64,000 nt of DNA from an uncultured Nocardioides sp. (lineage in GTDB: Bacteria > Actinomycetota > Actinomycetes > Propionibacteriales > Nocardioidaceae). Location: the NCBI GenBank assembly GCA_902805885.1, contig CADCUM010000079.1, positions 23,598 to 87,597 on the forward strand, read 5' to 3'. Shown here in pieces: positions 1-64,000 of this stretch (its first letter is position 1; each line of letters starts with the position of its first letter). Made by a program: the position numbers and the translations under genes. Under the pieces are notes generated by a model. That model saw only the letters and a list, made by a program, of their open reading frames with translations, did no database searches and had not been told where the DNA came from.

Positions 1-1
1 C

Positions 2-289
2 CGCCTCCACGGCGAGCGGCCGGGGGACCGGCTCACCGGACCCCAGCTCCGCGCGCTGCTGGGCCACGTGCGGGACGTGATGGGCGCGGCGCTGGAGCAG
101 GGCGGCACGTCGTTCGACGCCCTCTACGTCAACGTCAACGGCGAGTCCGGCTACTTCGACCGCTCGCTGGACGCCTACGGCCAGGAGGGCCGCCCCTGCG
201 GGCGCTGCAGCACGCCCATCCGGCGGGTGGCGTTCATGAACCGGTCGTCGTTCTTCTGCCCGCGGTGCCAGCGTCCGCCGCGGAGGTGA
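2..289 (+). CDS. mutM: Formamidopyrimidine-DNA glycosylase, C-terminal part (5' truncated by window)
   Basis: Frame 2 reads [13 protein letters not shown]...YDRS-type Fpg C-terminus with zinc finger [21 protein letters not shown]. Confidence 0.9.
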
Positions 290-316
290 CCAGTGGCGGA
301 GGCGGACTGCGCCGGA

Positions 317-346
317 TTGACCGCGGTCGCCCCCTGGTGCGACTCT
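317..346 (+). promoter_or_regulatory. Candidate sigma70-type promoter TTGACC-N18-GACTCT upstream of the 460 gene
   Basis: -35 TTGACC at 317-322, -10-like GACTCT at 341-346. Confidence 0.35.
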
Positions 347-459
347 AGGAGACGGCCGCCTGACGCGTCGGTGACCCCGATCCCGACCCGGCGGCCGCTC
401 CCCGCACCACCTCTCGGCCCGACTCGTTCGACCTTCTTCGCAGCACCGAAAGGCTCACC

Positions 460-657
460 ATGGCCAAGGCTCTGATCGGCCACCTGGACAGCGACCGGCG
501 GCACACCACGGCTCTCACCGTCGAGAACCAGCGGCTCCGCCGCCGCGTGGCCGACCTGGAGTCGCTGGTACTGCGGCTGCAGGCGGAGAACGACCGGCTC
601 GCCGCCGCCGTGCGCGAGGAGTCGCGCGTCGCGGTCGACGACCTCCAGCCCGCCTGA
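460..657 (+). CDS. Small hypothetical protein, predicted coiled coil
   Basis: 65 aa, heptad-like ENQRLRRRVADLESLVLRLQAENDRL; upstream GAAAGG SD. Confidence 0.6.
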   Translation: MAKALIGHLDSDRRHTTALTVENQRLRRRVADLESLVLRLQAENDRLAAAVREESRVAVDDLQPA

Positions 658-712
658 CTGCTTCACCGAACAGGGTGCGGCGGCACGCCGCGCCACCTAG
701 GCTCACGTGCTC

Positions 713-1990
713 GTGAGCCGGCTCGTCGAGACAGTCTTCCCCACCCGACTCGGCACCGGCTTCCGGTGGCTGGTCGGGTCGTCCTGGGTGAGCAACCTGG
801 GCGACGGGCTGATGATCGCGGCCGGCCCCCTGCTGGTGGCGTCCCAGACCCGCGACCCGCTCCTGGTGGCGGCGGCGATGGTCGCGCTCCACCTGCCGTG
901 GCTGCTCGTCGGGTTGTACGCCGGCGCTCTCGCCGACCGCCTCGACCGTCGCGTCATCATGATGGTGGCCAACGCGGTGCGGACCGCGGTGGTCGGTGGC
1001 CTGTGCGTGGTGATCGCGACCGGCCACGTGAGCATCGCCGTCGTCCTCGTGGCCCTGCTGGCCCTCGGGACGGCCGAGACGTTCGCCGACGCCACCAGCG
1101 GCACCCTGGCGCCGATGCTGGTCGAGAAGCGCGACCTCGGCATCGCCAACGCGCGCCTGATGGTCGGCTCCATCACCGGCAACCAGCTGGTCGGGCCGGC
1201 CCTCGGGGCCCTGCTCTTCACCGTGGGCGCCGCGTGGCCGTTCGCGGTGAACGCCGTGCTGCTGGCGCTCGCCGTGGCACTGGTCGCCCGCATCGGCACG
1301 CCGCCGGGAGCGGTGCGCGAGGCGGTGGACACCCACGTGCTCCGCGACATCGCCGAGGGCGTGCGGTGGCTGGTGGGGAACCCACCGGTGCGGACCCTGG
1401 CCGTCATCATCGTCGTCTTCAACGTGACGTGGGCGGCCCCCTGGTCGGTGCTGGTGCTGTGGGCCTTGGAGCGCGTCGGCATCGACGAGGCGGGGTTCGG
1501 GCTGCTGACGACCGCCTCCGCCCTGGGCGGGCTGCTGGCGACGTTCGGCTACGGCCGGCTCGAGCGGATGGTGCCGCTGGCGACGCTGATGCGGTTCGTG
1601 CTGATGGCCGAGGTGCTCTTCCACCTCGCGATGGCCCTGACGACCTCGGCGTGGGCGGCGTACCCGCTGATGTTCTTCTTCGGCGCCTACGCGTTCGTCT
1701 GGGGGACCCTCTCCCAGGCCGTCCGGCAACGGGCCGTCCCTGCGGAGTACCAGGGGCGCGTCGGGTCGGTCTACATGATGTGCGTGATGGGCGGGATGCT
1801 CGCGGGGTCGGTCGTCGGCGGGCTGATCGCCCGTCAGTGGGGAACCGTGGCGCCGTGGTGGTTCGCGTTCGTGGGCTCCGGTGTCACCCTCGCGATGGTC
1901 TGGCGCCAGCTGGGCCACATCGCGCACGCCGACGACGTGGCGACCGCGAACGCGGCGGCCGCCGAGGAAGCGCCGGCGAATCCGTCCTGA
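713..1990 (+). CDS. MFS transporter (drug/enterobactin exporter-like)
   Basis: 12-TM-like hydrophobic pattern, GLYAGALADRLDRRVIM MFS motif; start 707 or 713 just after TAGGCT. Confidence 0.85.
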   Translation: MSRLVETVFPTRLGTGFRWLVGSSWVSNLGDGLMIAAGPLLVASQTRDPLLVAAAMVALHLPWLLVGLYAGALADRLDRRVIMMVANAVRTAVVGGLCVVIATGHVSIAVVLVALLALGTAETFADATSGTLAPMLVEKRDLGIANARLMVGSITGNQLVGPALGALLFTVGAAWPFAVNAVLLALAVALVARIGTPPGAVREAVDTHVLRDIAEGVRWLVGNPPVRTLAVIIVVFNVTWAAPWSVLVLWALERVGIDEAGFGLLTTASALGGLLATFGYGRLERMVPLATLMRFVLMAEVLFHLAMALTTSAWAAYPLMFFFGAYAFVWGTLSQAVRQRAVPAEYQGRVGSVYMMCVMGGMLAGSVVGGLIARQWGTVAPWWFAFVGSGVTLAMVWRQLGHIAHADDVATANAAAAEEAPANPS

Positions 1991-2030
1991 CGCCTGCGTG
2001 ACCTGCGCCACTCGGTCTCGTTGACAGGGC

Positions 2031-3563
2031 ATGGGAAACCTCACCTCCGCTCGCCTCGCCGCTGCCGGCGCCCTGTCGATCGCCATCGTCCTGCCCGGGA
2101 CCGCCGCCCACGCTCACGGCGACCGGGACCGCGCCGAGCGCATGGCGCAGATGTACGACGCCGGCATGACCGTGCCGTTCGTCGCCTCGCCCAACGTCCG
2201 CCTCGCGGCCAGTCGGCCGGGCTCCGCCGGCATCAGCGGCTGCTTCCTGCACAGCGCGCCGTACTTCGTGATGTCCGGTCTCGACTCGCTGACCGTCTTC
2301 GACGTCAGCGACCCGGCGTCGCCCAGGTCCGTCGGCACCATGCCGAGCGCGCAGTTCGAGAACGAGGCCATGAACTGCGGCGAGCGCAAGGTCTCCCGCA
2401 CGCGGACCGACCGCTTCGCGATGATCGGGGTGGATCTCTACCAGGCCTCGCCCGACGACCTCGAGCACGTCAACGAGCCGGCGACGGGCGACTACGAGCT
2501 CGTGATCGCGGACGTCACCGACCCGACCAACCCGCACGTGCGGTCGCGGGTCAAGTCGACCACCAGCACCCACACCGTGACCTGCATCGACGGCACCGAC
2601 TGCCGCTACGCCTACTCCGCGGGTGACGACAGCGAGGTGGCCGGGCAGGGAAGCTTCTCGGTCTTCGACCTCACCGACCTCGACGACCCGCGCGAGGTCG
2701 ACAGCGACCCCGCGACGCCGGGGACGCAGCCGTTCCGCTCCGACGCGGTGGGCTGGGGCGGCCACAAGTGGAACGTCGACGCGGCGGGCTACGCGACCCA
2801 CACCGGGGCGGGCGGCTCGTACGTCTTCGACGTGCGGGACCCGCTGAACCCGGTCGAGGTCGCCAACACCGGCGCGGCCGGCGACAACGCGCGGGAGGGG
2901 ATGGAGAACGACTACAACAACTTCATCCACCACAACAGCTTCCGGCCGAACGCCACGGCCTTCCGGCCCGACGCTGCGCCGTCGCTGGCCAACGGCAACG
3001 TCCTGCTCGTCACCGAGGAGGACTACGAGGACCCGGACTGCGCCACCGCCGGCTCCTTCCAGACCTGGCACGTCAAGCGCCTCGACGGGTCCGAGGGCTC
3101 GATCGTCCCGCTCACCAAGCTCGAGCTGGCCGACCTCGGCACGTTCCCGAGCCCGGTCGGGGCCTTCTGCTCGGCCCACTGGTTCGACTACCACCCGTCC
3201 GGCATCGTGGCGATCGGCTACTACGGCGGCGGCACCCAGCTGATCGACGTCACCGACCCGACCGCTCCCACGAGCCACGGGCACGCGGCGTGGGGTGCCT
3301 CCGAGGTCTGGGACGCGATGTGGGCGCCCGTCTACAACAAGAAGGGCGTGGCCACCGGCAAGAAGACCAACCTCGTCTACTCGATCGACCTCGTGCGCGG
3401 GCTGGACGTGTACGCCGTCGACGTGCCGGGCGACGGGATCGGCGCCCTGCCGTCCGTGGAGACGGCACCCTCCCTGGGAGTCGCCCCGATCGCGGTCGTG
3501 GGCAGCGGAACCGTGCTCGCTCTGCTGCTCCTCCGCCGCGGGCGCAACACCCGCGGCGCCTGA
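2031..3563 (+). CDS. LVIVD repeat-like secreted protein with C-terminal TM anchor
   Basis: Signal peptide, repeated VFDVSDPxxP / VIADVTDPTNP / LIDVTDPTAP motifs, C-terminal hydrophobic segment then RRGRN. Confidence 0.75.
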   Translation: MGNLTSARLAAAGALSIAIVLPGTAAHAHGDRDRAERMAQMYDAGMTVPFVASPNVRLAASRPGSAGISGCFLHSAPYFVMSGLDSLTVFDVSDPASPRSVGTMPSAQFENEAMNCGERKVSRTRTDRFAMIGVDLYQASPDDLEHVNEPATGDYELVIADVTDPTNPHVRSRVKSTTSTHTVTCIDGTDCRYAYSAGDDSEVAGQGSFSVFDLTDLDDPREVDSDPATPGTQPFRSDAVGWGGHKWNVDAAGYATHTGAGGSYVFDVRDPLNPVEVANTGAAGDNAREGMENDYNNFIHHNSFRPNATAFRPDAAPSLANGNVLLVTEEDYEDPDCATAGSFQTWHVKRLDGSEGSIVPLTKLELADLGTFPSPVGAFCSAHWFDYHPSGIVAIGYYGGGTQLIDVTDPTAPTSHGHAAWGASEVWDAMWAPVYNKKGVATGKKTNLVYSIDLVRGLDVYAVDVPGDGIGALPSVETAPSLGVAPIAVVGSGTVLALLLLRRGRNTRGA

Positions 3564-3573
3564 CCCCGCACCG

Positions 3574-3615
3574 GACGGCCGGGTGCTCCGACACGCTCGT
3601 GAGCACCCGGCCGTC
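3574..3615. terminator. Hairpin terminator, 15-bp perfect stem, 12-nt loop
   Basis: GACGGCCGGGTGCTC / GAGCACCCGGCCGTC. Confidence 0.75.
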
Positions 3616-3714
3616 GGCACGCCCGCGGCCTAGGCTGGAGGAGCCTGCCTTCCCCGGTGTGCACGGTCTGCGAGGATTCGCGGACGCGCCGCATGGCGTC
3701 CCCGAAGGAAGCGA

Positions 3715-6700
3715 GTGCCGGTGTACCTGAAGAGCCTGACCCTCAAGGGGTTCAAGTCCTTCGCCTCCTCGACGACCCTCCAGCTCGAGCCCGGGATCAC
3801 CTGCATCGTCGGGCCCAACGGATCGGGCAAGTCCAACGTCGTCGACGCGCTCGCCTGGGTCATGGGGGAGCAGGGTGCCAAGAGCCTGCGCGGCGGCAAG
3901 ATGGAGGACGTCATCTTCGCGGGCACCTCGGGGCGCCCCCCGCTCGGCCGCGCCGAGGTCCAGCTCACGATCGACAACTCCGACGGCGCGCTGCCCATCG
4001 ACTACTCCGAGGTGACGATCAGCCGGACGATGTTCCGCAACGGGGGCTCGGAGTACGCCATCAACTCCCAGCCGTGCCGCCTGCTGGACGTCCAGGAGCT
4101 GCTCAGCGACTCCGGCATCGGCCGCGAGATGCACGTGATCGTGGGGCAGGGCCAGCTCGACACGATCCTGCACGCGACCCCGGAGGACCGCCGCGGCTTC
4201 ATCGAGGAGGCGGCCGGCGTCCTCAAGCACCGCAAGCGCAAGGAGAAGGCGCTCCGCAAGCTCGACGCCACCGACGGCAACCTCACCCGCCTCGGCGACC
4301 TGATCAGCGAGATCCGTCGCCAGCTCAAGCCCCTGGGCCGGCAGGCCGAGGTGGCGCGCAAGGCGGTCGCCGTGCAGCAGGACGCCCGGGACGCCCGAGC
4401 CCGGCTGCTCGCCGACGACCTCGTCACCGCGCGGACCGCGCTGGAGCAGGAGATGGCCGACGAGTCCGTCCTGGTCGAGCGGCGTGAGCAGGTCGAGGAG
4501 CAGCAGCGCAAGGCTCGCGAGGACGAGTCGCGCCTCGAGGCCGTGCTGCGCGACGACCTTCCCCGGCTCGCGGCGGCGCAGGAGACCTGGTTCGCGCTGT
4601 CGGGCCTGCGGGAGCGGCTGCGCGGCACCCAGTCCCTGGCCGCGGAGCGGGTCCGCAACGCGGCCGGCGCGGCCGACCCCGACACCGTCGACTCCGGGCG
4701 CGACCCCGACGAGCTCGAGGCCCAGGCCGGTCGCGTGCGCGAGCAGGAGGCCGCGATCGGCGCGGAGGTGGGGCAGCAGCGCACCGTCCTGGAGCAGGCG
4801 GTGGCCGCGCGGCGGCTCGCGGAGGACGCGGCCGCCGACGAGGAGCGCCGGATCTCCGGACTGCTCCGCGCCGCCGCCGACCGGCGCGAGGGCCTGGCCA
4901 GGCTGCACGGTCAGGTGAACGCGATCCGGTCGCGGACGGCCGCGACGGACGCCGAGATCGGTCGCCTCACGGAGGCGCACGCCGACGCCCTGGCCCGCGC
5001 CGAGCGGGCCCAGCGGGACTTCACCGCCCTGGAGACCCAGGTCGCCGGCCTCGACGCCGGCGAGGAGGGCCTCGACGCCGAGCACGAGGACGCCGTCGCG
5101 GCCCTCGACGACGTCGACGAGCGGCTCGCGAGGGCCCGGGAGGATGCCCAGCAGGCCGAGCGCGACCGAGCGGGGCTGATCGCCCGGCGGGACGCCCTCG
5201 AGCTGGGCCTCAACCGCAAGGACGGCGCGGGTGCCCTCCTGGCCGCCACCGACACCGTGACCGGCCTGCTCGGCTCCGTGGCCGCGCTCCTCGACGTCCG
5301 CCACGGCTACGAGGCGGCTGTCGCAGCAGCACTCGGCACGGCCGCGGACGCGGTGGTCGTCGCGGACGCCCGGTCGGCGGTGGGCGCGATCGGCCACCTC
5401 AAGACCGAGGACCTCGGCCGGGCGGCACTGGTGCTCGGCGGGTCCCCGCACGACGACCGGACCGGCTGGCCCGCCCTCCCCGACGGGGCGGCGTACGCCG
5501 TGGACGTCGTGGGCGCTCCCGACGAGGTCCGCGGTGCGCTCACCCGGCTGCTCCGGCAGGTCGCGGTCGTCGACGACCTGGCCGCGGCGAGCGCGCTGGT
5601 CGAGCGGTTGCCCGAGGTCACCGCCGTGACGCGCGACGGCGACCTCATCGGCTCGCACGTGGCCGCCGGCGGTTCGACCAGCCAGCCCAGCCTCATCGAG
5701 GTCCAGGCGGCGTACGACGAGGCCTCCGCCGCGCTGCAGGAGGCCACGGCGGCCACCGAGCGGCTCGGGTTCGAGATCTCCCGCCTGGAGGCCGAGCGGC
5801 ACGACGCCCTCAAGCGGGTGGACGTCGCCCTGGCGAAGCTCCACGAGTCCGACGCCACGCTCGCGGCGGTGGCCGAGGAGCTGGGCCAGCACGGCTCGCT
5901 GGCTCGCTCCGCGCGTGCGGAGGCGGAGCGGGTCGAACGCGCGATCGCCACGGCGCGCGAGGCACGCGAGAAGGACCTCGCCGGGCTCGCCGAGCTCGAG
6001 ACCAGGCTCGCCACGGCCGAGGACGCCCCCGACGAGGAGCCCGACACGGCCGAGCGTGAGCGGCTCGCCCAGGCGGCGAAGCAGGCGCGGCAGGACGAGA
6101 TGGACGCGCGGCTGGCGCTGCGCACGGCCGAGGAGCGCGCCCGGGCCCTGCACGGGCGGGCCGACAGCCTGCTTCGCGCCGCGACGGCCGAGCGTGAGTC
6201 GCGGGCCCGTGCGGCGGAGCGCCGCGAGCGGCTGATCCGGGAGGGCCGCGCCGCCGAGGCGGTCGCGACCGCGTCCCGCGTGGTGCTGCACCAGCTGGAG
6301 CGCTCCGTGATGCTCGCCGCCGACGAGCGAGCGGCCGTCGAGGAGTCCCGCCAGGGGAGCGAGCAGCAGCTGATGGCGGTCCGTGCGGCGTTGCGCGACC
6401 TCGGCCGCGAGCACGACGAGCTGGTCAACTCGGTGCACCGCGACGAGATGGCCCGGACCCAGCAGCGCATGCGGATCGAGCAGCTGGAGGAGCGTGCCCT
6501 CGAGGAGCTCGGTCTCGACCCCGAGGGGCTGGTCGGCGACTACGGGCCGGGGACGCTGGTGCCCTTCGTCGGCGAGGTCGCCGACGGCGAGGAGCCGCCG
6601 GAGCCGGTGCCGTACGTCCGCGAGGAGCAGCAGAAGCGGCTGCGCGCGGCGGAGCGGCAGCTCGCGATGCTCGGCCGGGTCAACCCGCTCGCGCTGGAGG

Positions 6701-7278
6701 AGTTCTCGGCGATGGAGGAGCGGCACAAGTTCCTCACCGAGCAGCTCGAGGACCTCAAGCGCACCCGCAAGGACCTCCTCGACATCGTCCGCGAGGTGGA
6801 CCAGCGGGTGGAGCAGGTCTTCACCGAGGCGTACGCCGACGTCGAGAAGGCCTTCGACCAGACCTTCTCCCGGCTCTTCCCCGGCGGGGAGGGGCGCCTC
6901 GTGCTGACCGACCCCTCCGACATGCTCGCCACAGGTGTCGAGGTGGAGGCGCGTCCCCCGGGCAAGAAGGTCAAGCGCCTGTCCTTGCTCTCGGGTGGCG
7001 AACGCTCGCTGGTCGCGGTGGCGTTCCTCGTCGCCCTGTTCAAGGCCCGCCCGTCGCCGTTCTACATCCTCGACGAGGTCGAGGCCGCGCTCGACGACAC
7101 CAACCTCGGGCGGCTGCTCCAGATCTACGAGGAGCTGCGGGAGACCTCCCAGCTCCTCGTCATCACCCACCAGAAGCGCACGATGGAGGTCGGCGACGCG
7201 CTCTACGGCGTCACGATGCGCGGCGACGGCGTCTCGGCGGTGATCAGCCAGCGGCTGGAGCGGTCGGCGAGCGCGTGA
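3715..7278 (+). CDS. smc: Chromosome segregation protein SMC
   Basis: Walker A GPNGSGKSNVVDALAWVMGEQ, long coiled coils, signature LSGGERSLVAVAFLVALFKARPSPFYILDEVEAALDDTN. Confidence 0.97.
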   Translation: MPVYLKSLTLKGFKSFASSTTLQLEPGITCIVGPNGSGKSNVVDALAWVMGEQGAKSLRGGKMEDVIFAGTSGRPPLGRAEVQLTIDNSDGALPIDYSEVTISRTMFRNGGSEYAINSQPCRLLDVQELLSDSGIGREMHVIVGQGQLDTILHATPEDRRGFIEEAAGVLKHRKRKEKALRKLDATDGNLTRLGDLISEIRRQLKPLGRQAEVARKAVAVQQDARDARARLLADDLVTARTALEQEMADESVLVERREQVEEQQRKAREDESRLEAVLRDDLPRLAAAQETWFALSGLRERLRGTQSLAAERVRNAAGAADPDTVDSGRDPDELEAQAGRVREQEAAIGAEVGQQRTVLEQAVAARRLAEDAAADEERRISGLLRAAADRREGLARLHGQVNAIRSRTAATDAEIGRLTEAHADALARAERAQRDFTALETQVAGLDAGEEGLDAEHEDAVAALDDVDERLARAREDAQQAERDRAGLIARRDALELGLNRKDGAGALLAATDTVTGLLGSVAALLDVRHGYEAAVAAALGTAADAVVVADARSAVGAIGHLKTEDLGRAALVLGGSPHDDRTGWPALPDGAAYAVDVVGAPDEVRGALTRLLRQVAVVDDLAAASALVERLPEVTAVTRDGDLIGSHVAAGGSTSQPSLIEVQAAYDEASAALQEATAATERLGFEISRLEAERHDALKRVDVALAKLHESDATLAAVAEELGQHGSLARSARAEAERVERAIATAREAREKDLAGLAELETRLATAEDAPDEEPDTAERERLAQAAKQARQDEMDARLALRTAEERARALHGRADSLLRAATAERESRARAAERRERLIREGRAAEAVATASRVVLHQLERSVMLAADERAAVEESRQGSEQQLMAVRAALRDLGREHDELVNSVHRDEMARTQQRMRIEQLEERALEELGLDPEGLVGDYGPGTLVPFVGEVADGEEPPEPVPYVREEQQKRLRAAERQLAMLGRVNPLALEEFSAMEERHKFLTEQLEDLKRTRKDLLDIVREVDQRVEQVFTEAYADVEKAFDQTFSRLFPGGEGRLVLTDPSDMLATGVEVEARPPGKKVKRLSLLSGGERSLVAVAFLVALFKARPSPFYILDEVEAALDDTNLGRLLQIYEELRETSQLLVITHQKRTMEVGDALYGVTMRGDGVSAVISQRLERSASA

Positions 7279-7736
7279 CCGGCACTCGCCGACCGACCCG
7301 CCGCGACTACGTCGCGTGGCGCACGGCCACCACGCGCTGGCGCGACGACGACGCCTACGGGCACCTCAACAACGCGACGTACTACGAGCTGTTCGACACC
7401 GCGGTCAACGCCCACCTCTACGAGGCCACCGGTCTCGACGTCCGCGCCCTCCCGCAGATCGGGGTGGTGGCGGAGACGTCGTGCCGCTACTTCCGGGAGA
7501 TCGGGTTCCCCCGGCCCGTCGAGATGGGGCTGGTCGTCGACCGGCTCGGCACCAGCTCGGTCATCTACCGGATCGGGCTGTTCCAGGGCGAGGACGACGA
7601 GGCGGCTGCGGAGGGGCGGTTCGTGCACGTCTACGTCGACAACACCCACGGCCCGGGCCGGCGGCCGGTGACGCCGGTCCCGCCCGAGATCCGCGCGGCC
7701 GTGGAGCCCCTGGTCCGAACCTCCGACGAGGCGTGA
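7275..7736 (+). CDS. Acyl-CoA thioesterase (4HBT hotdog fold)
   Basis: TRWRDDDAYGHLNNATYYELFDTAVN motif; GTGA overlap with smc stop. Confidence 0.85.
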   Translation: MTGTRRPTRRDYVAWRTATTRWRDDDAYGHLNNATYYELFDTAVNAHLYEATGLDVRALPQIGVVAETSCRYFREIGFPRPVEMGLVVDRLGTSSVIYRIGLFQGEDDEAAAEGRFVHVYVDNTHGPGRRPVTPVPPEIRAAVEPLVRTSDEA

Positions 7737-7850
7737 CGGCGGTCACGGCGACGCGCCGTACGGAGCTCCCGGCACGTTCAGGCGGAGCGTGGTGTGCGAC
7801 GGTGGTGTCGGGCCACTTCCCCGGTCCCCGTCTCACGTGAGGAACCCCCC

Positions 7851-8027
7851 ATGCTCGCGATCATCCTGATGATGGCCCTCGGCGTGCTGGTCGCCACCGC
7901 GGTGGCGGTGTACGTCGCCTACCCGCACCGCGGCGAGCGGCTGCCGGTCGTCCCGCAGCTCGGCGACGCGATGCGCAAGGGCGTGGACGCCCTGCCGACC
8001 CTCGAGGATGCCGACTCGCGCCGCTGA
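7851..8027 (+). CDS. Small single-pass membrane protein
   Basis: MLAIILMMALGVLVATAVAVYVAYPHRGERLP...; ATG 7851. Confidence 0.5.
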   Translation: MLAIILMMALGVLVATAVAVYVAYPHRGERLPVVPQLGDAMRKGVDALPTLEDADSRR

Positions 8028-8047
8028 GATCGTCTAGGTTCACCTGC

Positions 8048-8923
8048 ATGGACCATCCCCAGCAGCAGGGACGTCGCTTCTGCACGGCGTGCATGTCGCC
8101 GGTCCGGACGTTCCGCACGGGCCCCGGGGGCCGACCGGGCGCGAGGTGCCCGAAGTGCAGGTCGCTGGAGAGGCACCGCTTCCTCTCCTTGTTGCTGGGG
8201 ACGCTCTCCGCTCAGCTCCTGGATGTGGGGACGCTCGTCGAGATCGCCCCGTCGCGGCAGTCCACCCGCCAGCTCGACCGGGTCCCGTCCCGCCGCCGTC
8301 TGCGGCTCGACATCGGCTACGACGAGCGCTCCGTGCACGCGCTGGCGAGCCTCACGCACCTCCCGCTCCCGGACGCGAGCGTCGACCTGCTGGTCTGCTA
8401 CCACGTCCTGGAGCACGTCCCGGACGACCACGCGGCGATGAGCGAGATCGCCCGCGTGCTCTCCCCTCATGGGATCGCGCTCCTCGAGGTCCCCATCAGG
8501 TGCGGCGTCCCGACCGAGGAGGACCTCAGCGCGAGTCCCGAGGAGCGCGCCGTCCGGTTCGGCCAGCACGACCACGTGCGTTTCTACGGCGACGACTTCG
8601 ACGACCGGCTCGCCGCCGCCGGCCTCGACAGCCAGCGGGTCACGCCGCCCAGCCTCCTGGGATCGGGTGCCACCGACCGGTTCGGGCTGATGGCGCACGA
8701 GATCGTGTGGATCGCCCGTCGGGGCGAGGGCACCGTCGGAAGGGTCGCCGAGGAGCCGCGGGAGACCGGGCTCACCCTCGCCCTGGACGCGCTGGTCGAG
8801 GAGAACGCGCGGCTCCAGTCGCAGCTGCTGCGGGCCCGCCGTCGGTCGGTGCCCGTCGTGGAGCCGGCCCCACCGCAGCACCGGTCGCGTCGATGGCCTC
8901 TGGTTGGATTGCGGCATGAATGA
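8048..8923 (+). CDS. Class I SAM-dependent methyltransferase with N-terminal Cys-rich segment
   Basis: CTACMSPVR...CPKCRSLERHRF then LLVCYHVLEHVPDDHAAMSEIARVLSPHG. Confidence 0.8.
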   Translation: MDHPQQQGRRFCTACMSPVRTFRTGPGGRPGARCPKCRSLERHRFLSLLLGTLSAQLLDVGTLVEIAPSRQSTRQLDRVPSRRRLRLDIGYDERSVHALASLTHLPLPDASVDLLVCYHVLEHVPDDHAAMSEIARVLSPHGIALLEVPIRCGVPTEEDLSASPEERAVRFGQHDHVRFYGDDFDDRLAAAGLDSQRVTPPSLLGSGATDRFGLMAHEIVWIARRGEGTVGRVAEEPRETGLTLALDALVEENARLQSQLLRARRRSVPVVEPAPPQHRSRRWPLVGLRHE

Positions 8924-10052
8924 CTGGCTCTACCTGATCATCGGCATCGCCGTCGTCGGCGTGCTCACTCTGGCGGGTCTGCTGACCGGCGCGGGTCGGC
9001 GCAGGGGACGGCGGCCCACCGGCGGCACCGACGTCATCTCGGCCCCGCCGGGCGAGGGGGAGGTCGCCACCGGTGCACCGCCGGAGCCCGCGGTCGCGAC
9101 CCCGCTCGAGGCGCCGCCGGTCGAGGCGCCCGAGAGCACCGCGTCCCGCCTGGTCCGCCTGCGGCAACGACTCTCCCGCTCCCAGGGCGGTCTCGGCCGG
9201 GGCCTGCTCGCCCTGCTGAGCCGCGACCGGATCGACGAGGACACCTGGGAGTCGATCGAGGACACGCTGCTCACCGCCGACGTCGGCGTCGCCCCCACGC
9301 AGGAGCTGGTGGAGAACCTCCGCACGCGCCTCCGCGTCGCGGGTGCCGACCAGGTCGACACCCGCGCCGTGCTGCGCGAGGAGCTGGTCGACCTCGTCGG
9401 CCCCGACATGGACCGGAGGCTCCGGGTCACCGGCGCCGACGGCCGGCCCGGGGTGGTGCTCGTCGTGGGAGTCAACGGCGCCGGCAAGACCACGACCGTC
9501 GGCAAGATCGCGCGGATCCTCGTCGCCGAGGGCCACACCGTGACCCTGGGTGCCGCCGACACGTTCCGCGCGGCCGCGGTCGACCAGCTCGCCACGTGGG
9601 GCCAGCGGGTCGGCGTCGACGTGGTGCGGGGCCCCGAGGGCGGAGATCCCGCCAGCGTCGCCTTCGAGGCCGTCAAGCAGGCGACCGACCAGGGGATCGA
9701 CACGGTCCTGGTCGACACCGCCGGACGTCTCCAGAACAAGGCCGGCCTGATGGACGAGCTGGGCAAGGTCAAGCGCGTCATCGAGAAGCAGGCGCCGGTG
9801 ACCGAGGTGCTCCTCGTGCTCGACGCGACCACCGGCCAGAACGGTCTCATCCAGGCGCGGGTCTTCAGCGAGATCGTCGACGTGACCGGCATCGTCCTGA
9901 CCAAGCTCGACGGTTCCGCCAAGGGTGGCATCGTGGTGGCGGTCCAGCGCGAGCTGGGGGTCCCGGTCAAGCTGGTGGGCCTCGGCGAGGGCCCCGACGA
10001 CCTGGCGCCCTTCGACGCCGGCGCGTTCGTCGACGCCCTGCTCGGCGGCTGA
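8916..10052 (+). CDS. ftsY: Signal recognition particle receptor FtsY
   Basis: N-terminal TM, NG domain GVNGAGKTTTVGKIARIL, DTAGRLQNK, TKLDGSAKGG. Confidence 0.95.
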   Translation: MNDWLYLIIGIAVVGVLTLAGLLTGAGRRRGRRPTGGTDVISAPPGEGEVATGAPPEPAVATPLEAPPVEAPESTASRLVRLRQRLSRSQGGLGRGLLALLSRDRIDEDTWESIEDTLLTADVGVAPTQELVENLRTRLRVAGADQVDTRAVLREELVDLVGPDMDRRLRVTGADGRPGVVLVVGVNGAGKTTTVGKIARILVAEGHTVTLGAADTFRAAAVDQLATWGQRVGVDVVRGPEGGDPASVAFEAVKQATDQGIDTVLVDTAGRLQNKAGLMDELGKVKRVIEKQAPVTEVLLVLDATTGQNGLIQARVFSEIVDVTGIVLTKLDGSAKGGIVVAVQRELGVPVKLVGLGEGPDDLAPFDAGAFVDALLGG

Positions 10053-10079
10053 CCCGGGTCGTCCCGCGACCCGTCGCGC

Positions 10080-13043
10080 TCAGCCTCGGCGCGCCAGCAG
10101 GCGTCGTACGGCGTCGTCGACGAGCGTCTCGGCGCGTCGGTCGAAGCTGTGCTCGGCGACGATCCGGAGGGCGATCTCGCGGCGCGTGGAGTGGTCAGGG
10201 AACTGCTCGTACGGCGGCTCGACGAGGCGTGCGAGCTCGTTCTCGTCGCCGAACGTCTGCACGAGCCCGCCGAAGATCTGCTCGATGCCGTCGATCGAGT
10301 CGCTCAGGATCCGGGCTCCGCACGCCGCGGCGTCGAAGAGACGGTTGGACGCGAAGCCGTCGCGGCGCATGTCGCGGTGGTGGTCGTTGAGCACCACCCC
10401 GGCGGAGGCGTAGAGCGCCCCCACCTCCTCGTTCGCGACGCCGTTGGAGGTGATCCGCTCGCGCGGGACGAACTCCGCCCAGTCCTTCCCGTGCAGCGCG
10501 AGCGGCACGCCGACGGCGAGGGCGCTGCGGACGGCGAAGCGGTAGACCCCCCGCGAGTTGCCCACGAACACCACCGGCGGCCCGGTGTCGGGCTCCGCCC
10601 GGTCGGGGTGGAACCACCGGGCGTCGGTGCACTGGAGCAGGGGGGTCACCGTCACGCCCCAGTCGCGACTCACCCGGTCGGACCAGCTCAGGCTGGCGGC
10701 GTAGACGGCGTCGAAGCCGGCGACCTCCGCCGGGGTCACCATGTCCGGGTGGCTGATCACCCACTGGAGGTTGAGCAGCCCGGGCCTGGGGGTCACACGG
10801 TCGAGGCCGCGCAGCACCAGGAGCACGTCGTCGTGGTCGCGGGAGTCGCGGTCGCGCGCGTCGCGGCGGTCGACCGCGACGTGCTGGCCATGCCGTTCGA
10901 GGGCGTCGGCCAGGGAGCGGGCGAAGAAGGTGTCGCCCCACTTGTCGCCGCGGGCGGCGGCGGGAGCGGCGATGTCCAGCGCCCAGCGCAGGCGCGGGGG
11001 TGACTCGTGGATGCCGTCGATCGCCCGCACGACCGCCTCGGGCACGAGCACCGGCTCCGTGCTCCCCTCCGGGTCCACGCGGCGGCTGCGCTGGTCGGTC
11101 ACCTCGAACCCCGCCCGCGCCAGCAGCTCGGCCGTGGTGTCGGGGGGAGGGGCGACCCGGTCGCGCGCGAGGCAGGCCAGCGCCTCGACGAGCTCCTCCG
11201 GCTCCGCGTACGCCCGGCGCGAGGTCACCACCGCCTCCGGGACCAGCACGGTGCGGCCCAGGCCGGCGGCGTGCGCGCGCAGACCGAGGTCGGTCTCCGC
11301 GAGGACGGAGCGGAAGCGCGCGTTGAGCCCGCGCAGCGCGATCGCCGTGGACGTGTGCAGCGCGACCAGGGGGGAGGCGGGTGCGGAGACGGCGCACCGG
11401 CCGAGCCGTCGGGCGTCGGCCGCGGGATGTCCCTCGAGGAGGAGGGCGGGATGGGCGTGCGTGGCCGCGAACCGGGCACCGGCGCTGAGGACGGTGCCGT
11501 CGAGGCCGAGGACGAGCGTCTGGACCAGTGCCACGCCCGGCTCCGCGAGGGCCTCGGTGAGCAGCACGGAGAGCGTGAGGCGCGGCGGCATCACCTCGGG
11601 TCGCACCAGGACCGTCGTCCCCCCGGCGACCCGGGACATGCCGACGTTGGCGGCCGCCGACGCGTTGACGTCGGCCGCGACCGGCACGAAGCGGGCTCCG
11701 TCGACCACGGCGGCCAGGGTCTGGGCGAGCATGTGGTGGGCACGACGGAGCCGGACCCCCACCGCGACCAGCTCGGCGCCGGACGGCGGGACCGTGCTGA
11801 ACCACTCGACGGTGCGCCGCGGCTCCGCCCCCAGCGGGACGACGTAGCTCACCAGGTCACCGTCGAGCTCGCGCGTGCCCGCGCCCTCCCAGTCGACGAG
11901 CTGACGCTCCAGCACGAACGAGTCCCAGTCGTCGCTCGGCGTGGAGGGAGGCGTGTCGGCGCGCCGGGCGACGGGGAGGTCGATCGCCTCGAGGTCGTGG
12001 GCGCGGCTGAGGCGCAGCACGAGGTCGCGGTCGGCTGCGGCGTCCAGGGACTCGTCGAAGCCGCCGACGTCCTTGATGGCGTCGCGACGCAGGAGCATGG
12101 TGGTCAGGTCCACCGGGCGCCCGGCGAGCAGCTCGTCGCGGTTGCGGGCCGACCCCCCGGCCGCGGCGTGCACCCCGGCGAGCCCACGCTCACGCGCGTG
12201 CGCGAGCAGGGTCGCCAGCTGGTCGGGGGCCCAGGCCCGACCCGGGGCGAGGAAGGCGACGTGGTCCCCGGTGCCGTGCTCGAGCGCGGCGTTGCCGGCC
12301 GCCCCAGGTGTCGTGCGGTCCTCGCGGACCACGGTGATGCGCCCGTCGAAGGCCGCCAGCCCGGTGAGGACCGGGACGCTGTCGTCGACCGAGCCCCGGT
12401 CGACCGCCACGAGCTCCCAGTCCGCGAACGTCTGGGCCTGCAGCGACTCGACCGTCTCCCGGAGCAGGGGCCCCTCGTCCTGGACCAGCACCACCACGGT
12501 GACCGCCGGAGTCCCGGTCGTCTCTGGCACGGTCCCGGAGGGCTGGACCGGCACCGGGCGGCGGCGCACGACCTCCTCCCGCCACGAGGTCGCGGACCGG
12601 ATCGCGGCCGCCCGGTAGGTCCCCCAGGTCACCCGGCGGGGCAGGAGCCGGGTCGGCAACGGGGTCTCCGGGGTGGCGACCGAGAGCCAGTAGGACAGCG
12701 GGCCGTACTCGTGCAGGCGCGCCTCCGGGTGCGCCGCGAAGATGACGCGGGGCTCGACGAGGGGGTGCGGCGCGAGGCGGTTGCGGCGGCGGCGCTCCCC
12801 GACGTACCAGAGGACGGGGTGCGGGGTGCGCTGGCCGGCCTTGCGGCGGCCGAGCCACGAGGCCTCGAAGAGCGGGTGCGGCGACACGTCGCCGGCGACG
12901 ACCACCGCCTCCGCCGCCTCCCGGTCGGTGTCGAAGGTGGTGCCGAGCTGCGCCGAGACGTACTCGGCGTCGATCAGCCCGGCCGCGACGAGCACCTCGG
13001 CGGGATCGTCGAGCCGCGGTGGCTGGCGCCGGTCAGCGCGCAT
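10080..13043 (-). CDS. Large multidomain glycosyltransferase (GT2-like domain plus C-terminal Glyco_trans_1_2-like domain)
   Basis: TVVVLVQDEGPLLRETVESLQAQTFADWELVAVDRGS (GT2) and C-terminal DMRRDGFASNRLFDAAACGARILSD (GT1-type). Confidence 0.8.
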   Translation of the reverse strand: MRADRRQPPRLDDPAEVLVAAGLIDAEYVSAQLGTTFDTDREAAEAVVVAGDVSPHPLFEASWLGRRKAGQRTPHPVLWYVGERRRRNRLAPHPLVEPRVIFAAHPEARLHEYGPLSYWLSVATPETPLPTRLLPRRVTWGTYRAAAIRSATSWREEVVRRRPVPVQPSGTVPETTGTPAVTVVVLVQDEGPLLRETVESLQAQTFADWELVAVDRGSVDDSVPVLTGLAAFDGRITVVREDRTTPGAAGNAALEHGTGDHVAFLAPGRAWAPDQLATLLAHARERGLAGVHAAAGGSARNRDELLAGRPVDLTTMLLRRDAIKDVGGFDESLDAAADRDLVLRLSRAHDLEAIDLPVARRADTPPSTPSDDWDSFVLERQLVDWEGAGTRELDGDLVSYVVPLGAEPRRTVEWFSTVPPSGAELVAVGVRLRRAHHMLAQTLAAVVDGARFVPVAADVNASAAANVGMSRVAGGTTVLVRPEVMPPRLTLSVLLTEALAEPGVALVQTLVLGLDGTVLSAGARFAATHAHPALLLEGHPAADARRLGRCAVSAPASPLVALHTSTAIALRGLNARFRSVLAETDLGLRAHAAGLGRTVLVPEAVVTSRRAYAEPEELVEALACLARDRVAPPPDTTAELLARAGFEVTDQRSRRVDPEGSTEPVLVPEAVVRAIDGIHESPPRLRWALDIAAPAAARGDKWGDTFFARSLADALERHGQHVAVDRRDARDRDSRDHDDVLLVLRGLDRVTPRPGLLNLQWVISHPDMVTPAEVAGFDAVYAASLSWSDRVSRDWGVTVTPLLQCTDARWFHPDRAEPDTGPPVVFVGNSRGVYRFAVRSALAVGVPLALHGKDWAEFVPRERITSNGVANEEVGALYASAGVVLNDHHRDMRRDGFASNRLFDAAACGARILSDSIDGIEQIFGGLVQTFGDENELARLVEPPYEQFPDHSTRREIALRIVAEHSFDRRAETLVDDAVRRLLARRG

Positions 13044-13977
13044 CGGCGTACCTCACCCGGGGGAAGAGCGGAGCGAGGGCCGGCGGCGTGGGGTGCAGGC
13101 GCTCGCTGTCGCGGATCGGGTACCACGCCGACGTCTCGTCGAGGAACTCACGCACCCCGGCGAACCGCTCGGGGAAGCGCTTCTCGCAGAGCGTCAGCAG
13201 CCGGCCCGCGTCGAGCTTGTAGGGGTCGTAGCGCAGCGTGTCGATCTTGACGTAGGGCAGGCGCGCGTCGTCGAGGACGCGGTCGGCCAGGCCCCGCGCG
13301 GGGTTCCACGGCTCGCCGGCGCGCTCACGCCACTCCCGCACCTCGGCGCGGCTGCGGGGCAGGGGGGAGCGGTGCGCCGCCCACCACCGCATCCGCTCGC
13401 GGGCGATCCGCCGGTCCTCGGCGGTCTCCTCGAAGTAGGTGCCCGAGCGGAACCCCGCCTCGTAGAGGCACCGCGACATGCCGACCTCGTAGCGGTGGAT
13501 GACCTGGCGGCGCTTGGAGATCGGCTCCATCTCGTCCCAGAACGTCCGGAAGGTGCGGGACCCGACCACCCACGGGCGGAAGGCGATGAAGAACGACTGG
13601 ATGTGGGGCGCGAGGCGCTCGGCGGCCGTGAGGCCCCAGAAGTCGCACGGGCGCGAGGCCATCTCGTCGAACACCGGGTCGTAGGAGTCCAGCGCGAAGA
13701 CGTAGCTGTCGTTGCAGACCACCACCTCCTCGTACGCCTCGAGGTCGCCGACGGCGTCCAGCCCCACCTTGTAGCTGAAGAAGTCGTAGCCGTAGTTCGA
13801 GCGCTCCACCAGCTGCGCCCGCTCGGAGAGCCACGCGCGGGCCTCGTCCTGCAGGCGCGCGGTCGTGCAGACGACCAGCCTGTCCACCGAGGCGGCGAGC
13901 GCCTCGACCTGACCGCGCACGTGGGGCCGGAGGGCACCGGCCACGTCGTAGTGCGCCATCACGGCCAGTCGGGACAC
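13033..13977 (-). CDS. Rhamnan synthesis protein F (RgpF)-like
   Basis: NYGYDFFSYKVGLDAVGDLEAYEEVVVCNDSYVF...CDFWGLT...HIQSFFIAFRPWV; GTG after TAGGGT-N6. Confidence 0.8.
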   Translation of the reverse strand: MSRLAVMAHYDVAGALRPHVRGQVEALAASVDRLVVCTTARLQDEARAWLSERAQLVERSNYGYDFFSYKVGLDAVGDLEAYEEVVVCNDSYVFALDSYDPVFDEMASRPCDFWGLTAAERLAPHIQSFFIAFRPWVVGSRTFRTFWDEMEPISKRRQVIHRYEVGMSRCLYEAGFRSGTYFEETAEDRRIARERMRWWAAHRSPLPRSRAEVREWRERAGEPWNPARGLADRVLDDARLPYVKIDTLRYDPYKLDAGRLLTLCEKRFPERFAGVREFLDETSAWYPIRDSERLHPTPPALAPLFPRVRYADAR

Positions 13978-14015
13978 GGCCGAACCCTAACAAGCGGCTC
14001 GGCCGGCCAGCCCCG

Positions 14016-15863
<1,848 letters not shown>

Positions 15864-15891
15864 CGCCCGCGTCGCACGGTCCCCGGGACGG

Positions 15892-18120
15892 GTGCCGCCC
15901 CTCGTGACCGCGGGTGACAGGGCGGCCAGGACCGCCTCGGCCGACGCGCTCTGCCGCACGGCGTACGACGCCTGCGGGGGGCCGGACGCCGGGGTGGCCC
16001 TGGTCGCCGTCGGAGGGTACGGACGCGGCGAGCTCGCGCCCTGCTCCGACCTCGACCTCGTCCTGGTGCACGAGGCGGGCACCGACCCGGGGGGCCTGGC
16101 GGCCGAGCTGTGGTACCCGCTGTGGGACTCGGGCTGGCGGCTGGACCACGCGGTGCGCTCCCTGCCCGCGATGGTCGACGCGGCCGCCGACCTCAAGGTC
16201 GCCCTGGGTCTGCTCGACGCGCGGCACGTCGCCGGCGACCCTGCCCTCACCCTCCGGCTGCGCACGACGATGCTGGCCGACTGGAGGCGCCAGGCCCGCA
16301 CGCGCCTGCCCGAGCTGCGGGCGCTGGGGGAGAAGCGTCACGCCGTGCTGGGCGAGCTGGCCCACGCCGCCGTGCCCGACCTGAAGGAGGCCGAGGGCGG
16401 GCTGCGGGACGCCGGGGTCCTCCGGGCGCTGGAGGCGAGCTGGCTGGTGGACGCCTCCACGTCCGCCTCGGAGGCCGCCCGGCGGGCCCTGCTCGACGCG
16501 CGCGACGAGCTCCACGCCGTCACCGGTCGGCCGGGCGACCGCGTCGCTCCCGAGAGCTGGGGACCGCTGGCCGATCGGCTGGGCCTGGCCGACGCGGACC
16601 GGGCCCAGCGGCACGTGCGGTCGCTGGGTCGGAGGGTGACCCACCTGTCCCGCCTCGCGTGGCGCCGTACGGACGCGGTGCTGGCCCGGCCCGCCGGGGA
16701 GCGGGGCCGTCGTACCCCGGCTCTCGTGCCGGTGGCGCCGGGCATCGCCGTGTCGCGCGGCGAGGTCGTGCTGGAGGCCACGGCGCGGGTGGGCGAGGAC
16801 CCGACCCTCCTCCTGCGCGCGGCGGCCGAGGCGGCGGTCCGCGACGTCCCGCTCGCTCCGACGACCGCCGCCCGGCTCGCGCGGGAGTGCACCGACCTGC
16901 CCGTGCCGTGGCCGCCGGAGGCCCGGGACGCGCTCGTGCGGCTGCTGGCCTCGGGCCCGGGACTGCTGCCGGTGTGGGAGACGCTGGAGGAGACCGGCTG
17001 CCTCGGCCGCTTCCTGCCCGAGTGGGAGCGCGTGCGGCTGCTGCCGCACGCCTCCGCGATCCACCGCTTCACCGTCGACCGCCATGTCGTCGAGACATGT
17101 GCCGAGGCCGGCGCGCTCGTCCGTACGGTCGCTCGGCCCGACCTGCTGCTGGTCGCCGCCCTCCTGCACGACATCGGCAAGGGCGGAACCCACGACCACT
17201 CCGTGGCGGGCGAGCCGGTCGCCCGTGCGGCGGCCACCCGGATGGGGTACGACGACCTCGACGTCGGCGTCGTGGCACGGCTGGTGCGGCGGCACCTGCT
17301 CCTGATGACGCTCGCGACCACCCGCGACCCCGAGGATCCCGCGACCGTCGCCGAGCTGATCGCCCACGTCCCCGACGCGGCGACCCTCCACCTGCTGCGC
17401 GCGCTCACCGAGGCGGACGCGAGGGCGACCGCCCCCGCCGCCTGGACGACGTGGCGGGCCTCGCTCGTCGACCGGCTCACCGCCGACGCGCTCGCCGCGG
17501 TGGGCTCCGGTCCCGCCGAGGCGCCGCGCCACGAGGAGTGGGAGCTCGCCGGCGTGGGGGACCGCGACGACCTCGACGTCCGCGTGGAGCCGATCGGCTC
17601 GCGCGCCACCGTGCGGGTCGTGGCGGTCGACCGCGTGGGGCTGCTGGCCGACGTCGCGGGTGCGCTCGCGCACCTGCGGGTGCCGGTGCTCGCCGCTCGG
17701 GCCTGGACGCAGCCGGGCGCGGGGGAGGAGTGGGGGTGCTCGGTCTGGGAGGTGGCGGACCCGCAGGTCGGTGCGGCGGTGCTGCGGGACCGGGTCCGCC
17801 GAGCGGCCGAGGGGAACGGCCCCGTCCACCGGCCGGACCGGGGCGGGGCCGGCGCCCTGCCGCCGGTGGTCGAGGTGCGCGCCGACGCAGCGGACGGGTC
17901 AGCGGTGCTGGAGGTGCGGATGGAGGACCGACCGGGGGTGCTCCACCGGGTGCTGACCGCGCTGGCCGGTCTCGAGCTCACCGTGGCGTCCGCCCACCTC
18001 TCCACGCTCGGACCCCAGGCGGTCGACGTGTTCTACGTCCAGGAGCAGGGTGGCGTCCGGCCCGGGGACGAGCGCGCGGCGGCGGCCGCCCACGCCGTAC
18101 GCCGGGCGCTGGAGGCGTGA
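15892..18120 (+). CDS. glnD: [Protein-PII] uridylyl/adenylyltransferase
   Basis: GGYGRGELAPCSDLDLVLVH, HD domain LLHDIGKGGTHDHS, C-terminal ACT-like domains; start 15892 or 15904. Confidence 0.93.
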   Translation: MPPLVTAGDRAARTASADALCRTAYDACGGPDAGVALVAVGGYGRGELAPCSDLDLVLVHEAGTDPGGLAAELWYPLWDSGWRLDHAVRSLPAMVDAAADLKVALGLLDARHVAGDPALTLRLRTTMLADWRRQARTRLPELRALGEKRHAVLGELAHAAVPDLKEAEGGLRDAGVLRALEASWLVDASTSASEAARRALLDARDELHAVTGRPGDRVAPESWGPLADRLGLADADRAQRHVRSLGRRVTHLSRLAWRRTDAVLARPAGERGRRTPALVPVAPGIAVSRGEVVLEATARVGEDPTLLLRAAAEAAVRDVPLAPTTAARLARECTDLPVPWPPEARDALVRLLASGPGLLPVWETLEETGCLGRFLPEWERVRLLPHASAIHRFTVDRHVVETCAEAGALVRTVARPDLLLVAALLHDIGKGGTHDHSVAGEPVARAAATRMGYDDLDVGVVARLVRRHLLLMTLATTRDPEDPATVAELIAHVPDAATLHLLRALTEADARATAPAAWTTWRASLVDRLTADALAAVGSGPAEAPRHEEWELAGVGDRDDLDVRVEPIGSRATVRVVAVDRVGLLADVAGALAHLRVPVLAARAWTQPGAGEEWGCSVWEVADPQVGAAVLRDRVRRAAEGNGPVHRPDRGGAGALPPVVEVRADAADGSAVLEVRMEDRPGVLHRVLTALAGLELTVASAHLSTLGPQAVDVFYVQEQGGVRPGDERAAAAAHAVRRALEA

Positions 18121-18242
18121 CGTCAGGCGCGACCCGAGTCCTGGCGGGAGCGGCGAGGAGTCGGGCGATCGGGTGCCCGGCCGGGTCGGCGGCTAGGCTG
18201 GCACGACGTACGCCGCTCCGATCCGAGGACTGACCCAGCACC

Positions 18243-19832
18243 GTGTTCGCCACTCTCTCCGACCGGCTCGCCGACACCTTCAAGAACCTCCGCGGGAAGG
18301 GCCGGCTCTCCGACGCCGACATCGACGCCACCGCGCGCGAGATCCGGATCGCCCTCCTCGAGGCCGACGTCGCGCTGCCCGTGGTCAAGGAGTTCGTGGC
18401 CGCGGTCAAGGAGCGCGCCCGCTCCGAGGAGGTCAGCCAGGCCCTCAACCCCGCCCAGCAGATCATCAAGATCGTCCACGAGGAGCTCGTGGCGATCCTG
18501 GGCGGCGAGACCCGCCGGCTGCGCTACGCCAAGAGCGGTCCGACGGTGATCATGCTCGCGGGCCTCCAGGGTGCGGGCAAGACGACGCTGGCCGCGAAGC
18601 TCGCGCTCTGGCTCAAGGAGCAGGGCCGCACCCCGATGCTGGTCGCCGCGGACCTCCAGCGCCCCAACGCCGTGCAGCAGCTGCAGGTCAACGGCGAGCG
18701 CGTCGGCGTACCCGTCTTCGCCCCCGAGGCCGGCAACGGCGTCGGGAACCCCGTCGACGTGGCCCGCGCGTCGGTCGAGGAGGCCAAGCGCAAGCTCCAC
18801 GACGTCGTCATCATCGACACCGCGGGCCGCCTCGGTGTGGATGCCGAGCTGATGCAGCAGGCCGCCGACATCCGCGACGCGGTCACGCCCGACGAGGTCC
18901 TCTTCGTCGTCGACGCGATGATCGGCCAGGACGCCGTCACCACGGCCCAGGCGTTCCTCGAGGGGGTGGGCTACGACGGCGTCGTGCTCACCAAGCTCGA
19001 CGGCGACGCTCGCGGTGGCGCCGCGCTCTCCATCCGCTCCATCACCGGCCGGCCCGTCATGTTCGCCTCCAGCGGCGAGAAGATGACGGACTTCGACCTC
19101 TTCCACCCCGACCGGATGGCCTCGCGCATCCTCGACATGGGCGACATGCTCACCCTGATCGAGCAGGCGGAGAAGGCCTTCGACTCCGAGCAGGCGATGA
19201 AGGCCGCCGAGAAGCTCGGCACCAAGGGCGGGTTCACGCTGGAGGACTTCCTCCAGCAGATGATGCAGATCCGCAAGCTCGGCTCGATGACGAAGATCAT
19301 GGGGATGCTGCCCGGGATGGGGCAGTTCCGCGACCAGCTCGAGAACTTCGACGAGCGGGAGATCGACCGCATCCAGGCGATCATCCAGTCCATGACCCCC
19401 GCCGAGCGGGACAACCCCAAGATCATCGACGGGTCCCGCCGGGCGCGCATCGCACGCGGCTCCGGGCGCCAGGTCTCCGACGTCAACCAGCTCGTCGACC
19501 GCTTCTTCGAGGCGCGGAAGATGATGGAGCAGATGGCTCGCGGTGGCGGCATGCCCGGGATGCCCGGCATGCCGGGGATGCCCGGGATGCCCGGGGCGGG
19601 CCCTGGCAAGCGCGGAGGCAAGCAGCAGCCGAAGAAGGGCTCGAAGAAGGCAGGCAAGCGCGTCTCGGGCAACCCCGCCAAGGCCGCCCAGGCGAAGGCC
19701 GCCCGTGACGCTGCGGCGAAGGACCGGCCGGCCTCCGACCCGTTCGGCGAGCCCGCCGCAGCGCCGGTGGACTACGAGCAGGCCGCCGCGGCGCTGGACC
19801 TGCCGAAGGACTTCTCCAAGTTCCTCAAGTGA
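18243..19832 (+). CDS. ffh: Signal recognition particle protein Ffh
   Basis: GLQGAGKTTLAAKLALWLKEQG, DTAGRLGVD, TKLDGDARGGAALS, Met-rich M domain. Confidence 0.97.
   Translation: MFATLSDRLADTFKNLRGKGRLSDADIDATAREIRIALLEADVALPVVKEFVAAVKERARSEEVSQALNPAQQIIKIVHEELVAILGGETRRLRYAKSGPTVIMLAGLQGAGKTTLAAKLALWLKEQGRTPMLVAADLQRPNAVQQLQVNGERVGVPVFAPEAGNGVGNPVDVARASVEEAKRKLHDVVIIDTAGRLGVDAELMQQAADIRDAVTPDEVLFVVDAMIGQDAVTTAQAFLEGVGYDGVVLTKLDGDARGGAALSIRSITGRPVMFASSGEKMTDFDLFHPDRMASRILDMGDMLTLIEQAEKAFDSEQAMKAAEKLGTKGGFTLEDFLQQMMQIRKLGSMTKIMGMLPGMGQFRDQLENFDEREIDRIQAIIQSMTPAERDNPKIIDGSRRARIARGSGRQVSDVNQLVDRFFEARKMMEQMARGGGMPGMPGMPGMPGMPGAGPGKRGGKQQPKKGSKKAGKRVSGNPAKAAQAKAARDAAAKDRPASDPFGEPAAAPVDYEQAAAALDLPKDFSKFLK
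19551..19595 (+). repeat. 9-bp tandem repeat (ATGCCCGGG-type, 5 copies) in ffh encoding MPG x5
   Basis: atgcccggg atgcccggc atgccgggg atgcccggg atgcccggg. Confidence 0.9.
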
Positions 19833-20002
19833 GGTCTTGAAGGCACGTCGCCTGGTCGACCAGGCGGGACGCCTGCCGAGCGACACCCACGGTGCGAGGT
19901 GCCTGCCGATCTGCTCTGGTACCCACCTCGATCAGACACCAGCCGCAGGACTAGACCAGTACCTCGGTCGCGTCATGGATCGGCCCGGTGCCTTCTCATC
20001 CA

Positions 20003-20040
20003 CAGAAGCGCCCACGGACCCGAGACCGTGGGCGCTTCTG
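20003..20040. terminator. Hairpin terminator, perfect 15-bp stem, 8-nt loop
   Basis: CAGAAGCGCCCACGG / CCGTGGGCGCTTCTG downstream of ffh. Confidence 0.85.
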
Positions 20041-20223
20041 CCGTCGTCGAACCTCCGCCGGGCCGGCAGACCCGCCCCCGGCCGACGCCGGGGGCGGCCC
20101 GCTGTGCCGCCCTCGTGCGCCTCGATCCCGGGCGTAAGCCCGTCCTCGGCGTACGCTGCCGGGGACAGCCGCCGCTGCCTCGTGTCCTTCGGACGCTCCG
20201 CGGGGGCTTGAGAGGCGGTCGCC

Positions 20224-20772
20224 ATGACGGCGCCGAAGCTGCCGAGATCCGGTCCGCGCGAACCATTCCACGACCCGGGCGTCCTGCGCCTGTGCATGGC
20301 GCACCCCCGGGTCGATCGAGGGCTCGACGGCGCCTGGTGGCCACGGAGCCGGGACCTGCCCGGCGAGCTCGCCGACCTCGTGGACCACTTCCCGGCCGAC
20401 CGCTGTGGACGCATCATCCGGGTCCTGGTGTCCCCCGCAGACTGGAACGCGCGACCTCGACACGTCCTCGTGGGTGGGGGCTACGTCAAGGTGGGCTTCC
20501 TGTCCCAGGACGACGACAGCCACCTGATCCACCTCACGACGTCGCACCGGACGCTGCTCTCGGTCCTCGTGGTGCCCTCTGAGTTCACCCGCGACCAGGG
20601 AGACGCCGCGCTGGAGGAAGCGACGAAGCACCGGGACACGCGCTCCGCGTCCCGTCTCATCGAGCGGGTGAGGACTGACCGCTCGACAGCGGCGTGGCGC
20701 GCGTCTCGAGAACGACGGATCTCCTGGTGGCGACCGGACCTGGTCGCTTCCGAGTTCAGCAGCCCCACCTGA
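20224..20772 (+). CDS. DUF5994-like hypothetical protein
   Basis: DGAWWPRSRDLPGELADLV...VSPADWNARPRH..GGYVKVGFLSQDD pattern; SD GAGAGG upstream. Confidence 0.65.
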   Translation: MTAPKLPRSGPREPFHDPGVLRLCMAHPRVDRGLDGAWWPRSRDLPGELADLVDHFPADRCGRIIRVLVSPADWNARPRHVLVGGGYVKVGFLSQDDDSHLIHLTTSHRTLLSVLVVPSEFTRDQGDAALEEATKHRDTRSASRLIERVRTDRSTAAWRASRERRISWWRPDLVASEFSSPT

Positions 20773-20833
20773 CGTCGCGACGTGGCAGGGACGCCGCGCA
20801 GTCCCGACGCACCGGGACCGAGCACCGGCGACA

Positions 20834-20871
20834 CAACGCCCACGCGGCCGGGGGCGCCGTCGTGGGCGTTG
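20834..20871. terminator. Hairpin terminator, 11-bp stem, 16-nt loop
   Basis: CAACGCCCACG / CGTGGGCGTTG. Confidence 0.7.
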
Positions 20872-21206
20872 CGGCGCAAGAGAGAAACTCAGTCCCTCCC
20901 AAGGGGGTTGCGCTGCCGTCAACAGTAGACCCCACCGGGCGTGCCTGGCGTGACACGGACGGGGGAACTCTGCCTCCTGCTTCGTCAATCATTCAAGTAT
21001 GTCTGCAGATTGCCCCAAGGCCCTTGGCGACCGGGACCCCACCTACCTACCGTGCCAAGCACGACAGGGGTCGGCTGGCACGTGGGGGCGGGTCGGACGG
21101 ACGACCTCCCCGGGGGGTCCAGGGCACCCGCCCGGGCCCCGTGGAAGTCAGGGAGAAGGGGACAGCGATGATCGTCTGGTCGATCGGCACGCACACGAAG
21201 CCCGGC

Positions 21207-21350
21207 TCAGAGCCGCATGCGGACGAGCAACGTCCCCCTGCCGCCGTACGGCGAGCCGAGCGCCCCGACCTTCCCCAGCGTCTCCCGGGTCTTGCGCTGC
21301 TCCTCGACCGAGGTGGTCCGAGGACACAAGCCGCGCGGCACCCGCGGGGC
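21207..21350 (-). pseudogene. Possible gene remnant (C-terminal fragment ...TSVEEQRKTRETLGKVGALGSPYGGRGTLLVRMRL)
   Basis: Nearly all third codon positions G/C in the last ~35 codons, upstream part of same ORF loses that bias. Confidence 0.25.
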
Positions 21351-21507
21351 TGAGCCAGCCCTCGGCCCTCGGTGGCGACGAGGTCTGGACCGGTGGGTCA
21401 AGACACGCCGGAGGTTTGGTCCACCGCGCCCGGGACCGGCCGCTGGGGGCCTACCGTGTCACCTGCAGGACAGCGCGTCGTCTGCGTCGACCCCGGGAGG
21501 AGGCAGG

Positions 21508-21774
21508 ATGGAGCACCCGACAGGTGCGGCTGAGCCCCACGCCGCCGACCGGCTCAAGGTCGTGCGCGACTTCCCTGCGGACGAGACTCCGGTCGTGCTC
21601 GTGCACGTGGGCGGCGACTGGCAGAGCGGCGAGCTTCTCCGGTGGTCCGAGGACTCGGACGGCGAGCTCTGGGCGGACGTGTCCTACCGCCGGCCCCTCG
21701 ACCAGAAGTTCCTCGGCACGTTCCCTCGTCAGCGTGTCTGGGAGGACCGCGACGACATCGCTCCCACCGCCTAG
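21508..21774 (+). CDS. Small hypothetical protein
   Basis: MEHPTGAAEPHAADRLKVVRDFPADETPVVLVHVGGDW...; strong SD GGGAGGAGG upstream of ATG 21508. Confidence 0.6.
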   Translation: MEHPTGAAEPHAADRLKVVRDFPADETPVVLVHVGGDWQSGELLRWSEDSDGELWADVSYRRPLDQKFLGTFPRQRVWEDRDDIAPTA

Positions 21775-21842
21775 AGCGCGCCGGATCCTCGGCACGGTCG
21801 TCCGGCCCGGCCGCTGCGGGGCGGGCGGCTAGGGTTCGACGC

Positions 21843-21869
21843 GTGTCTCCCGTCGTGGTCCCTGGATGA
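21843..21869 (+). other. Candidate leaderless 8-codon uORF (VSPVVVPG) ATGA-coupled to the next gene
   Basis: TAGGGT 21830-21835, 7 nt, GTG 21843; TGA 21867-21869 overlaps ATG 21866. Confidence 0.35.
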
Positions 21870-22228
21870 GATCGGTCCTCGTCGTCGACGGAGCCAACGT
21901 CGTCGGGTCCGTCCCTGACGGCTGGTGGCGCGACCGCCCCGGCGCGGCACGCCGCCTCCACGAGCGGCTGCTGGTGGCCGACCTGCCGTACGACGAGGTG
22001 GTGCTGGTGCTCGAGGGCGGCGCCAAGGCGGGCGTCCGGGCGGGACGCGACGCCCACGTCCGCGCCGTGCACGCGGCCCGGGACGGCGACTCGGAGATCC
22101 GTCGGCAGGCCGCTGATGCGGTCGCGGCGGGACACCGGGTGACCGTGGTGACGGCCGACCGCGTGCTTGCCGCCAACGTCACCCCCGCGCTGGTGCACTC
22201 CCCGTCGTGGCTCCTCGAGCAGGTGTGA
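21866..22228 (+). CDS. NYN/PIN-like hypothetical protein
   Basis: MRSVLVVDGANVVGS...VVLVLEGGAKAG...VTVVTADRVLAANV: Asp-rich PIN/NYN-like pattern. Confidence 0.6.
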   Translation: MRSVLVVDGANVVGSVPDGWWRDRPGAARRLHERLLVADLPYDEVVLVLEGGAKAGVRAGRDAHVRAVHAARDGDSEIRRQAADAVAAGHRVTVVTADRVLAANVTPALVHSPSWLLEQV

Positions 22229-22231
22229 GCC

Positions 22232-23404
22232 TCACCCGCGGAGCGGGTACTGCTCCGCTCGGGCGATGGCCAGCGCCACGGCTCCGACGAGCTCGGCCCG
22301 GTGGCCGAGCCGCCCCGGCCGCACGTCCACGGCTGCCGCGGCGTCCGGCTGGGCGAAGTGCTCCACGGCGGTCTGCACGCCCCGGACCAGTGAGTCGGAG
22401 GCTCCGAGCGAGCCGCCGATGACGACCACGTCGGGGTTGAGCACGGTGCAGAGGCCAGCGAGGGACCGGCCGATGGCGTGCCCGGCGTCGTTCAGCACCC
22501 GCTGCGCTCCGGGGTCGGCCGCTGCGTCGAGCGCGAGCAGACCGGTGACGTCGAGGTCGCCGTACGCCGGTCGGAGCATCTCCAGGAGCCGCAGCGCGGA
22601 GACCTCGGTCTCCAGGCAGCCGCGCGCGCCGCACCGGCACACGAGCCCGTCGTCGCGCACCGGGACGTGCCCGACCTCACCTGCGATGCCGGTGGCGCCA
22701 CGGTGCAGCCGGCCCGCGAGCACCAGGCCCGCGCCGAGTCCGCTGGCGACCTTGACGTAGATCAGGTCCGACGCACCCTCCGCCGCGCCCTGGCGGTGCT
22801 CGGCGACCGCGCCGAGGTTGGCGTCGTTGTCGACGGCGACCGGGATCCCCAGACGCTCCTGCATCTCGACCCCGGGCGCCATCCCCCGCCAGCCCGGCAG
22901 GACGCCGCCGTCGAGGCGGGAGGAGCGCCGGTCGATCGGGCCCGGCACGCACAACCCCGCCCACACCAGGTCCGGGACGCGCCCGCCGGTGCTCGCGACG
23001 ACCCGCTCGAGGAGCGAGAACGCCTGCTCCAGGGTGCGCTCGCCGTGGCTGTCGGTGTCGGTCTCCGTCTGGTCCTCGGCGAGGATGGTCCCGGCGCGGT
23101 CGGCGACGGCGACGCGCACGTGGTGGTGCCCGATGTCGATGCCCGCCACCTGCCCCGGGCGCACCGCCAGCGCCACCAGCACGGGCGGTCGCCCGCTGCC
23201 GCCCTTGTGGGGTCGCGCCCGGTCGTCGGTCTCGGCGACGGCCCCGGACTCGATGAGGTCCGCCACCAGGCTCGAGATCGTGGTGGCCGAGAGACCGGTG
23301 GCTCGCACCAGGTCGGCGCGGCTCATGGGGCCCATGTCGCCCAGCGCGGACGTCACCGCCCGTCGGTTGGCGGCACGCAGGTCGTCGAGGGTGTGTCCCG
23401 GCAC
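22232..23404 (-). CDS. ROK family transcriptional regulator/sugar kinase
   Basis: N-terminal HTH MSRADLVRATGLSATTISSLVADL, GIDIGHHHVRVAV, zinc motif CRCGARGCLE; leaderless GTG 23404 after TACAGT-N7. Confidence 0.88.
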   Translation of the reverse strand: MPGHTLDDLRAANRRAVTSALGDMGPMSRADLVRATGLSATTISSLVADLIESGAVAETDDRARPHKGGSGRPPVLVALAVRPGQVAGIDIGHHHVRVAVADRAGTILAEDQTETDTDSHGERTLEQAFSLLERVVASTGGRVPDLVWAGLCVPGPIDRRSSRLDGGVLPGWRGMAPGVEMQERLGIPVAVDNDANLGAVAEHRQGAAEGASDLIYVKVASGLGAGLVLAGRLHRGATGIAGEVGHVPVRDDGLVCRCGARGCLETEVSALRLLEMLRPAYGDLDVTGLLALDAAADPGAQRVLNDAGHAIGRSLAGLCTVLNPDVVVIGGSLGASDSLVRGVQTAVEHFAQPDAAAAVDVRPGRLGHRAELVGAVALAIARAEQYPLRG

Positions 23405-23625
23405 GGGCGGGACTGTACCGCGATATGTGCGCAGCGCGCAGTAAAAACCGCCTCGCGACTGCGCTTTCTGCATTGGCCCGGACGAATCGAGTGCCCCAGG
23501 CTCGCCGGCCGCCGATCGGGCAGCGGTCGGGAGGGTCTGCGCCCGCGCGGTCACGTGCGTCGTGGGTCGTGGGGCTGCGCCGCACTCGGGTGGGGACCGG
23601 TCCGGCGAGCCGCTAGCGTGCCGAC

Positions 23626-24696
23626 ATGGCGACGCTGAGGTTCTCCGGACCGGTCCTGCCCGACGGCGAGCACCGCGACGTGCACGTCGTGGACGGCCGG
23701 GTGACGTTCGAGCACCAGCCGGGCTCGGAGACCGCCGCGCGGGGCTGGATCCTCCCCGGCATGGTCGACGCCCACAACCACCTCGGCATGGACGACGGCG
23801 GTGCGGTCCCCGACGAGGAGACCGAGCGCCAGGCGGTGCTCGACCGCGACACCGGGGTGCTCCTGCTGCGCGACTGCGGCTCGCCCTCCGACACCCGCTG
23901 GGTGCAGGAGCGCGACGACCTCCCGCGCCTGGTCCGGGCGGGCCGCCACCTCGCGCGCACCCGCCGCTACATCAGGAACTACGCCCACGAGGTGGAGCCG
24001 GAGGACCTGGCGTCGTACGCCGCCCGCGAGGCGCGCGCCGGCGACGGCTGGATCAAGCTGGTCGGCGACTGGATCTCCCGGGAGTCCGGCGACCTGGCCC
24101 CGTCGTTCCCCGTGGAGACCTTCGCGTCCGCCATCGAGGCGGCGCACGCCGAGGGCGCCAAGGTCACCGCGCACTGCTTCGGTCGCGACGTGCTGCAGGG
24201 GCTGCTCGACGCGGGCATCGACTGCATCGAGCACGGGACGGGGCTGTCCACGGACCAGGTCGAGCAGATGGCGACCGCCGGGGTCGCGCTGGTGCCGACC
24301 GTGCAGCAGACCGGGAAGTTCCCCGAGTTCGCCGAGGCGGGCCGCGAGAGGTTCCCGGAGTACGCCGCCACCATGGACGACCTCTTCGCACGGCGTCGTG
24401 AGGTGCTCCTGTCCGCCCACGAGGCCGGGGTCGCGCTCTACGTCGGGTCGGACGGCGGTGGTGCCGCCCGCCACGGCGAGCTGATGGGGGAGGTGGAGGC
24501 GATGGTCGACCTGGGCCTCCCCGCGGCCGACGTGGTCGCAGCGGTGTCGTGGCAGGGGCGCGCGTGGCTGGGGTGGGAGGGGGTCGTGGAGGGCGCGCCG
24601 GCCGACTTCGTCGTGCTGGACGCCGATCCGCGGGAGGACCTCTCCACGCTGCGCCGGCCCGTGTGCGTGGTGCTGCGCGGCGCGGTCGTGGCCTGA
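23626..24696 (+). CDS. Amidohydrolase family protein
   Basis: GWILPGMVDAHNHLGMDD, VTAHCFGRD, CIEHGTG, YVGSDGGG. Confidence 0.9.
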   Translation: MATLRFSGPVLPDGEHRDVHVVDGRVTFEHQPGSETAARGWILPGMVDAHNHLGMDDGGAVPDEETERQAVLDRDTGVLLLRDCGSPSDTRWVQERDDLPRLVRAGRHLARTRRYIRNYAHEVEPEDLASYAAREARAGDGWIKLVGDWISRESGDLAPSFPVETFASAIEAAHAEGAKVTAHCFGRDVLQGLLDAGIDCIEHGTGLSTDQVEQMATAGVALVPTVQQTGKFPEFAEAGRERFPEYAATMDDLFARRREVLLSAHEAGVALYVGSDGGGAARHGELMGEVEAMVDLGLPAADVVAAVSWQGRAWLGWEGVVEGAPADFVVLDADPREDLSTLRRPVCVVLRGAVVA

Positions 24697-24721
24697 GGGC
24701 GACCGCTCGAGGAACGACGCA

Positions 24722-24752
24722 GGGGGCGGCCACCGCATCGGTGGCCGCCCCC
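24722..24752. terminator. Bidirectional hairpin terminator between convergent genes, 14-bp perfect stem, 3-nt loop
   Basis: GGGGGCGGCCACCG / CGGTGGCCGCCCCC. Confidence 0.85.
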
Positions 24753-24771
24753 GGCGTACGTCGGGTGCCGC

Positions 24772-25350
24772 TCAGACGGTCGGCGTGACGACCTCGTCGT
24801 CGGACTCGGCTCCCTCGAGCTCGGCGGTCGCCGACGCGAGGTGCGCCTTGGCCGCCTTGACCTCGGCCTTGGTGCTGGTGGCAGTCACGGCGAGCGCCGC
24901 GGCCGCGGCCTGGGCGAGGAACGCCTGGGCCTCGGGGTCGGCGGCGGCGTCGCCCGTCAGGTCCTCGACCTTGACCAGGACGTGGGCCGCGTGCTTGAAG
25001 TTCTGCACACGGAACGACCGGAGCTCCTTGCGGGCGGCCTTGGTGTCCACGGTGCTGTCGGCGGCCTCGACGGCGGCCTCGACCTCGGCGAGGGTGGACC
25101 GCGCCTCGGTGAGGTTGGCGACGAGCGCGGCCTCGGTGGCGTCGGCGAGCCCGGTGACGCGGTGGCTGCCGGCGAGCCTCACGAGCTGCCGGTCCTCGCG
25201 GGCGACGTCCTTGAGCAGCTGCTTCGCCTGTGACTTGACGGTCTTGGTGGCGGAGGGCTTGGCCTCGGCGGTGGACATGGTCAGGGTCGTCGGCACCGCG
25301 AGGGCGGTGGTGGCGACCAGGGTGGCGACGATGCGCCGGGTGCGGGTCAT
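24772..25350 (-). CDS. Secreted Ala-rich helical hypothetical protein
   Basis: Signal peptide MTRTRRIVATLVATTALAVPTTLTMSTAEA; SD GGAG upstream. Confidence 0.7.
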   Translation of the reverse strand: MTRTRRIVATLVATTALAVPTTLTMSTAEAKPSATKTVKSQAKQLLKDVAREDRQLVRLAGSHRVTGLADATEAALVANLTEARSTLAEVEAAVEAADSTVDTKAARKELRSFRVQNFKHAAHVLVKVEDLTGDAAADPEAQAFLAQAAAAALAVTATSTKAEVKAAKAHLASATAELEGAESDDEVVTPTV

Positions 25351-25460
25351 GACGGAGGGCTCCTCGGATTCTGGGAGGGAGTAGGGGCCACCGTCGAGTC
25401 TGTGTCGGGCTCCCGGTCCAGCCAATGCGACGAGGCGTCATTTCGACTGGTCCGTTCGGA

Positions 25461-26351
25461 CTAGTCCTGCATCGCCATCTCGACCACCGTGACGTCGGGC
25501 CCGGGCTCGTAGACCACCAGGGCGCAGTTGCGACGGACCAGCTCGTCGCGCAGGAAGGCGCCCGTCGCGCGGTCGGTCACGCGTCGCCAGATCTGGTTGC
25601 GCCGCAGGATCCGGTCCTGGTACCGCACGAACTCCTCGTGCCGCGCCTCGACGCGGTAGGAGTGCTCGAGGCGGCGGTCCGAGCGGAGCTGCCCGTGCAG
25701 GAACCGCTCGCCGAGGTGGACCCCGAGCTGGAACGTGGTGTCCGTGTCGTTCCGGACGACCAGGTCGACGTAGTTGTAGACGATCGAGCACCCCACGCCC
25801 CACGGGAGCACGCGCCCGTTGTCCGGGAACGGGTCGAAGGAGTGCTCCGAGCGCTCCACGACGGTCAGCGGTGAGTGGAGCACCATCCAGTGCAGGAGGT
25901 TGGCGAGCTGGCAGATGCCGCCGCCGACGCCGGGCTCGGCGGAGCCGTTGGCGAGGCGCATCCCCGCGACGTACCCCTTGCGGCGCGTGCAGTTGCCGAC
26001 GACCCGGTTGAAGGAGAACGTCTCGCCCGGCCGGACGACGAGGCCGTCCACCCGTGCGGCCGCCAGCGCCAGGTTCGTGACCTTGTTGTGCTGCAGGTGC
26101 ATGAGGCCGGGGTCGAGGGCGCGGAGCAGCAGCGACCCGTGCTGCTTGACGCGGTGGGGAAGCGGCACGGCCTGCCGGTCGGTGGCCCACCGCACCGCAC
26201 CCGTCCGCGAGGCGCGCCACCACGCCGTACGCCGACGCACCCGGTGGACGCGCACGGCGAGGGGCAGCAGCCGCGGGTGCCGCTGGGTCAGCCGCGGCGG
26301 CGCCGTGAGTCGCGGGGGCAGGACGAGCGCCTCCGGCGCGATCGTGGTCAC
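25461..26351 (-). CDS. VanW family protein
   Basis: RPGETFSFNRVVGNCTRRKGYVAGMRL...GVGGGICQLANLLHWMVLHSPLTVVERSEHS. Confidence 0.87.
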   Translation of the reverse strand: MTTIAPEALVLPPRLTAPPRLTQRHPRLLPLAVRVHRVRRRTAWWRASRTGAVRWATDRQAVPLPHRVKQHGSLLLRALDPGLMHLQHNKVTNLALAAARVDGLVVRPGETFSFNRVVGNCTRRKGYVAGMRLANGSAEPGVGGGICQLANLLHWMVLHSPLTVVERSEHSFDPFPDNGRVLPWGVGCSIVYNYVDLVVRNDTDTTFQLGVHLGERFLHGQLRSDRRLEHSYRVEARHEEFVRYQDRILRRNQIWRRVTDRATGAFLRDELVRRNCALVVYEPGPDVTVVEMAMQD

Positions 26352-26433
26352 ACCGCTGTGACGCCGCGGCGAGGCGTCCGGTTGCGAGCAAAGGATTGGC
26401 CGCCACCGCCCAGGAGGGCCGAGGATGGCGCGC

Positions 26434-27087
26434 GTGACCGACCTCGCCAGCCTGTTCCCGCCCTTCGGCCTGCACGTGCGTGCGGGCTCCCTCGAGCTGC
26501 GCCCGCTGACCGACGACCTGCTGGTCGGTCTCGGAGCGCTCGCCGAGCGCGGGATCCACGAGCCGGACGAGATGCCGTTCTACTTCCCGTGGAGCACCGC
26601 TCCGCGGGGCGAGCTCGCCCGCAACACGGCGCAGTACCACTGGCGTGTGCGGTCGTCGTTCGGCCCGGAGGCCTGGGACCTGCAGCTCGGCGTGCTCGTC
26701 GACGGCGAGCTGGTGGGGTGCCAGGGCCTGACGACCCACGACTTCCTCGTCACCCGCACCGGCGAGACCGGCTCGTGGCTGGGGCAGGAGTTCCAGGGGC
26801 GCGGCATCGGCACCCGCATGCGTCGCGCGATCTGCGCCCTCGCGTTCGACCACCTCGGTTTCGCGGAGGTCACGTCCGGGGCGTTCCTCGACAACCCTGC
26901 GTCGCTGGCGGTCTCCCGCAAGGTCGGCTACCGCGCGGACGGCGTACGGCGCCTCAAGCGGCGCGAGGGCGAGCTCGCGCTCAACCAGCAGCTGGTGCTC
27001 ACCCCCGACACCTTCGTGCGGGACGACCAGCCCGTGGAGGTCACGGGTGCCGAGGCGCTGAGGGCGTTCATCGGCCTCGACGGCTGA
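26434..27087 (+). CDS. GNAT family N-acetyltransferase
   Basis: LRPLTDDLL...GSWLGQEFQGRGIGTRMRRAI...NPASLAVSRKVGY; start GTG 26434 or ATG 26425. Confidence 0.87.
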   Translation: MTDLASLFPPFGLHVRAGSLELRPLTDDLLVGLGALAERGIHEPDEMPFYFPWSTAPRGELARNTAQYHWRVRSSFGPEAWDLQLGVLVDGELVGCQGLTTHDFLVTRTGETGSWLGQEFQGRGIGTRMRRAICALAFDHLGFAEVTSGAFLDNPASLAVSRKVGYRADGVRRLKRREGELALNQQLVLTPDTFVRDDQPVEVTGAEALRAFIGLDG

Positions 27088-27279
27088 GAGTCCGCGGCCC
27101 CGGAGGTGCCCGGATTGGTGGGTGGGGCCGGAGTCTGGCAAAATCGCGCGCTGAGTCGCAGCCGTGCCGGGACCCTCTATCACCGGCGGGGAACTGCGCC
27201 CCTCGAGCGGCCGTCGCCTGGTCCCCACCTGGCAGCCGGTCGCCCACCCACCACAAGTCCTCAAGGAGACACCACACTC

Positions 27280-27885
27280 GTGGCCGTCAAGATCCGTCTG
27301 AAGCGCCTGGGCAAGATCCGGGTCCCGCAGTACCGCATCGTCGTCGTCGACTCGCGCAAGAAGCGCGACGGCGCCGTGATCGAGGAGATCGGCAAGTACC
27401 ACCCCAAGGAGGAGCCGTCGCTCATCGACGTCGTCTCCGACCGGGCGCAGTACTGGCTCGGTGTGGGCGCGCAGCCCTCCGAGGCCGTCGAGGCGATCCT
27501 CAAGGTCACCGGTGACTGGCAGAAGTTCAAGGGCCTGCCCGGCACCGAGGGCACGCTCAAGGTCAAGGAGCCCAAGCGCTCCAAGCAGGACATCTTCAAC
27601 GAGGCGCTCAAGGAGGCCGCGAGCGAGCCCCGCGGTGCCGCGGTGACCGCGAAGAAGAAGGCCGACAAGCCCGCTGCCGAGGAGCCCACCGCGGCGGCCG
27701 TCGAGGCCGACGCGGCGGCGACCGAGGCGACCACCGAGGCCGCCACCGACGCCCCGCCGACCCACCCGGTCCCGAGCGCCGAGACGCCCGAGGGCGCCGC
27801 CGACGCCAACGCGGACCTGGAGAACGTCACCGCGGAGGACGCCGGCAAGAACACCTCCGGCGTCGACGCGGACAAGCAGGCCTGA
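27280..27885 (+). CDS. rpsP: 30S ribosomal protein S16 with long Ala-rich C-terminal extension
   Basis: [31 protein letters not shown]. Confidence 0.96.
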
Positions 27886-27890
27886 TCGCC

Positions 27891-28133
27891 GTGCTCGCGG
27901 ACGCTCTCGAGCACCTGGTGCGCGGCATCGTCGACAACCCCGACGAGGTCTCCGTGCGCGACAAGCAGATGCGCCGCGGCGCCATCCTGGAGGTCCGGGT
28001 GCACCCCGACGACCTCGGGAAGGTGATCGGCCGCAACGGCCGCACCGCCACGGCGTTCCGCACGGTCGTCTCGGCCCTCGCGGGTCGGGGCGGGGCACGG
28101 GTCGACTTCGTGGACACCGACCGCCGCCGCTGA
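27891..28133 (+). CDS. khpA: KH domain RNA-binding protein KhpA
   Basis: EVRVHPDDLGKVIGRNGRTATAFRTVV, adjacent to rpsP. Confidence 0.92.
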   Translation: MLADALEHLVRGIVDNPDEVSVRDKQMRRGAILEVRVHPDDLGKVIGRNGRTATAFRTVVSALAGRGGARVDFVDTDRRR

Positions 28134-28154
28134 GCACGTCGTACGTCGACACCG

Positions 28155-28191
28155 CCGACGGGCGTCACCCCACCGGGGTGGCGCCCGTCGG
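28155..28191. terminator. Hairpin terminator, 17-bp stem (one G-T wobble), 3-nt loop
   Basis: CCGACGGGCGTCACCCC / GGGGTGGCGCCCGTCGG. Confidence 0.8.
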
Positions 28192-28283
28192 TGCGTCGTG
28201 GACCCCGTGATCCCCGAGGATCCCCGCCTACCCGGGTAGCTCGGATGTTCCGGGGCGTCGCAACACCCAGGAACGTCCAGTTC

Positions 28284-28299
28284 CCCCGCATGTGCGGGG
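28284..28299. promoter_or_regulatory. Palindrome CCCCGCA-TG-TGCGGGG overlapping the predicted -35 region of rimM
   Basis: Perfect 7-2-7 inverted repeat; predicted -10 TACCCT at 28315-28320. Confidence 0.4.
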
Positions 28300-28327
28300 A
28301 GACCCGACCGGGCCTACCCTGACGCCC

Positions 28328-28870
28328 GTGGAAGGCATCGAGCTCCTGGTGGGCCGGATCGGCAAGCCGCACGGCATCAAGGGCGAGGTGACGATCGACG
28401 TCCGCACCGACGAGCCGGACCTGCGCTTCGCGCCGGGCGCCACGCTGCGGGCGGAGCCACCGGAAGGCGTCCGGGGGCCTGCGGCCCTCACGGTCGTCCG
28501 CTCCCGGTGGCACCAGAGGTTCCTCCTGGTCACCTTCGACGAGGTCGCGGACCGCAACGACGCCGAGGCGCTCCGCGGCACCCTTCTCCACACGACGATC
28601 CCGGCGGACGCCACCCCCGAGGACCCCGATGAGTACTACGACCACCAGCTCGTCGGCCTCCGCGCCGAGGACACCGACGGCACGCCGCTCGGCGAGGTCG
28701 TGGGGGTGCTCCACGGAGCCGCCCAGGACCTGCTGACCGTGCGCACGCCCGACGGGCGCGACGCCCTCGTCCCCTTCGTCGCCGCGCTCGTCCCGGAGGT
28801 CGACCTGGCCGGGCGGCGCGTGGTGGTGGCGGACCGTCCCGGCCTCGTCGCGCCCCACCCCGAGGACTGA
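28328..28870 (+). CDS. rimM: Ribosome maturation factor RimM
   Basis: [21 protein letters not shown]...; leaderless GTG after TACCCT-N7. Confidence 0.94.
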
Positions 28871-28874
28871 GCCC

Positions 28875-30053
28875 GTGCGCATCGACGTCGTGACGATCTT
28901 CCCCGACTACCTCGCCCCGCTCGACCTGAGCCTGCCGGGCAAGGCGCGCGAGAAGGGCCTGCTCGACCTGCGCGTCCACGACCTCCGCCGCTGGACCCAC
29001 GACCGGCACCACACCGTCGACGACTCGCCGTACGGCGGCGGCGCCGGGATGGTCATGAAGCCCGCGCCCTGGGGCGACGCGCTGGACGCGGTCGCCGGCG
29101 AGGGCACGATCGTCTTCCCCACGCCCAGCGGCGAGCCGTTCACCCAGGCGTTGGCGGCCGAGCTGGCGACGCGGGAGCACCTGGTGCTGGCCTGCGGTCG
29201 CTACGAGGGCATCGACCAGCGGGTCGTGGAGCACGCCGCCGCCCGGGGCGAGGTCCGGGAGGTCTCCCTGGGCGACTACGTCCTCAACGGCGGCGAGGTC
29301 GCGGCACTGGCGATCATCGAGGCCGTCGTCCGCCTGCTGCCGGGCTTCATGGGCAACGCCGAGTCCCTGGTGGAGGAGTCCCACGAGGACGGGCTGCTGG
29401 AGTACCCCGTCTACACCAAGCCCGCCTCGTGGCGCGGGCTCGAGGTGCCCGACGTGCTCCTGTCCGGGGACCACGGCCGCATCGCCGCCTGGCGCCACGA
29501 GCAGCGCGTCCTGCGGACCGCCCGTCGTCGCCCCGACCTCCTCGCCCCGAGCGCGGCCGCCGGCGCCCTCGCCGACCTCGACGTCCGGCCGGCCGTCCTC
29601 GCCGACGCCGGCGAGCTCTACACGCTGCAGCGGGCCTGCTGGCTCCAGGAGATGGAGGCCAACCCGGGGGTCGACATCCCCGCCCTGCAGGAGGGGCTCG
29701 ACGACGTACGTCGCTGGCTGGGGGAGTGGACCACCTTGGTGGTGCGCGAGCCCACGTCCGGTCGGCTGCTGGGGGCCGTCCGCGGACGCGTCGACACCCA
29801 CCACGACCCCGCCGGCGAGTGGGACATCGGCCGGGTCATGGTCGCCCCCGACCTCCAGGGCCGCGGGCTGGGGCGCGCGCTGCTCGAGCTGGTCGAGCAG
29901 GCAGCGCCGCCGGAGGTCACGACGTACGTCCTCTTCACCGGGGCGGGCTCGGTCGACAACCTGCGGATGTACAAGAAGGCCGGCTACCGGCTGCGGACCG
30001 ACCGACGCGCTCCGGCGGGGGCGGTCGTGCTCACCAAGCGGATTTCCCGCTGA
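28875..30053 (+). CDS. trmD: tRNA (guanine37-N1)-methyltransferase TrmD fused to a C-terminal GNAT acetyltransferase domain
   Basis: [53 protein letters not shown]; then [36 protein letters not shown]. Confidence 0.94.
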
Positions 30054-30249
30054 CCCGTCCGCTCTGGCAGACTCGTCCCTCGGTCCGCTCGTGGCCAGGG
30101 TCGCCCGGAGGACGCACGCCGGGGTCCCGCCGTACCGCACCTGCCACAGGGGGCGCACCGGCTCGGCCACCGCGAGGCGCGACCACGCACCACCCCGGAA
30201 CGACACCACTTCTACCGCGGCTGACCTGTGGCACCCGCGAGGAGCACAC

Positions 30250-30603
30250 ATGAGCAACAACGTCATCGCCGACATCGGCAACGCCGTCAAGCGTGAGGAC
30301 GTCCCGGCCTTCCGCGCCGGCGACACCATCAAGGTCCACGTCAAGGTCATCGAGGGCAGCCGTTCGCGCGTCCAGGTGTTCCAGGGCGTCGTCATCCGCA
30401 TCCACGGGTCCGGCGTCGGCCGCACCTTCACCGTCCGCAAGGTCTCCTTCGGTGTCGGCGTCGAGCGCACCTTCCCGCTGAACTCCCCGATCTTCGAGAA
30501 GATCGAGGTCGTGACCCGCGGCGACGTGCGGCGCGCGAAGCTCTACTACCTGCGCAACCTGCGCGGCAAGGCCGCCAAGATCAAGGAGCGCCGCGAGGCC
30601 TGA
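30250..30603 (+). CDS. rplS: 50S ribosomal protein L19
   Basis: [57 protein letters not shown]. Confidence 0.97.
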
Positions 30604-30640
30604 GTCGGTCCCCGACCGGTCTCTGGCTAGGCTCCTGCGC

Positions 30641-31441
30641 GTGACTTCACACGACCGCGGCTCCACGTCCATCACAGGTGGCGAGGAGTCGCGGTCGTCG
30701 TCCGTCCCGGACCCGCAGCCGCGCAAGCGCAAGCACCTGCCGCTCTGGCAGGAGACGCTGCTGCTGCTCACCGTGGCCCTCGTCCTCGCCGTCGTCATCA
30801 AGACGTTCTTCGTGCAGGCCTTCTACATCCCGTCGGCGTCGATGGAGCCGGGGCTGGTCCTCAACGACCGCATCCTCATCCAGAAGATGTCCTACTGGGG
30901 TGACGGGGAGCCCGAGCGTGGCGACGTGGTGGTGTTCAAGGACCCCGGCGGGTGGCTCGGCGCCGACGCCTCCGCCCCGCCCAACGCCATGGCCAAGGTG
31001 CTCGCCAAGGTCGGTCTCTACCCCGCCGGCGGGCACCTCGTGAAGCGCGTCGTCGGGGTGGCCGGCGACACCATCGAGTGCTGCGACGCCAAGGGCCGGA
31101 TCCTCATCAACGGCGAGCCCGTCGAGGGCCGGGCCTTCCTCAAGAGGGGCGCTCCCTGCGACGGGCCGATGACCTACCAGGACGGCTGCCGCAAGAGCTG
31201 GGAGGCCGGGCCGATCCCGCAGGGCCACCTCTTCGTGATGGGCGACAACCGGGCCAACTCCTCGGACTCCTCGGCCCGCCTCTGCAAGCCCGACGTGGAG
31301 ACCGACTGCGTCGAGGGCAAGGAGTTCGTGCCCGTCGACCTCGTCGTCGGCAAGGTGTTCGTGCTCCTCTGGCCGGCCGACCGCTTCTCCTGGCTCGACC
31401 GTCCGGACACGTTCGAGGACGTCCCCGCCCCCGAGTCGTGA
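30641..31441 (+). CDS. lepB: Signal peptidase I
   Basis: TFFVQAFYIPSASMEPGLVLNDRILI, VVVFKDP, VKRVVGVAGDTIECC, VMGDNRANSSDS; leaderless GTG after TAGGCT-N7. Confidence 0.96.
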   Translation: MTSHDRGSTSITGGEESRSSSVPDPQPRKRKHLPLWQETLLLLTVALVLAVVIKTFFVQAFYIPSASMEPGLVLNDRILIQKMSYWGDGEPERGDVVVFKDPGGWLGADASAPPNAMAKVLAKVGLYPAGGHLVKRVVGVAGDTIECCDAKGRILINGEPVEGRAFLKRGAPCDGPMTYQDGCRKSWEAGPIPQGHLFVMGDNRANSSDSSARLCKPDVETDCVEGKEFVPVDLVVGKVFVLLWPADRFSWLDRPDTFEDVPAPES

Positions 31442-31448
31442 GCCGGCG

Positions 31449-32240
31449 ATGACCCACCTGCCGCCCGGTGTGACCGTCCGACGCGACGCGGGGCTCTACG
31501 GCTACGAGCGCGCCCTCCGGCGCGTCGGGCTGGACCCCGTCGCGGGTGTCGACGAGGCGGGCCGCGGGGCCTGCGCCGGACCCCTGGTCGCCGGCGCCGT
31601 CGTGCTGCCCCCCGGCCGCGCCGGCATCGTGCCAGGTCTCGCCGACAGCAAGCTCCTGACGGAGGCCGCGCGCGAGCGGGTCTACGCGCAGGTCCTGCGT
31701 CGCGCGCTGGCCTGGTCGGTGGTGGTCGTGAGCCACGACGAGTGCGACCGGCTCGGCATGCACGTGGCGAACGTCGAGGCGCTGCGCCGGGCGGTGGCCC
31801 GGCTCGAGGTGCGACCGTCGTACGTCCTCACCGACGGCTTCCCGGTCGACGGCCTCGAGGTGCCCGGCCTGGCGGTGTGGAAGGGCGACCGCGTCGCGGC
31901 GTGCATCGCGGCCGCGTCGGTCGTCGCCAAGGTCACCCGCGACCGGATCATGACCGAGCTCGACGGTGACTGGCCGGCGTACGAGTTCGCGGTGCACAAG
32001 GGGTACATCACGGAGGCGCACTCGGCCGCGCTGCAGCGGCACGGCCCCTCGCCGGTGCACCGGATGCGCTTCGTCAACGTCCGGCGCGCCGCCGGTCTGG
32101 AGCCGACCACTAGTGTCGGACCGGGGGCGGGAGACGCTGCCGGAGACATGATCGGAGACATGGCCGAAGACGTGGCCGGAGACATGACCGGAGATGTGGT
32201 CGGAGACATGGCGGGACCAGCCGCCGAGGAGGAAGCATGA
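31449..32240 (+). CDS. rnhB: Ribonuclease HII with repetitive C-terminal tail
   Basis: AGVDEAGRGACAGPLVAGAVVLP, DSKLLTEAARERV, HKGYITEAH. Confidence 0.95.
   Translation: MTHLPPGVTVRRDAGLYGYERALRRVGLDPVAGVDEAGRGACAGPLVAGAVVLPPGRAGIVPGLADSKLLTEAARERVYAQVLRRALAWSVVVVSHDECDRLGMHVANVEALRRAVARLEVRPSYVLTDGFPVDGLEVPGLAVWKGDRVAACIAAASVVAKVTRDRIMTELDGDWPAYEFAVHKGYITEAHSAALQRHGPSPVHRMRFVNVRRAAGLEPTTSVGPGAGDAAGDMIGDMAEDVAGDMTGDVVGDMAGPAAEEEA
32130..32213 (+). repeat. 7 x 12-bp tandem repeat (GGAGACATGNCC-type) in the rnhB C-terminus
   Basis: ggagacgctgcc ggagacatgatc ggagacatggcc gaagacgtggcc ggagacatgacc ggagatgtggtc ggagacatggcg, in frame as GDxx. Confidence 0.95.
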
Positions 32241-32545
32241 GCGCCGAGGACCTCGAGAAGTACGAGACCGAGATGGAGCTCACCCTCTACCGGGAGTACC
32301 GCGACGTCGTCGGCATCTTCAAGTACGTCGTGGAGACCGACCGCCGCTTCTACCTGTGCAACCAGGTCGACGTGAAGGCCCGGGCCGAGAGCGGTGACGT
32401 CTTCTTCGAGGTGTCCATGACCGATGCCTGGGTGTGGGACATGTACCGTCCGGCCCGCTTCGCCAAGAACGTCAAGGTGCTGACCTTCAAGGACGTCAAC
32501 GTCGAGGAGCTCGCGCCGCAGGAGATCGATCCTCCCAAGGACTGA
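32237..32545 (+). CDS. DUF2469 family protein
   Basis: MSAEDLEKYETEMELTLYREYRDVVGIFKYVVETDRRFYLCNQV. Confidence 0.92.
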   Translation: MSAEDLEKYETEMELTLYREYRDVVGIFKYVVETDRRFYLCNQVDVKARAESGDVFFEVSMTDAWVWDMYRPARFAKNVKVLTFKDVNVEELAPQEIDPPKD

Positions 32546-32687
32546 GCGCTGGGACCGGGCGGTTCCGAGCCAGCCGGCGTCCACAGACGCGCTGCGCGCC
32601 GGGTTCTCCACAACCGCCGGGCCGGCAGCGCGCCGGACGTCGGCCCTCCCGGGTCTGCTGGTGCCTCCACCGACCCGGAGGCCACCC

Positions 32688-33149
32688 ATGACCCCCTCGC
32701 CATCGTCCAGCCCATCCGCCACGCCCGCTGCGGGCCCCTCCTCGCCGTCCGCCTCGGCGGGGGGCCCGGCGGCCCTGACCCTCTCGCCGGCCGCCGAGCA
32801 CAAGCGCCGCCTCGGCGCCTGGGGGGAGACCGTCGCGGCCCGCCACCTCTCCCGGCAGGGCATGATCCTGCTCGACCGCAACTGGCGCTGCGAGGCGGGC
32901 GAGATCGACCTCGTGCTCCGCGACGGACGCGTCCTGGTCGTGTGCGAGGTCAAGACCCGGCGCACGGACGCCTTCGGACCGCCGGTCGCCGCCGTCGACG
33001 CGGTGAAGGTCGCCCGGCTCAGGAGGCTGGCGGCCCGCTGGCTGCATGCCCACCAGGCGCAGCCCGACGACGTCCGGATCGACGTGGTCGGCGTGCTGGC
33101 GCCCCACGACGGCGAGGTCGAGGTCGAGCACGTCGTGGGCGTCGGCTGA
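32688..33149 (+). CDS. yraN: YraN family protein (UPF0102 endonuclease-like)
   Basis: LGAWGETVAARHLSRQGMILLDRNWRCEAGEIDLVLRDGRVLVVCEVKTR. Confidence 0.93.
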   Translation: MTPSPSSSPSATPAAGPSSPSASAGGPAALTLSPAAEHKRRLGAWGETVAARHLSRQGMILLDRNWRCEAGEIDLVLRDGRVLVVCEVKTRRTDAFGPPVAAVDAVKVARLRRLAARWLHAHQAQPDDVRIDVVGVLAPHDGEVEVEHVVGVG

Positions 33150-34753
33150 TGGGGTTCGCGACCGCCCACACCATCGTGCTGCGCGGCGCGGAGGGCCACC
33201 TGGTCGACGTGCAGGTCGACGTGTCCCCGGGGATGGTGAGCACCACCCTGGTGGGACGTGCCGACAAGGGGATCAGCGAGGCGCGCGACCGGGTGCGCAT
33301 GGCGATCAACAACGACGGCGGCCGGTGGCCCGCGACCAAGCGGGTCACGATCCTGCTCGCTCCCGCCGACCTGCCCAAGGCGGGGACCCACCTCGACCTG
33401 GCGATCGCCGTCGCGGTGCGAGCCGCCGACCGCGACGACGAGGACCTCACTCCCGCCATGCTCGAGGGGAGCGTGTTCATCGGCGAGCTGAGCCTGTCCG
33501 GGGGGCTGCGGCCGGTCACGGGCATCCTGCCGATGGTGATGACCGCGTCGAGCCGCGGCGTGCGCCGCGTCTTCGTCCCCGAGTCCCAGGCGCACGAGGC
33601 AGCCCTCGTGCCGGGGATGGCCGTCTTCGGGATGCGCTCGCTGGCCCAGGTGGTCGCGGAGCTGCGGGGAGTCGAGGTGCCGGAGGCGCCGCCGGTCGTC
33701 CCACCGTCGATGAGCCGGATGCTGTCGTGGCGGGGCGAGGACCGGCTCGCCGACCTCGACCTGGCCGACCTGGACGGCATGCACGAGGCGCGCTACGCGG
33801 TCGAGGTGGCAGCGGCCGGCGGCCACCCCATCATGCTGATGGGGCCGCGCGGGGCCGGCAAGACGTCGCTCGCGGAGCGGATCCCGACCCTGTTGCCCGA
33901 GCTGAGCACCGAGCAGGCCCTGGAGGTGACCGCGCTCCACTCCCTGGCAGGCGCGCTCGACCGGGAGGCAGGGCTCGTCCGGAGGCCGCCGTGGCTCGCT
34001 CCCCACCACAGCGCGTCGGCGGCGAGCGTGCTGGGCGGGGGCACGGGCCGGGTCCGGCCCGGACAGGTCAGCCTGGCCCACCACGGCGTGCTGTTCCTCG
34101 ACGAGTTCCCCCACTTCCGCCGCGACGTCGTGGAGTCCCTCCGTGAGCCGCTGGAGTCCGCGGAGGTGACCCTGGCCCGTGGGGAGGAGGCCGCCACCTT
34201 CCCCGCACGCAGCCTGGTGGTGCTCGCCGCCAACCCGTGTCCCTGCGGCAACTACACCGGGCGCGGGCCGGCGGCCGAGCGCTGCGAGTGCGACGACCCC
34301 GCCCGCCGTCACTACCGACGCAAGCTCTCCGGACCGATCGTCGACCGCGTGGACATCTGGGTGGAGCTCTCCGCGCTGGCCGTCCACGCGCGCGACCCGT
34401 TGTCGCCGCCGGAGACCTCGGAGACGGTGCGCCGGCGGGTCGTGGCTGCGCGCGGAGCCCAGGCACGCCGCTACGACGGGTGCGCGTGGCAGCTCAACTC
34501 GGCGGTGCCGGGGCCGGCCCTGGTGAGCCGGTGGCCGCTGCACAGGGACGCCCAGCGCCTCGTGGAGGACGAGCTGGCCTCGGGACGCCTCACCCGGCGC
34601 GGGATGACCCGCGTCCAACGGCTGGCCTGGACGGTCGCGGACCTCGCGGGGGTCGACCGGCCGGGGGTCGAGGAGGCCGGGACCGCACTGATCCTCCGCT
34701 CGACCGACGCCACGCGAAGCCTGTCCGCCGCCGTGACCAGGCGAGCCTCGTGA
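33149..34753 (+). CDS. comM: YifB/ComM family Mg chelatase-like AAA ATPase
   Basis: RVRMAINNDG..WPATKRVTILLAPADLPK, MGPRGAGKTSLAERIP, LVVLAANPCPCG. Confidence 0.95.
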   Translation: MGFATAHTIVLRGAEGHLVDVQVDVSPGMVSTTLVGRADKGISEARDRVRMAINNDGGRWPATKRVTILLAPADLPKAGTHLDLAIAVAVRAADRDDEDLTPAMLEGSVFIGELSLSGGLRPVTGILPMVMTASSRGVRRVFVPESQAHEAALVPGMAVFGMRSLAQVVAELRGVEVPEAPPVVPPSMSRMLSWRGEDRLADLDLADLDGMHEARYAVEVAAAGGHPIMLMGPRGAGKTSLAERIPTLLPELSTEQALEVTALHSLAGALDREAGLVRRPPWLAPHHSASAASVLGGGTGRVRPGQVSLAHHGVLFLDEFPHFRRDVVESLREPLESAEVTLARGEEAATFPARSLVVLAANPCPCGNYTGRGPAAERCECDDPARRHYRRKLSGPIVDRVDIWVELSALAVHARDPLSPPETSETVRRRVVAARGAQARRYDGCAWQLNSAVPGPALVSRWPLHRDAQRLVEDELASGRLTRRGMTRVQRLAWTVADLAGVDRPGVEEAGTALILRSTDATRSLSAAVTRRAS

Positions 34754-35886
34754 CCGCGCCCGACGAGACGGAGCGCCTGGCGCGGGTCGCGCTCAGCCGT
34801 GCGAGCGAGCCGGGAGACCTCACGACGGCGTCGCTCGTCGCCCAGCTGGGTCCCGTCGGCGCCGTGCAGCGGCAGCTCGAGCCCAAGACCGACAGCCTGC
34901 TGCACGTCCGCCTGGCCGCGGTCGACCCGGAGGGGGAGCTCGAGCGCGCCGCCCGGGTGGGCATCCGCTTCGTCGCCCCCGGCGACGACGAGTGGCCCGT
35001 CCAGCTCGACGACCTCGAGGCGGGGGAGGTCGAGCACCTCGGGATGGGCCTGTTGCCGGTGGGCCTGTGGGTGCGAGGGCCGATGCCCCTGACGAGGTTG
35101 CGGGAGTCCGTGGCGGTCGTGGGGTCGCGGTCGGCGACCACCTACGGCTGCGACGTGGCCCGGTCCATCGCCGGCGGCGTCGTCCGCGCCGGGTTGCCCG
35201 TCGTGTCGGGAGCCGCGGTGGGGATCGACGACGCCGCCCACCGGGGCGCGCTGAGCGCCGGCGGGCCCACGGTCGCCGTGCTGGCCTGCGGTCCCGACCG
35301 GGCCTACCCGGTCCAGAACGCCGACGTCCTCCGACACCTGTGGTCGACCTCCGCGGTGGTGTCCGAGGCGCCGCCTGGCTCCGCGCCGACCCGTCCCCGG
35401 TTCCTGGCGCGCAACCGGCTCATCGCAGGGCTGACCAGGGGGACGGTCCTGGTGGAGGCCGCGGTCCGCAGCGGCGCGCTCAACACTGCGACGTGGGCCG
35501 AGCTGTTGAGCCGTCAGGTCATGGGGGTCCCCGGCCCGGTCGGCAGCGCCGCCTCGCAGGGGGTCCACGAGCGCATCCGCCTCGGCACGGCGACGCTCGT
35601 CTCCCATGCAGCCGAGGTCCTCGAGCTGGTCGGCGCCACCGGCGAGCACCTCGTCGAGGTGCCGCGCGCGCCGGAGCGGCCGCGCGACCGCCTGAGCGCG
35701 GTGGAGCAGCAGGTCCTGGAGCACGTCCCGGTCGTCAGCCCGGCGCGCATCGACTCGATCGCCGATGCAGCCAACGCCCATGTCCGCATCACCGACCCCA
35801 CGCTGCGCCGGCTCCGTGACCTCGGCTTCGTCGAGCTCCTCCCGGCCGGATGGCGACTGGCCCGCGAGCCCGGCAATGCGGTCTGA
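34750..35886 (+). CDS. dprA: DNA processing protein DprA
   Basis: VAVVGSRSATTYGCDVARSIAGGVVRAGLPVVSGAAVGIDDAAHRGAL, FLARNRLIAGLTRGTVLVEAA. Confidence 0.94.
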   Translation: MTAPDETERLARVALSRASEPGDLTTASLVAQLGPVGAVQRQLEPKTDSLLHVRLAAVDPEGELERAARVGIRFVAPGDDEWPVQLDDLEAGEVEHLGMGLLPVGLWVRGPMPLTRLRESVAVVGSRSATTYGCDVARSIAGGVVRAGLPVVSGAAVGIDDAAHRGALSAGGPTVAVLACGPDRAYPVQNADVLRHLWSTSAVVSEAPPGSAPTRPRFLARNRLIAGLTRGTVLVEAAVRSGALNTATWAELLSRQVMGVPGPVGSAASQGVHERIRLGTATLVSHAAEVLELVGATGEHLVEVPRAPERPRDRLSAVEQQVLEHVPVVSPARIDSIADAANAHVRITDPTLRRLRDLGFVELLPAGWRLAREPGNAV

Positions 35887-35915
35887 CGGCGACGGGCCGA
35901 CCTACGATCGGGGTC

Positions 35916-36881
35916 GTGACCGAGGCGCAGGCTCCAGAGCCGGCCGAGCCCGAGGCCGGCGACCCGGGGCTGCCGGAGCCGATGGTGCGGGTCCTCGGGG
36001 CGTACGAGCGCCACCTCGTCTCCGAGCGGGACCTCACCGGTCACACGGTCCGCGCCTACGTCGGCGACGTTGCAGGACTGCTCGAGCACGCCGCGCGGTC
36101 GGGCATGACCGAGGTCGGCGAGCTGGATCTCCGCACGCTCCGCAGCTGGCTGGCGCGACAGCAGACGACCGGCCGGAGCCGTACGACGATGGCGCGTCGG
36201 GCCACCGCGGCGCGGGTGTTCACCGCCTGGCTCGCCAGGACCGGTCAGGTGCCGACCGACCCCGGGGCCGCACTGGGCTCCCCGAAGAAGCACAAGACGC
36301 TCCCGGCCGTGCTGCGCGCCGACGAGGCGGAGGCGCTGATCCGCGCGGCCGCGGAGCTCGCCGACGACGGCAGCCCCGTGGGCCTGCGTGACGTGGCGAT
36401 GCTCGAGCTGCTCTACGCCACCGGCATCCGGGTCGGCGAGCTCGCCGGGCTCGACGTCGACGACGTCGACGCGGAACGGCGGGTCGTCCGCGTCCTCGGC
36501 AAGGGGCGCAAGGAGCGTTCGGTGCCCTACGGGACGCCCGCTGCGCGCGCCGTGGACCGCTGGCTCCGGCTCGGGCGGCCCGTCCTGCGGGCCGAGGGCG
36601 CCGGCCCGGCCCTCTTCGTCGGCGCCCGCGGCCGGCGCATCGACCAGCGGGTCGTCCGTGAGCTGGTGCACCGGCGGATCGCCGGCGTGCCGGGCGCCCC
36701 CGACATCGGTCCACACGGTCTCCGGCACACCGCGGCGACCCACCTTCTCGAAGGTGGCGCCGACCTCCGGTCGGTGCAGGAGATGCTCGGCCACGCGTCA
36801 CTGGCGACCACGCAGCTCTACACGCACGTCACGACCGACCGCCTGCGCCGCGCCTACCAGCAGGCACACCCCCGGGCCTGA
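35916..36881 (+). CDS. xerC: Tyrosine recombinase XerC/D-like
   Basis: ELLYATGIRVGELAGLDVDDVD, GPHGLRHTAATHLLEGGADLRSVQEMLGHASLATTQLYTHV; leaderless GTG after TACGAT-N7. Confidence 0.92.
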   Translation: MTEAQAPEPAEPEAGDPGLPEPMVRVLGAYERHLVSERDLTGHTVRAYVGDVAGLLEHAARSGMTEVGELDLRTLRSWLARQQTTGRSRTTMARRATAARVFTAWLARTGQVPTDPGAALGSPKKHKTLPAVLRADEAEALIRAAAELADDGSPVGLRDVAMLELLYATGIRVGELAGLDVDDVDAERRVVRVLGKGRKERSVPYGTPAARAVDRWLRLGRPVLRAEGAGPALFVGARGRRIDQRVVRELVHRRIAGVPGAPDIGPHGLRHTAATHLLEGGADLRSVQEMLGHASLATTQLYTHVTTDRLRRAYQQAHPRA

Positions 36882-36912
36882 ACCGGCGGACGGACCGACC
36901 ACGTCGCGGCGG

Positions 36913-37527
36913 TCACGGCAGGGCGTCGAGGGGCCGCAGGTGCAGCTCCAGGGGAGCAGCCCAGGACGCGAGGGGAGCCTTCCACGGACGGAACGTCGTC
37001 GTGGCCGGGACGTCGCGCCACAGGGGGAGGAGCCGGACGGGACCTCCGCCCACCAACGTCAACGGGTCGAGGTAGGTGTCGCCTCGTCGCAGCCCCCAGT
37101 GGAGGCACGCGGCCGGGAGGCAGTGGCCGTGGAGCACGGACAGCCGGCCGATCGGCTGGCCGCCCGAGACCGGGTCGCCGACCGCGACGGTGGCCACGAC
37201 CGGCTCGTACGTCGTGCGGCGGGCCCCGTGGACGACCGTGACGACGGGCTTGCCGGCGATCGACCCGGCGAAGGCGACCGTTCCCGGGAGGGCCGTGCGG
37301 ACCACCTGCCCGGCGTGGCCCGCGAGGTCCACGCCTCGGTGTCCCGCACCCCACGGATCGGCCGGCGGGTCGAACGCGCGGACGACCTCCGGCCGGGGGT
37401 CCAGCGGCCAATGACCTTCCACGCCCGCGCGCACGGGCTCCGGCGAGCGTCCGGGGGCCGTGAGGACGAGGACGAGAGGGGCGAGGACGTCGAGGTATCG
37501 CACCTCCCCAGCGTGCGCCGCCGGCAT
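36913..37527 (-). CDS. M23 family metallopeptidase (LytM-like); start may be GTG 37503
   Basis: [54 protein letters not shown]. Confidence 0.87.
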
Positions 37528-37660
37528 GGGTCCCGGCTCGGGTACGGTCTGCTCCTGTGGACCGGCGCGATCCCCGCCGCTCCTGTGGACGTCTCCGGGC
37601 CCGTGTCGGGACGCCGGCTCGAGCCGCTGCAGCGATTGGCCGGGCCGGCGAGCGGTGTCC

Positions 37661-37918
37661 TACGATGACCACAGCAGTCCACCTGGACTGACTTCGCACG
37701 CTCGCAGACCGCGACGGGACGCTACTCCGGTCCCGATCACCCGTGGGCGCCGATCCTCAGTTCCGCAGCCCCGTGCTGCGGGTCGGGTCGCGCGCGAGCG
37801 TCAGGGCAGCCGACACCCGTCGGGTGCAGCAACTGAAAACCAACTGGAGACGTTCCCGGTCCGGCCTGCACCAAGGCCGGGCACGACGGTGAGCGCCTCC
37901 GCGACACAGGAGAACACC
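37661..37918 (+). promoter_or_regulatory. rpsB promoter (-10 TACGAT) and ~245-nt structured 5' leader
   Basis: TACGAT 37661-37666; hairpins CCGCAGC/GCTGCGG (37763-37781) and CCGGCCT/AGGCCGG (37861-37880). Confidence 0.5.
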
Positions 37919-38992
37919 ATGGCAGTCGTCACCATGCGCCAGCTGCTCGAGAGCGGCGTCCACTTCGGGCACCAGACCCGTCGCTGGAACCCCAAGATGA
38001 AGCGCTTCATCATGACCGAGCGCAACGGCATCTACATCATCGACCTCCAGCAGTCGCTGGCCTACATCGACCGCTCGTACGCGTTCGTCAAGGAGACCGT
38101 CGCCAAGGGCGGCGTCGTGATGTTCGTCGGCACGAAGAAGCAGGCCCAGGAGGCGATCGCCGAGCAGGCGACCCGCGTCGGGATGCCCTACGTCAACCAG
38201 CGCTGGCTCGGCGGGATGCTCACCAACTTCCAGACCGTGCACCAGCGGATCAACCGCCTCAAGGAGCTCGACGAGATCGACTTCGACGACGTCGCGGGCT
38301 CCAACCGCACCAAGAAGGAGCTCCTGCAGATGAAGCGGGAGCGCGACAAGCTCGACAAGACCCTCGGCGGCATCCGCGAGATGTCCAAGGTGCCGTCCGC
38401 CGTCTGGATCGTGGACACCAACAAGGAGCACCTCGCCGTCGAGGAGGCTCGCAAGCTGCACATCCCGATCATCGGCATCCTCGACTCCAACTGCGACCCC
38501 GACCACGTCGACTACCCGATCCCGGGCAACGACGACGCGATCCGCGCCGTCGGGCTGCTGACCCGCGTGGTCGCCGACGCCGTCGCCGAGGGGCTCATCG
38601 CCCGCTCGGGCGCCAAGTCCGAGGGCGAGCCGACCGTGGGTGCCGAGGAGCCGCTCGCCGAGTGGGAGCGCGAGCTGCTCCAGGGTGACGCCGACAAGGC
38701 CGCCGTGGCCGCCACCGGTGGCGACGCCACCGCCGAGGCCCCGGCCTCCGAGGCGACCGGCGCCGCGTCCGAGGCTGCCACCGCAGCACCCGCGGTCAAC
38801 GAGGCACCCGCGGAGGCCACCACGGCCGACGCTGCAGCTGACACCACCACCGACGCTGCCGTGGCCGGCACCGACGCGTCCGCCGACGAGGTCGCTGCCG
38901 ACGTCGACCAGGCCGTCACCGAGGCGGCGGCCGTCGAAACCGCCACCGCCGTCAAGGACGCCCAGCCGGCGACCGACGAGCCCACGGCCTGA
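37919..38992 (+). CDS. rpsB: 30S ribosomal protein S2 with long Ala-rich acidic C-terminal tail
   Basis: [45 protein letters not shown]. Confidence 0.97.
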
Positions 38993-39008
38993 CCGACCCG
39001 TCCGCGGC

Positions 39009-39029
39009 GGCGCGCAGGACCTGCGCGCC
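39009..39029 (+). terminator. rpsB-tsf intergenic hairpin (possible attenuator), 9-bp stem, 3-nt loop
   Basis: GGCGCGCAG-gac-CTGCGCGCC. Confidence 0.5.
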
Positions 39030-39066
39030 GTCGCGCCGTACCCACCGAACTCCAAGGAGAAGGAAC

Positions 39067-39879
39067 ATGGCCGACTTCACCGCTGCCGACGTCAAGAAGC
39101 TCCGCGAGCTGACCCAGGCCGGGATGATGGACTGCAAGAAGGCGCTCACCGAGGCCGACGGCGACTTCGACAAGGCCGTCGAGCTGCTCCGCGTCAAGGG
39201 CGCGGCCAAGGCCGCCAACCGGGCCGCCGAGCGCGAGGCCTCCGCCGGCCTCGTCGCCACTGCGGGTGGCGCGCTGGTCGAGCTCAAGTGCGAGACCGAC
39301 TTCGTCGCCAAGGGTGACGACTTCGTCGCCGCCGCGAAGCGCATCGCCGAGGCCGCCGACCAGGCGGGCGCCGGCGACGTCGAGGCCCTCAAGGCCGTCG
39401 AGCTCGACGGCAGGACGGTCGGCGAGGTCGTCCAGGACCTCGCCATCACCATCGGTGAGAAGATCGAGCTGGGCCAGGTCGCCCACTTCGGCGGTGAGAC
39501 CGTCACCTACATGCACAAGCGGGCCGCCGACCTGCCCCCGGCCGTCGGCGTGCTCGTCGAGTACGAGGGCGACGCCGCTGCCGCCCGCGGCGCCGCCATG
39601 CAGATCGCCGCGATGCGCGCGCAGTACCTCACCCGTGACGAGGTCCCGGCCGACGTCGTGGAGAGCGAGCGCTCCATCGCCGAGCAGAAGACGCGCGAGG
39701 AGGGCAAGCCCGAGCAGGCGATCGCCAAGATCGTCGAGGGCCGCCTCGGCGGGTTCTACAAGGAGATCGTCCTGCTCGAGCAGGAGTCGGTGTCCGAGGC
39801 GAAGAAGAGCGTCAAGGCCGTCCTCGACGAGGCCGGCACGACCGTGAAGCGGTTCGCCCGCTTCGAGGTCGGCGCCTGA
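39067..39879 (+). CDS. tsf: Elongation factor Ts
   Basis: [37 protein letters not shown]. Confidence 0.97.
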
Positions 39880-39906
39880 CCCCGCTCTCGCACAGCACAG
39901 CACGTC

Positions 39907-39945
39907 CCGCAGGGGCCGTACGTCGACGACGTACGGCCCCTGCGG
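39907..39945. terminator. Near-perfect 39-nt palindromic terminator after tsf
   Basis: CCGCAGGGGCCGTACGTCG-a-CGACGTACGGCCCCTGCGG. Confidence 0.85.
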
Positions 39946-40073
39946 CGTCCTCCGGCACGGCCGAGCCGTCCCCGGGCCACCGGTCGGGGTGGGGGCCGGC
40001 GTCGTGCGTTCGCCACCCGGGGCCGCCCCCCGGTAGGTTGCGGATGCACCTGCCGCCAGTGAAGGGAACACCA

Positions 40074-40787
40074 GTGACCGCCTACGACCGCGTCCTCCTC
40101 AAGCTCTCGGGTGAGGTGTTCGGCGGTGGCAGCGTCGGGGTCGACCCGGACGTCGTGGCCACCATCGCCCGTGAGGTCGCAGCGGTCCAGCGGGCCGGGA
40201 TCCAGATCGCCGTGGTGACCGGGGGCGGCAACTTCTTCCGCGGGGCCGAGCTGCAGCAGCGGGGGATGGACCGCGTCCGGGCCGACTACATGGGCATGCT
40301 CGGCATCGTCATGAACTGCCTGGCGCTCCAGGACTTCCTGGAGAAGCTCGGCATCGAGACCCGCGTGCAGACCGCGATCACGATGGGGCAGGTCGCCGAG
40401 CCCTACGTGCCGCGCCGGGCGATCCGGCACATGGAGAAGGGCCGCGTCGTGATCTTCGGCGCCGGCATGGGCATGCCGTTCTTCTCCACCGACACCGTGG
40501 CCGTGCAGCGCGCGCTCGAGAGCCGCTGTGACGTGGTGCTCTACGACAAGAACGGCGTCGACGGCATGTACACCGCCGACCCCAAGCTCGACCCGACCGC
40601 CACCAAGATCGACGAGATCACCTACGACGAGGCCCTCTCGCGCGGTCTCCAGATCATGGACCAGACGGCCTTCACGCTCGCGAGCGAGAACAAGCTGCCC
40701 ATGATCGTCTTCGGCATGGCCGAGGAGGGCAGCATCCTGCGCGCCGTGCAGGGTGAGAAGATCGGCACCCGGGTGAACCCGGCCTGA
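40074..40787 (+). CDS. pyrH: UMP kinase (start GTG 40074 or ATG 40044)
   Basis: [33 protein letters not shown]. Confidence 0.96.
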
Positions 40788-40846
40788 GGCCGGCACCCCG
40801 CAGACACGTCCCCGGGCCCTCGGGCCCGACCACCGAAGGAGCACCC

Positions 40847-41404
40847 GTGATCAACGACGTCCTCAACGATGCCGATGCCAAGATGGACAAGTCGGTCCAG
40901 GCGACGCGGGAGGAGTTCGCCGCCATCCGGGCGGGCCGTGCCAACCCCGCGCTGTTCGCGAAGATCACCGCTGACTACTACGGCACCCAGACCCCGCTCC
41001 AGCAGCTGGCCACCTTCACGTCCCAGGACGCGCGGACCATCCTGATCCAGCCCTTCGACATGGGCGCGATGACCGCCATCGAGCGGTCCATCCGCGACTC
41101 CGACCTCGGGGTCAACCCCTCCAACGACGGCAAGGTGCTGCGCTGCGTCTTCCCCGAGCTGACCGAGGAGCGCCGCAAGGACTTCATCAAGATCGCCCGG
41201 GCCAAGGCCGAGGACGGTCGCGTGTCGGTGCGCAACGTGCGGCGCACCGCCAAGCAGGCGCTGGAGAAGATGGAGAAGGACGGCGAGGTCGGCAAGGACG
41301 ACGTGACCGGCGCCGAGAAGAAGCTGGACGGGCTCACGAAGTCCCACACCGACGCGATCGACGAGATGCTCAAGAACAAGGAAGCCGAGCTGCTCGAGGT
41401 CTGA
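40847..41404 (+). CDS. frr: Ribosome recycling factor
   Basis: MDKSVQATREEFAAIRAGRANPALF...LTEERRKDFIKIARAKAEDGRVSVRNVRR. Confidence 0.96.
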   Translation: MINDVLNDADAKMDKSVQATREEFAAIRAGRANPALFAKITADYYGTQTPLQQLATFTSQDARTILIQPFDMGAMTAIERSIRDSDLGVNPSNDGKVLRCVFPELTEERRKDFIKIARAKAEDGRVSVRNVRRTAKQALEKMEKDGEVGKDDVTGAEKKLDGLTKSHTDAIDEMLKNKEAELLEV

Positions 41405-41444
41405 GCGCCCTCCGCGACGCGACAGCCCTTGCCACCAGCCCACC

Positions 41445-42326
41445 ATGACCCCCACTGACGCGCACGCGCCCTCGGGCGCGACGAAGAAGGACTACGGGCG
41501 CGCCGGCCGCAACCTGCCTGCGGCCGTCGGCTCCGCTGTGGTGCTGCTCGTCGCCATCGCCGCGTCCCTGGCGTTCTGGAAGCCCGCCTTCATGCTGATC
41601 GTGGCGGCGGCGGTCGTGGTGGCGGTGTGGGAGCTCCAGCGCGGCCTCGCCACCGCGGGCATCGACATCCCCGAGCAGCCGCTGATGGTCGGCGGGATCG
41701 GGATGGTCGTGGTCGCCTACTTCTGGGGCGCTCCCGCCCTGGTGACCGCCACGGCCGTCACGGCTCTCGTCATCATGCTGTGGCTGCTCCGCCGCGGCGT
41801 GGACGGCTACGTCAAGAACGCCACGGCTGCGGTCTTCACCCTCGTCTACGTCCCGTTCCTGGGCTCCTTCGTGGCCCTCATGCTGGCCGAGGGCGGGGCG
41901 ACGGGCTTCGAGCGCTTCGACGACGGGGTGCGCGGGATCCTGGTCTTCATCGTGGTGACCATCGCCTCCGACATCGGCGGCTACGTCGCCGGCGTCCTGT
42001 TCGGCCGCCACCCGATGGCGCCGGTCATCTCGCCGAAGAAGTCCTGGGAGGGGTTCGCCGGGTCGCTCCTGGCGTGCGTGGGCGCCGGCGTCGGCCTCGT
42101 CGTCTGGCTGCTCGACGGCCCGTGGTGGGTGGGGCTGGCCCTCGGGCTGATCGCCGCGGTGATGGCGACGCTGGGCGACCTCTGCGAGTCGGTCATCAAG
42201 CGCGACCTCGGGATCAAGGACATGAGCCAGGTCATCCCGGGCCACGGTGGCCTGATGGACCGCCTCGACTCGCTGCTGGCGACCATCGCCCCGGTCTGGC
42301 TGCTGCTCCACTACCTGGTGTTCTGA
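41445..42326 (+). CDS. cdsA: Phosphatidate cytidylyltransferase
   Basis: ASDIGGYVAGVLFGRHPMAPVISPKKSWEGFAGS, SVIKRDLGIKDMSQVIPGHGGLMDRLDS. Confidence 0.95.
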   Translation: MTPTDAHAPSGATKKDYGRAGRNLPAAVGSAVVLLVAIAASLAFWKPAFMLIVAAAVVVAVWELQRGLATAGIDIPEQPLMVGGIGMVVVAYFWGAPALVTATAVTALVIMLWLLRRGVDGYVKNATAAVFTLVYVPFLGSFVALMLAEGGATGFERFDDGVRGILVFIVVTIASDIGGYVAGVLFGRHPMAPVISPKKSWEGFAGSLLACVGAGVGLVVWLLDGPWWVGLALGLIAAVMATLGDLCESVIKRDLGIKDMSQVIPGHGGLMDRLDSLLATIAPVWLLLHYLVF

Positions 42327-42332
42327 GCGGGC

Positions 42333-42854
42333 ATGCTCCACCTCGTACGACACGGCCGGCCGTTGATGACGGCGGGCGAGCCGGCTGCCCGGTGGGAGCT
42401 GGACCCGGCGGGCTTCGACGACGTCTGGGCACTGCGCACCTCCGGGCGGCTGCCGGAGCGAGCCGCGTGGTTCTGCTCTCCCGAGCCCAAGGCCGTCCAG
42501 ACGGCGCAGCTGCTGACCGAGGGGGAGGTCGGGGTGCTGCCCGACCTGCGCGAGCACGAGCGGTCGGGGGAGTGGCTCGAGGACTTCCGCGGCGCCGTAC
42601 GCCGTGCGTTCGCACGACCGGACGAGCCGGCCGCGGCCGGTTGGGAGCCGCTGAGCGCCTGCCGTGACCGCGTCGTCCCCGCCGTACGACGGGTGCTGGC
42701 GGTCCACGGCGCCGAGGACGTCGTCCTGGTGGGTCACGGCACGGCGTGGACGCTGGTCGTCGCGGAGCTGACCGGGCAGCCGCCGGACCTGCTGCGATGG
42801 GAATCACTCGCCATGCCCGACGTGCTGACGGTCCCGACCGCACCCGCCGCCTAG
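42333..42854 (+). CDS. Histidine phosphatase family protein
   Basis: MLHLVRHGRP..., VLVGHGTAW. Confidence 0.82.
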   Translation: MLHLVRHGRPLMTAGEPAARWELDPAGFDDVWALRTSGRLPERAAWFCSPEPKAVQTAQLLTEGEVGVLPDLREHERSGEWLEDFRGAVRRAFARPDEPAAAGWEPLSACRDRVVPAVRRVLAVHGAEDVVLVGHGTAWTLVVAELTGQPPDLLRWESLAMPDVLTVPTAPAA

Positions 42855-42864
42855 CATGACGTCC

Positions 42865-43221
42865 ATGAGCTCGCAGGGGACCGGACTCCGTGACGACCGG
42901 CCGCAGCGCGAGCGGCCGTTCGAGTGGTGGCACCACAGCCACCCGACCTTCGCGGCGATCGCGGGCTTCTTCTCCGGCATGCTGTTCGTCACCGCGCTCC
43001 CGGGAGCCTTCATCGGGATCCTGCGCCTGATCCTGAGCGACGAGAGGGCCGAGTCGCTGTTCCCGCTGGTGCTGGTGGCGCTGGTGGTCCCGGTCGCGCT
43101 GCTCGCCAAGCGGAAGACGCGGCGCTTCGCGATCTACATGCTCATCGGGATGGTGATCACCGCTCTTGTGGTCGCGGGCGTCGCGTCCCTGGTGGTCTAC
43201 CTCATGGTGCGGATGGACTGA
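42865..43221 (+). CDS. Small integral membrane hypothetical protein
   Basis: Three predicted TM segments; leaderless ATG 42865 after TAGCAT-N7 (the track start 42856 lies inside that hexamer). Confidence 0.65.
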
Positions 43222-43268
43222 GCGGCACGTTTCGCCGCCCAGCCTGTCCGGGTGGGACACTCGAGGGG

Positions 43269-44405
43269 ATGTCCGATCCCACCGACGCCCCCCGTCAGCT
43301 GCCGCTGGTGCTCGCCGAGCCCCGCGGCCGTGCCAAGCCGCCGCGCCACCTCGCCGATCTCGACGAGGCCGGGCGCAAGACGCTGCTCGAGGAGATGGGC
43401 CTGCCCGGGTTCCGCGCCAAGCAGCTCTCCACCCACTACTTCGCGCGGCTGGTCGACGACCCGGCCCAGATGACCGACCTCCCCTCGACCCAGCGCGACG
43501 AGCTCGTGGCAGCGCTCCTGCCGGAGCTGATGACGCCGCTGCGGACGATGGAGGCCGACAAGGGCGCCACCCGCAAGACCCTGTGGCGGCTCTTCGACGG
43601 CGCACTGGTCGAGTCCGTCCTGATGCGCTACCCCGGCCGCGCCACCGTGTGCGTGTCGAGCCAGGCCGGCTGCGGGATGGCCTGTCCGTTCTGCGCCACC
43701 GGCCAGGGCGGTCTCCAGCGCAACATGTCGACCGCGGAGATCGTCGAGCAGGTCGTCGCGGCGCAGCGTGCGCTCACCCGGGACGAGGTCGCCGGCGGTC
43801 CGGGGCGCGTCTCCAACGTCGTGTTCATGGGGATGGGCGAGCCGCTCGCCAACTACAAGGCCGTCATCGGCGCCGTACGACGCCTCACCGACCCCGCGCC
43901 CGCGGGCCTGGGCATGTCCGCCCGGGGCGTGACGGTCTCCACCGTCGGCCTGGTGCCTCGGATCCGCCAGCTGACCGAGGAGGGCGTCCCCGTCACCCTC
44001 GCCCTGAGCCTGCACGCGCCCGACGACGAGCTGCGCAACGAGCTGGTGCCGATCAACACCCGCTTCTCCGTCGCCGAGACCGTCGACGCCGCCTGGGGCT
44101 ACGCCGAGCGGACCAAGCGCCGGGTGTCCATCGAGTACGCCATGATGCGCGGCATCAACGACCAGGGGTGGCGCGCCGACCTCCTGGCCGACGTGCTGCT
44201 CGCCCGGGGCGACTGGGGCTGGGTGCACGTCAACCTCATCCCGCTCAACCCGACGCCGGGCTCGAAGTGGACGGCCTCGGACCCGCGCGACGAGCGGGAG
44301 TTCGTCCGCCGCCTCGAGGCGAAGGGCATCCCCACCACCGTGCGCGACACCCGCGGACGCGAGATCGACGGCGCCTGCGGCCAGCTGGCGGCGACCGAGT
44401 CCTGA
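43269..44405 (+). CDS. rlmN: 23S rRNA (adenine2503-C2)-methyltransferase
   Basis: [46 protein letters not shown]. Confidence 0.96.
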
Positions 44406-44504
44406 TCCTGCCTCGGCGAGCCGTGGCGAGCCGTCGGCGGGCGTTCACGCGGCGTCTGCCCGCACGCGACCCGGAGTTGAGGCCCGCTCCCTAGCGTCCG
44501 GCCC

Positions 44505-45701
44505 ATGGAGATGCTCCGGACACGACGTCCCGCGGCCCCGCTCGTCACGCTGCCCCGCCGCTCCGGACCCCCGGGACGGCTGCGCGTGCTGGTGGTCACG
44601 GAGTCGTTCCTGCCGCAGGTCAACGGCGTGACCAACTCGGTGCGCCGGGTGCTGGAGCACCTCGCGTCCGAGGGCCACGAGGCGCTGCTGGTGGCGCCCA
44701 CGGGCCCGGCGACGTACGCCGGCTTCCCCGTCATCACCGTGCGCGGTGCGAGCCTGCCGTCCTACCGCGAGTTCCGGGTCGGCCTCGAGACGCGTGGCCG
44801 GCTCCGCGGGACCATGCTGGGCTTCCGCCCGGACGTGGTCCACCTCGCCTCGCCCGCGCTGCTGGGACACCAGGCGGCCCGGGCCGCCGGGGAGCTGGGC
44901 ATCCCCGTCGTCGCGGTCTACCAGACGGACCTCGTCGGCTTCGCCGAGCGGTACGGCGTCGCCGGGGGCGCGCGCGCGATGCAGGCGCTGACCCGTCGCA
45001 TCCACCTCGCGGCGGACCTGACCCTGGCGCCGTCCACGGCCAGCGTCGCCCAGCTCGAGGCGCTCGGCGTCCCGAACCTGGCGCGCTGGCCGCGCGGCGT
45101 CGACCTCGAGCAGTTCGACCCGAGCCGGCGCAGCGGGGCGCTGCACGCCGAGCTCGCGCCCCGGGGCGAGGTGCTGGTGGGGTACGTCGGCCGGCTGGCC
45201 GCCGAGAAGGAGCTGGAGCTGCTCGACCACGTCCACCGCCTCCCGGGTGTCCGCGTCGTCGTGGTCGGCGGCGGCCCGGAGGAGCAGCGGCTGCGGGACC
45301 TGCTGCCCCGCGCGGCGTTCCTGGGCGTGCTCCACGGCACCGAGCTCGCACGCGCGCACGCCAGCCTCGACGTCTTCGTCCACACCGGCCGTCACGAGAC
45401 CTACTGCCAGGCCGCTCAGGAGGCCCTGGCGTCCGGTGTGCCGGTCGTGGCGCCACGTGCGGGTGGACCGCTGGACGTCGTGGACGACGGGGTCGCCGGC
45501 CACCTCTACGAGCCGGGCGACGGCGCCGACCTGGCGGCGTACGTCGAGGGCCTGGTGCGCGACCCGATGCGGCGGCTCCGGATGGCGCGCGCGGCCCGGC
45601 GGAGCGTGCAGGGACGGTCGTGGCAGGTCGTCATGGATCGCCTGGTGCACCACTACCGGGAGGTCGCGGGGCAGGGCGAGAGGGGCCGCCGGGCCGGCTG
45701 A
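44505..45701 (+). CDS. GT4-family glycosyltransferase (mannosyltransferase MgtA-like)
   Basis: LVVTESFLPQVNGVTNSVRRVLEHL, VGYVGRLAAEKELELL, FVHTGRHETYCQAAQEALASGVPVVAPRAGGPLDVV. Confidence 0.9.
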   Translation: MEMLRTRRPAAPLVTLPRRSGPPGRLRVLVVTESFLPQVNGVTNSVRRVLEHLASEGHEALLVAPTGPATYAGFPVITVRGASLPSYREFRVGLETRGRLRGTMLGFRPDVVHLASPALLGHQAARAAGELGIPVVAVYQTDLVGFAERYGVAGGARAMQALTRRIHLAADLTLAPSTASVAQLEALGVPNLARWPRGVDLEQFDPSRRSGALHAELAPRGEVLVGYVGRLAAEKELELLDHVHRLPGVRVVVVGGGPEEQRLRDLLPRAAFLGVLHGTELARAHASLDVFVHTGRHETYCQAAQEALASGVPVVAPRAGGPLDVVDDGVAGHLYEPGDGADLAAYVEGLVRDPMRRLRMARAARRSVQGRSWQVVMDRLVHHYREVAGQGERGRRAG

Positions 45702-45704
45702 GCG

Positions 45705-46799
45705 CTACCCGGCGACCACCGCGACGGCCTCCTCGAGGCTGTCGACGAGGTGGACGTGTCCTTCCATCGCACGTCCCCGGGCCAGGGCCTGCAGGAGCGG
45801 CCAGGCCGGCAGGTCCTCGGTCCAGTGCTGACGGCCGACGAGCACCATCGGGGCCACCGAGGTCTCGTCGGCGTAGTAGTTCTCGCACGCGTCCTGGAAG
45901 ATCTCCTGCACGGTGCCGGCCGCGCCGGGGAGGAACACGATCCCCGCGGTGCAGACCTCGAGCAGCAGGGCCTCGCGGGGCGCGTTGCGGAAGAACTTCG
46001 CGATCGCCGTCGCGAAGGGGTTGGGCGGCTCGTGGCCGTAGTGCCAGGTGGGGATGCCCAGGGACTCGCGACCGGCGTCGCCGGCGTCCGTCGCGCCGTC
46101 CATCACCGCGAACGCCGCGTCCGCCCAGGCCCCGATGTCCGGCCGGAACGACGGCACGTCGGCCAGGGCGGCCAGCGCGTCGTCGAGCGCCGCGGCCGGC
46201 CACCCGGCCGCGAAGGCCCCGAGGTTGGCTGCCTCCATGGCCCCGGGACCGCCACCCGTGGCCACGGTGAGCCGGGAGCCGAGCGCGTGCCCGAGCCGGG
46301 CGGCGTCGGCGTACCCCGTCGACCCGCGCTCCAGCGCGTGGCCGCCCATGACCCCCACCAGGTCGCGGTCCGCGACCCACTCGGCCAGCGCCGCGTCGAC
46401 GGAGTGGTCGTGCAGCGCCATCGCCAGGGCGTCGTCGCGGTCGAGGACCTGCTGCGACCACGCGTAGGCGCGCGCGTCCAGGGAGTCGCGGTAGCGATCG
46501 GTGTCGTAGAGCTCACGGGGGGAGTAGAGGCCGGCGCGGTAGGGGTCGACCGGGCTGCCCGGGATCTCCGGGAACACCAGCGCACCCGCGCGTCGCAGCG
46601 CCTGCTCGTCGCCGTCCCCGAAGCGGCAGCCCAGGAAGAGCGACTCGGCCACCGGACGCTCCCGCAGGACCGGTCCGTGGCCTGTCAGGTCGAGCCCGAC
46701 CAGGCGCCACCCGGCCAGCGACTCGACGCCGGCGGCGAGCCTGCGCTCGAGGTCCTCCAACGAGGTGATGTCGACGACGCGGCCGTGGGTGCTCTTCAC
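45705..46799 (-). CDS. LOG family (lysine decarboxylase-like Rossmann) protein
   Basis: LTVATGGGPGAMEAANLGAFAAG, IVFLPGAAGTVQEIFQDACENYY; leaderless GTG after TAGGGT-N7. Confidence 0.85.
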   Translation of the reverse strand: MKSTHGRVVDITSLEDLERRLAAGVESLAGWRLVGLDLTGHGPVLRERPVAESLFLGCRFGDGDEQALRRAGALVFPEIPGSPVDPYRAGLYSPRELYDTDRYRDSLDARAYAWSQQVLDRDDALAMALHDHSVDAALAEWVADRDLVGVMGGHALERGSTGYADAARLGHALGSRLTVATGGGPGAMEAANLGAFAAGWPAAALDDALAALADVPSFRPDIGAWADAAFAVMDGATDAGDAGRESLGIPTWHYGHEPPNPFATAIAKFFRNAPREALLLEVCTAGIVFLPGAAGTVQEIFQDACENYYADETSVAPMVLVGRQHWTEDLPAWPLLQALARGRAMEGHVHLVDSLEEAVAVVAG

Positions 46800-46846
46800 G
46801 GGCCCGACCCTAGGCGCCGCTCCGCGCGGCGCCCAGGGGCGCGTCC

Positions 46847-47749
46847 CTAGAAGGCGTGGGCCATGAGCTCGCCGAACAGCTCCTGCTCGTCCACGGCCAG
46901 GCCGCGCGCCCGGAACCACTGGCCCATGTTCGCGCAGTCGCGCATCAGGAAGTCCATGCCCTTCGGGTTGCCGACGAGGTCGACCATCTGGGGCAGGTCG
47001 ATCACGACGAGGCGCTCGCCGGCCGCCAGCGTGTTGTACGGCGACAGGTCGCCGTGGACCAGCCCCGCCTGCACCAGCGTGGTCAGCGCCTCACGCAGCT
47101 GGTCGTAGAAGTCGGCCAGCAGGTCCGCGTCGGGGCGCACCTGCGCGAGCCTCGGGGCGGTCTCCCCGTCGTGGGTGATCCACTCCATCATGATCTCGGT
47201 GTCGTCGATCTGGACGGGGTAGGGCACCGGCAGGCCGAGCTCCCAGCAGCGCCGCAGGGCGGTCCACTCCGAGACCGCCCACTCGCCGGCGGCGACGATC
47301 CGGCCCCAGGACGACTTGCGCTTGAGCGCGCGGTTGTCCCGGGAGCGCTTCATGGAGCGTCCCTCGGTGTAGGAGGCGGCCCGGTGGAAGGTCCGGTGGT
47401 CGGTGTCGCGGTAGCGCTTGGCGGCCATCACGACGCCGCCGTCGGGCGCGTTCGGGTCCCTGCGCTCGACGAGGAAGACGTCGGCCTCCTTGCCGGTCTT
47501 GAGGATGCCGAGCTCGGTGTCGATCGCGCCGCTGGAGGTCACGACCCAGTCGGGTCGCGGCTCGGGGCCGCGCATCAGCGCCTCGAGGTCCTCCCAGCGC
47601 GACCAGCGCTGGTGGTCGTCGAGCTCGTCGGCGTAGGTGGAGAAGTCGAAGACGAAACGGTCGTCGACGCCGGCGAGCCGGTCCGGGGGCTCAGCTGCCA
47701 GGAACTCCGTCGGGGCGGACGGGTGTCCAGGGGGTGGTTCGTGGGTCAT
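46847..47749 (-). CDS. RIO-family serine protein kinase
   Basis: LKTGKEADVFLVERRDP..AKRYR, LVHGDLSPYNTLAAGERLVVIDLPQMVD. Confidence 0.9.
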   Translation of the reverse strand: MTHEPPPGHPSAPTEFLAAEPPDRLAGVDDRFVFDFSTYADELDDHQRWSRWEDLEALMRGPEPRPDWVVTSSGAIDTELGILKTGKEADVFLVERRDPNAPDGGVVMAAKRYRDTDHRTFHRAASYTEGRSMKRSRDNRALKRKSSWGRIVAAGEWAVSEWTALRRCWELGLPVPYPVQIDDTEIMMEWITHDGETAPRLAQVRPDADLLADFYDQLREALTTLVQAGLVHGDLSPYNTLAAGERLVVIDLPQMVDLVGNPKGMDFLMRDCANMGQWFRARGLAVDEQELFGELMAHAF

Positions 47750-47953
47750 GCGGGGTGCTCCGTGTCGGTGAGAGGTGGTCGGCGGGCAGGCCGAGGACAG
47801 TGATCGACATGTCACGTCTCCTCTCGGACGGGCACCACGGGAGCCGGGGCGCAGGACACGGGCGGGTTCGCCCGCCGCCATGGTGGGCCGTCGGTCCCGT
47901 CGGCTGCAACCGCTTTTTCCGCGCCGTTCCCGCTCGCGGGATACCGTCGAGGG

Positions 47954-49393
47954 GTGACCACCCTGCGCCGCGCCACGCGGTCCCTCGGCGGAGCGCTGCT
48001 CGCCTGCGCGCTGCTCGCCCCGATGACGCCTGCCACCCAGGCCTCCTCCGCGCCGGCAGCGCCCCCGACGGCCGGCCCCGACGACGGCGCGCCCGGGATC
48101 GGCGACCCCTACTGGCCGCTCGACGGCAACGGCGGCATCGACGTGGCGTCGTACCGCATCCAGAACCGGTACGCCCTCGACACCGCCCGGCTCGCCGGCC
48201 GGACCCGGATCCGGCTGACCGCGACCCAGGACCTCGACAGCTTCTCGCTGGACTTCCTGCTCGGGGTGCGCTCCGTGGTGGTCGACGGGACCCGCGCGCG
48301 CTTCGACAAGAGCGGCCACGAGCTGCGGATCCACCCGAAGGAGGCGCTGGCCGCCGGGTCCCGGCACACCGTCGTCGTCTCGTACGCCGGCCGGCCGCGC
48401 CGCGAGCGCTACGCCGGCGAGCGCAACTGGCTGGCCAGCCGCCACGAGGTCGTCACGATGAACGAGCCCCACATGGCCCCCTGGTGGTTCCCCGCCAACG
48501 ACCACCCCTCCGACAAGGCGCTGATGGACATCTCGGTCACCGTGCCCAAGGGCAGGGAGGTGATCGCCAACGGCAGGCTCCGGTCCCGCACCACCGCTCG
48601 CCGGACGACGACGTGGCGCTGGAGGGCCGACGAGCCGATGGCCACCTACCTCGCGTTCTTCGCCGCCGGCGACTTCACCATCGCGCAGGGCAGGACGCGC
48701 GGGCTCCCGTGGGTCGTGGCGGTCTCGAAGCGGCTGCCCGCGTCGGAGCAGCGGGTCTCGATGCGCCTGATGCGACGCACCCCGGGGATCGTGGCCGACC
48801 TCGAGCGCGACCTGGGGCCCTACCCGTTCTCGGTCACCGGCGGCCTGACCACGAGCCTCAACGCAGGGTTCGCGCTGGAGAACCAGACGCGCCCGATCTA
48901 CCCCTCCGTGGGCGACTACGTCCCCCTCGTCGTGCACGAGCTGGCCCACCAGTGGTTCGGCGACCACGTCGCGGTGGAGCGATGGCGCGACATCTGGCTC
49001 AACGAGGGCTTCGCCACCTTCATGGAGTGGCGCTGGGCGGAGCGGCGCGGCGGTCGCTCCGCGGCGCGGACGCTCCGGGACGCCTACCGGGTCCAGCAGG
49101 CGTCCTTCTGGGACGTGACCATCGGCGACCCCGGTGCGGACCGGATCTTCGACGGGGCGGTCTACGACCGCGGGGCGATGACGCTGCAGGCACTCCGCCA
49201 GCGGGTCGGGGAGGCCGTCTTCTGGCGGATCATCAGGAGCTGGATCCGCGAGCAGGGCGGTGGCAACGCGGGGTCGGCCGACTTCGAGGCACTCGCGACC
49301 CGGCTCAGCGGCCAGGACCTCAGCGGGTTCTTCACCGCCTGGCTGCGCACACCGGACCGTCCCGAGCGCACGGCTGCCAACGGGCTCGCCTGA
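47954..49393 (+). CDS. M1 family zinc metallopeptidase (secreted)
   Basis: Signal peptide; VVHELAHQWFGDHVAVERWRDIWLNEGFATFMEW. Confidence 0.92.
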   Translation: MTTLRRATRSLGGALLACALLAPMTPATQASSAPAAPPTAGPDDGAPGIGDPYWPLDGNGGIDVASYRIQNRYALDTARLAGRTRIRLTATQDLDSFSLDFLLGVRSVVVDGTRARFDKSGHELRIHPKEALAAGSRHTVVVSYAGRPRRERYAGERNWLASRHEVVTMNEPHMAPWWFPANDHPSDKALMDISVTVPKGREVIANGRLRSRTTARRTTTWRWRADEPMATYLAFFAAGDFTIAQGRTRGLPWVVAVSKRLPASEQRVSMRLMRRTPGIVADLERDLGPYPFSVTGGLTTSLNAGFALENQTRPIYPSVGDYVPLVVHELAHQWFGDHVAVERWRDIWLNEGFATFMEWRWAERRGGRSAARTLRDAYRVQQASFWDVTIGDPGADRIFDGAVYDRGAMTLQALRQRVGEAVFWRIIRSWIREQGGGNAGSADFEALATRLSGQDLSGFFTAWLRTPDRPERTAANGLA

Positions 49394-49425
49394 CGGCCGG
49401 CCCGGACGAAGGGGGACAGGGACGC

Positions 49426-51324
49426 GTGGGCACCTACCGCGAGACGTACGACCGGTCGATCGCCGACCCTGAGGGCTTTTGGCTCGAGCAGGCCGCGCGC
49501 GTCGACTGGATCCGCAAGCCGCAGCGCGCGCTCGACGACGCGAACCCCCCGTTCTACCGGTGGTTCCCCGACGCCACCCTCAACACCTGCTTCAACGCGC
49601 TGGACCGCCACGTCGTGCGGGGCGCCGGCGACCGGGCGGCGCTGGTCTACGACTCACCGGTGACCGGCAGCCGACGGACCTACACCTACGCCGAGCTGCT
49701 GGGGGAGGTCGCCGCGTTCGCGGGCGTCCTCCACACGCTGGGGGTCGCCAAGGGCGACCGCGTCGTGATCTACCTCCCGATGATCCCCGAGGCGGTCATC
49801 GCCATGCTCGCGTGCGCGCGCATCGGCGCGGTGCACTCCGTCGTCTTCGGAGGGTTCGCGCCCCAGGAGCTCGCCGTACGCATCGACGACGCCCGGCCCA
49901 CGGTGCTCGTGACGGCGAGCTGCGGGATCGAGCCCACCCGCACGGTGGAGTACAAGCCGTTCGTCGACCGCGCCCTCGAGCTCGCCGAGCACGCCCCGGC
50001 CGCGGTGGTCGTCAAGCAGCGGCCCCAGCTGGCCGCGTCCATGGTCGACGGCCGGGACATCGACTGGGACGTCGCGATGCGTGCCGGCCGGACCGACCCG
50101 GCGGCGGTGGTGGAGGTGGCGGCGACCGACCCGCTCTACGTCCTCTACACCTCCGGCACGACCGGCAGGCCCAAGGGCATCGTGCGCGACAACGGCGGCC
50201 ACGCCGTGGCGATGGCGTGGTCCCTGCCCCACGTCTACGGCTGCGACGCCGGCGACGTCTGGTGGGCGGCGTCCGACGTCGGCTGGGTCGTCGGCCACTC
50301 CTACATCGTCTACGCCCCGCTCATCTGCGGAGCGACGACCGTGCTCTACGAGGGCAAGCCCGTCGGCACTCCTGACGCCGGCGCGTTCTGGCGGGTGGTC
50401 GCGGACCACCGGGTCAAGGCGCTGTTCACCGCCCCGACCGCGGTCCGCGCCATCAAGAAGGAGGATCCCGAGGGGCTGCTCGTCCGGGAGCACGACCTGT
50501 CCTGCCTCGAGACCCTCTTCCTCGCCGGTGAGCGGCTCGACCCCGACACCTACCACTGGGCGACCGACCGGCTGGGCGTGCCCGTCGTCGACAACTGGTG
50601 GCAGACCGAGACGGGCTGGCCGATCGCGGCCAACCTCCGCGGCCTGGAGGCGATGCCGATCAAGCCCGGCTCGCCCTCGGTGGCGGTCCCGGGGTACGAC
50701 GTCACGGTCCTCGACACGGACGGCACGCCCGTCCCGCCCGGGACCGAGGGCGCGATCTGCCTCCGCCTCCCGCTCCCGCCCGGCACGCTGCCGACGCTGT
50801 GGGGTGACGACGACCGCTACGTCGCGTCGTACCTGTCGACGCACGAGGGCCACTACCTGTCCGGCGACGGCGGGTACGTCGACGAGGACGGCTACCTCTT
50901 CGTGATGGGACGCACCGACGACGTGATCAACGTGGCGGGGCACCGGCTGTCGACCGGCTCGCTGGAAGCCGTGATCGCGCAGCACCCGGCCGTCGCGGAG
51001 TGCGCCGTGATCGGCGTGGCGGACACCCTCAAGGGGCAGCTGCCCCGCGGCCTCGTCGTGCTCAAGGCGGGCGCCGAGGTGGATCCCGACCGGTTGCGCG
51101 AGGAGCTCGTCGGCATGGTGCGCTCCCAGATCGGAGCGGTGGCGTCCTTCCGGGACGTGGAGGTGGTGGGCGGCCTGCCCAAGACCCGCTCCGGCAAGAT
51201 CCTGCGTCGGACCATGCGGGAGATCGCCGACGGGAAGGACGTCGCGGTGCCCTCGACGATCGAGGACCCGCAGGTGCTGGACGACATCCGGATTCTCCTG
51301 CGGCGGGACGGCTCTGCGTCCTAG
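49426..51324 (+). CDS. prpE: Propionyl-CoA/acetyl-CoA synthetase-like AMP-binding enzyme
   Basis: YVLYTSGTTGRPKGIVRDNGGHAVAM, WWQTETGWPI, KTRSGKILRRTMREI. Confidence 0.9.
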   Translation: MGTYRETYDRSIADPEGFWLEQAARVDWIRKPQRALDDANPPFYRWFPDATLNTCFNALDRHVVRGAGDRAALVYDSPVTGSRRTYTYAELLGEVAAFAGVLHTLGVAKGDRVVIYLPMIPEAVIAMLACARIGAVHSVVFGGFAPQELAVRIDDARPTVLVTASCGIEPTRTVEYKPFVDRALELAEHAPAAVVVKQRPQLAASMVDGRDIDWDVAMRAGRTDPAAVVEVAATDPLYVLYTSGTTGRPKGIVRDNGGHAVAMAWSLPHVYGCDAGDVWWAASDVGWVVGHSYIVYAPLICGATTVLYEGKPVGTPDAGAFWRVVADHRVKALFTAPTAVRAIKKEDPEGLLVREHDLSCLETLFLAGERLDPDTYHWATDRLGVPVVDNWWQTETGWPIAANLRGLEAMPIKPGSPSVAVPGYDVTVLDTDGTPVPPGTEGAICLRLPLPPGTLPTLWGDDDRYVASYLSTHEGHYLSGDGGYVDEDGYLFVMGRTDDVINVAGHRLSTGSLEAVIAQHPAVAECAVIGVADTLKGQLPRGLVVLKAGAEVDPDRLREELVGMVRSQIGAVASFRDVEVVGGLPKTRSGKILRRTMREIADGKDVAVPSTIEDPQVLDDIRILLRRDGSAS

Positions 51325-51334
51325 GCTGCCGGAC

Positions 51335-51505
51335 ATGGGGAACGAGCCGTCGACCACCTCGATGACCAGGACGTCGAGCCTGCCCCCGGGCAGGCCGCCG
51401 CTCGCCGTGCGACAGCCACGCCGGGTCGAGGGCGAGTCCGTGGAGCCCGAGCGCGACGTCGCCCACATCGAGACGGTGCTGGCGTCGCTGCGCCCTCGCG
51501 CCTGA
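51335..51505 (+). CDS. Small 56-aa hypothetical protein, leaderless start
   Basis: TAGGCT 51322-51327, N7, ATG 51335; ORF MGNEPSTTSMTRTSSLPPGRPPLAVRQPRRVEGESVEPERDVAHIETVLASLRPRA to TGA 51503-51505. Confidence 0.5.
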   Translation: MGNEPSTTSMTRTSSLPPGRPPLAVRQPRRVEGESVEPERDVAHIETVLASLRPRA

Positions 51506-51540
51506 GCCACCGGGCCGCGCCGTCCTGACAGGATGGCCGG

Positions 51541-52671
51541 GTGACTGTGCGCGACGTCGTCGTCCTGGGCTCCACCGGGTCCATCGGCACCCAGGCGATC
51601 GACCTCGTCCGTGCCCACCCCGACCGCTTCCGGGTGGTCGGGCTCACCGCCGGTGGGTCGAACCCCGACCTGTTCGAGCAGCAGGTCGCGGAGCTCCGCC
51701 CGGACTTCTCCGGGCTGGGGGAGGAGGCCTCGGTCGAGGCCGCGTCGCGCCCCTGTGACGTCGTCCTCAACGGCATCACGGGTGCGGTCGGGCTGCGGCC
51801 CACCCTCGCGGCGCTGGACGCGGGGACCACGCTCGCGCTGGCCAACAAGGAGTCGCTGATCATCGGCGGTCCGCTCGTGCGCGAGCGGGCCCGACCCGGT
51901 CAGATCGTGCCGGTGGACTCCGAGCACAGCGCCATCGCCCAGAGCCTGCGGGCCGGCTCCGCCGGGGAGGTACGACGCCTGGTGCTGACCGCGTCGGGCG
52001 GTCCCTTCCGCGGCCGCACCGCCGCGGAGCTCGCCGACGTCACCCCCGAGCAGGCCCTGGCCCACCCCAACTTCGCGATGGGCAGGGTCATCACGACGAA
52101 CTCCGCCACCCTGGTCAACAAGGGGTTGGAGGTCATCGAGGCCCACCTCCTCTTCGACGTCCCGTTCGAGCGGATCGACGTCGTCGTGCACCCCCAGCAG
52201 CTGATCCACTCGATGGTCGAGTTCGTCGACGGCGCGGTCGTCGCCCAGCTCGGGCTGCCGACGATGCTGGTCCCCATCTCCCTCGGGCTCGGCTGGCCGG
52301 ACCGGGTGCCCGACGCGGAGACGCCCATCGACTGGACGCAGGCTGCCGACTGGCGGTTCGAGCCCCTCGACGAGGACGTGTTCCCCGCGGTCGCCCTGGC
52401 CAGGGCGGCCGGGGAGCGAGGCGGGACCGCTCCGGCCGTCTACAACGCGGCCAACGAGGTGGCGGTCGAGGCGTTCCACGACGGCAGGCTCGCCTTCCCC
52501 GGCATCATCTCGACGGTCGCCAGCGTGGTCGCCGCCCACGACGTACCATCGAAGGAGCGGCTCACGGTCGACGACGTCCTGGCCGCGGACGCGTGGGCGC
52601 GGGCGGAGGCTTCGGCCGTCGTCGGCTCCGCACCCGATGCACACCAGCCAGCGAAGGGCCTTCCTGCATGA
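51541..52671 (+). CDS. dxr: 1-deoxy-D-xylulose-5-phosphate reductoisomerase
   Basis: [49 protein letters not shown]. Confidence 0.96.
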
Positions 52672-54014
52672 CCGCCGTCCTCTACACGCTGGGTGTCGTC
52701 TCCTTCGTGGTGGCGATCCTGGTCTCCATCGGTCTGCACGAGTTCGGCCACCTGATCCCTGCGAAGAAGTTCGGCTGCAAGGTCCCGCAGTGGTTCATCG
52801 GGTTCGGCCCCACCGTGTGGAGCAAGCAGATCGGCGAGACCGAGTACGGCGTCAAGGCGATCCCGCTCGGCGGCTACGTCAAGATCGTCGGGATGCTGCC
52901 CCCGGGCGCGGCCGGGCTGGTCGAGGAGACGACCCTCGACGAGAACGGCGAGCAGGTCCACAAGGTCCGCCGCTCCAACACCGGGATGTTCACGCAGCTG
53001 ATCTCCGACGCACGCGCGGCGGAGTGGGAGTACGTCAAGAAGCACGACGCCGGCCGCCTGTTCTACCGGCTGCCCTGGTGGCAGAAGGTCATCGTGATGG
53101 CCGGCGGGCCGATGGTGAACATCGCGATCGCCTTCGCGATCTTCGCGCCCGTCTTCGCGACGTACGGCAACCCGATGGACCGGGTGGTCGAGCCGGTGGT
53201 GGAGGCCGTCCCGGAGTGCGTCATCCCGATCGCGGAGAACCGCACGGAGTGCCGCGCGAGCGACCCGGTGTCGCCGGCCAGGGCGGCCGGGCTGCAGCCC
53301 GGCGACGAGTTCGTGAGCTTCAACGGCGAGGCCGTCACCGGCTGGACCGGCCTCCAGGAGGACATCCGGGCCAACGAGGAGGGTGAGGCCGTCATCGTCG
53401 TCCGCCGCGACGGCGAGGAGCTCACCGTCACGACCAACACGACGGTCACGCTCCGCCCCACCTCGCTCGAGGACGAGACCATGACGGAGGTCGGCTTCCT
53501 CGGGGTCGTGCCGGTCACCTACCTGGGCACGGGTGGGCCGCTCTACACGCTGGACCAGATGGGCACGATGACCGTGCAGACCCTCGAGGGGCTGGTGCAG
53601 CTGCCGGTCAAGGTGTGGGGCGTCGCCCGGGCGATCGTCGGCCTCGAGGAGCGGGACCCCGAGGGGCCGGTGTCGATCGTCGGTGGTGGCCGCTTCGCCG
53701 GGGAGACCGCGGCCGAGGAGTCCTTCCCCCTGGTCGACAAGCTCGTGACGCTGCTGCTGATCATCGCGAGCTTCAACTTCTTCATCGGGATGTTCAACTT
53801 CGTGCCGCTGCTGCCCCTCGACGGCGGCCACATCGCGGGTGCGCTCTACGAGGGCGCGCGCCGCGGCGTCGCCCGCCTGCTGGGTCGTCCCGACCCGGGT
53901 CACGTCGACGTCGCGAGGCTGCTCCCCGTGGCGTACGTCGTGGGGCTGGCGATGCTGGTGATGGGCGTCGTCCTGATCATCGGCGACATCGTGGTGCCGC
54001 TCCACCTGACGTGA
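52668..54014 (+). CDS. Site-2 protease (RseP/RIP) with PDZ domain
   Basis: [19 protein letters not shown]-like [32 protein letters not shown]. Confidence 0.95.
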
Positions 54015-54081
54015 CGCACGGCTCGCCTCGCGGCACCGCCGTGGATGTGGGTGGCGGGCAACCGGCTCCTAGACTCGGGGC

Positions 54082-55245
54082 ATGACCTCCGCCGGCTCGT
54101 CCGTCTCGCTGGGCATGCCCGCCCTGCCCCCGCCCGTGCTGGCTCCTCGTCGCCGGACACGGCAGATCCGGGTCGGTTCCGTGGGGGTCGGCAGTGACCA
54201 CCCGATCTCGGTGCAGTCGATTACGACGACGCTGACCTCCGACATCAACGCCACGCTCCAGCAGATCGCCGAGCTCACCGCGGCCGGCTGCGACATCGTC
54301 CGCGTCGCCTGCCCCAGCGCCGACGACGCGGCGGCGCTCCCGGCGATCGCGACCAAGTCGCAGATCCCGGTGATCGCCGACATCCACTTCCAGCCGAAGT
54401 ACGTCTTCGCGGCCATCGACGCCGGCTGTGCGGCCGTCCGGGTCAACCCGGGCAACATCAAGAGGTTCGACGACCAGGTGAAGGAGATCGCGCGGGCCGC
54501 CAAGGACCGCGGCACCTCGATCCGCATCGGCGTCAACGCGGGCTCCCTCGACAAGCGGCTCCTGGAGAAGCACGGCAAGGCCACCCCCGAGGCGCTGGTG
54601 GAGTCCGCCGTGTGGGAGGCGAGCCTGTTCGAGGAGCACGACTTCCACGACTTCAAGATCTCCGTCAAGCACAACGACCCGGTGGTCATGGTCCGGGCGT
54701 ACGAGATGCTGGCGGCGGCGGGGGACTGGCCGCTCCACCTCGGCGTGACCGAGGCGGGGCCGGCGTTCCAGGGCACCATCAAGTCGGCCGTCGCCTTCGG
54801 CCACCTGCTGAGCGAGGGCATCGGCGACACCATCCGGGTCTCCCTCAGCGCGCCGCCGGTCGAGGAGGTCAAGGTCGGCATCCAGATCCTGGAGTCCCTC
54901 AACCTCAAGCCCCGCCGGCTCGAGATCGTGTCGTGCCCCAGCTGCGGCCGTGCCCAGGTCGACGTCTACAAGCTGGCGGAGGAGGTCACCGCCGGGCTGG
55001 AGGGCATGGAGGTCCCGCTCCGCGTCGCGGTGATGGGCTGCGTCGTCAACGGGCCGGGAGAGGCGCGCGAGGCCGACCTGGGCGTCGCCTCCGGCAACGG
55101 CAAGGGACAGATCTTCGTCAAGGGCGAGGTGATCAAGACGGTGCCGGAGTCCCAGATCGTGGAGACCCTGATCGAGGAGGCCATGCGCCTCGCCGAGAGC
55201 ATGGAGCCCCTGGAGGGCAGCGAGCCGGTCGTCAGCATCAGCTGA
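54082..55245 (+). CDS. ispG: 4-hydroxy-3-methylbut-2-en-1-yl diphosphate synthase
   Basis: [74 protein letters not shown]. Confidence 0.97.
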
Positions 55246-55268
55246 CGCGGCCGGGCTAGGCTCGCGAC

Positions 55269-56120
55269 GTGACCGGGCGCCAGGACGACGTACGCGTCCT
55301 GGGTCCGCCTGACCGGGACGCGTTCGTGGCGCTCGCGCGGCGCAACCCGGTCGTCAACGTCTTCGCCGAGCACCGGGCGTTGATCACCAACCTCGACGAG
55401 CGGTGGCTGGGCGGGCAGGTGTGGGGGCGCTTCCGGGACGGCGAGCTCGTGGCGGGGTGCCACGTGGCCGCCAACCTCGTGCCGGTGGAGTGCACCGAGG
55501 AGGACGTCCGCGCGTTCGCGGCGGTCGCGGTCGACCGACGCTGGAACATCGGGACGATCGTCGGGCCGGTCGACGCGGTGCGGACGATGTGGGGGACGCT
55601 CGAGGGCGCCTGGCCGACCGTCCCGCGTGAGGAGCGGTGGACCCAGCCCCACCTCGAGATCGCGTCCCCTCCGAGGGTGGCCCCGTGTCCCGAGGTGAGG
55701 CCGACGACCCGCGCCGACCTGGACGTGCTCTACCCCGCCTGCGTCGCGATGTACACCGAGGAGGTCGGGGTCTCTCCCGAGACGGAGGGCGGCGGTGCCG
55801 ACATGTACCGCGCGCGCGTCCAGCAGCTCATCTCCCGGGGCTGGTCCTTCGCGAGCTTCGACCACGACGGGGTGGTGTTCAAGGCCGAGGTCGCCTGCGC
55901 CACCGAGCACGCCGCCCAGGTGCAGGGCGTGTGGGTGCGGCCGGACCGCCGCGGGCAGGGGCTGGGGGCGAGCGGGATGGCGGCCGTGGTGTCCCACGTG
56001 CTGGCCGACGTCGCGCCGGTCGTCTCGCTCTACGTCAACGACTGGAACGCGCCCGCCCGCGCGGCGTACGAGCGGGTCGGGTTCACCCGCACCGCCACCT
56101 TCGCCACCCTCATGTTCTGA
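55269..56120 (+). CDS. GNAT family N-acetyltransferase (DUF4081-type N-terminal domain)
   Basis: Downstream of ispG; C-terminal QGVWVRPDRRGQGLGASGMAAVV...NDWNAPARAAYERVGF. Confidence 0.87.
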   Translation: MTGRQDDVRVLGPPDRDAFVALARRNPVVNVFAEHRALITNLDERWLGGQVWGRFRDGELVAGCHVAANLVPVECTEEDVRAFAAVAVDRRWNIGTIVGPVDAVRTMWGTLEGAWPTVPREERWTQPHLEIASPPRVAPCPEVRPTTRADLDVLYPACVAMYTEEVGVSPETEGGGADMYRARVQQLISRGWSFASFDHDGVVFKAEVACATEHAAQVQGVWVRPDRRGQGLGASGMAAVVSHVLADVAPVVSLYVNDWNAPARAAYERVGFTRTATFATLMF

Positions 56121-56139
56121 GCGGCCCGCGCCGTACGGC

Positions 56140-57140
56140 TCAGCCGGGCAGCGGCTCCGTCCGCACCGGGTCGGTCGCGTTCTCGCAGGCGGCGAGGGTG
56201 CACCGCACGACGGCGCTCTTCCTCCGGCCGTAGGTGTCGAGCAGCAGGGTGGACGGCGACTCCCACGAGAACGCGCCGAACCAGCCGGTGCTCTCGTACG
56301 TCGCCAGGCGCGTGCCGTCGACCTCGCGGTGCGTCACCCGGCCGGGGCCGATGCCGTCGCTGAGGATGTCCACCGTGGCGATCCGGGTGCCGTCGGGCGA
56401 GAAGGCGTCGACGCGGTCGGTGCAGGACCTCCAGATCACCCGGTTCGGCCGGGACAGCCGGGTGAGCAGCGTGCAGCCGTCCTGGTAGGGGTCGTCGGTG
56501 TAGGTCGTCAGCAGGTCGTGGGTGATGTTCGCCAGCCCGGCCGTCCGCAGGGTCACCGTCCTGAGACGACCGCTCCCGGTCGACCACCAGAACACGCCGC
56601 GCCGCTCCGTGGAGAGCAGCACCCTGCCACCCTTGGCGCTCAGCACGGCCGGGTAGCCGGCGAAGGCCCTCGACGCCAGCTGCTCGCCGGTCGTCGCCGA
56701 GAGGACGCCGATCGTGCTGGCGCGACGGCTCTCGTACGACGTGGTGACGAGCCGCGAGCCGTCCTCGCTGAGCTGGACGTCGATGTCGGTGGACTCCGCC
56801 ACCAGCGTGGTGAGGCTGCCGTCGGCGCCCACCCGCAGGACCCGGCCGCGGCGCCCGTCCTGCCGGGACGTGCTCACGACGTGGGCGTCGCCGGACGCGC
56901 CCAGCAGGCGGGCGCGGGCTCCGGGGAGGTCGGTCCGGCGCTCGCCGACGACCAGGTCGTCGCCCTCCACGTGGGGGACGGCGATGTCCGGTCCGCGGGT
57001 CAGCGCGGCGGGCTCCAGGTCGACCCTCGGGGCTGCCGCCGACCAGGCTCCGGCCGGTGTGGCGAGCAGCCCGCCCCCGAGCAGCGTGGTGGCGAGCGCG
57101 GCGGTGGCCAGGACGGTCGTGGTGCGGCGTGCGGCGTGCA
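56140..57140 (-). CDS. Secreted beta-propeller-like (TolB/WD40-type) hypothetical protein
   Basis: Signal peptide [33 protein letters not shown]; repeated [16 protein letters not shown] / [13 protein letters not shown]. Confidence 0.7.
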
Positions 57141-57248
57141 TGTGTGGTCCCCCTGTTGGTGTGCGGCGTCCCCAGGGAGACGCCGCGTGCTGCCGGTCGG
57201 TTGCAATCGGTTCGCGGCCCCATCCTGCCCACACCTATTGTTGCGCGC

Positions 57249-59027
57249 ATGACCGGCCGCCTCCTCCGCATGTCGTCCCTGTTCGTGCGCACCCTGCGTG
57301 ACGACCCGAACGACGCCGAGGTGCCCAGCCACCGGCTCCTCGTGCGCGCGGGCTACATCCGTCGCGCCGCCCCCGGCGTCTACACCTGGCTGCCGCTGGG
57401 CCTGCGGGTGCTGCGCCGCATCGAGGGGATCGTCCGCGAGGAGATGGACGCCATCGGCGCGCACGAGATGCTGTTTCCCGCTCTGCTGCCCAAGGAGCCC
57501 TACGAGGCGAGTGGCCGCTGGACCGACTACGGCGACAGCCTGTTCCGGATCCAGGACCGCAAGGGCGCCGACTACCTCCTCGGCCCCACCCACGAGGAGA
57601 TGTTCACCCTCGTCGTCAAGGACCTCTACAGCTCCTACAAGGACCTGCCGCTCTCGATCTACCAGATCCAGACCAAGTACCGCGACGAGGCGCGGCCCCG
57701 CGCGGGCGTGCTGCGCGGTCGCGAGTTCGTCATGAAGGACTCCTACTCCTTCGACGTCGACGACGCCGGGCTCGAGGCGTCGTACCAGAAGCACCGGGAC
57801 GCCTACATCCGGATCTTCGACCGCCTCGGGTTCGAGTACGTCATCGTCAAGGCGACGTCGGGCGCGATGGGTGGCTCCGCGAGCGAGGAGTTCCTGGCCA
57901 AGGCCGCCGTCGGCGAGGACACCTACGTCGCCTGCACCACCTGCGACTACGCCGCCAACGTCGAGGCGGTCGCCGTCAGGACGCCCGCTGCCGTGCCGTA
58001 CGACGACACGCCCGCGGCCCACGCCGAGGAGACGCCGGACACCCCGACGATCGACACCCTCGTCACGTTCCTCAACGACACGCACCCCCGCGAGGACCGC
58101 GAGTGGACGGCGGCCGACACGCTCAAGAACGTCCTCGTCACCCTGCGACTGCCCGACGGCACCACCGAGCCGCTGGCCATCGGCGTGCCCGGCGACCGGG
58201 ACGTCGACCTCAAGCGGCTCGGCGGGCAGCTCGAGCCCATCGAGGTCGAGCCGATGGACGAGGTCGAGATGAAGAAGCACGCCGCGCTCGTGAAGGGCTA
58301 CATCGGTCCGGCCGTGCTCGGAGAGGACTCGGAGTCCGGGATCCGCTACGTCGTCGACCCGCGTGTGGTCGAGGGCACCCGCTGGGTGACCGGCGCCAAC
58401 GTCCAGGGCTCGCACGTCATCGACCTCGTGGCCGGGCGTGACTTCACCCCCGACGGCACGATCGAGGCCGCCGAGGTGCGCGAGGGCGACGAGTGCCCGA
58501 GCTGCACCGACGGCACCCTCGTCGCGGCGCGCGGGATCGAGATGGGCCACATCTTCCAGCTCGGCCGCAAGTACGCCGACGCGCTCGGCCTCCAGGTCCT
58601 CGACGAGAACGGCAAGCTCGTCACCGTCACCATGGGCTCCTACGGCATCGGGCCCTCACGTGCCGTCGCGGCGATCGCGGAGAACACCCTCGACGAGATC
58701 GGGCTGTGCTGGCCGCGGGCCGTGGCCCCCGCCGACATCCACATCGTCGCCGCGGGCAAGGACGAGGCGATCCTCGGTGCCGCCGAGACGCTCGCGCAGG
58801 CCCTGGTCGCGCAGGGCGTCGAGGTGCTCCTCGACGACCGGGTCGGCAAGGTCAGTCCCGGCGTGAAGTTCAAGGACGCCGAGCTGATCGGCGTGCCGAC
58901 GATCGTCACCGTGGGCCGTGGCCTCGCCGAGGGCACCGTCGAGGTCCGTGACCGGGCCACCGGCGGGCGCGAGGAGATCGCCGTCGACGACGCCGCCGGC
59001 CGCCTGCTCGAGATCGTCCGGTCCTGA
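57249..59027 (+). CDS. proS: Prolyl-tRNA synthetase
   Basis: [59 protein letters not shown]; leaderless ATG after TATTGT-N7. Confidence 0.97.
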
Positions 59028-59058
59028 CGCCCGGCGCCCGCCCGACAGGTTCGCGCGC

Positions 59059-59775
59059 ATGACGATCGAGGCGGTCATCTTCGACTGGGGCGGGACGCTC
59101 ACCCGCTGGCACGACGTGGACTTCCACGCCGAGTCGGCCGCGCTCGCCCACGCCGTACGGCGGACGGAGACGGCCGAGGACGACCACCACGCCTGGGCCA
59201 CCCGGCTGCACGAGGCGGGGGGCATCGTGTGGGGGCGGAGCCGCGACCTCCAGCAGAGCGCCACCATCGCCGACCTGTTCACCGAGGCGGGGCTCGACCA
59301 CGACCCCGACCTGCTGCACGCCTACCACGACTTCTGGGAGCCGCACACCGCCACCGACCCCGAGGCGCGGCCCATGCTCGAGGAGCTGCGGGGGATGGGG
59401 CTGCGCATCGGCGTGCTGTCCAACACGATCTGGCCGCGGGAGTGGCACGTCGGGTTCTTCGAGCGCGACGGTGTCCACGACCTCATCGACGGTGACGTCT
59501 ACACCTCCGAGATCCCCTGGACGAAGCCGTCCCCGCGAGCGTTCCGAGCGGCGATGGAGGCGATCGGGGTGTCCGACCCCGGAGCCTGCGTCTACGTCGG
59601 CGACCGGCTCTTCGACGACATCCACGGTGCGCACGAGGCGGGGATGAAGGCGATCCACATCCCGCTCAGCACGATCCCGGCCTCCCAGGTCGGGCACACC
59701 GAGGGCGAGCCCGACGCCGTCGTCCACTCGCTCCTCGAGATCCCCGCCGCCGTCCGCGCGCTGGACGGTGCGTGA
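59059..59775 (+). CDS. HAD family hydrolase
   Basis: VIFDWGGTLTRWH, IGVLSNT, YVGDRLFDDIHGAHEAGMKAIHI. Confidence 0.9.
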   Translation: MTIEAVIFDWGGTLTRWHDVDFHAESAALAHAVRRTETAEDDHHAWATRLHEAGGIVWGRSRDLQQSATIADLFTEAGLDHDPDLLHAYHDFWEPHTATDPEARPMLEELRGMGLRIGVLSNTIWPREWHVGFFERDGVHDLIDGDVYTSEIPWTKPSPRAFRAAMEAIGVSDPGACVYVGDRLFDDIHGAHEAGMKAIHIPLSTIPASQVGHTEGEPDAVVHSLLEIPAAVRALDGA

Positions 59776-59794
59776 GCCCTGCAGGTTTGTGCGA

Positions 59795-59808
59795 TGCATG
59801 AATGTGCA
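59795..59808. promoter_or_regulatory. Palindromic ArgR-like box 1: TGCATGAATGTGCA
   Basis: 13/14 identical to box 2; 47 bp upstream of it. Confidence 0.45.
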
Positions 59809-59820
59809 GCGGGCAAACTC

Positions 59821-59855
59821 TTGGCGTGCCGCACCGGCGGTTGCATGATTGTGCA
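59821..59855 (+). promoter_or_regulatory. Candidate promoter TTGGCG-N17-CATGAT with ArgR-like box 2 (TGCATGATTGTGCA, 59842-59855) over the -10
   Basis: -35 59821-59826, -10 59844-59849, 17-bp spacer. Confidence 0.4.
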
Positions 59856-59914
59856 CGTGGCTCCACCACCCCCACAGGAGGGGCCACACGGGTGATGCTG
59901 ACCAACCCCAACAG

Positions 59915-59979
59915 CGGCCCGCGTCCTCACCCCTTGGGAAAGATCTCGGGACTTTCCCAAGTGTTGAGGCCGCGGGCCG
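59915..59979. terminator. Nested long hairpin; bidirectional terminator or structured end of a short RNA
   Basis: CGGCCCGCG/CGCGGGCCG outer 9 bp; CCTCA/TGAGG; CTTGGGAAAG/CTTTCCCAAG inner 10 bp, 9-nt loop. Confidence 0.7.
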
Positions 59980-60006
59980 TCTGGTCGTCCCGGCCGGTGG
60001 CCGGCG

Positions 60007-60429
60007 TCAGGCCAGCTCGGGAGCTCCCGGCCACGTCGCGGGCTCGCCGCCCAGCTCGAGCTGTCGCACGGCCGACCACTGCAGCGCGGCGAGCGCCCAG
60101 CGCCGGTGCTCCCCGATGGTCCGTGCGACCATCGCCGCCATCGTCTCGACCGTCGCCACCTCCAGCCCCAGGGCCGCTGCGCTGATGGCGCCGGGGCTCG
60201 TCCAGCCCGGCGGAACGTCGTAGGCCGGGGCAGCCGCGACCGGCTCGGCGCCGGCGTCGCGCAGCATCTGGCGCAGCTGGTCGCGCAGCGCCCGGTGCTG
60301 GCGGTAGCAGTCGGTGAGGGTGGCGAGCAGCACGGGCGTCGCCGCCAGTGAGGTGCGGGCGCCCAGCACGCCGTAGAGGTAGAGGCGCGCGTGCTCGGCG
60401 GCGAGGGTCTCCTGCAGGGGCGCACTCAC
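60007..60429 (-). CDS. DUF4439 ferritin-like domain protein
   Basis: [23 protein letters not shown]...[15 protein letters not shown]...[37 protein letters not shown]. Confidence 0.8.
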
Positions 60430-60953
60430 CGGCGGCCACCTGGCCTCGGCGCGGTGGCCTGCACGCCGTCCAGCGCCGCCGCGTGCTGCGCCAGCGAACC
60501 CGCCATCGCCGCCAGCACCCGGGCGAGGTCCCCGCTGGAGGCGCGCGCACAGCCCCGCTCGACCTGTCCCCGGAGCCGCTGCTCACTGCGGCGTACGGCG
60601 GCGAGCGCCGCCTGCCGCGCCGCCGGGGCGGCCCCCTCGGGCGCAGAGGGCGCAGGCGCGTCCGGCGCCGCCTCGACCAGCAGGGACCGGTGGGCGGCGT
60701 GCGCGGCGAGCAGCCCGTCCAGGTCGGGTCGCAGCCGCGGCACGGCATCGCCGGCGGCGCTCACGACGGCCTCCGCGCGGGCGATGGCCGTGACCAGGGA
60801 GCCGACCAGGACGGAGTCCTCGAGGGGCGTCGGTGTCGCCGCACCCGGCGGCGCGGGGTCGGGCGGCGGGTCGATGTCGCACCCGGCGAGGGCGGCCGGA
60901 GCGAGTGCCGCTGCGATCGCCGTACGTCGGGTCACGGCCGCGCGGGTGGTCAC
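60426..60953 (-). CDS. Putative lipoprotein (Tat-like RRT leader and lipobox), helical
   Basis: [19 protein letters not shown] lipobox; ATGA-type overlap with the DUF4439 gene; leaderless GTG after TAGGGT-N7. Confidence 0.7.
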
Positions 60954-61040
60954 TCCGGCGACCCTATCCGCCGTTGCCGGCTGCGTGCGGACCAGCGGCT
61001 ATCGTGGTCGTTTCGACAACAGCACAAGGAGGTCAGACCC

Positions 61041-61541
61041 GTGAGCACCCCGCGACAGGACGCCACCCGGGACCGCATCGAGGCGGAGCTGGTCGACCCC
61101 CTGAGCGCCCTCGGCTTCGACGTCGAGGCCGTCGAGGTCACCCCCGCCGGCAAGCGCCGGGTGCTCCGCGTCGCGGTGGACAAGGACGGGGGAGTGACGC
61201 TCGACGACGTCGCCGACGCCACCCGCGAGGTCTCCCGGGTGCTCGACGAGTCCGACGTCATGGGCGAGCTCCCCTACACCCTCGAGGTCACCTCGCGCGG
61301 GGTCGACCGCCCGCTGACGCTGCCGCGGCACTGGCGCCGCAACGCGGACCGCCTCGCCAAGGTCACCCTCACGGACGGGACCACGGTCACCGGCCGGATC
61401 GGCGCGTCGACCGACGACGTCGTGACCCTCGACGTCGACGGCGCCGCCCGCGACGTGTCGTACGCCGACGTCGCGAAGGCGCTCGTGCAGGTCGAGTTCA
61501 ACCGCAGGACCCCGAGCACGACAGAGAACGAGGACGACTGA
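61041..61541 (+). CDS. rimP: Ribosome maturation factor RimP
   Basis: [50 protein letters not shown]...[12 protein letters not shown]. Confidence 0.95.
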
Positions 61542-62521
61542 TGGACATCGACCTGAGCATCCTGCGGATGCTGGAGCGCGAGAAGGAGATCTCCTTCGAG
61601 GTCCTCTGCGAGGCGATCGAGCAGGCCCTGCTCACCGCCTACCAGCGCACCACCGACGCCCAGCAGAGCGCCCGCGTGGAGCTCGACCGCAAGACCGGGC
61701 ACGTGACGGTCCTCGCCCGCGAGGTCGACGAGGACGGCAACCTGGTCTCCGAGTACGACGACACGCCCGAGGGGTTCGGCCGGATCGCCGCCACCACCGC
61801 GAAGCAGGTGATGCTCCAGCGCCTCCGCGACGCCGAGGACGAGATCCGCTTCGGGGAGTTCGCCGGCAAGGAGGGCGACATCATCTCCGGTGTCATCCAG
61901 CAGGGCCGCAACCCCGACGACGTCATGGTCGACCTCGGCAAGCTCGAGGCCCTCCTCCCGGTCAGCGAGCGCGTGCCGGGGGAGTCCTACCCCCACGGCG
62001 AGCGCATCAAGTGCCTGGTCGTCTCGGTCCGCAAGGGCATGCGCGGGCCGCAGATCACCCTCTCGCGCTCGCACCCCGGGCTGGTCAAGAAGCTCTTCGC
62101 GCTGGAGGTCCCCGAGATCGCCGACGGCACCGTGGAGATCGCCGCCATCGCCCGCGAGGCAGGACACCGCACCAAGATCGCCGTCCACTCCACCGTCCCG
62201 GGCGTCAACGCCAAGGGCGCGTGCATCGGCCCGATGGGTCAGCGGGTGCGCAACGTGATGAGCGAGCTGCACGGCGAGAAGATCGACATCGTCGACTGGT
62301 CCACGGACCCGGCCGAGATGGTGGCCCACGCCCTCTCGCCGGCGCGGGTCACCTCGGTGGAGATCGTCGACCTCGCCGCCCGGTCGTGCCGCGTCGTCGT
62401 CCCCGACTTCCAGCTGTCCCTGGCCATCGGCAAGGAGGGGCAGAACGCCCGACTGGCGGCTCGCCTCACCGGCTGGCGCATCGACATCCGCTCCGACGAG
62501 GCACCGGCACCGACGGACTGA
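61541..62521 (+). CDS. nusA: Transcription termination/antitermination protein NusA
   Basis: [55 protein letters not shown] domains. Confidence 0.97.
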
Positions 62522-62524
62522 GCC

Positions 62525-63163
62525 TCACTCCCGCGCGACCATCGTCACGCCGAGGGCGACCATCATCGCGCCGCCGCCGGCGGAGAGCTGGTCGAGGCGG
62601 CGGGGCTCCGCCCCGAACCACGCCCGGGCCCTGCCGGCCACGAGTGCCCACACGCTGTCGGAGGCCACGGCCAGCGCGGCGAACACGAGTCCCAGCACCA
62701 GCATCTGGAACCAGGCGTGGCCGGCTCCGGTGTCCACGAACTGGGGCAGGAACGCGGTGAAGAAGACCAGCGTCTTGGGGTTGGTGACCCCGACGGTGAA
62801 CCCGATGCGGAGTGCCCGGCCCGGTCGCGCAGCCGTCGCCCCGCGGTCCGCGGCGACCATGGCCAGCCGGGCGTCGGCCCGGTGCCGGACGGCCTGCACG
62901 CCCAGCCACACGACGTACGTCCCGCCGAGCACCTTGACCACGAGGTACGCCGTGGAGCTCGACTCGACGACGGCACCGAGCCCCAGGGCCACGCAGGCCA
63001 CCTGGGCCAGGAGCCCGAGACCGTTGCCGACGACCGAGAGCAACGCGTCGCACCGCCCGACGGTGAGCGCGCGGCCGATGGTGAACAGCAGGCTGGGGCC
63101 GGGCACCTGGATGAAGAGGAGCGAGGCGCCGAGGAACGCGAGCCAGGAGACGGCGGTGGGCAC
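62525..63163 (-). CDS. LysE family translocator
   Basis: QVPGPSLLFTIGRALTVGRCDALLSVVGNGLGLL, GFTVGVTNPKTLVFFTAFLPQFV. Confidence 0.9.
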   Translation of the reverse strand: MPTAVSWLAFLGASLLFIQVPGPSLLFTIGRALTVGRCDALLSVVGNGLGLLAQVACVALGLGAVVESSSTAYLVVKVLGGTYVVWLGVQAVRHRADARLAMVAADRGATAARPGRALRIGFTVGVTNPKTLVFFTAFLPQFVDTGAGHAWFQMLVLGLVFAALAVASDSVWALVAGRARAWFGAEPRRLDQLSAGGGAMMVALGVTMVARE

Positions 63164-63240
63164 GGCACGAGTGTCGGCCGCTCGGCACGGTGCGACAAGC
63201 CATTTCGCCCCGGGTGCTCCCAGCGAGTAGGGTGGACGCA

Positions 63241-63585
63241 GTGGCTCCCACTCCTGACAACCCCGCGCCCGGACCCGTCCGGACCTGCGTCGGATGTCGG
63301 AGCAGGGCCACAGCGAGCGAGCTGCTGCGGGTGGTCGCAGGCTCGGACGCCGAGGGCTCACCGGCCCTGGTGCCCGATCCGGACCGCCGGGCGCCGGGCC
63401 GCGGGGCGCACGTGCACCCCACGCCCCAGTGCTGGCAGCTCGCGGTGCGACGGAAGGCGTTCCCCCGGGCCCTGCGGGTCCGCGGACAGCTCTCCGGCGC
63501 ACTGGTGGAGGGGCACATCGCCTCGTCCTTCTCGCCGACCGGACCACTGCAGCACCGACCAGAAACTGGAGCACGCAGCTCATGA
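63241..63585 (+). CDS. ylxR: YlxR family RNA-binding protein
   Basis: PVRTCVGCRSRATASELLRVVAG...GRGAHVHPTPQCW; leaderless GTG after TAGGGT-N7. Confidence 0.92.
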   Translation: MAPTPDNPAPGPVRTCVGCRSRATASELLRVVAGSDAEGSPALVPDPDRRAPGRGAHVHPTPQCWQLAVRRKAFPRALRVRGQLSGALVEGHIASSFSPTGPLQHRPETGARSS

Positions 63586-63627
63586 GCACTCGATGAGTCA
63601 CTCGCGATGAGTTTGCACACCCACTAG
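63582..63627 (+). other. Chain of three ATGA-coupled mini-ORFs: MSTR, MSHSR, MSLHTH
   Basis: ATG 63582 overlaps ylxR stop; ATG 63593 and ATG 63607 each overlap the previous TGA; last stop TAG 63625-63627. Confidence 0.5.
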
Positions 63628-63641
63628 CTGTTCCGTTTCCC

Positions 63642-63670
63642 CTCCTTCTGGGGTCACGGGCCAGAAGGAG
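63642..63670 (+). promoter_or_regulatory. SD-sequestering hairpin upstream of infB
   Basis: CTCCTTCTGG (63642-63651) / CCAGAAGGAG (63661-63670), perfect 10 bp, 9-nt loop; AAGGAG SD in right arm, 11 nt before GTG 63682. Confidence 0.65.
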
Positions 63671-63681
63671 TAGTTCACACC

Positions 63682-64000
63682 GTGGCAAAAACCCGAGTCC
63701 ACGAACTCGCCAAGGAGTTCGGAGTCGAGAGCAAGTTCGTTCTCGAGAAGCTCAAGGAGATGGGGGAGTTCGTCAAGTCGGCGTCGTCGACCGTCGAGCC
63801 CCCCGTCGAGATGCGCTTCAAGAAGCAGTACGGCGACCAGCTGAAGGCCGCAGCCTCGTCGGCGCCCGCCGCCGAGTCCGCTGCCCCCGCGGCAGCCCCT
63901 GCCCCCAAGGCGCCGGCGCGGAAGGCAGCCGCCGAGGCGCCTGCCGCCCAGCCGGAGACTGTCGCTGCCCCGGCTGCCGAGACGCCCGCCGCCCCGGCGC
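63682..64000 (+). CDS. infB: Translation initiation factor IF-2, N-terminal part (truncated by window)
   Basis: [42 protein letters not shown] then Ala/Pro-rich linker. Confidence 0.95.

Follow-up and report, generated by a model that had tools for sequence, protein, structure and literature searches.

The initiation factor IF2 is essential, and yet the open-licence literature yielded no account of how its level is set in Actinomycetes. In an uncultured Nocardioides sp. the leader of infB, the gene encoding IF2, raises this question in an unusual form. In the window (the whole stretch of DNA that was analysed, 64,000 nucleotides long) three ORFs of four to six codons follow one another between ylxR and infB. 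The initial annotation took them for a ribosome relay that reports ylxR translation, or initiation capacity, to the expression of IF2.

The identities of rimP, nusA, ylxR and infB were confirmed with Pfam and NCBIfam, and the features of the junction are collected in Table 1. In the source assembly a gene encoding a LysE-type translocator/exporter (62528-63163, minus strand) separates ylxR-infB from the rimP-nusA unit. Since this opposite-strand gene intervenes between nusA and ylxR, the ylxR-infB pair probably has its own promoter in this assembly; a simple promoter scan returned none for it. No Rfam match close to the gathering score was found at 62500-64000.

Table 1. Features of the ylxR-infB junction (positions in the window)
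Feature	Position	Strand	Remarks
ylxR (rnpM-like) CDS	63241..63585	+	PF04296, E 3.7e-20; GTG start picked by eye; stop TGA at 63583-63585
SD of mini-ORF1, GGAG	63568..63571	+	read from sequence; 10 nt 5' of the mini-ORF1 ATG
mini-ORF1, MSTR	63582..63596	+	ATG AGC ACT CGA TGA; 4-nt overlap with mini-ORF2
CGA before overlapped stops	63590-63610	+	also at homologous sites
mini-ORF2, MSHSR	63593..63610	+	ATG AGT CAC TCG CGA TGA; without own SD
mini-ORF3, MSLHTH	63607..63627	+	ATG AGT TTG CAC ACC CAC TAG; without own SD
hairpin A, conserved	63628..63664	+	abuts mini-ORF3 stop; leaves most of the infB SD unpaired; weaker in this species; covarying stem, 67 leaders
stem B, alternative, 10 bp	63642..63670	+	63642-63651 with 63661-63670; hides infB SD; some lineages only
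SD of infB, AGAAGGAG	63663..63670	+	read from sequence
infB (IF2)	63682..64000	+	GTG start; PF04760 (IF2_N), E 2.3e-13; runs off window end

In the window the ATG of mini-ORF1 overlaps the ylxR stop and each mini-ORF is joined to the next by ATGA, at coordinates that the initial annotation had given correctly to the base. Successive links shift the frame by -1, and stops are thereby placed in three frames. When both strands of the window were scanned for ORFs that begin with ATG or GTG and have 3-12 codons, this was the single chain of at least three coupled mini-ORFs, and the pattern RTGA-7N-RTGA-10N-RTGA has one occurrence in the entire 3.1-Mb assembly. Moreover, among dinucleotide-shuffled infB leaders a chain of three arose in 58 of 9400 (0.6%), which together with the single occurrence in the assembly rules out a chance origin. 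The idea that such chains are a common feature of many genes was likewise rejected, since at this spacing none was seen elsewhere in the source genome; other chain matches in 59 genomes of the class were scattered and mostly GTGA-based.

Distribution of the chain among Actinomycetes

The infB leaders compared came from named genomes and from further members of the family, the phylum and the class. With mini-ORFs of up to 12 codons, 183 of the 188 distinct leaders from Actinomycetes carry three or more that are coupled and lie no more than 200 nt from infB, and allowing up to 25 codons raised this to 186, counts which ignore kinship in a set where leaders share descent and Nocardioidaceae are oversampled. 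Of the 26 leaders that represent the other classes of the phylum, none has three or more coupled members at the shorter limit and 2 do at the longer one. The carriers include Nocardioides, Aeromicrobium, Micromonospora, Salinispora and Glycomyces, and further Geodermatophilus, Kineococcus, Ruania, Actinoallomurus and Rhodococcus. The start codon of infB is GTG in 188/188 Actinomycetes leaders and mostly ATG in the other classes of the phylum.

The conservation of the ATGA steps in spite of sequence drift, which the initial annotation had proposed as a check, thus holds across the class, and this class-wide retention of the coupled steps supports its reading of the series as a termination-reinitiation chain. 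By these comparisons the relay geometry is strongly supported. The number of steps can change, since Bifidobacterium (L089, L108) mostly retains two of them and a few leaders (L174, L182, L205) have four coupled short ORFs.

Ribosome entry, the hairpin and the infB Shine-Dalgarno sequence

The predicted pairing with the anti-SD differs sharply along the leader. At mini-ORF1 the duplex has a median of -7.7 kcal/mol across leaders and lies at or below -6 in 86% of them, and at infB the median is -9.6 kcal/mol, with 184/184 leaders at or below -6. At mini-ORFs 2 and 3 the median is -1.9 kcal/mol and only 0-1% reach -6, as compared with a median of -3.3 kcal/mol and 20% in the shuffled comparison. 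The links show the stop/start overlap of 4 or 1 nt and the SD-less downstream starts that characterize ATGA/TRATG coupling, and the lack of an SD at mini-ORFs 2 and 3 fits reinitiation. Judged by its sequence, the leader would offer one ribosome entry site, two SD-less steps, and then infB with a site of its own.

The gap between mini-ORF3 and infB measures 33-74 nt in nearly all leaders and is occupied by a hairpin. In most leaders its foot lies 0-7 nt from where the mini-ORF3 stop codon begins, and its other end is commonly 3-6 nt 5' of the SD. The GGUCCG/CGGACC stem covaries, with 92% of cells paired as against at most 61% when slid, and both-sided changes occur in five of the six stem pairs. 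One leader (L114) has lost 1 nt of mini-ORF3 in comparison with L116, a close relative, and its mini-ORF3 continues into the hairpin as a result; this is either a variant or a sequencing error.

The initial annotation had described a hairpin that hides the infB SD, beginning 14 nt after the mini-ORF3 stop. The distance is correct and such a stem does exist in the window lineage, but it is not general, since the minimum-energy fold leaves every base of the infB SD unpaired in 115/176 leaders, and hairpin A competes with it. Folding of that stretch alone in the window gives -18.6 kcal/mol for hairpin A and -17.5 kcal/mol for stem B, A being marginally more stable. The balance between the two is predicted to be sensitive to a ribosome: when 14 nt of the window, counted from the mini-ORF3 stop codon, are masked, the infB SD goes from a predicted pairing of 0.16-0.61 to one of about 1.0. 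Over 92 leaders, in a test where the stem was kept and the loops were shuffled, masking raised SD pairing by a mean of 0.245 in the native leaders and 0.129 in the shuffled ones (p about 1e-4). Strong loop-SD complementarity was present in only 17/101 leaders, however, and overall a leader's own pairs were not better than swapped ones (p = 0.22). A general loop-to-SD switch was therefore rejected, the excess over shuffled loops being moderate, and the switch is kept for some lineages. In three leaders (L006, L207, L208) both the SD, CAGGAGG, and its complement in the loop (CCTCCTGG-like) have changed together relative to the window, a hint that an SD-hiding stem covaries within the family.

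The position of the hairpin bears on two other explanations. The chain may sense nothing and simply carry post-termination ribosomes toward infB, with the hairpin shortening the distance from stop to SD and infB expression proportional to upstream traffic. The short intervals at both ends of the hairpin would suit such a delivery, and ribosome-delivering short ORFs have been proposed in mycobacteria (PMC4633059, PMC12548453). Nevertheless three leaky SD-less steps make a poor delivery route, infB has a strong SD of its own in every leader, and coupling to ylxR is not conserved, so that we consider this explanation unlikely, if the best of the alternatives.

The hairpin might instead be a transcription terminator without a U-tract, controlled by the ribosome on mini-ORF3. 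A GC-rich covarying hairpin directly 3' of the mini-ORF3 stop would be suitable for this purpose, and in many other bacteria attenuation has been predicted for the leader of rimP, a gene of this operon (PMC2965389). An intrinsic-terminator attenuator was nonetheless rejected, as the scan of the plus strand at 62500-63800 found no terminator-like site with hairpin and T-run; the stem lacks a U-run on its 3' side, and the hairpin stands directly upstream of the SD. Transcription attenuation is accordingly improbable.

Drift of sequence within the coupled frames

What is kept in these leaders is the arrangement of starts and stops. In 184 three-step chains 356 of the links are RTGA and 12 are TRATG (1-nt overlap), and 525 of the 552 starts are ATG, the other 27 being GTG. 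The start-to-start spacings fall into ten combinations with steps of 8 to 32 nt, all of them whole-codon, a spacing which the link finder demands; the count free of this bias is that of leaders lacking three steps, 5 of 188 when mini-ORFs may have up to 12 codons. Mini-ORF1 has four codons in 140/184 chains and mini-ORF2 five codons in 156/184. The lengthening from 4 to 5 to 6 codons remarked in the window is therefore common among leaders, but mini-ORF2 sometimes has four codons and mini-ORF3 is variable.

The encoded peptides are not kept. At positions 1, 2 and 3 there are 51, 77 and 133 distinct peptides, with no conserved peptide and no shared amino-acid run across the three positions, by which a leader-peptide attenuator sensing an amino acid was ruled out.

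Substitutions in the links preserve the coupling. Rhodococcus and Geodermatophilus have GTG at step two and retain the overlap, and some leaders use the overlap forms TAATG or TGATG. In three groups the usual first ATG has been lost to ACG or CCG, and mini-ORF1 begins instead at an ATG or GTG further upstream in the same frame (MATSTR and MTTSTR in L143/L144/L147, MSPSTR in L187, and the VTLTSAR type in L192-L195/L198); in the last of these AAGGAG stands immediately 5' of the replacement GTG. A small-genome group, with MKLK, MSSLEL and MRSFN, retains the form of the chain without sequence likeness, and in L182, L183 and L205 the chain is present with no sequence likeness left. Kept geometry under drifting sequence is what translation of coupled frames should produce, and a protein-binding repeat would not be expected to show it.

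An untranslated protein-binding or structural RNA/DNA motif, with GATGAG as the repeated unit, could account for the repetition of ATGAG words and for the strong nucleotide-level conservation of codons 2 and 4 of mini-ORF1. It would hardly account for spacings that change only by whole codons, for the exchange of ATG and GTG, for TAATG and TGATG stops, for the upstream replacement of lost starts or for chains that persist after all likeness has gone, and we regard it as highly improbable.

The initial annotation had also tied the chain to the translation of ylxR. This part did not survive as a general statement: the ylxR stop lies at -29 to +192 nt from mini-ORF1, the ATGA overlap exists in only 54/180 leaders, and mini-ORF1 has its own SD. 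Since the stop position varies so much and the overlap is found in the minority, the ylxR link is a local feature, and ylxR-to-infB coupling as the general purpose of the chain is ruled out by the range of distances. The least probable of the explanations, that the chain is an insulator whose stops in all frames keep ylxR ribosomes that have read through or changed frame from reaching infB, takes up the frame move of -1 at each link but stumbles on the same variability, as the ylxR end is often far upstream; moreover a stop cluster needs no overlapping starts, yet nearly every leader retains starts and stops alike along the chain, with a strong preference for ATG over GTG.

One codon is conspicuous within the drift. 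CGA is the last codon of ATG-type links in 146/162 cases at step 1 (90%) and 114/174 at step 2 (66%), whereas in the infB genes of these loci its share of NNA codons is 7.6%. CGA is decoded through a weak inosine-adenine pair. An easy release of the CGA-reading tRNA from the P site could aid the shift of the ribosome onto the overlapping AUG.

A proposed relay and its relation to known systems

We suggest that the infB leader of Actinomycetes holds a class-wide cis-acting translation relay whose SD-less reinitiation steps read initiation (IF2) capacity and control infB by feedback, a reading to which we give a probability of about one half. Ribosomes would enter at the SD of mini-ORF1 and terminate after about four codons; they would then have to reinitiate at two overlapping SD-less starts and would finish mini-ORF3 at the foot of the hairpin. 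About 15 codons would thus demand three initiations and three terminations, and for this reason passage should depend on the capacity for initiation and reinitiation and not on peptides or elongation. We infer that the mini-ORFs are translated and that the relay reports this capacity, IF2 itself being presumably the most relevant factor for passage.

A ribosome at the mini-ORF3 stop would cover the 5' arm of the hairpin, and in the window lineage the loop would then pair with the infB SD and turn infB off. When IF2 is plentiful the relay would run and infB would go down, in a negative feedback; when IF2 is scarce the relay would fail, hairpin A would form, the SD would be free and infB would go up. 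That ribosomes reaching mini-ORF3 lower infB is, from the predicted folds, the better guess for the sign of the feedback in the window lineage. As a general OFF switch the model is weak, because few leaders have strong loop-SD complementarity and no excess over swapped pairs was seen. The strong free SD of infB in most leaders counts against control by the relay, and infB could there initiate unaided. A role in IF2 expression is nevertheless plausible, since the chain recurs before infB and is found at this spacing nowhere else in its own genome.

The choice of infB as the gene behind the chain is understandable from what is known of IF2. In E. coli reinitiation has a higher IF2 requirement than ordinary initiation and is opposed by IF3, notably where no SD is present (PMC2268962). 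Release of short peptidyl-tRNAs by IF1 and IF2 has also been reported (Karimi 1998, as cited in PMC10192219), which would affect ORFs of 4-6 codons. An IF2-dependent reinitiation together with such a release would make the infB leader a fitting place for the chain and IF2 the likely signal.

Overlap coupling of gene pairs, single leader ORFs and the multi-uORF control of GCN4/ATF4 are all known, in part well known. The coupling of gene pairs by ATGA/TGATG (Huber 2019, PMC6728339; review PMC12548453) shares with the infB leader the 4-nt and 1-nt overlaps, the reuse of ribosomes and a second start that can lack an SD. However it joins two functional genes in one step, whereas here three ORFs of 4-6 codons without a conserved peptide are chained and precede a gene that the chain does not overlap. 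GCN4/ATF4 (PMC5972666) also has several tiny uORFs in which the last codon matters, and passage is governed by reinitiation and by the factor delivering the initiator tRNA, which the architecture of the infB leader would fit. It works by eukaryotic scanning over spacers and regulates a transcription factor, while the infB leader has overlapping start-stop steps and its relay would regulate an initiation factor; no common ancestry is implied. The autoregulation of infC (IF3) in E. coli and Streptomyces (PMC5472188) is likewise a case of an initiation factor gene controlled via the initiation step that the factor affects, but it acts by start-codon discrimination at a non-canonical start, without uORFs, and concerns IF3 and not IF2. 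Leader-peptide attenuators and the coupled small ORFs of mycobacteria (PMC4833913, PMC4633059, PMC13236596) have short ORFs before a gene, sometimes with a hairpin after the stop. Such systems respond to one particular amino acid or depend on a stall caused by peptide or codon, and most have a single leader ORF, whereas the infB chain keeps the number of steps and their coupling while the peptide drifts. No conserved bacterial multi-step relay before infB without peptide constraint was found in Rfam or in the open-licence literature.

A bolder reading, which we hold to be less likely than not, would see in Actinomycetes a control of IF2 in the style of GCN4, where the relay would directly measure IF2-dependent reinitiation, the SD-less steps would multiply the signal in a negative feedback, and the inosine-decoded CGA ahead of each overlapped stop would be tuned for release onto the overlapping AUG. 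If the proposed relay is real, the leader would be a cis element in which a whole class conserves start-stop geometry and not peptide or RNA sequence. It would represent a new way of sensing the capacity for translation initiation and a ready reporter for reinitiation, and it opens to experiment the question of whether reinitiation at SD-less overlaps is carried out by 30S or by 70S ribosomes, and which factors limit them.
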